This document shows positions 1 through 12,560 of a DNA stretch of 12,560 nucleotides, piece by piece. The position numbers and the translations under genes are program-made. How positions within the stretch are numbered: position 1 is the first letter of the stretch; each line of letters starts with the position of its first letter. Below the pieces are notes generated by a model. It was given only the letters and a program-made list of their open reading frames with translations. It had not been told where the DNA came from and did not search any database. Origin of the DNA: Candidatus Mcinerneyibacteriota bacterium (GTDB lineage: Bacteria; AUK180; JAQVHJ01); the NCBI GenBank assembly GCA_030630935.1, contig DAOVMD010000036.1, positions 1 to 12,560 on the forward strand. Reading direction: 5' to 3'.

Positions 1-28
1 AATGCTTAATCATTCAAATGTTATTGTA

Positions 29-50
29 GAGACGCCCTATTACACGTCTC
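29..50. repeat. Inverted repeat GAGACG / CGTCTC
   Basis: GAGACG at 29-34 is the perfect reverse complement of CGTCTC at 45-50, with a 10-nt loop. The stem is only 6 bp and no T-run follows, so it is not a convincing terminator. CGTCTC recurs at 222-227 inside the tandem repeat, so the two elements share a motif. It may be a degenerate copy of a dispersed repeat; this cannot be decided from one window. Confidence 0.5.
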
Positions 51-210
51 GATAAAGAAAATTAAAATCCAAACCTCCAATATCACTATGCACATAAATG
101 TACATCATGATAAAAAGTTAATGTACGTCCCCCTTTTGTTTACTCATGCAAACAACAGTAATCAGTCCGAGATATTAGATCGAGATTGTACTAAATGCTT
201 ACAATAGTTG

Positions 211-234
211 GTCTCAATCTCCGTCTCAATCCCG
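211..234. repeat. Two-copy 12-bp tandem repeat with GTCTCAATC core
   Basis: GTCTCAATCTCC (211-222) is followed directly by GTCTCAATCCCG (223-234), matching at 10 of 12 positions. The first copy contains CAATCTC (215-221), which is complementary to GAGATTG at 182-188, so the repeat could fold back on upstream sequence. A competing stem ATTGTA (185-190) / TACAAT (200-205) uses part of the same upstream arm. Function unknown. Confidence 0.55.
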
Positions 235-236
235 CG

Positions 237-260
237 TGGTGTACCCAACGTGGTACACCA
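237..260. repeat. Perfect 9-bp inverted repeat (hairpin)
   Basis: TGGTGTACC (237-245) and GGTACACCA (252-260) are exact reverse complements around a 6-nt loop (CAACGT). This is the strongest hairpin in the non-coding region. It lies about 100 bp upstream of the -35 box, so it is not in the operon's mRNA if the proposed promoter is used. No T-tract follows on + and no clear one on -, so it is not a canonical intrinsic terminator. It could be an operator-like dyad, a REP-type element or the end of an upstream transcript. Confidence 0.6.
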
Positions 261-357
261 TCAATCTGATAAATTAAAAAAACTAAAAATTAAAGGTTCG
301 GCACCCATAATTACCATATTAATGTAAAAAAATGGAAAAACTTCAAATAAATTCTGA

Positions 358-386
358 TTGACTTTAAATATTTAATATGTTATAAT
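358..386 (+). promoter_or_regulatory. Sigma70-type promoter with extended -10
   Basis: TTGACT (358-363) and TATAAT (381-386) are separated by exactly 17 bp. A TG at 378-379 precedes the -10 box by one base, giving an extended -10. The region just upstream (about 325-350) is A-rich and could act as an UP element. The predicted start is near 392-394, about 30 nt before the pilB ATG. With no gap over 17 bp downstream, it is the only obvious promoter for the nine forward genes. Confidence 0.8.
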
Positions 387-396
387 TTCAATTTAA

Positions 397-410
397 TATA
401 TATATATATA
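397..410. repeat. (TA)7 dinucleotide tract in the 5' leader
   Basis: Seven uninterrupted TA units lie between the predicted transcription start and the pilB SD sequence. In mRNA the tract would be an unstable self-complementary UA run, and it supplies extra -10-like hexamers. Dinucleotide tracts of this type can change length by slippage; here that would alter leader length without touching a reading frame. Confidence 0.7.
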
Positions 411-417
411 AAACATC

Positions 418-422
418 AAGGA
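418..422 (+). promoter_or_regulatory. Closely spaced ribosome binding site for pilB
   Basis: AAGGA at 418-422 leaves only 2 nt before the ATG at 425, shorter than the usual 5-9 nt. The start is still favoured because the encoded N-terminus (MAKRLGDILIEKG) begins exactly where PilB/GspE proteins normally begin, and no better in-frame start lies nearby. Confidence 0.55.
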
Positions 423-424
423 AA

Positions 425-2182
425 ATGGCAAAAAGACTCGGTGATATTTTAATAGAAAAGGGTATTATTACAGAGGCGGAGCTTCAGAAGGTTCTAGAGA
501 AGCAGAAGGAGAGTTCATTACCATTAGGCCGACTTTTATTAGAGGAGAATTACTGTAAAGAGGAGAATTTATTAGAAGCACTTTCAGAGCAATTGGGATT
601 GCCGATCATTCCATTAAAGGATTTTGAAATAGAGGAAGAGGTTATAAAGTTAATTTCATATCAATTATGTTTAAAATATAATATAGTTCCTGTTGATAAC
701 TTTGGTAATTCGGTAACTATTGCTACGAATGACCCACAAAATTTTGAAATGTTAGAGGCGGTCAAGTTTGCCACTGGTTTTGAAACAGAAGTAGTTCTTG
801 CGAAGTCTACCGAGATTGCGGAGGTTTTAGTAAGGATTGAGAAGGATTCGGATGAAGACAACAAGATGTCAGATATTATGGATGGTCTTGATGATACTAT
901 TGTTGAGGTTGTTGACACAGAAGAAGATGAACTCAATGAGTTTGAGTTATTACAGGCGAGTGATGATAAGCCTATTGTAAAGTTGGTTAATTCAATCATT
1001 TCCAATGCAGTCACCCGTCGAGCGTCCGATATTCACATTGAATCCTATGATGAGGATTATATCCGAATTCGTTACCGGATTGACGGTGTTTTGTATGAGG
1101 CGATGAAACGTTTACCGGCTAAGATTCGGAACTCGGTGGTAACTAGGATCAAGATTCTGGCAAAGTTGGATATTACTGACCGGAAGCGTCCTCAAGACGG
1201 TCGATTTCGAATGAGTTTAAAGGGTCGTTCGATTGACTTCCGATTATCTACGCTTCCAACCATTTATGGTGAGCGGATTATGATCCGGATTTTGGATAAG
1301 AAACACCAGGTTTTTCAACTTGATAAACTTGGTTTGGATGAAGAACAGGTAAGACGACTTCGAACAGTAATTAATATGCCCTGGGGTATGGTAATCATTG
1401 CCGGTCCGTCAGGTTGTGGAAAAACCACAACTCTCTATACAGCTTTGATGGATATTTATGCAGACGACACGAATATTATGACAGCAGAAAATCCTGTAGA
1501 ATTTGATTTTCCGGGAGTTAACCAAGTGAATACCAATGATGCGGTTAATCTTACATTTGCATCTGCACTTCGTTCTTTCTTACGCCAGGACCCCGATATA
1601 ATTATGGTTGGAGAGGTTAGAGATCAAGAGACTGGTGAGATAGCAATTAAAGCAGCTTTGACTGGGCACCTTGTTCTTACTTCACTTCATACAAATGACG
1701 CGCCGAGTGTTGTTTCGAGGTTAACTAATATGGGGGTTGAGCCTTTCATGATTGCAGCCGCTTTAATAGGTGCAGTCTCACAGCGGTTGATCAGACAGAT
1801 TTGTCCAAAATGTAAGGAGCCTACAGAAGTTACGCCCGAAGACTTTTTACAATTGGGTCTTAATCCAGATAAATACAGTGATGTTACAATATATAAAGGA
1901 AAGGGTTGTCCATATTGTGCTGATACTGGTTATTATAAAAGAACTGCGATATATGAAGTCATGCCTATTTCCAAGAAACTTCAAACCATGATAATTGACC
2001 ATGTTATAACTACAGAACTAATGACACAAGCTCGTTTGGAGGGGATGTCTACATTACGTGAAGCAGTAGTTGAAAAATGGCTTACCGGAGTTACAACTCT
2101 TGAAGAGATTTACAGACAGACGGTTGCTGACCCGCCTGAAACCAACCCGCATCCTGAAGATTTGGAGGATACAATAGTTTAG
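425..2182 (+). CDS. pilB: Type IV pilus assembly / type II secretion ATPase, PilB/GspE family
   Basis: This is a hexameric cytoplasmic ATPase that powers pilin polymerisation or pseudopilus extension. Residues 1-60 carry two MshEN-like motifs (RLGDILIEKG at 4-13 and LGRLLLEEN at 34-42), a module that binds c-di-GMP in MshE. An acidic linker (about 140-180) precedes the ATPase core: Walker A GPSGCGKT (327-334), Asp box AENPVEF (354-360), Walker B IIMVGE (392-397) and His box TGHLVLTSLHTN (413-424). Four cysteines (460, 463, 495, 498) form the zinc site typical of GspE/PilB. The 585-aa length is normal. The Walker A loop has Cys where Ser is more usual, and the C-terminus ends in an acidic tail. 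The stop codon is followed immediately by the aspS ATG. Choosing PilB over GspE is uncertain because no other pilus or secretion gene is present. Confidence 0.93.
   Translation: MAKRLGDILIEKGIITEAELQKVLEKQKESSLPLGRLLLEENYCKEENLLEALSEQLGLPIIPLKDFEIEEEVIKLISYQLCLKYNIVPVDNFGNSVTIATNDPQNFEMLEAVKFATGFETEVVLAKSTEIAEVLVRIEKDSDEDNKMSDIMDGLDDTIVEVVDTEEDELNEFELLQASDDKPIVKLVNSIISNAVTRRASDIHIESYDEDYIRIRYRIDGVLYEAMKRLPAKIRNSVVTRIKILAKLDITDRKRPQDGRFRMSLKGRSIDFRLSTLPTIYGERIMIRILDKKHQVFQLDKLGLDEEQVRRLRTVINMPWGMVIIAGPSGCGKTTTLYTALMDIYADDTNIMTAENPVEFDFPGVNQVNTNDAVNLTFASALRSFLRQDPDIIMVGEVRDQETGEIAIKAALTGHLVLTSLHTNDAPSVVSRLTNMGVEPFMIAAALIGAVSQRLIRQICPKCKEPTEVTPEDFLQLGLNPDKYSDVTIYKGKGCPYCADTGYYKRTAIYEVMPISKKLQTMIIDHVITTELMTQARLEGMSTLREAVVEKWLTGVTTLEEIYRQTVADPPETNPHPEDLEDTIV
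2164..2169 (+). promoter_or_regulatory. Ribosome binding site for aspS inside the pilB 3' end
   Basis: GGAGGA at 2164-2169 lies within the last codons of pilB, 13 nt before the aspS ATG at 2183. The spacing is long, and the pilB TAG directly abuts the ATG, so terminating ribosomes could also reinitiate. Confidence 0.5.
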
Positions 2183-3934
2183 ATGAAAAGAGAATTAATT
2201 AAGAATTTAATTTCAAAAGAAGACGGTTCAGAAGTTTGCTTATCAGGCTGGGTGGATTCCAAGCGTGATTTAGGTAATCTGATTTTTATATATTTACGCG
2301 ATATTTCCGGCTTGGTTCAGATTGTATTTGACCCGGAGAAAGTTAAGGTGGTCTGGGAAAAATCGCGTAATCTAAAGCCGGAGTGGGTGATCAGGATTAA
2401 AGGTAATCTCAGTTTCAGACCGGGAGAGAATGTATTAGAGAAGCATTCAACCGGCAACATTGAAGTGCTTGCTTCAGAGTTAGAGATATTAAATGATTCC
2501 AAGATTCTGCCATACGAATTAAAAGAAGGAGAGAAGATAAAAGAGGAATTACGTTTAAAATACCGGTACCTTGATTTAAGGAGAACAGAATTAAAGGATA
2601 ATATCGTATTCAGGAGTGAGATATTTTATCGGCTTCGTGAATTCTTACATAAAGAGGGATTTATAGAGATTGAAACACCTATTTTAATAAAGAGTACTCC
2701 TGAAGGTGCACGGGACTTTATCGTTCCGTCAAGGAATTTTCCTAAGAAGTTTTATGCTCTTCCTCAATCACCACAGTTACTTAAACAACTTCTTCAGGTT
2801 GCTGGTTTTGAGAAATATTACCAGATGGCCAGGTGTTTCCGGGATGAGGATCTTCGAGCTGATCGACAGCCTGAGTTTACTCAATTAGATATTGAGATGT
2901 CATTTATTGAGATGGATGATATCATTGAAATGGTTGAGCGATTAGTTAATTATGTACTAAAAGAAGTTTTAAATATTAATCTTAAGATACCTATTCAGCG
3001 TATCTCATATCATGATGCGATGGAGAAATACGGAACCGATAAACCTGATGTCAGGTTTGAACTTCTATTAGAAGATTTTACCAATGACTTTAAGGAAATT
3101 GATTTTAAAATTTTACAAACTGTGATCGATTCAGGAAATAGGATCCGAGGTCTCAGGCTTGAAGATATTGATTATTTTTCCAGAAAGAGAATTGATTTAC
3201 TTACTAATGAACTTAAGAGCTTTGGTATTCCCGGCATGATTTACATTAAGCGTAAGAATAACGAGATTTCATCATCAATTAAAAAGTTTTTAACAGAAGA
3301 CATTATTTCTAAATTAAATATTAAGGATGGTGAAACAATTTTAATTCTAGCCGGGTCTGATGACTTGATAAATCCTGCGCTTTCATATCTTCGAAATAAA
3401 TTGGGCAGGGAATTAAATTTGGTTAAGGATGACCTTGCATTTTTATGGGTTGTTGATTTTCCACTTTTAGAATTTGATTCAGATTCAAATACGTGGACTT
3501 ATAAACACCATCCCTTTACACAACCATTTGAACCGGAGAAATTGATGAAGGGTGATGATCTTGCCGGAATTAAGGCTCGAGCCTACGACCTAATTTTAAA
3601 CGGTGAAGAAGTAGCCGGGGGGAGTATAAGGAACCATGATATCCAGGTTCAGAAACAGATTTTTGAAACAATGAATATCCCTGAAGAAATTTATATGAAG
3701 CAATTTGGTTTCCTTTTAGAAGCCCTTGAATTCGGAGCCCCGCCCCATGGGGGGATTGCTTTTGGGATGGCAAGACTTATTGCCTCATTAATTGGAATTG
3801 AGAATATCAGAAATGTTATGGCTTTTCCAAAAACAACTTCTGGGAATTGTCTTATGACAGGTGCTCCTGATTCTGTATCAGCTGAACAATTACATGAATT
3901 AAAAATTAAAATATTAAAGAATGAAAAAGAATAG
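2183..3934 (+). CDS. aspS: Aspartyl-tRNA synthetase (bacterial type)
   Basis: This class II enzyme charges tRNA-Asp with aspartate. It has an N-terminal OB-fold anticodon domain (about 1-110), motif 1 (around 155-175, FIEIETPIL), flipping-loop sequence STPEGARDFIVPSR (171-184), motif 2 FRDEDLRADRQPEF (219-232), a bacterial GAD insertion (about 290-400) and motif 3 (523-531). The 583-aa length matches bacterial AspRS (E. coli about 590). The anticodon-domain motif reads RDLG, with Leu30 as in discriminating E. coli AspRS rather than the His of non-discriminating enzymes, which suggests it charges only tRNA-Asp (inference). Odd point: motif 3 reads GIAFGMAR, with Ala530 where Asp or Glu normally precedes the catalytic Arg531. 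The 3' end overlaps phoH by 14 nt. Confidence 0.96.
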   Translation: MKRELIKNLISKEDGSEVCLSGWVDSKRDLGNLIFIYLRDISGLVQIVFDPEKVKVVWEKSRNLKPEWVIRIKGNLSFRPGENVLEKHSTGNIEVLASELEILNDSKILPYELKEGEKIKEELRLKYRYLDLRRTELKDNIVFRSEIFYRLREFLHKEGFIEIETPILIKSTPEGARDFIVPSRNFPKKFYALPQSPQLLKQLLQVAGFEKYYQMARCFRDEDLRADRQPEFTQLDIEMSFIEMDDIIEMVERLVNYVLKEVLNINLKIPIQRISYHDAMEKYGTDKPDVRFELLLEDFTNDFKEIDFKILQTVIDSGNRIRGLRLEDIDYFSRKRIDLLTNELKSFGIPGMIYIKRKNNEISSSIKKFLTEDIISKLNIKDGETILILAGSDDLINPALSYLRNKLGRELNLVKDDLAFLWVVDFPLLEFDSDSNTWTYKHHPFTQPFEPEKLMKGDDLAGIKARAYDLILNGEEVAGGSIRNHDIQVQKQIFETMNIPEEIYMKQFGFLLEALEFGAPPHGGIAFGMARLIASLIGIENIRNVMAFPKTTSGNCLMTGAPDSVSAEQLHELKIKILKNEKE

Positions 3935-4907
3935 AAATATTTCAATTATTGACCTTGATAATTTAAAAGACCGTGAGCAGCTGTTTTCGTTGTTTGGTAA
4001 ACACGACAATAACTTAAGATACCTTGAGGAGTTGTTTAATGTTAAAATTTTTTCTCAAGGGTATCAAGTTCATATTGAGGGGAAGCATGATAACCAGGAG
4101 AAAGTATCCAAGATTCTAAAGGAGCTTGCTCAACTGATCGGTTCCGGGAATAACCTTAATGTTCATCAGGTTCAGTACATGATAGAAGTTATGTCAAAAA
4201 CAAATGTCAAGAAGATGGATAAGTTAATAAACGATTTTGTTAAAGTAGATTCTAAGAGAGGATTTGTTAGACCTAAAACTCTCGGTCAACGAAATTATAT
4301 AAAAGCGATTAGAGAGAATGATATAACTTTTTCCATAGGTCCTGCAGGAACCGGTAAAACGTATCTTGCGATGGCTCTTGCAGTTGAACACCTCATTAAA
4401 CACCAGGTTGATAGAATAATTCTTGCCCGACCTGCTGTAGAAGCCGGAGAGAAGCTTGGTTTTCTTCCGGGTGACCTGGTTGAAAAGGTTAATCCATACC
4501 TTCGGCCTCTTTATGATGCATTATATGATATGATGGGATTCGACAGGATTCAAACTCTAATTGACCGTGGAGTAATTGAAGTTGCCCCGCTTGCGTTCAT
4601 GCGCGGACGAACTCTCAATAATGCTTTTATAATTTTAGATGAGGCCCAAAACTCAACTATCAAGCAGATGAAGATGTTTTTAACGCGTCTTGGCTTCGAT
4701 TCAAAAACGGTAATAACAGGTGATATTACTCAAGTAGATATTCCAGACGGAAACTCCCGTTCAGGATTAATTTTAATTCAAGAGATTCTGAAAGATATTA
4801 AGGGAATTTCGTTTTCATATCTGCATAAGCAGGATATTGTAAGGCACGCACTTGTTCAGGATATAATACAGGCTTTTGAAAAACATTTGGATAAGAAAGA
4901 TGAATGA
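3921..4907 (+). CDS. phoH: PhoH-family ATPase (PhoH/YbeZ-like)
   Basis: This is a predicted cytoplasmic P-loop NTPase related to the helicase-1 core. Family members (YbeZ, PhoH) are tied to RNA metabolism and act alongside the ribosome maturation endonuclease YbeY. A KH-like N-terminal region (about 35-75) is followed by LGQRNYIKAI (121-130), Walker A GPAGTGKT (140-147), Walker B FIILDEAQ (236-243), TGDITQVD (266-273) and the C-terminal family motif DIVRHALV (305-312). The 328-aa length is typical. The ATG lies 14 nt inside the aspS end, with only AAAGA upstream, so translation probably depends on coupling. ybeY two genes downstream supports the assignment. The gene name follows convention; a role in phosphate starvation is not implied. 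Confidence 0.93.
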   Translation: MKKNRNISIIDLDNLKDREQLFSLFGKHDNNLRYLEELFNVKIFSQGYQVHIEGKHDNQEKVSKILKELAQLIGSGNNLNVHQVQYMIEVMSKTNVKKMDKLINDFVKVDSKRGFVRPKTLGQRNYIKAIRENDITFSIGPAGTGKTYLAMALAVEHLIKHQVDRIILARPAVEAGEKLGFLPGDLVEKVNPYLRPLYDALYDMMGFDRIQTLIDRGVIEVAPLAFMRGRTLNNAFIILDEAQNSTIKQMKMFLTRLGFDSKTVITGDITQVDIPDGNSRSGLILIQEILKDIKGISFSYLHKQDIVRHALVQDIIQAFEKHLDKKDE

Positions 4908-7152
4908 TACGCTGAGAAAAAAAAGTTTTGTAATTACATTACGAGAATATTTAAACACTGCAGATACAAAATACTGGAAAATCATTTTGTTTGTTTTAAC
5001 ACTTGTATTATTAACATACATCCAGGTTCACAATTATAAAACACCCAAGTTCTCTTTGAAATTAAATACAGTTGCACAAAAGACAATAAAAGCTCCTATT
5101 GATTTTTATATTGATGATGAAAGCGGAACCCTTTTAAAAATTGAAGAAGCGAAATTTAATTCCCTTGTTGCTTTCAGAATGATTCCTGATATCCTTGAGG
5201 AAAAGAAAAAACTCATACAGGTTGATTTCAATAAATTATCAGAAACTAAAAACAGTGATTTAAAAGAAAAAGCCAAAATGAAAGAGCTGCAAAAGATTCT
5301 ATCTTCGTATAATCTTACAGATTCTGAAGTTAAAGAGTTATTTCTTGATATTAATTTACAGGAAATAAAACAGTTTATTCTGATTCGTCTTGAAAAAGTT
5401 ATGGAAGAGGGGATTGCAGAGGATAAAGAATGGGTAATGAAGCAGATTGAGAAACAAGGGAAGATTTCTCGAAAGAATATTTTTCTTATCCGAGGATTGA
5501 AGGAAGAAGAGATCACGCTTAATCAGGTTATTACCTTGGAACTTGCCCTGGAGGCATTAAATAAGCAGACGGAAGAGCAGTACAAAGATAAGGTAATAAT
5601 TAAGAAATTTTTAAATAGGGTATTTGAATATACTTTAGAACCGAATCTGGAGATAGACCTTAAGGCTACATCTCGACTTGAGGCAAAGGAGGTTGAGAAA
5701 GTTGAACCTGAAAAGCAGTTAATCATGCAGGGTCAGACGATTATTAGGGATGGAGATATTGTTCGTGAATCTCATACAAAAAAGATACGCGCCTTGAACC
5801 AACAGGTTATAAGTAGAAATATCTTTATTGTTATAATTGGCTACGGAATATTTAATCTTTTATTGCTTGTTGTATTTTCATATTTCACTTCCAAATTTTT
5901 CTTTTCTCGTTTTGATTTAAATACCTTGATATTGTTTACCACATCTTTGTTTGTAACAGTAATCGTTTCAAATTTATTTTTATATTATGAACCATTCAAA
6001 GAGATGGGGTTCTTGACAGAATATTCCATACCTGCTGCTTTCTTTGCTATGTTAATTACAATTTTAATTACTCCTGAACTTGCATTATTCTCCCTTGTAT
6101 TATTAGGCCTTTACCTTGGAAGTTTAACAAACTTTAACTTTAATTTTCTGATGGTTGCAATGATTAGTAGCATAGTTGGTGTTTTTGCAACTCGAAATAT
6201 CAGAAAGAGAAATGATCTAGTTAGAGCAACATTTTATGTAATCCTGGCAATTGCGGTTTCTATTATATCACTCCGGATAATAAATAATCAACTTGTTTTT
6301 TCTCATGAATTATTTTCCGGGGTTTTAGGTGGAGCAATTTCGTTACTTCTTTTATTATTTTTTCTTCCGATATTTGAGAGTATTCTTGATGTATGTTCCA
6401 ATCTGCGTCTGCTTGAATTAACAGACCTGAGTAATCCGAGTCTTGTAGAGATGGCTTTAAAAGCTCCCGGCACATATCAGCATAGTTTGACAGTTGGAAC
6501 TCTTGCAGAAGCCGGCGCGAAGGCAATCGGAGCAAATACCCTCTTAGCCCGTGTGGGTGCATATTATCATGATATCGGGAAGGTTAGTAAGCCCGGTTAC
6601 TATATTGAGAATCAGAAATATAAAAGGAATCCTCATGATAAAATCTCTCCTTTCATGAGTGTAAAGATAATAATATCTCATGTTAGAAATGGAGTTACGC
6701 TTGCAAAAAAGGAGAAGCTTCCGCAGCGGGTTATAGATATAATAGAACAGCATCAGGGAGACATGGTGCTTCATTACTTTTTCACAAGAGCCCAGGAAGA
6801 ATCACGTAAGGAAAAGATTACAGAAGCGGAATTTAAATATCCCGGTCCCAAGCCGAAGTCAGCAGAAGCTGTGATTGTTATGATTGCTGATAAGATTGAA
6901 GCAATGTCAAAGTTATTAACAGAGCCGACACATAAGAATATTAAAGAAATGGTAATGAACACATTTAAGAAACTTCTTATTGATGATAAACAATTCGAAG
7001 ATTGTAATATTCTACTCAGTGATTTATATAAGGTTGTAAATGCATTAATCATTACTCTTGACGGGATGTACCATTCCAGGATTGAGTATGATGTTGAAAA
7101 GAAAAAAGAAAACAACGGTAACTCAAATGGCAAGAAAAACAATAAAACCTAA
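4900..7152 (+). CDS. pgpH: 7TMR-HDED family HD phosphohydrolase (PgpH-like, likely c-di-AMP phosphodiesterase)
   Basis: This is a membrane protein whose characterised relatives (Listeria PgpH) hydrolyse c-di-AMP to pApA. From the ATG at 4900 (750 aa): one N-terminal membrane helix (about 28-41), a large extracytoplasmic charged domain (about 42-300), a seven-helix membrane block (about 306-492) and a cytoplasmic HD domain (about 500-720). HD-site residues visible are His528, His557-Asp558 (YYHDIGK), His594, His618 and Asp664 (MIADKIEA), plus the family motif NPHDKISPFMS. The C-terminus is a lysine/asparagine-rich tail. An in-frame TTG at 4876 would add 8 residues; ATG 4900 is preferred and overlaps phoH by 8 nt, consistent with coupling. 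The gene lies between phoH and ybeY, its common neighbourhood. c-di-AMP as substrate is inferred from the family. Confidence 0.92.
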   Translation: MNDTLRKKSFVITLREYLNTADTKYWKIILFVLTLVLLTYIQVHNYKTPKFSLKLNTVAQKTIKAPIDFYIDDESGTLLKIEEAKFNSLVAFRMIPDILEEKKKLIQVDFNKLSETKNSDLKEKAKMKELQKILSSYNLTDSEVKELFLDINLQEIKQFILIRLEKVMEEGIAEDKEWVMKQIEKQGKISRKNIFLIRGLKEEEITLNQVITLELALEALNKQTEEQYKDKVIIKKFLNRVFEYTLEPNLEIDLKATSRLEAKEVEKVEPEKQLIMQGQTIIRDGDIVRESHTKKIRALNQQVISRNIFIVIIGYGIFNLLLLVVFSYFTSKFFFSRFDLNTLILFTTSLFVTVIVSNLFLYYEPFKEMGFLTEYSIPAAFFAMLITILITPELALFSLVLLGLYLGSLTNFNFNFLMVAMISSIVGVFATRNIRKRNDLVRATFYVILAIAVSIISLRIINNQLVFSHELFSGVLGGAISLLLLLFFLPIFESILDVCSNLRLLELTDLSNPSLVEMALKAPGTYQHSLTVGTLAEAGAKAIGANTLLARVGAYYHDIGKVSKPGYYIENQKYKRNPHDKISPFMSVKIIISHVRNGVTLAKKEKLPQRVIDIIEQHQGDMVLHYFFTRAQEESRKEKITEAEFKYPGPKPKSAEAVIVMIADKIEAMSKLLTEPTHKNIKEMVMNTFKKLLIDDKQFEDCNILLSDLYKVVNALIITLDGMYHSRIEYDVEKKKENNGNSNGKKNNKT

Positions 7153-7156
7153 AACA

Positions 7157-7669
7157 ATGTATAGTTCAGAAATTCTAACAAAGGGTCTTCGACTAAGTAA
7201 TAAAAAGAAGGATTTAATACGAGAAATTTCAGGAGAAATTCTCATGTTTTTATTAGAGAGATTTAATTTGGAATATGAGATTAATGAGAAGAGGTATATG
7301 AAACTAAGAAACTCAAAACTTTTACTGAATATCCTGATTACGACTCAATACGGGATCAAGCGAATTAATAAGAAGTTTAGAGATTTAAATAAATCGACAA
7401 ATGTTTTAAGTTTCAGTTATATCACTGCTCCTCAGGAATTAATATTTTTAATGGATGAAACCATTTTAATAGGCGAAATTATACTCAATTGGGAAGATGT
7501 TTTATCTGATTCCGGACCTCATCAAATTGAGTTAAGGGAATCATTGTTGAATTTACTTTCGCACAGTATTTTACATATTTTTGGTTTTAGTCATTCAGAT
7601 AAAGCGAGTTTAAGGAAGATGGAAATAGAAAAGGCTAAAATATTAAAAGAATTAAAATTAAGTACTTAG
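7157..7669 (+). CDS. ybeY: Endoribonuclease YbeY (16S rRNA maturation)
   Basis: This is a single-strand-specific metallo-endoribonuclease acting in 16S rRNA 3'-end processing and 70S quality control. From ATG 7157 (170 aa) it shows FRDLNKSTNVLSFSY (74-88), matching the family stretch that includes the conserved Arg and TNVLSFP. It also has IGEIIL (105-110) and the metal-binding triad His136, His140, His146 in HSILHIFGFSH. Compared with the common HGxLHLxGYDH form, Gly after the first His and Asp before the last His are both Ser. The start is uncertain: ATGs at 7088, 7091 and 7127 and a TTG at 7058 are in frame but would overlap pgpH, and family similarity begins only near residue 12. No clear SD precedes any of them; 7157 lies 4 nt after the pgpH stop, suiting reinitiation. 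Confidence 0.88.
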   Translation: MYSSEILTKGLRLSNKKKDLIREISGEILMFLLERFNLEYEINEKRYMKLRNSKLLLNILITTQYGIKRINKKFRDLNKSTNVLSFSYITAPQELIFLMDETILIGEIILNWEDVLSDSGPHQIELRESLLNLLSHSILHIFGFSHSDKASLRKMEIEKAKILKELKLST

Positions 7670-7674
7670 AATCT

Positions 7675-7682
7675 AAGGAGGT
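7675..7682 (+). promoter_or_regulatory. Strong ribosome binding site for vatB
   Basis: AAGGAGGT at 7675-7682 is a full anti-SD match, with AGGAGG ending 5 nt before the ATG at 7687. It is by far the best SD in the window and fixes this start. It lies in the widest gap between the forward genes (17 bp), so the ATPase genes can be translated independently of upstream coupling. Confidence 0.85.
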
Positions 7683-7686
7683 ATAA

Positions 7687-9111
7687 ATGGTTAAGGAATA
7701 TAAAACCGCTCGAGAAGTAGTTGGACCTTTAATGTTAGTTGAGAAGGTTTCCGGTGTCAAGTACGAAGAACTGGTAGAGATCGAGCTTCAGTCCGGAGAG
7801 ATTCGCCACGGCAAGGTTCTGGAGATTGACAGGGACAGAGCTCTTGTTCAATTATTTGAAGGCGCTTCCGGGGTAAATGTATTTACAAGTAAAATTAGGT
7901 TTTTAGGTAAAGGCTTAGAAATTGGTTTATCTCAGGATATTCTTGGTCGGGTTTTTGATGGTCAAGGCAGACCAATTGATAAGGGTCCGGAGATCATTCC
8001 GGAAGTAAAGCTTGATATCAATGGGAGCCCCATTAATCCATACGCGAGAAATTATCCTTCGGAGTTTATTCAAACGGGAATTACCGGGATTGACGGGTTA
8101 AATACTCTTGTTCGTGGACAAAAACTTCCGATCTTCTCCGGTGCTGGTCTTCCTCACGCTCAAATGGCCGCTCAACTCGCCCGCCAATCATCAGTTGTGG
8201 GATCAAAAGAAGAGTTTGCAGTTGTTTTTGGGGCGATGGGAATTACTTTTGAGGAAGCAGATTTCTTTATTTCAGATTTCAAAAGGACAGGGGCAATTGA
8301 AAGGGCAGTTTTATTTATTAACCTGGCAAGTGACCCAGCGATTGAACGTATTGCATTACCACGGCTTGCATTAACTGCAGCTGAATACCTTGCTTTTGAA
8401 AAGGGTTACCATGTTCTTGTAATTTTAACTGACTTAACAAATTATTGTGAAGCATTACGTGAGATTTCTGCTGCACGAAAAGAGGTTCCCGGGCGAAGAG
8501 GTTATCCCGGATATATGTACACTGACCTATCAACTATTTATGAGCGCGCCGGTAGGATCAAAGGTAAATCCGGTTCAATAACCCAGATACCTATTCTCAC
8601 AATGCCGGAGGATGATAAAACGCATCCAGTCGCGGACTTAACAGGCTATATTACAGAAGGTCAGATAATCCTATCCCGATCTCTCCATAAAAAGAATATT
8701 TATCCGCCGATTGATGCTCAAGCATCTTTATCAAGGTTGAAGGATAAAGGGATTGGTGCCGGTAAAACAAGGGAAGATCATTCGGATTTATTTAATCAGT
8801 TATTTGCTGCTTATGCCCGGGGTTTAGAAGCCCGGGAACTATCGGTCATTCTCGGAGAAGGCGCACTTTCTAAAATGGATAAATTATACCTTATATTCGG
8901 AGATTATTTTGAAAGGAAATATATTAATCAAGGAGAAGAAGAAAATCGTACAATCAAAGAAACTCTTGATATTGGTTGGAAATTATTGGGTTTGTTGCCG
9001 AAGATTGAATTAAAGAGAGTCCGGGATGAATATATAGAAAAATATTTCAAGGCGACAACCGAGGAAGACCTACTGATTTATAGCGAAGAGAAATTCACAC
9101 AAAATATTTAA
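7687..9111 (+). CDS. atpB (vatB/ntpB): V-type ATP synthase/ATPase subunit B
   Basis: This is the non-catalytic regulatory subunit of the V1/A1 head, alternating with catalytic subunit A in a hexamer at the cytoplasmic face of the membrane. The 474-aa length is close to Thermus B (about 478). It has an N-terminal beta-barrel (1-75), then [20 protein letters not shown] (125-144) and SGAGLPHAQ (151-159), which replaces the canonical P-loop in B subunits, then the C-terminal helical domain. The degenerate P-loop separates it from subunit A, F1-beta and FliI. Subunit D follows after 11 bp, as in standard A-B-D gene order, but subunit A is absent directly upstream, where ybeY sits. Whether the enzyme pumps H+ or Na+ cannot be judged without subunit K. 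Confidence 0.96.
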
Positions 9112-9122
9112 CGGAGAACTTG

Positions 9123-9749
9123 ATGAAGATAAAAATTATCGCGACAAGAATGGAGCTTCTCCGGTTAAAGCGGAGGTTGGTTTTAGCAAAGAAAGGCCAT
9201 AAGCTCTTAAAAGAGAAACTTGAAGAATTGATGCGGCAATTTATTTTATGTGTAAATCGCTTTAAAGGAATCAGGGGAAATATTAAGGAATTACTTCAAA
9301 TTGGCCATCAGAATTTTGTGAAGGCGCGAGCCACCGTTCCGAAAGAATATATTGAATCTGCTTTAAGTGTGACGGATGCAAAAACTGAATTGAAATTGGA
9401 TTCTGCTTATATCTTAAATATCCAAATTCCCAAATTGAAAATTGAAGTAAAAGGAGACATTCATTCCTATGGTTTTAGAGATACGTCGGTATCTCTTGAT
9501 AAAGCGTTATCATCATATTATGAGGTATTTGAGGATATGATAAAGTTAGCTGAACTTGAAAAGACTATTTATTTAATTGCACTTGAAATAGAAAAAACCC
9601 GCCGTAGGGTTAATGCATTAGAATATATTCTTATTCCTAATATTGCTGATGCAATCAAAGTAATTTCTATGAAGTTAGACGAGCGTGAGCGTGCGAATTT
9701 AACAAGGTTAATGAAAATTAAAGATATTATCCAAAAAAGAAAACAATAA
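9123..9749 (+). CDS. atpD (vatD/ntpD): V-type ATP synthase/ATPase subunit D
   Basis: This is the central-stalk rotor subunit that turns inside the A3B3 head and couples it to the membrane ring. The N-terminus contains the family signature TRMELLRLKRRL followed by LAKKGHKLLKEK. A second long helix near the C-terminus (RRRVNALEYILIPNI, then DERERANLTRLMKIKD) completes the antiparallel coiled-coil typical of subunit D. The length of 208 aa is normal. An in-frame TTG sits at 9120, but ATG 9123 is preferred because GGAGA (9113-9117) is then 5 nt upstream. It follows vatB by 11 bp and is the last recognisable ATPase gene here. Confidence 0.94.
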   Translation: MKIKIIATRMELLRLKRRLVLAKKGHKLLKEKLEELMRQFILCVNRFKGIRGNIKELLQIGHQNFVKARATVPKEYIESALSVTDAKTELKLDSAYILNIQIPKLKIEVKGDIHSYGFRDTSVSLDKALSSYYEVFEDMIKLAELEKTIYLIALEIEKTRRRVNALEYILIPNIADAIKVISMKLDERERANLTRLMKIKDIIQKRKQ

Positions 9750-9761
9750 AAAGGGGATGCT

Positions 9762-10760
9762 ATGAGACTTCCAAGAAAAAAAATATTTATTGAAAATGTT
9801 AATCTGCTTTATATTGATATTCAAAAAATTATCCAGTTAAGCCAGACGGATCGCCGGGCAAAAATCGATGGTTACCTGTCAGTAATCTATCCCGGAGTTC
9901 AAGATATTATTTTTTTCCGAAAAGGTGAGATGATTAATGCTGGAACTTTTTCAGGTCAGGAGAAGAACCCTGTAAGTGTATTTAAAGCACTGGACAAGAT
10001 GAAGTTAAAAGATGATGATGGAGCTCTTTTTTATTCTGAAGTCGAAGAGGATTTATTAAAGCTCTTAATTGCTATATTTTATATTGAACCGAAACACAAG
10101 AACTTGAGTTCAAAATATACAAATATTCGAAAGCTATTTGAGGTAATTCAAAAGAATAAATTTGAAGGATTTCTTGAGTTTGATATTAATAACGGGTTAA
10201 ATTTTATTGAGTTCTCTGGTGAAATTCTGGGTGGGGCATATTTCTGTGATGATGTAGAAGAACCCCTGAGTGAGGTTTTGTCCAGGGGTGATGACCAGAT
10301 GATAATTGAAAGTGTAATTTCTCTAATTGAAAATTATGAAACAGAAGTTTTAGTTAATATCTACAATAAAGTTGATGAGTTTAAAGTTCAAGTTTCTCCT
10401 GCGCAGATTCAACTACTTGAGAAAGCCGTAAATTCAATCATTGAAGGTGTTTCAAAAGCAATCGGTGTGGCAAATACAGTAGATTATATAAAACTTTCTC
10501 TTGAAGAAGTAACGGCTAAATATTCATTCCTGAAAGATGTTGCTCTGACTGAAAATTCTTGTGTTCTCGAGAAGGTTTTTGCAGAACCTGAAATGTTCAT
10601 TAAAAGTATAGCTGAATGGATAAATAATTTTATTGATAAAGCAAGTTTGTCTTTAGGGGAAAAGACATTTGAAGTAACTTTTAATTGTATTAAAGATATG
10701 AGATTTGCACTTGAGAAATTACATTTCTTTAATTATTCTTACTTGAAATCAATGCTATAA
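9762..10760 (+). CDS. Hypothetical protein with two DUF4388/PATAN-like repeats
   Basis: I do not recognise this 332-aa protein at family level. Two segments resemble each other in pattern: residues about 12-62 (ending IIFFRKGEMINAGTF) and about 121-163 (LFEVIQKNKFEGFLEFD, then IEFSGEILGGAYF). Each shows a helix, then a GxL beta-strand, then a hydrophobic strand, 'G-E-I/M' turn and a short Ala/Gly-rich strand, as in DUF4388/PATAN domains of bacterial signalling proteins. The rest (about 165-332) is predicted mainly helical and acidic. There is no signal peptide, membrane helix or Cys cluster, so it is probably cytosolic. An SD (AAGGGGAT, 9751-9758) precedes the ATG. It lies 12 bp after vatD, and its TAA overlaps the next ATG by 1 nt, tying its expression to the radical SAM gene. 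The domain assignment is weak. Confidence 0.75.
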   Translation: MRLPRKKIFIENVNLLYIDIQKIIQLSQTDRRAKIDGYLSVIYPGVQDIIFFRKGEMINAGTFSGQEKNPVSVFKALDKMKLKDDDGALFYSEVEEDLLKLLIAIFYIEPKHKNLSSKYTNIRKLFEVIQKNKFEGFLEFDINNGLNFIEFSGEILGGAYFCDDVEEPLSEVLSRGDDQMIIESVISLIENYETEVLVNIYNKVDEFKVQVSPAQIQLLEKAVNSIIEGVSKAIGVANTVDYIKLSLEEVTAKYSFLKDVALTENSCVLEKVFAEPEMFIKSIAEWINNFIDKASLSLGEKTFEVTFNCIKDMRFALEKLHFFNYSYLKSML

Positions 10761-12019
10761 TGTTTTTTAAGTTATTTTTATTTCTAATGCCACGAAAAGT
10801 CAAAGAGTTTTTTAAGAAATTAATAAAGAATATATTAAGAGACGAGTTCGACAAGAAATATCTGCCGGAAGTAGAAATGAAAATTGATCGAACAGAGCAG
10901 AAACTTTTTCATCAAATTAAGAACCAGAATTTTCAACTTTCAAAATTAGCAGTCACAGATAAGAATTCCAAAATACAACATTATCCCCTGTCAGTTTATT
11001 TAGAGACATCCTTAAAATGTAATTTAAAATGTATCATGTGTCCGGGACATTCTTTTAACAAAGAAGATAAAACAAAAGGACAAGATTTCGGAATACTCTC
11101 CCCAGAAATATTTAAGAAGATAACACCCTTATTCCCGTATTTGGATAGATGTATTTTGTCCGGAGACGGAGAACCTTTTTTGAATATGCACTTATTAAAA
11201 TATTTAAAAGAACTAAAAAGACATCAAATATTTGTAGGTTTTATTACTAATGGAATTCTTTTGAAAAAAGAGACGGCAACTAAATTAATTGAATTGGGGG
11301 TTGATCAAATTACCTTTTCCATTGATAGTCTTGAAAAAGAACTTTATGAAAAAATACGAGTAAATGCAAAGTTTGAAATTTTAATGGAAAATATAAAGTA
11401 CCTTTTCTCTGAGAAAGAGAGGTTGAACGGTTTGAAAACGAATATAACGATTGCAGCAGTTTTAATGCGAAGCAATTATAAGGAGATGAGAAAATTTATT
11501 AAATTTGCAAGTGACTGGGGAATTAATCAGGTTCTTTTTAATCCTTTAATCCGATATCCAGATGATAGATATCTTCGTTTTTATGATGATAATTGCTTGA
11601 CTGAAGAAAACTTACAGAATCTTAAAACAGAGATTCCGGATTTAATTGATTATAGCAGGAAGTTGAGAGTGGATTTTGTTTTAGCTTTTTTCCCCGGAAT
11701 TCGAGATCTCCCGGAAAGAAAAAAATTTAAAGGAGACATCATCTGTTCGGAGCCATGGACTACTATGTTTATAACCTGGGATGGACATGTAAGAACCTGC
11801 TGTTTAAATGAAACATCTCTGGGTTTTTTAAAAGAAGATTCAATTGAAAATATTTGGTTTTCTAAAAAATATCAAGATTTAAGAGATGAAATTACTTCGG
11901 GGAAAATTGTAAATCCTTTTTGTGTGAATTGTATAAAAACTTCAAGACAGGATTTTATTATTAATGAGATTGAAAAGATATTATTTTCTATGCGGGAGTT
12001 TTTAGAACAAACTTGGTGA
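10760..12019 (+). CDS. Radical SAM protein with SPASM-type auxiliary cluster domain
   Basis: This is a predicted [4Fe-4S] enzyme that cleaves S-adenosylmethionine to start radical chemistry; the substrate is unknown. Of 419 aa, residues 1-70 are a basic, partly hydrophobic N-terminal extension (MFFKLFLFLMPRKVKEFFKK) that may contact membrane or partner. The radical SAM barrel starts with Cys87, Cys91 and Cys94 (CNLKCIMC), then SGDGEPF (134-140), FITNGILL and QITFSIDS. The C-terminal SPASM/Twitch-like region has Cys329, WDGHVRTCC (Cys347, Cys348), ENIW (363-366) and Cys388/Cys391 (CVNC), the pattern of an auxiliary Fe-S cluster. SPASM enzymes often modify peptides or proteins, but no small precursor gene is visible. 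The ATG overlaps the upstream stop by 1 nt (TAATG) with no SD, so translation is probably coupled. An in-frame ATG at 10787 is a less likely alternative. Confidence 0.92.
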   Translation: MFFKLFLFLMPRKVKEFFKKLIKNILRDEFDKKYLPEVEMKIDRTEQKLFHQIKNQNFQLSKLAVTDKNSKIQHYPLSVYLETSLKCNLKCIMCPGHSFNKEDKTKGQDFGILSPEIFKKITPLFPYLDRCILSGDGEPFLNMHLLKYLKELKRHQIFVGFITNGILLKKETATKLIELGVDQITFSIDSLEKELYEKIRVNAKFEILMENIKYLFSEKERLNGLKTNITIAAVLMRSNYKEMRKFIKFASDWGINQVLFNPLIRYPDDRYLRFYDDNCLTEENLQNLKTEIPDLIDYSRKLRVDFVLAFFPGIRDLPERKKFKGDIICSEPWTTMFITWDGHVRTCCLNETSLGFLKEDSIENIWFSKKYQDLRDEITSGKIVNPFCVNCIKTSRQDFIINEIEKILFSMREFLEQTW

Positions 12020-12560
12020 CTTCAGCAAGCTTTTCTGAGAATATTATAAAATCCTCACTCCTCAATCCTGCAATTCCAAGGTATATATGCGGTTTATTCT
12101 CTCCGTGAAAATCTGATCCACCAGTGATAATCAAAGAATTATTAGAAGCAAGTGTTATCAACTGTGAGATATATTCTTCTGAATGTGAAGGGTAGTATGC
12201 TTCAATTCCTAAAATACCAACTTCAATAGCTTCACGAATTATCTTTTCCCTGATCTTTTCTTCAATTAAACCGGGATGTGCAAGGACAGGCATTCCTCCC
12301 CACTCAAGAACCTTTTTTATTAGAAATTGATGAGAATGCCTTTCTTTCTTTTCATAGATGGGAGCATCTTTCCTCAGGTATTTTACAAATGCTTCCTTAA
12401 CTGTTGAGACATACCCTTTTTTTAACATTGCTGCTGCAAGGTGTGGCCTTCCAACTGCACCTTTATCGCCTTGCTTCTCTACTAAAACTTCTTCGACCGA
12501 AACAGGAATTCCAAACTCGTTCGTTTTTTTACACATTTTAACAATTGCATTCATTCTATG
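11988..12560 (-). CDS. PHP-domain phosphoesterase, TrpH/RNase AM-like (5' part outside window)
   Basis: The C-terminal 190 residues or so of a metal-dependent PHP phosphoesterase are present; relatives include E. coli YciV/RNase AM, a 5'-3' exonuclease. Visible motifs are GRPHLA, PVLAHPG, GIEAYYPSHS and GGSDFHG, all metal-binding or family signatures. The reading frame stays open to the window edge (two codons, His-Arg, before the ATG at 12552-12554). Full family members have about 280 aa with an N-terminal HxHxxxSDG motif, which is not in the window, so the real start lies beyond 12560. The stop at 11988-11990 lies inside the radical SAM gene, giving a 32-bp tail-to-tail overlap. It is on the opposite strand and belongs to another transcription unit. 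Confidence 0.9.
   Translation of the reverse strand, partial: HRMNAIVKMCKKTNEFGIPVSVEEVLVEKQGDKGAVGRPHLAAAMLKKGYVSTVKEAFVKYLRKDAPIYEKKERHSHQFLIKKVLEWGGMPVLAHPGLIEEKIREKIIREAIEVGILGIEAYYPSHSEEYISQLITLASNNSLIITGGSDFHGENKPHIYLGIAGLRSEDFIIFSEKLAEVTKFVLKTPA

Follow-up and report, generated by a model that had tools for sequence, protein, structure and literature searches.

X332, a remotely PATAN-like protein encoded behind vatD in one bacterial class and mostly upstream of rsmI outside it

Introduction

The DNA studied here (the window, 12,560 nucleotides in its whole length) carries a gene for a protein of 332 amino acids, termed X332, between the V-ATPase genes vatB-vatD and a gene for a radical SAM/SPASM enzyme. 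Its position raises the question of whether X332 belongs functionally to the ATPase, to the enzyme or to neither. An earlier note had regarded X332 as DUF4388-like and, from a TAATG start-stop overlap, as a coupled partner of the enzyme, the pair forming a possible modification system tied to the V-ATPase. DUF4388 (PF14332) is the PATAN domain, known from Synechocystis PixG and PixE and from Anabaena PatA. PATAN domains are protein-binding adaptors. In cyanobacteria, those found in response regulators bind to PilB, the motor ATPase of pili (PMC10519157), and PilB binding was proposed for PixE (PMC7690835). PATAN genes also occur near homologs of MglA and MglB (PMC4316618).

Results

The identities of the two ATPase genes are certain. 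vatB (positions 7687-9111, forward strand) encodes the 474-aa subunit B of a V/A-type ATPase, matches NF003235 at 775 bits (E 1.7e-233) in a profile search and contains the domains ATP-synt_ab and ATP-synt_VA_C. vatD (9120-9749, forward strand, starting with TTG at 9120 or ATG at 9123) encodes the central shaft subunit D (PF01813, 171 bits, E 2.6e-50). After a gap of 12 nt and preceded by the ribosome-binding site AAGGGG follows X332 (9762-10760, forward strand), a gene delineated by its open reading frame, the gene position of its orthologs and a structural model. The 419-aa enzyme is annotated at 10760-12019 on the same strand, and the stop codon of X332 and this start literally read TAATG. 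The open reading frames, coordinates, gap and junction given by the earlier note were thereby confirmed, as were its identifications of vatB, vatD and the enzyme, whose radical SAM and SPASM domains score far above their cut-offs.

The TAATG junction had been taken as a mark of partnership, a reading weakened by comparison with the sister genus (G001), in which the corresponding genes are separated by 30 nt and the start codon of the enzyme gene aligns with Met10, the second methionine of the window's reading frame, at position 10787. For these reasons the junction is not conserved and perhaps does not contain the true start; from the alignment, 10787 is the likelier start and would leave 26 nt behind X332. 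The earlier note was right that no precursor peptide is encoded here: the gaps between vatD, X332 and the enzyme gene (12 nt and 0-26 nt) offer no room for one, and the 3' end of the enzyme gene is overlapped by a convergent gene. The latter (11988-12554, reverse strand, overlap of 32 nt) encodes a product that resembles, by eye, the C-terminal part of a PHP-type phosphoesterase and has no significant Pfam match. In the sister genus an ortholog of this gene also converges on the radical SAM gene.

X332 is predicted to consist of two alpha/beta units and a helical C-terminus (mean pLDDT 89.4, model from seven sequences). Unit 1 (aa 1-118, 9762-10115, forward strand) is composed of a helix, three strands, a helix and a strand and bears a remote likeness to DUF4388/PATAN. 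Unit 2 (aa 120-207, 10119-10382, forward strand) is similar, with helices 163-175 and 178-191 preceding its last strand; the two units were aligned to each other by hhalign with a probability of 81% (E 1.3e-5). The C-terminal helical region (aa 205-332, 10374-10757, forward strand) ends in a tail conserved in the class, FFxxSYxKSxL.

The likeness to DUF4388 proposed by the earlier note holds at a distance. The core of PATAN domains, a helix, three strands, a helical insertion and a strand, fits both X332 units as far as the predicted order of elements is concerned, and both units carry a motif of the type GxLxV...F..G.I..A. In contrast to PATAN response regulators, X332 has two units per chain, no CheY receiver domain and an added helical C-terminal region. 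Against PF14332 it reached only 15.1 bits, below the cut-off of 25, and no more than three of nine relatives gave a DUF4388 match even at E <= 1. Genuine DUF4388 proteins are encoded separately in the same genomes; in profile-profile comparisons with their domains, unit 2 matched weakly (60%, E 8e-5, 36 columns) and unit 1 at 28%. Because the curated Pfam cut-off was missed, we call X332 remotely PATAN-like from its sequence, and not a PATAN member. DUF835 was considered for the C-terminus and dropped (14.1 bits, cut-off 33.1). Foldseek searches with the whole X332 model and the C-terminal region yielded nothing convincing (best E 4e-3, a DNA clamp with TM 0.14). The best hits in a VIA fold search with the same two queries (Z 4.9 and 5.2) lay within background, which does not imply a new fold. 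An X332 profile found no relatives among PDB sequences.

The position behind vatD was analyzed in seven genomes of the window's class, which represent six genera and two families (G000 and G001 in one, G002 to G006 in the other). All seven have X332 as the gene immediately following vatD. The reading frames of the two genes overlap in the second family, by 14 nt in G002, G003, G005 and G006 and by 4 nt in G004, and in G002, G003, G004 and G006 the genes for V-ATPase subunits I, K, E, C, A, B and D stand together just ahead of X332. The genome of the window (G000; 80% complete, 471 contigs) has a split V-ATPase operon. Here H-I-K-E-C-F-A is located on another contig (C276, locus L019, 5067-11586) and vatB-vatD-X332 in the window (7687-9749 for the two ATPase genes), after pilB, aspS, phoH, an HD-domain gene and ybeY. 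vatB, vatD and X332 have thus stayed together despite the location of the other V1/Vo genes on another contig. On C276 a gene for a PrsW-like protease follows and overlaps the end of vatA. A link of X332 to the pilB gene of the window (425-2182), suggested by the binding of PATAN domains to PilB, was rejected, as the other family does not have pilB in the vicinity of X332.

Every class genome harbors two vatD genes and one X332 gene, which adjoins only one of them. At the second vatD locus, read in G000, G001, G002 and G005, other genes come after vatD. This second, divergent V-ATPase operon ends in all four genomes with a protein of about 145 amino acids, for which no family match was found in G000. 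In G001, G002 and G005 it also encodes an IIA-like protein, of which the G001 copy matches fructose-PTS IIA, a hint of a further regulator associated with the V-ATPase.

Relatives of X332 were sought with a profile, first in 386 genomes and subsequently in three phyla. Many full-length relatives were found outside the class and, as in the class, each genome has a single copy. The gene directly downstream is the ribosome-modifying gene rsmI at 41 of the 44 loci, in at least three phyla; the remaining three loci, all from one phylum, lack an adjoining rsmI. These rsmI-linked relatives (e.g. L175, L185 and L188) share the length and motifs of X332 and differ in gene position: they precede rsmI directly, whereas X332 follows vatD. 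None of the 44 loci has vatD, vatB or this radical SAM gene beside the X332 relative. The conserved place in a V-ATPase operon therefore applies to 7/7 loci inside the class and 0/44 outside, and of the tie to vatB-vatD that the earlier note had drawn, the part that concerns this class stands. Within the class rsmI is located elsewhere, and no X332 adjoins it in the four genomes read. The range of the family also exceeds that of the V-ATPase, as three near-complete genomes (G067, G208 and G338, 99-100% complete) carry X332 without a V-ATPase subunit D. Since relatives adjoin rsmI and occur without subunit D, the basic function of the X332 family is not V-ATPase-specific.

A phylogenetic tree built from 51 X332 sequences groups the seven vatD-linked proteins into a single clade (support 1.0); rsmI-linked relatives branch on either side of the midpoint root of the tree. 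The most parsimonious interpretation is that the gene relocated once from rsmI to vatD, in the common ancestor of the class.

Two further observations concern the surroundings of the relatives. In several genomes outside the class, genes for a phosphatidylinositol-phosphate-synthase-like protein and an inositol-phosphate synthase come after rsmI (L017, L055, L056, L057, L060 and L061). At L062 (G370:C22, 7379-10845) a distant X332-like protein is encoded near two roadblock-like proteins and an MglA-like GTPase, as judged by eye, a setting that fits the known association of PATAN with MglA.

The enzyme belongs to the radical SAM (PF04055, 70.3 bits, cut-off 29.5, E 2.8e-19) and SPASM families (PF13186, residues 329-391, 48.4 bits, cut-off 21.5, E 1.2e-12). 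Its CxxxCxxC cluster motif (C87, C91 and C94; 11018-11041, forward strand) is invariant in the ortholog from the sister genus, which also conserves the cysteines of the SPASM region (C329, C347/C348, C388 and C391; 11744-11932, forward strand). The latter could bind one auxiliary iron-sulfur cluster. The best NCBIfam matches were TIGR04317, a tungsten-cofactor oxidoreductase radical SAM maturase (E 2.3e-39, 135.5 bits, cut-off 380), and TIGR04311, a putative radical SAM/SPASM metalloenzyme maturase (E 3.8e-38, 131.6 bits, cut-off 400). The enzyme is far below both cut-offs and not a member of either family; its ortholog likewise falls below them, and no tungsten oxidoreductase gene is among the annotated genes of the window. 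No named equivalog family was matched above its cut-off; the earlier note had counted membership in a known family of unrelated substrate as evidence against its proposal. No relatives of the enzyme were found among PDB sequences, and the literature searched yielded nothing relevant on radical SAM genes in V-ATPase operons.

Among 51 X332 loci, the radical SAM gene comes after X332 in just two, those of G000 and G001, which represent two genera of the window's own family. Among 32 related SPASM sequences the two enzymes form a single, fully supported clade (support 1.0), and are therefore orthologs. They are only 43% identical and have diverged far faster than X332 (81%), VatD (86%) and VatB (91%) of the same two genomes. 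The association of X332 with this enzyme is a local and late one, and the enzyme is probably not a general partner of X332. A survey of gene neighbourhoods, proposed as a check by the earlier note, has thus spoken against this adjacency and, within the class, for that with vatB and vatD. It is rather probable that the enzyme is an unrelated acquisition of this family, a passenger at the operon end that acts on a small molecule or some other protein. Its absence from the X332 locus of the other family, its fast divergence and its nearest relatives in other phyla, scattered stand-alone SPASM proteins of which some have glycosyltransferase-rich surroundings, argue for such an origin, although the same place has been kept in two genera. 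A passenger enzyme would be compatible with either of the two roles considered for X332 below.

Discussion

Within the class the V-ATPase link of X332 is real, and its confinement to the class may reflect a single relocation. From the order of the genes we infer, with a probability of roughly 40%, that X332 binds V1 there as a lineage-specific accessory or regulatory protein. X332 would be a cytoplasmic, probably non-enzymatic adaptor in which two PATAN-like units are followed by a helical C-terminal region. Its gene, normally located directly upstream of rsmI, would have moved behind vatD in the class ancestor and remained at this place in one of the two V/A-ATPase operons, where the frames of vatD and X332 overlap in one family. 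Synthesis of X332 may be coordinated with that of subunits B and D. The binding site of the protein would then be the head or shaft of V1, comparable to the attachment of cyanobacterial PATAN domains to the motor ATPase PilB. The gene for the radical SAM/SPASM enzyme would have joined later and in one family only, any link of it to X332 or the ATPase being hypothetical. By analogy with the PilB binding of PATAN domains and the location of PATAN genes close to homologs of MglA and MglB, an adaptor role is likely for X332, and contact with a different motor ATPase is conceivable.

An alternative, to which we assign the same probability, is that X332 still performs the housekeeping function that it has in its rsmI context, be it in translation, in MglA/roadblock-type regulation or elsewhere, and that its position behind vatD serves coordinated expression without contact to the V-ATPase. 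The linkage of 41 of 44 relatives to rsmI points in this direction, as do the X332 genomes devoid of subunit D and the known location of PATAN proteins near MglA and MglB homologs (PMC4316618). In addition, X332 is a single-copy gene, and therefore the same gene serves in the rsmI and vatD contexts. However, an unchanged function does not readily account for the invariable position behind vatD in the class, with reading frames overlapping in one family, nor for the missing X332 beside rsmI in the class genomes read.

That the enzyme modifies X332 or a V-ATPase subunit, as the earlier note proposed, is unlikely. The gene order kept in two genera, the orthology of the enzymes and their intact cluster-binding cysteines are consistent with a modification system. 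Moreover, X332 contains C267 and C309 in both enzyme-carrying genomes and nowhere else in the class, and VatB and VatD of these genomes have no family-specific cysteines of this kind. This pattern, however, stems from a single lineage and proves nothing, and SPASM proteins act on many other substrates too. The rarity of the adjacency, the non-conserved junction with its doubtful start and the low identity of the enzymes relative to X332 also stand against such a system, and a tie of it to the V-ATPase fits poorly with relatives that adjoin rsmI or occur in genomes without subunit D. The scenario that combines both ideas, in which a V/A-ATPase operon of one class captured a PATAN-like adaptor from a widespread family, which became a new accessory or regulatory subunit of one of the two V-ATPases and in one family is modified by the gained radical SAM enzyme, possibly at the family-specific cysteines, is very improbable.

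The striking start-stop overlap in one genome need not mark partners. The most informative result is the linkage to rsmI outside the class. It presents X332 as an uncurated, single-copy protein family that is strongly linked to rsmI across several phyla and has switched once, in one class, to V-ATPase genes. If X332 binds the V-ATPase, as the preferred reading supposes, this ATPase would have a new, lineage-specific accessory factor, and the reach of PATAN-type adaptors would be widened beyond pilus motors to include a rotary motor.
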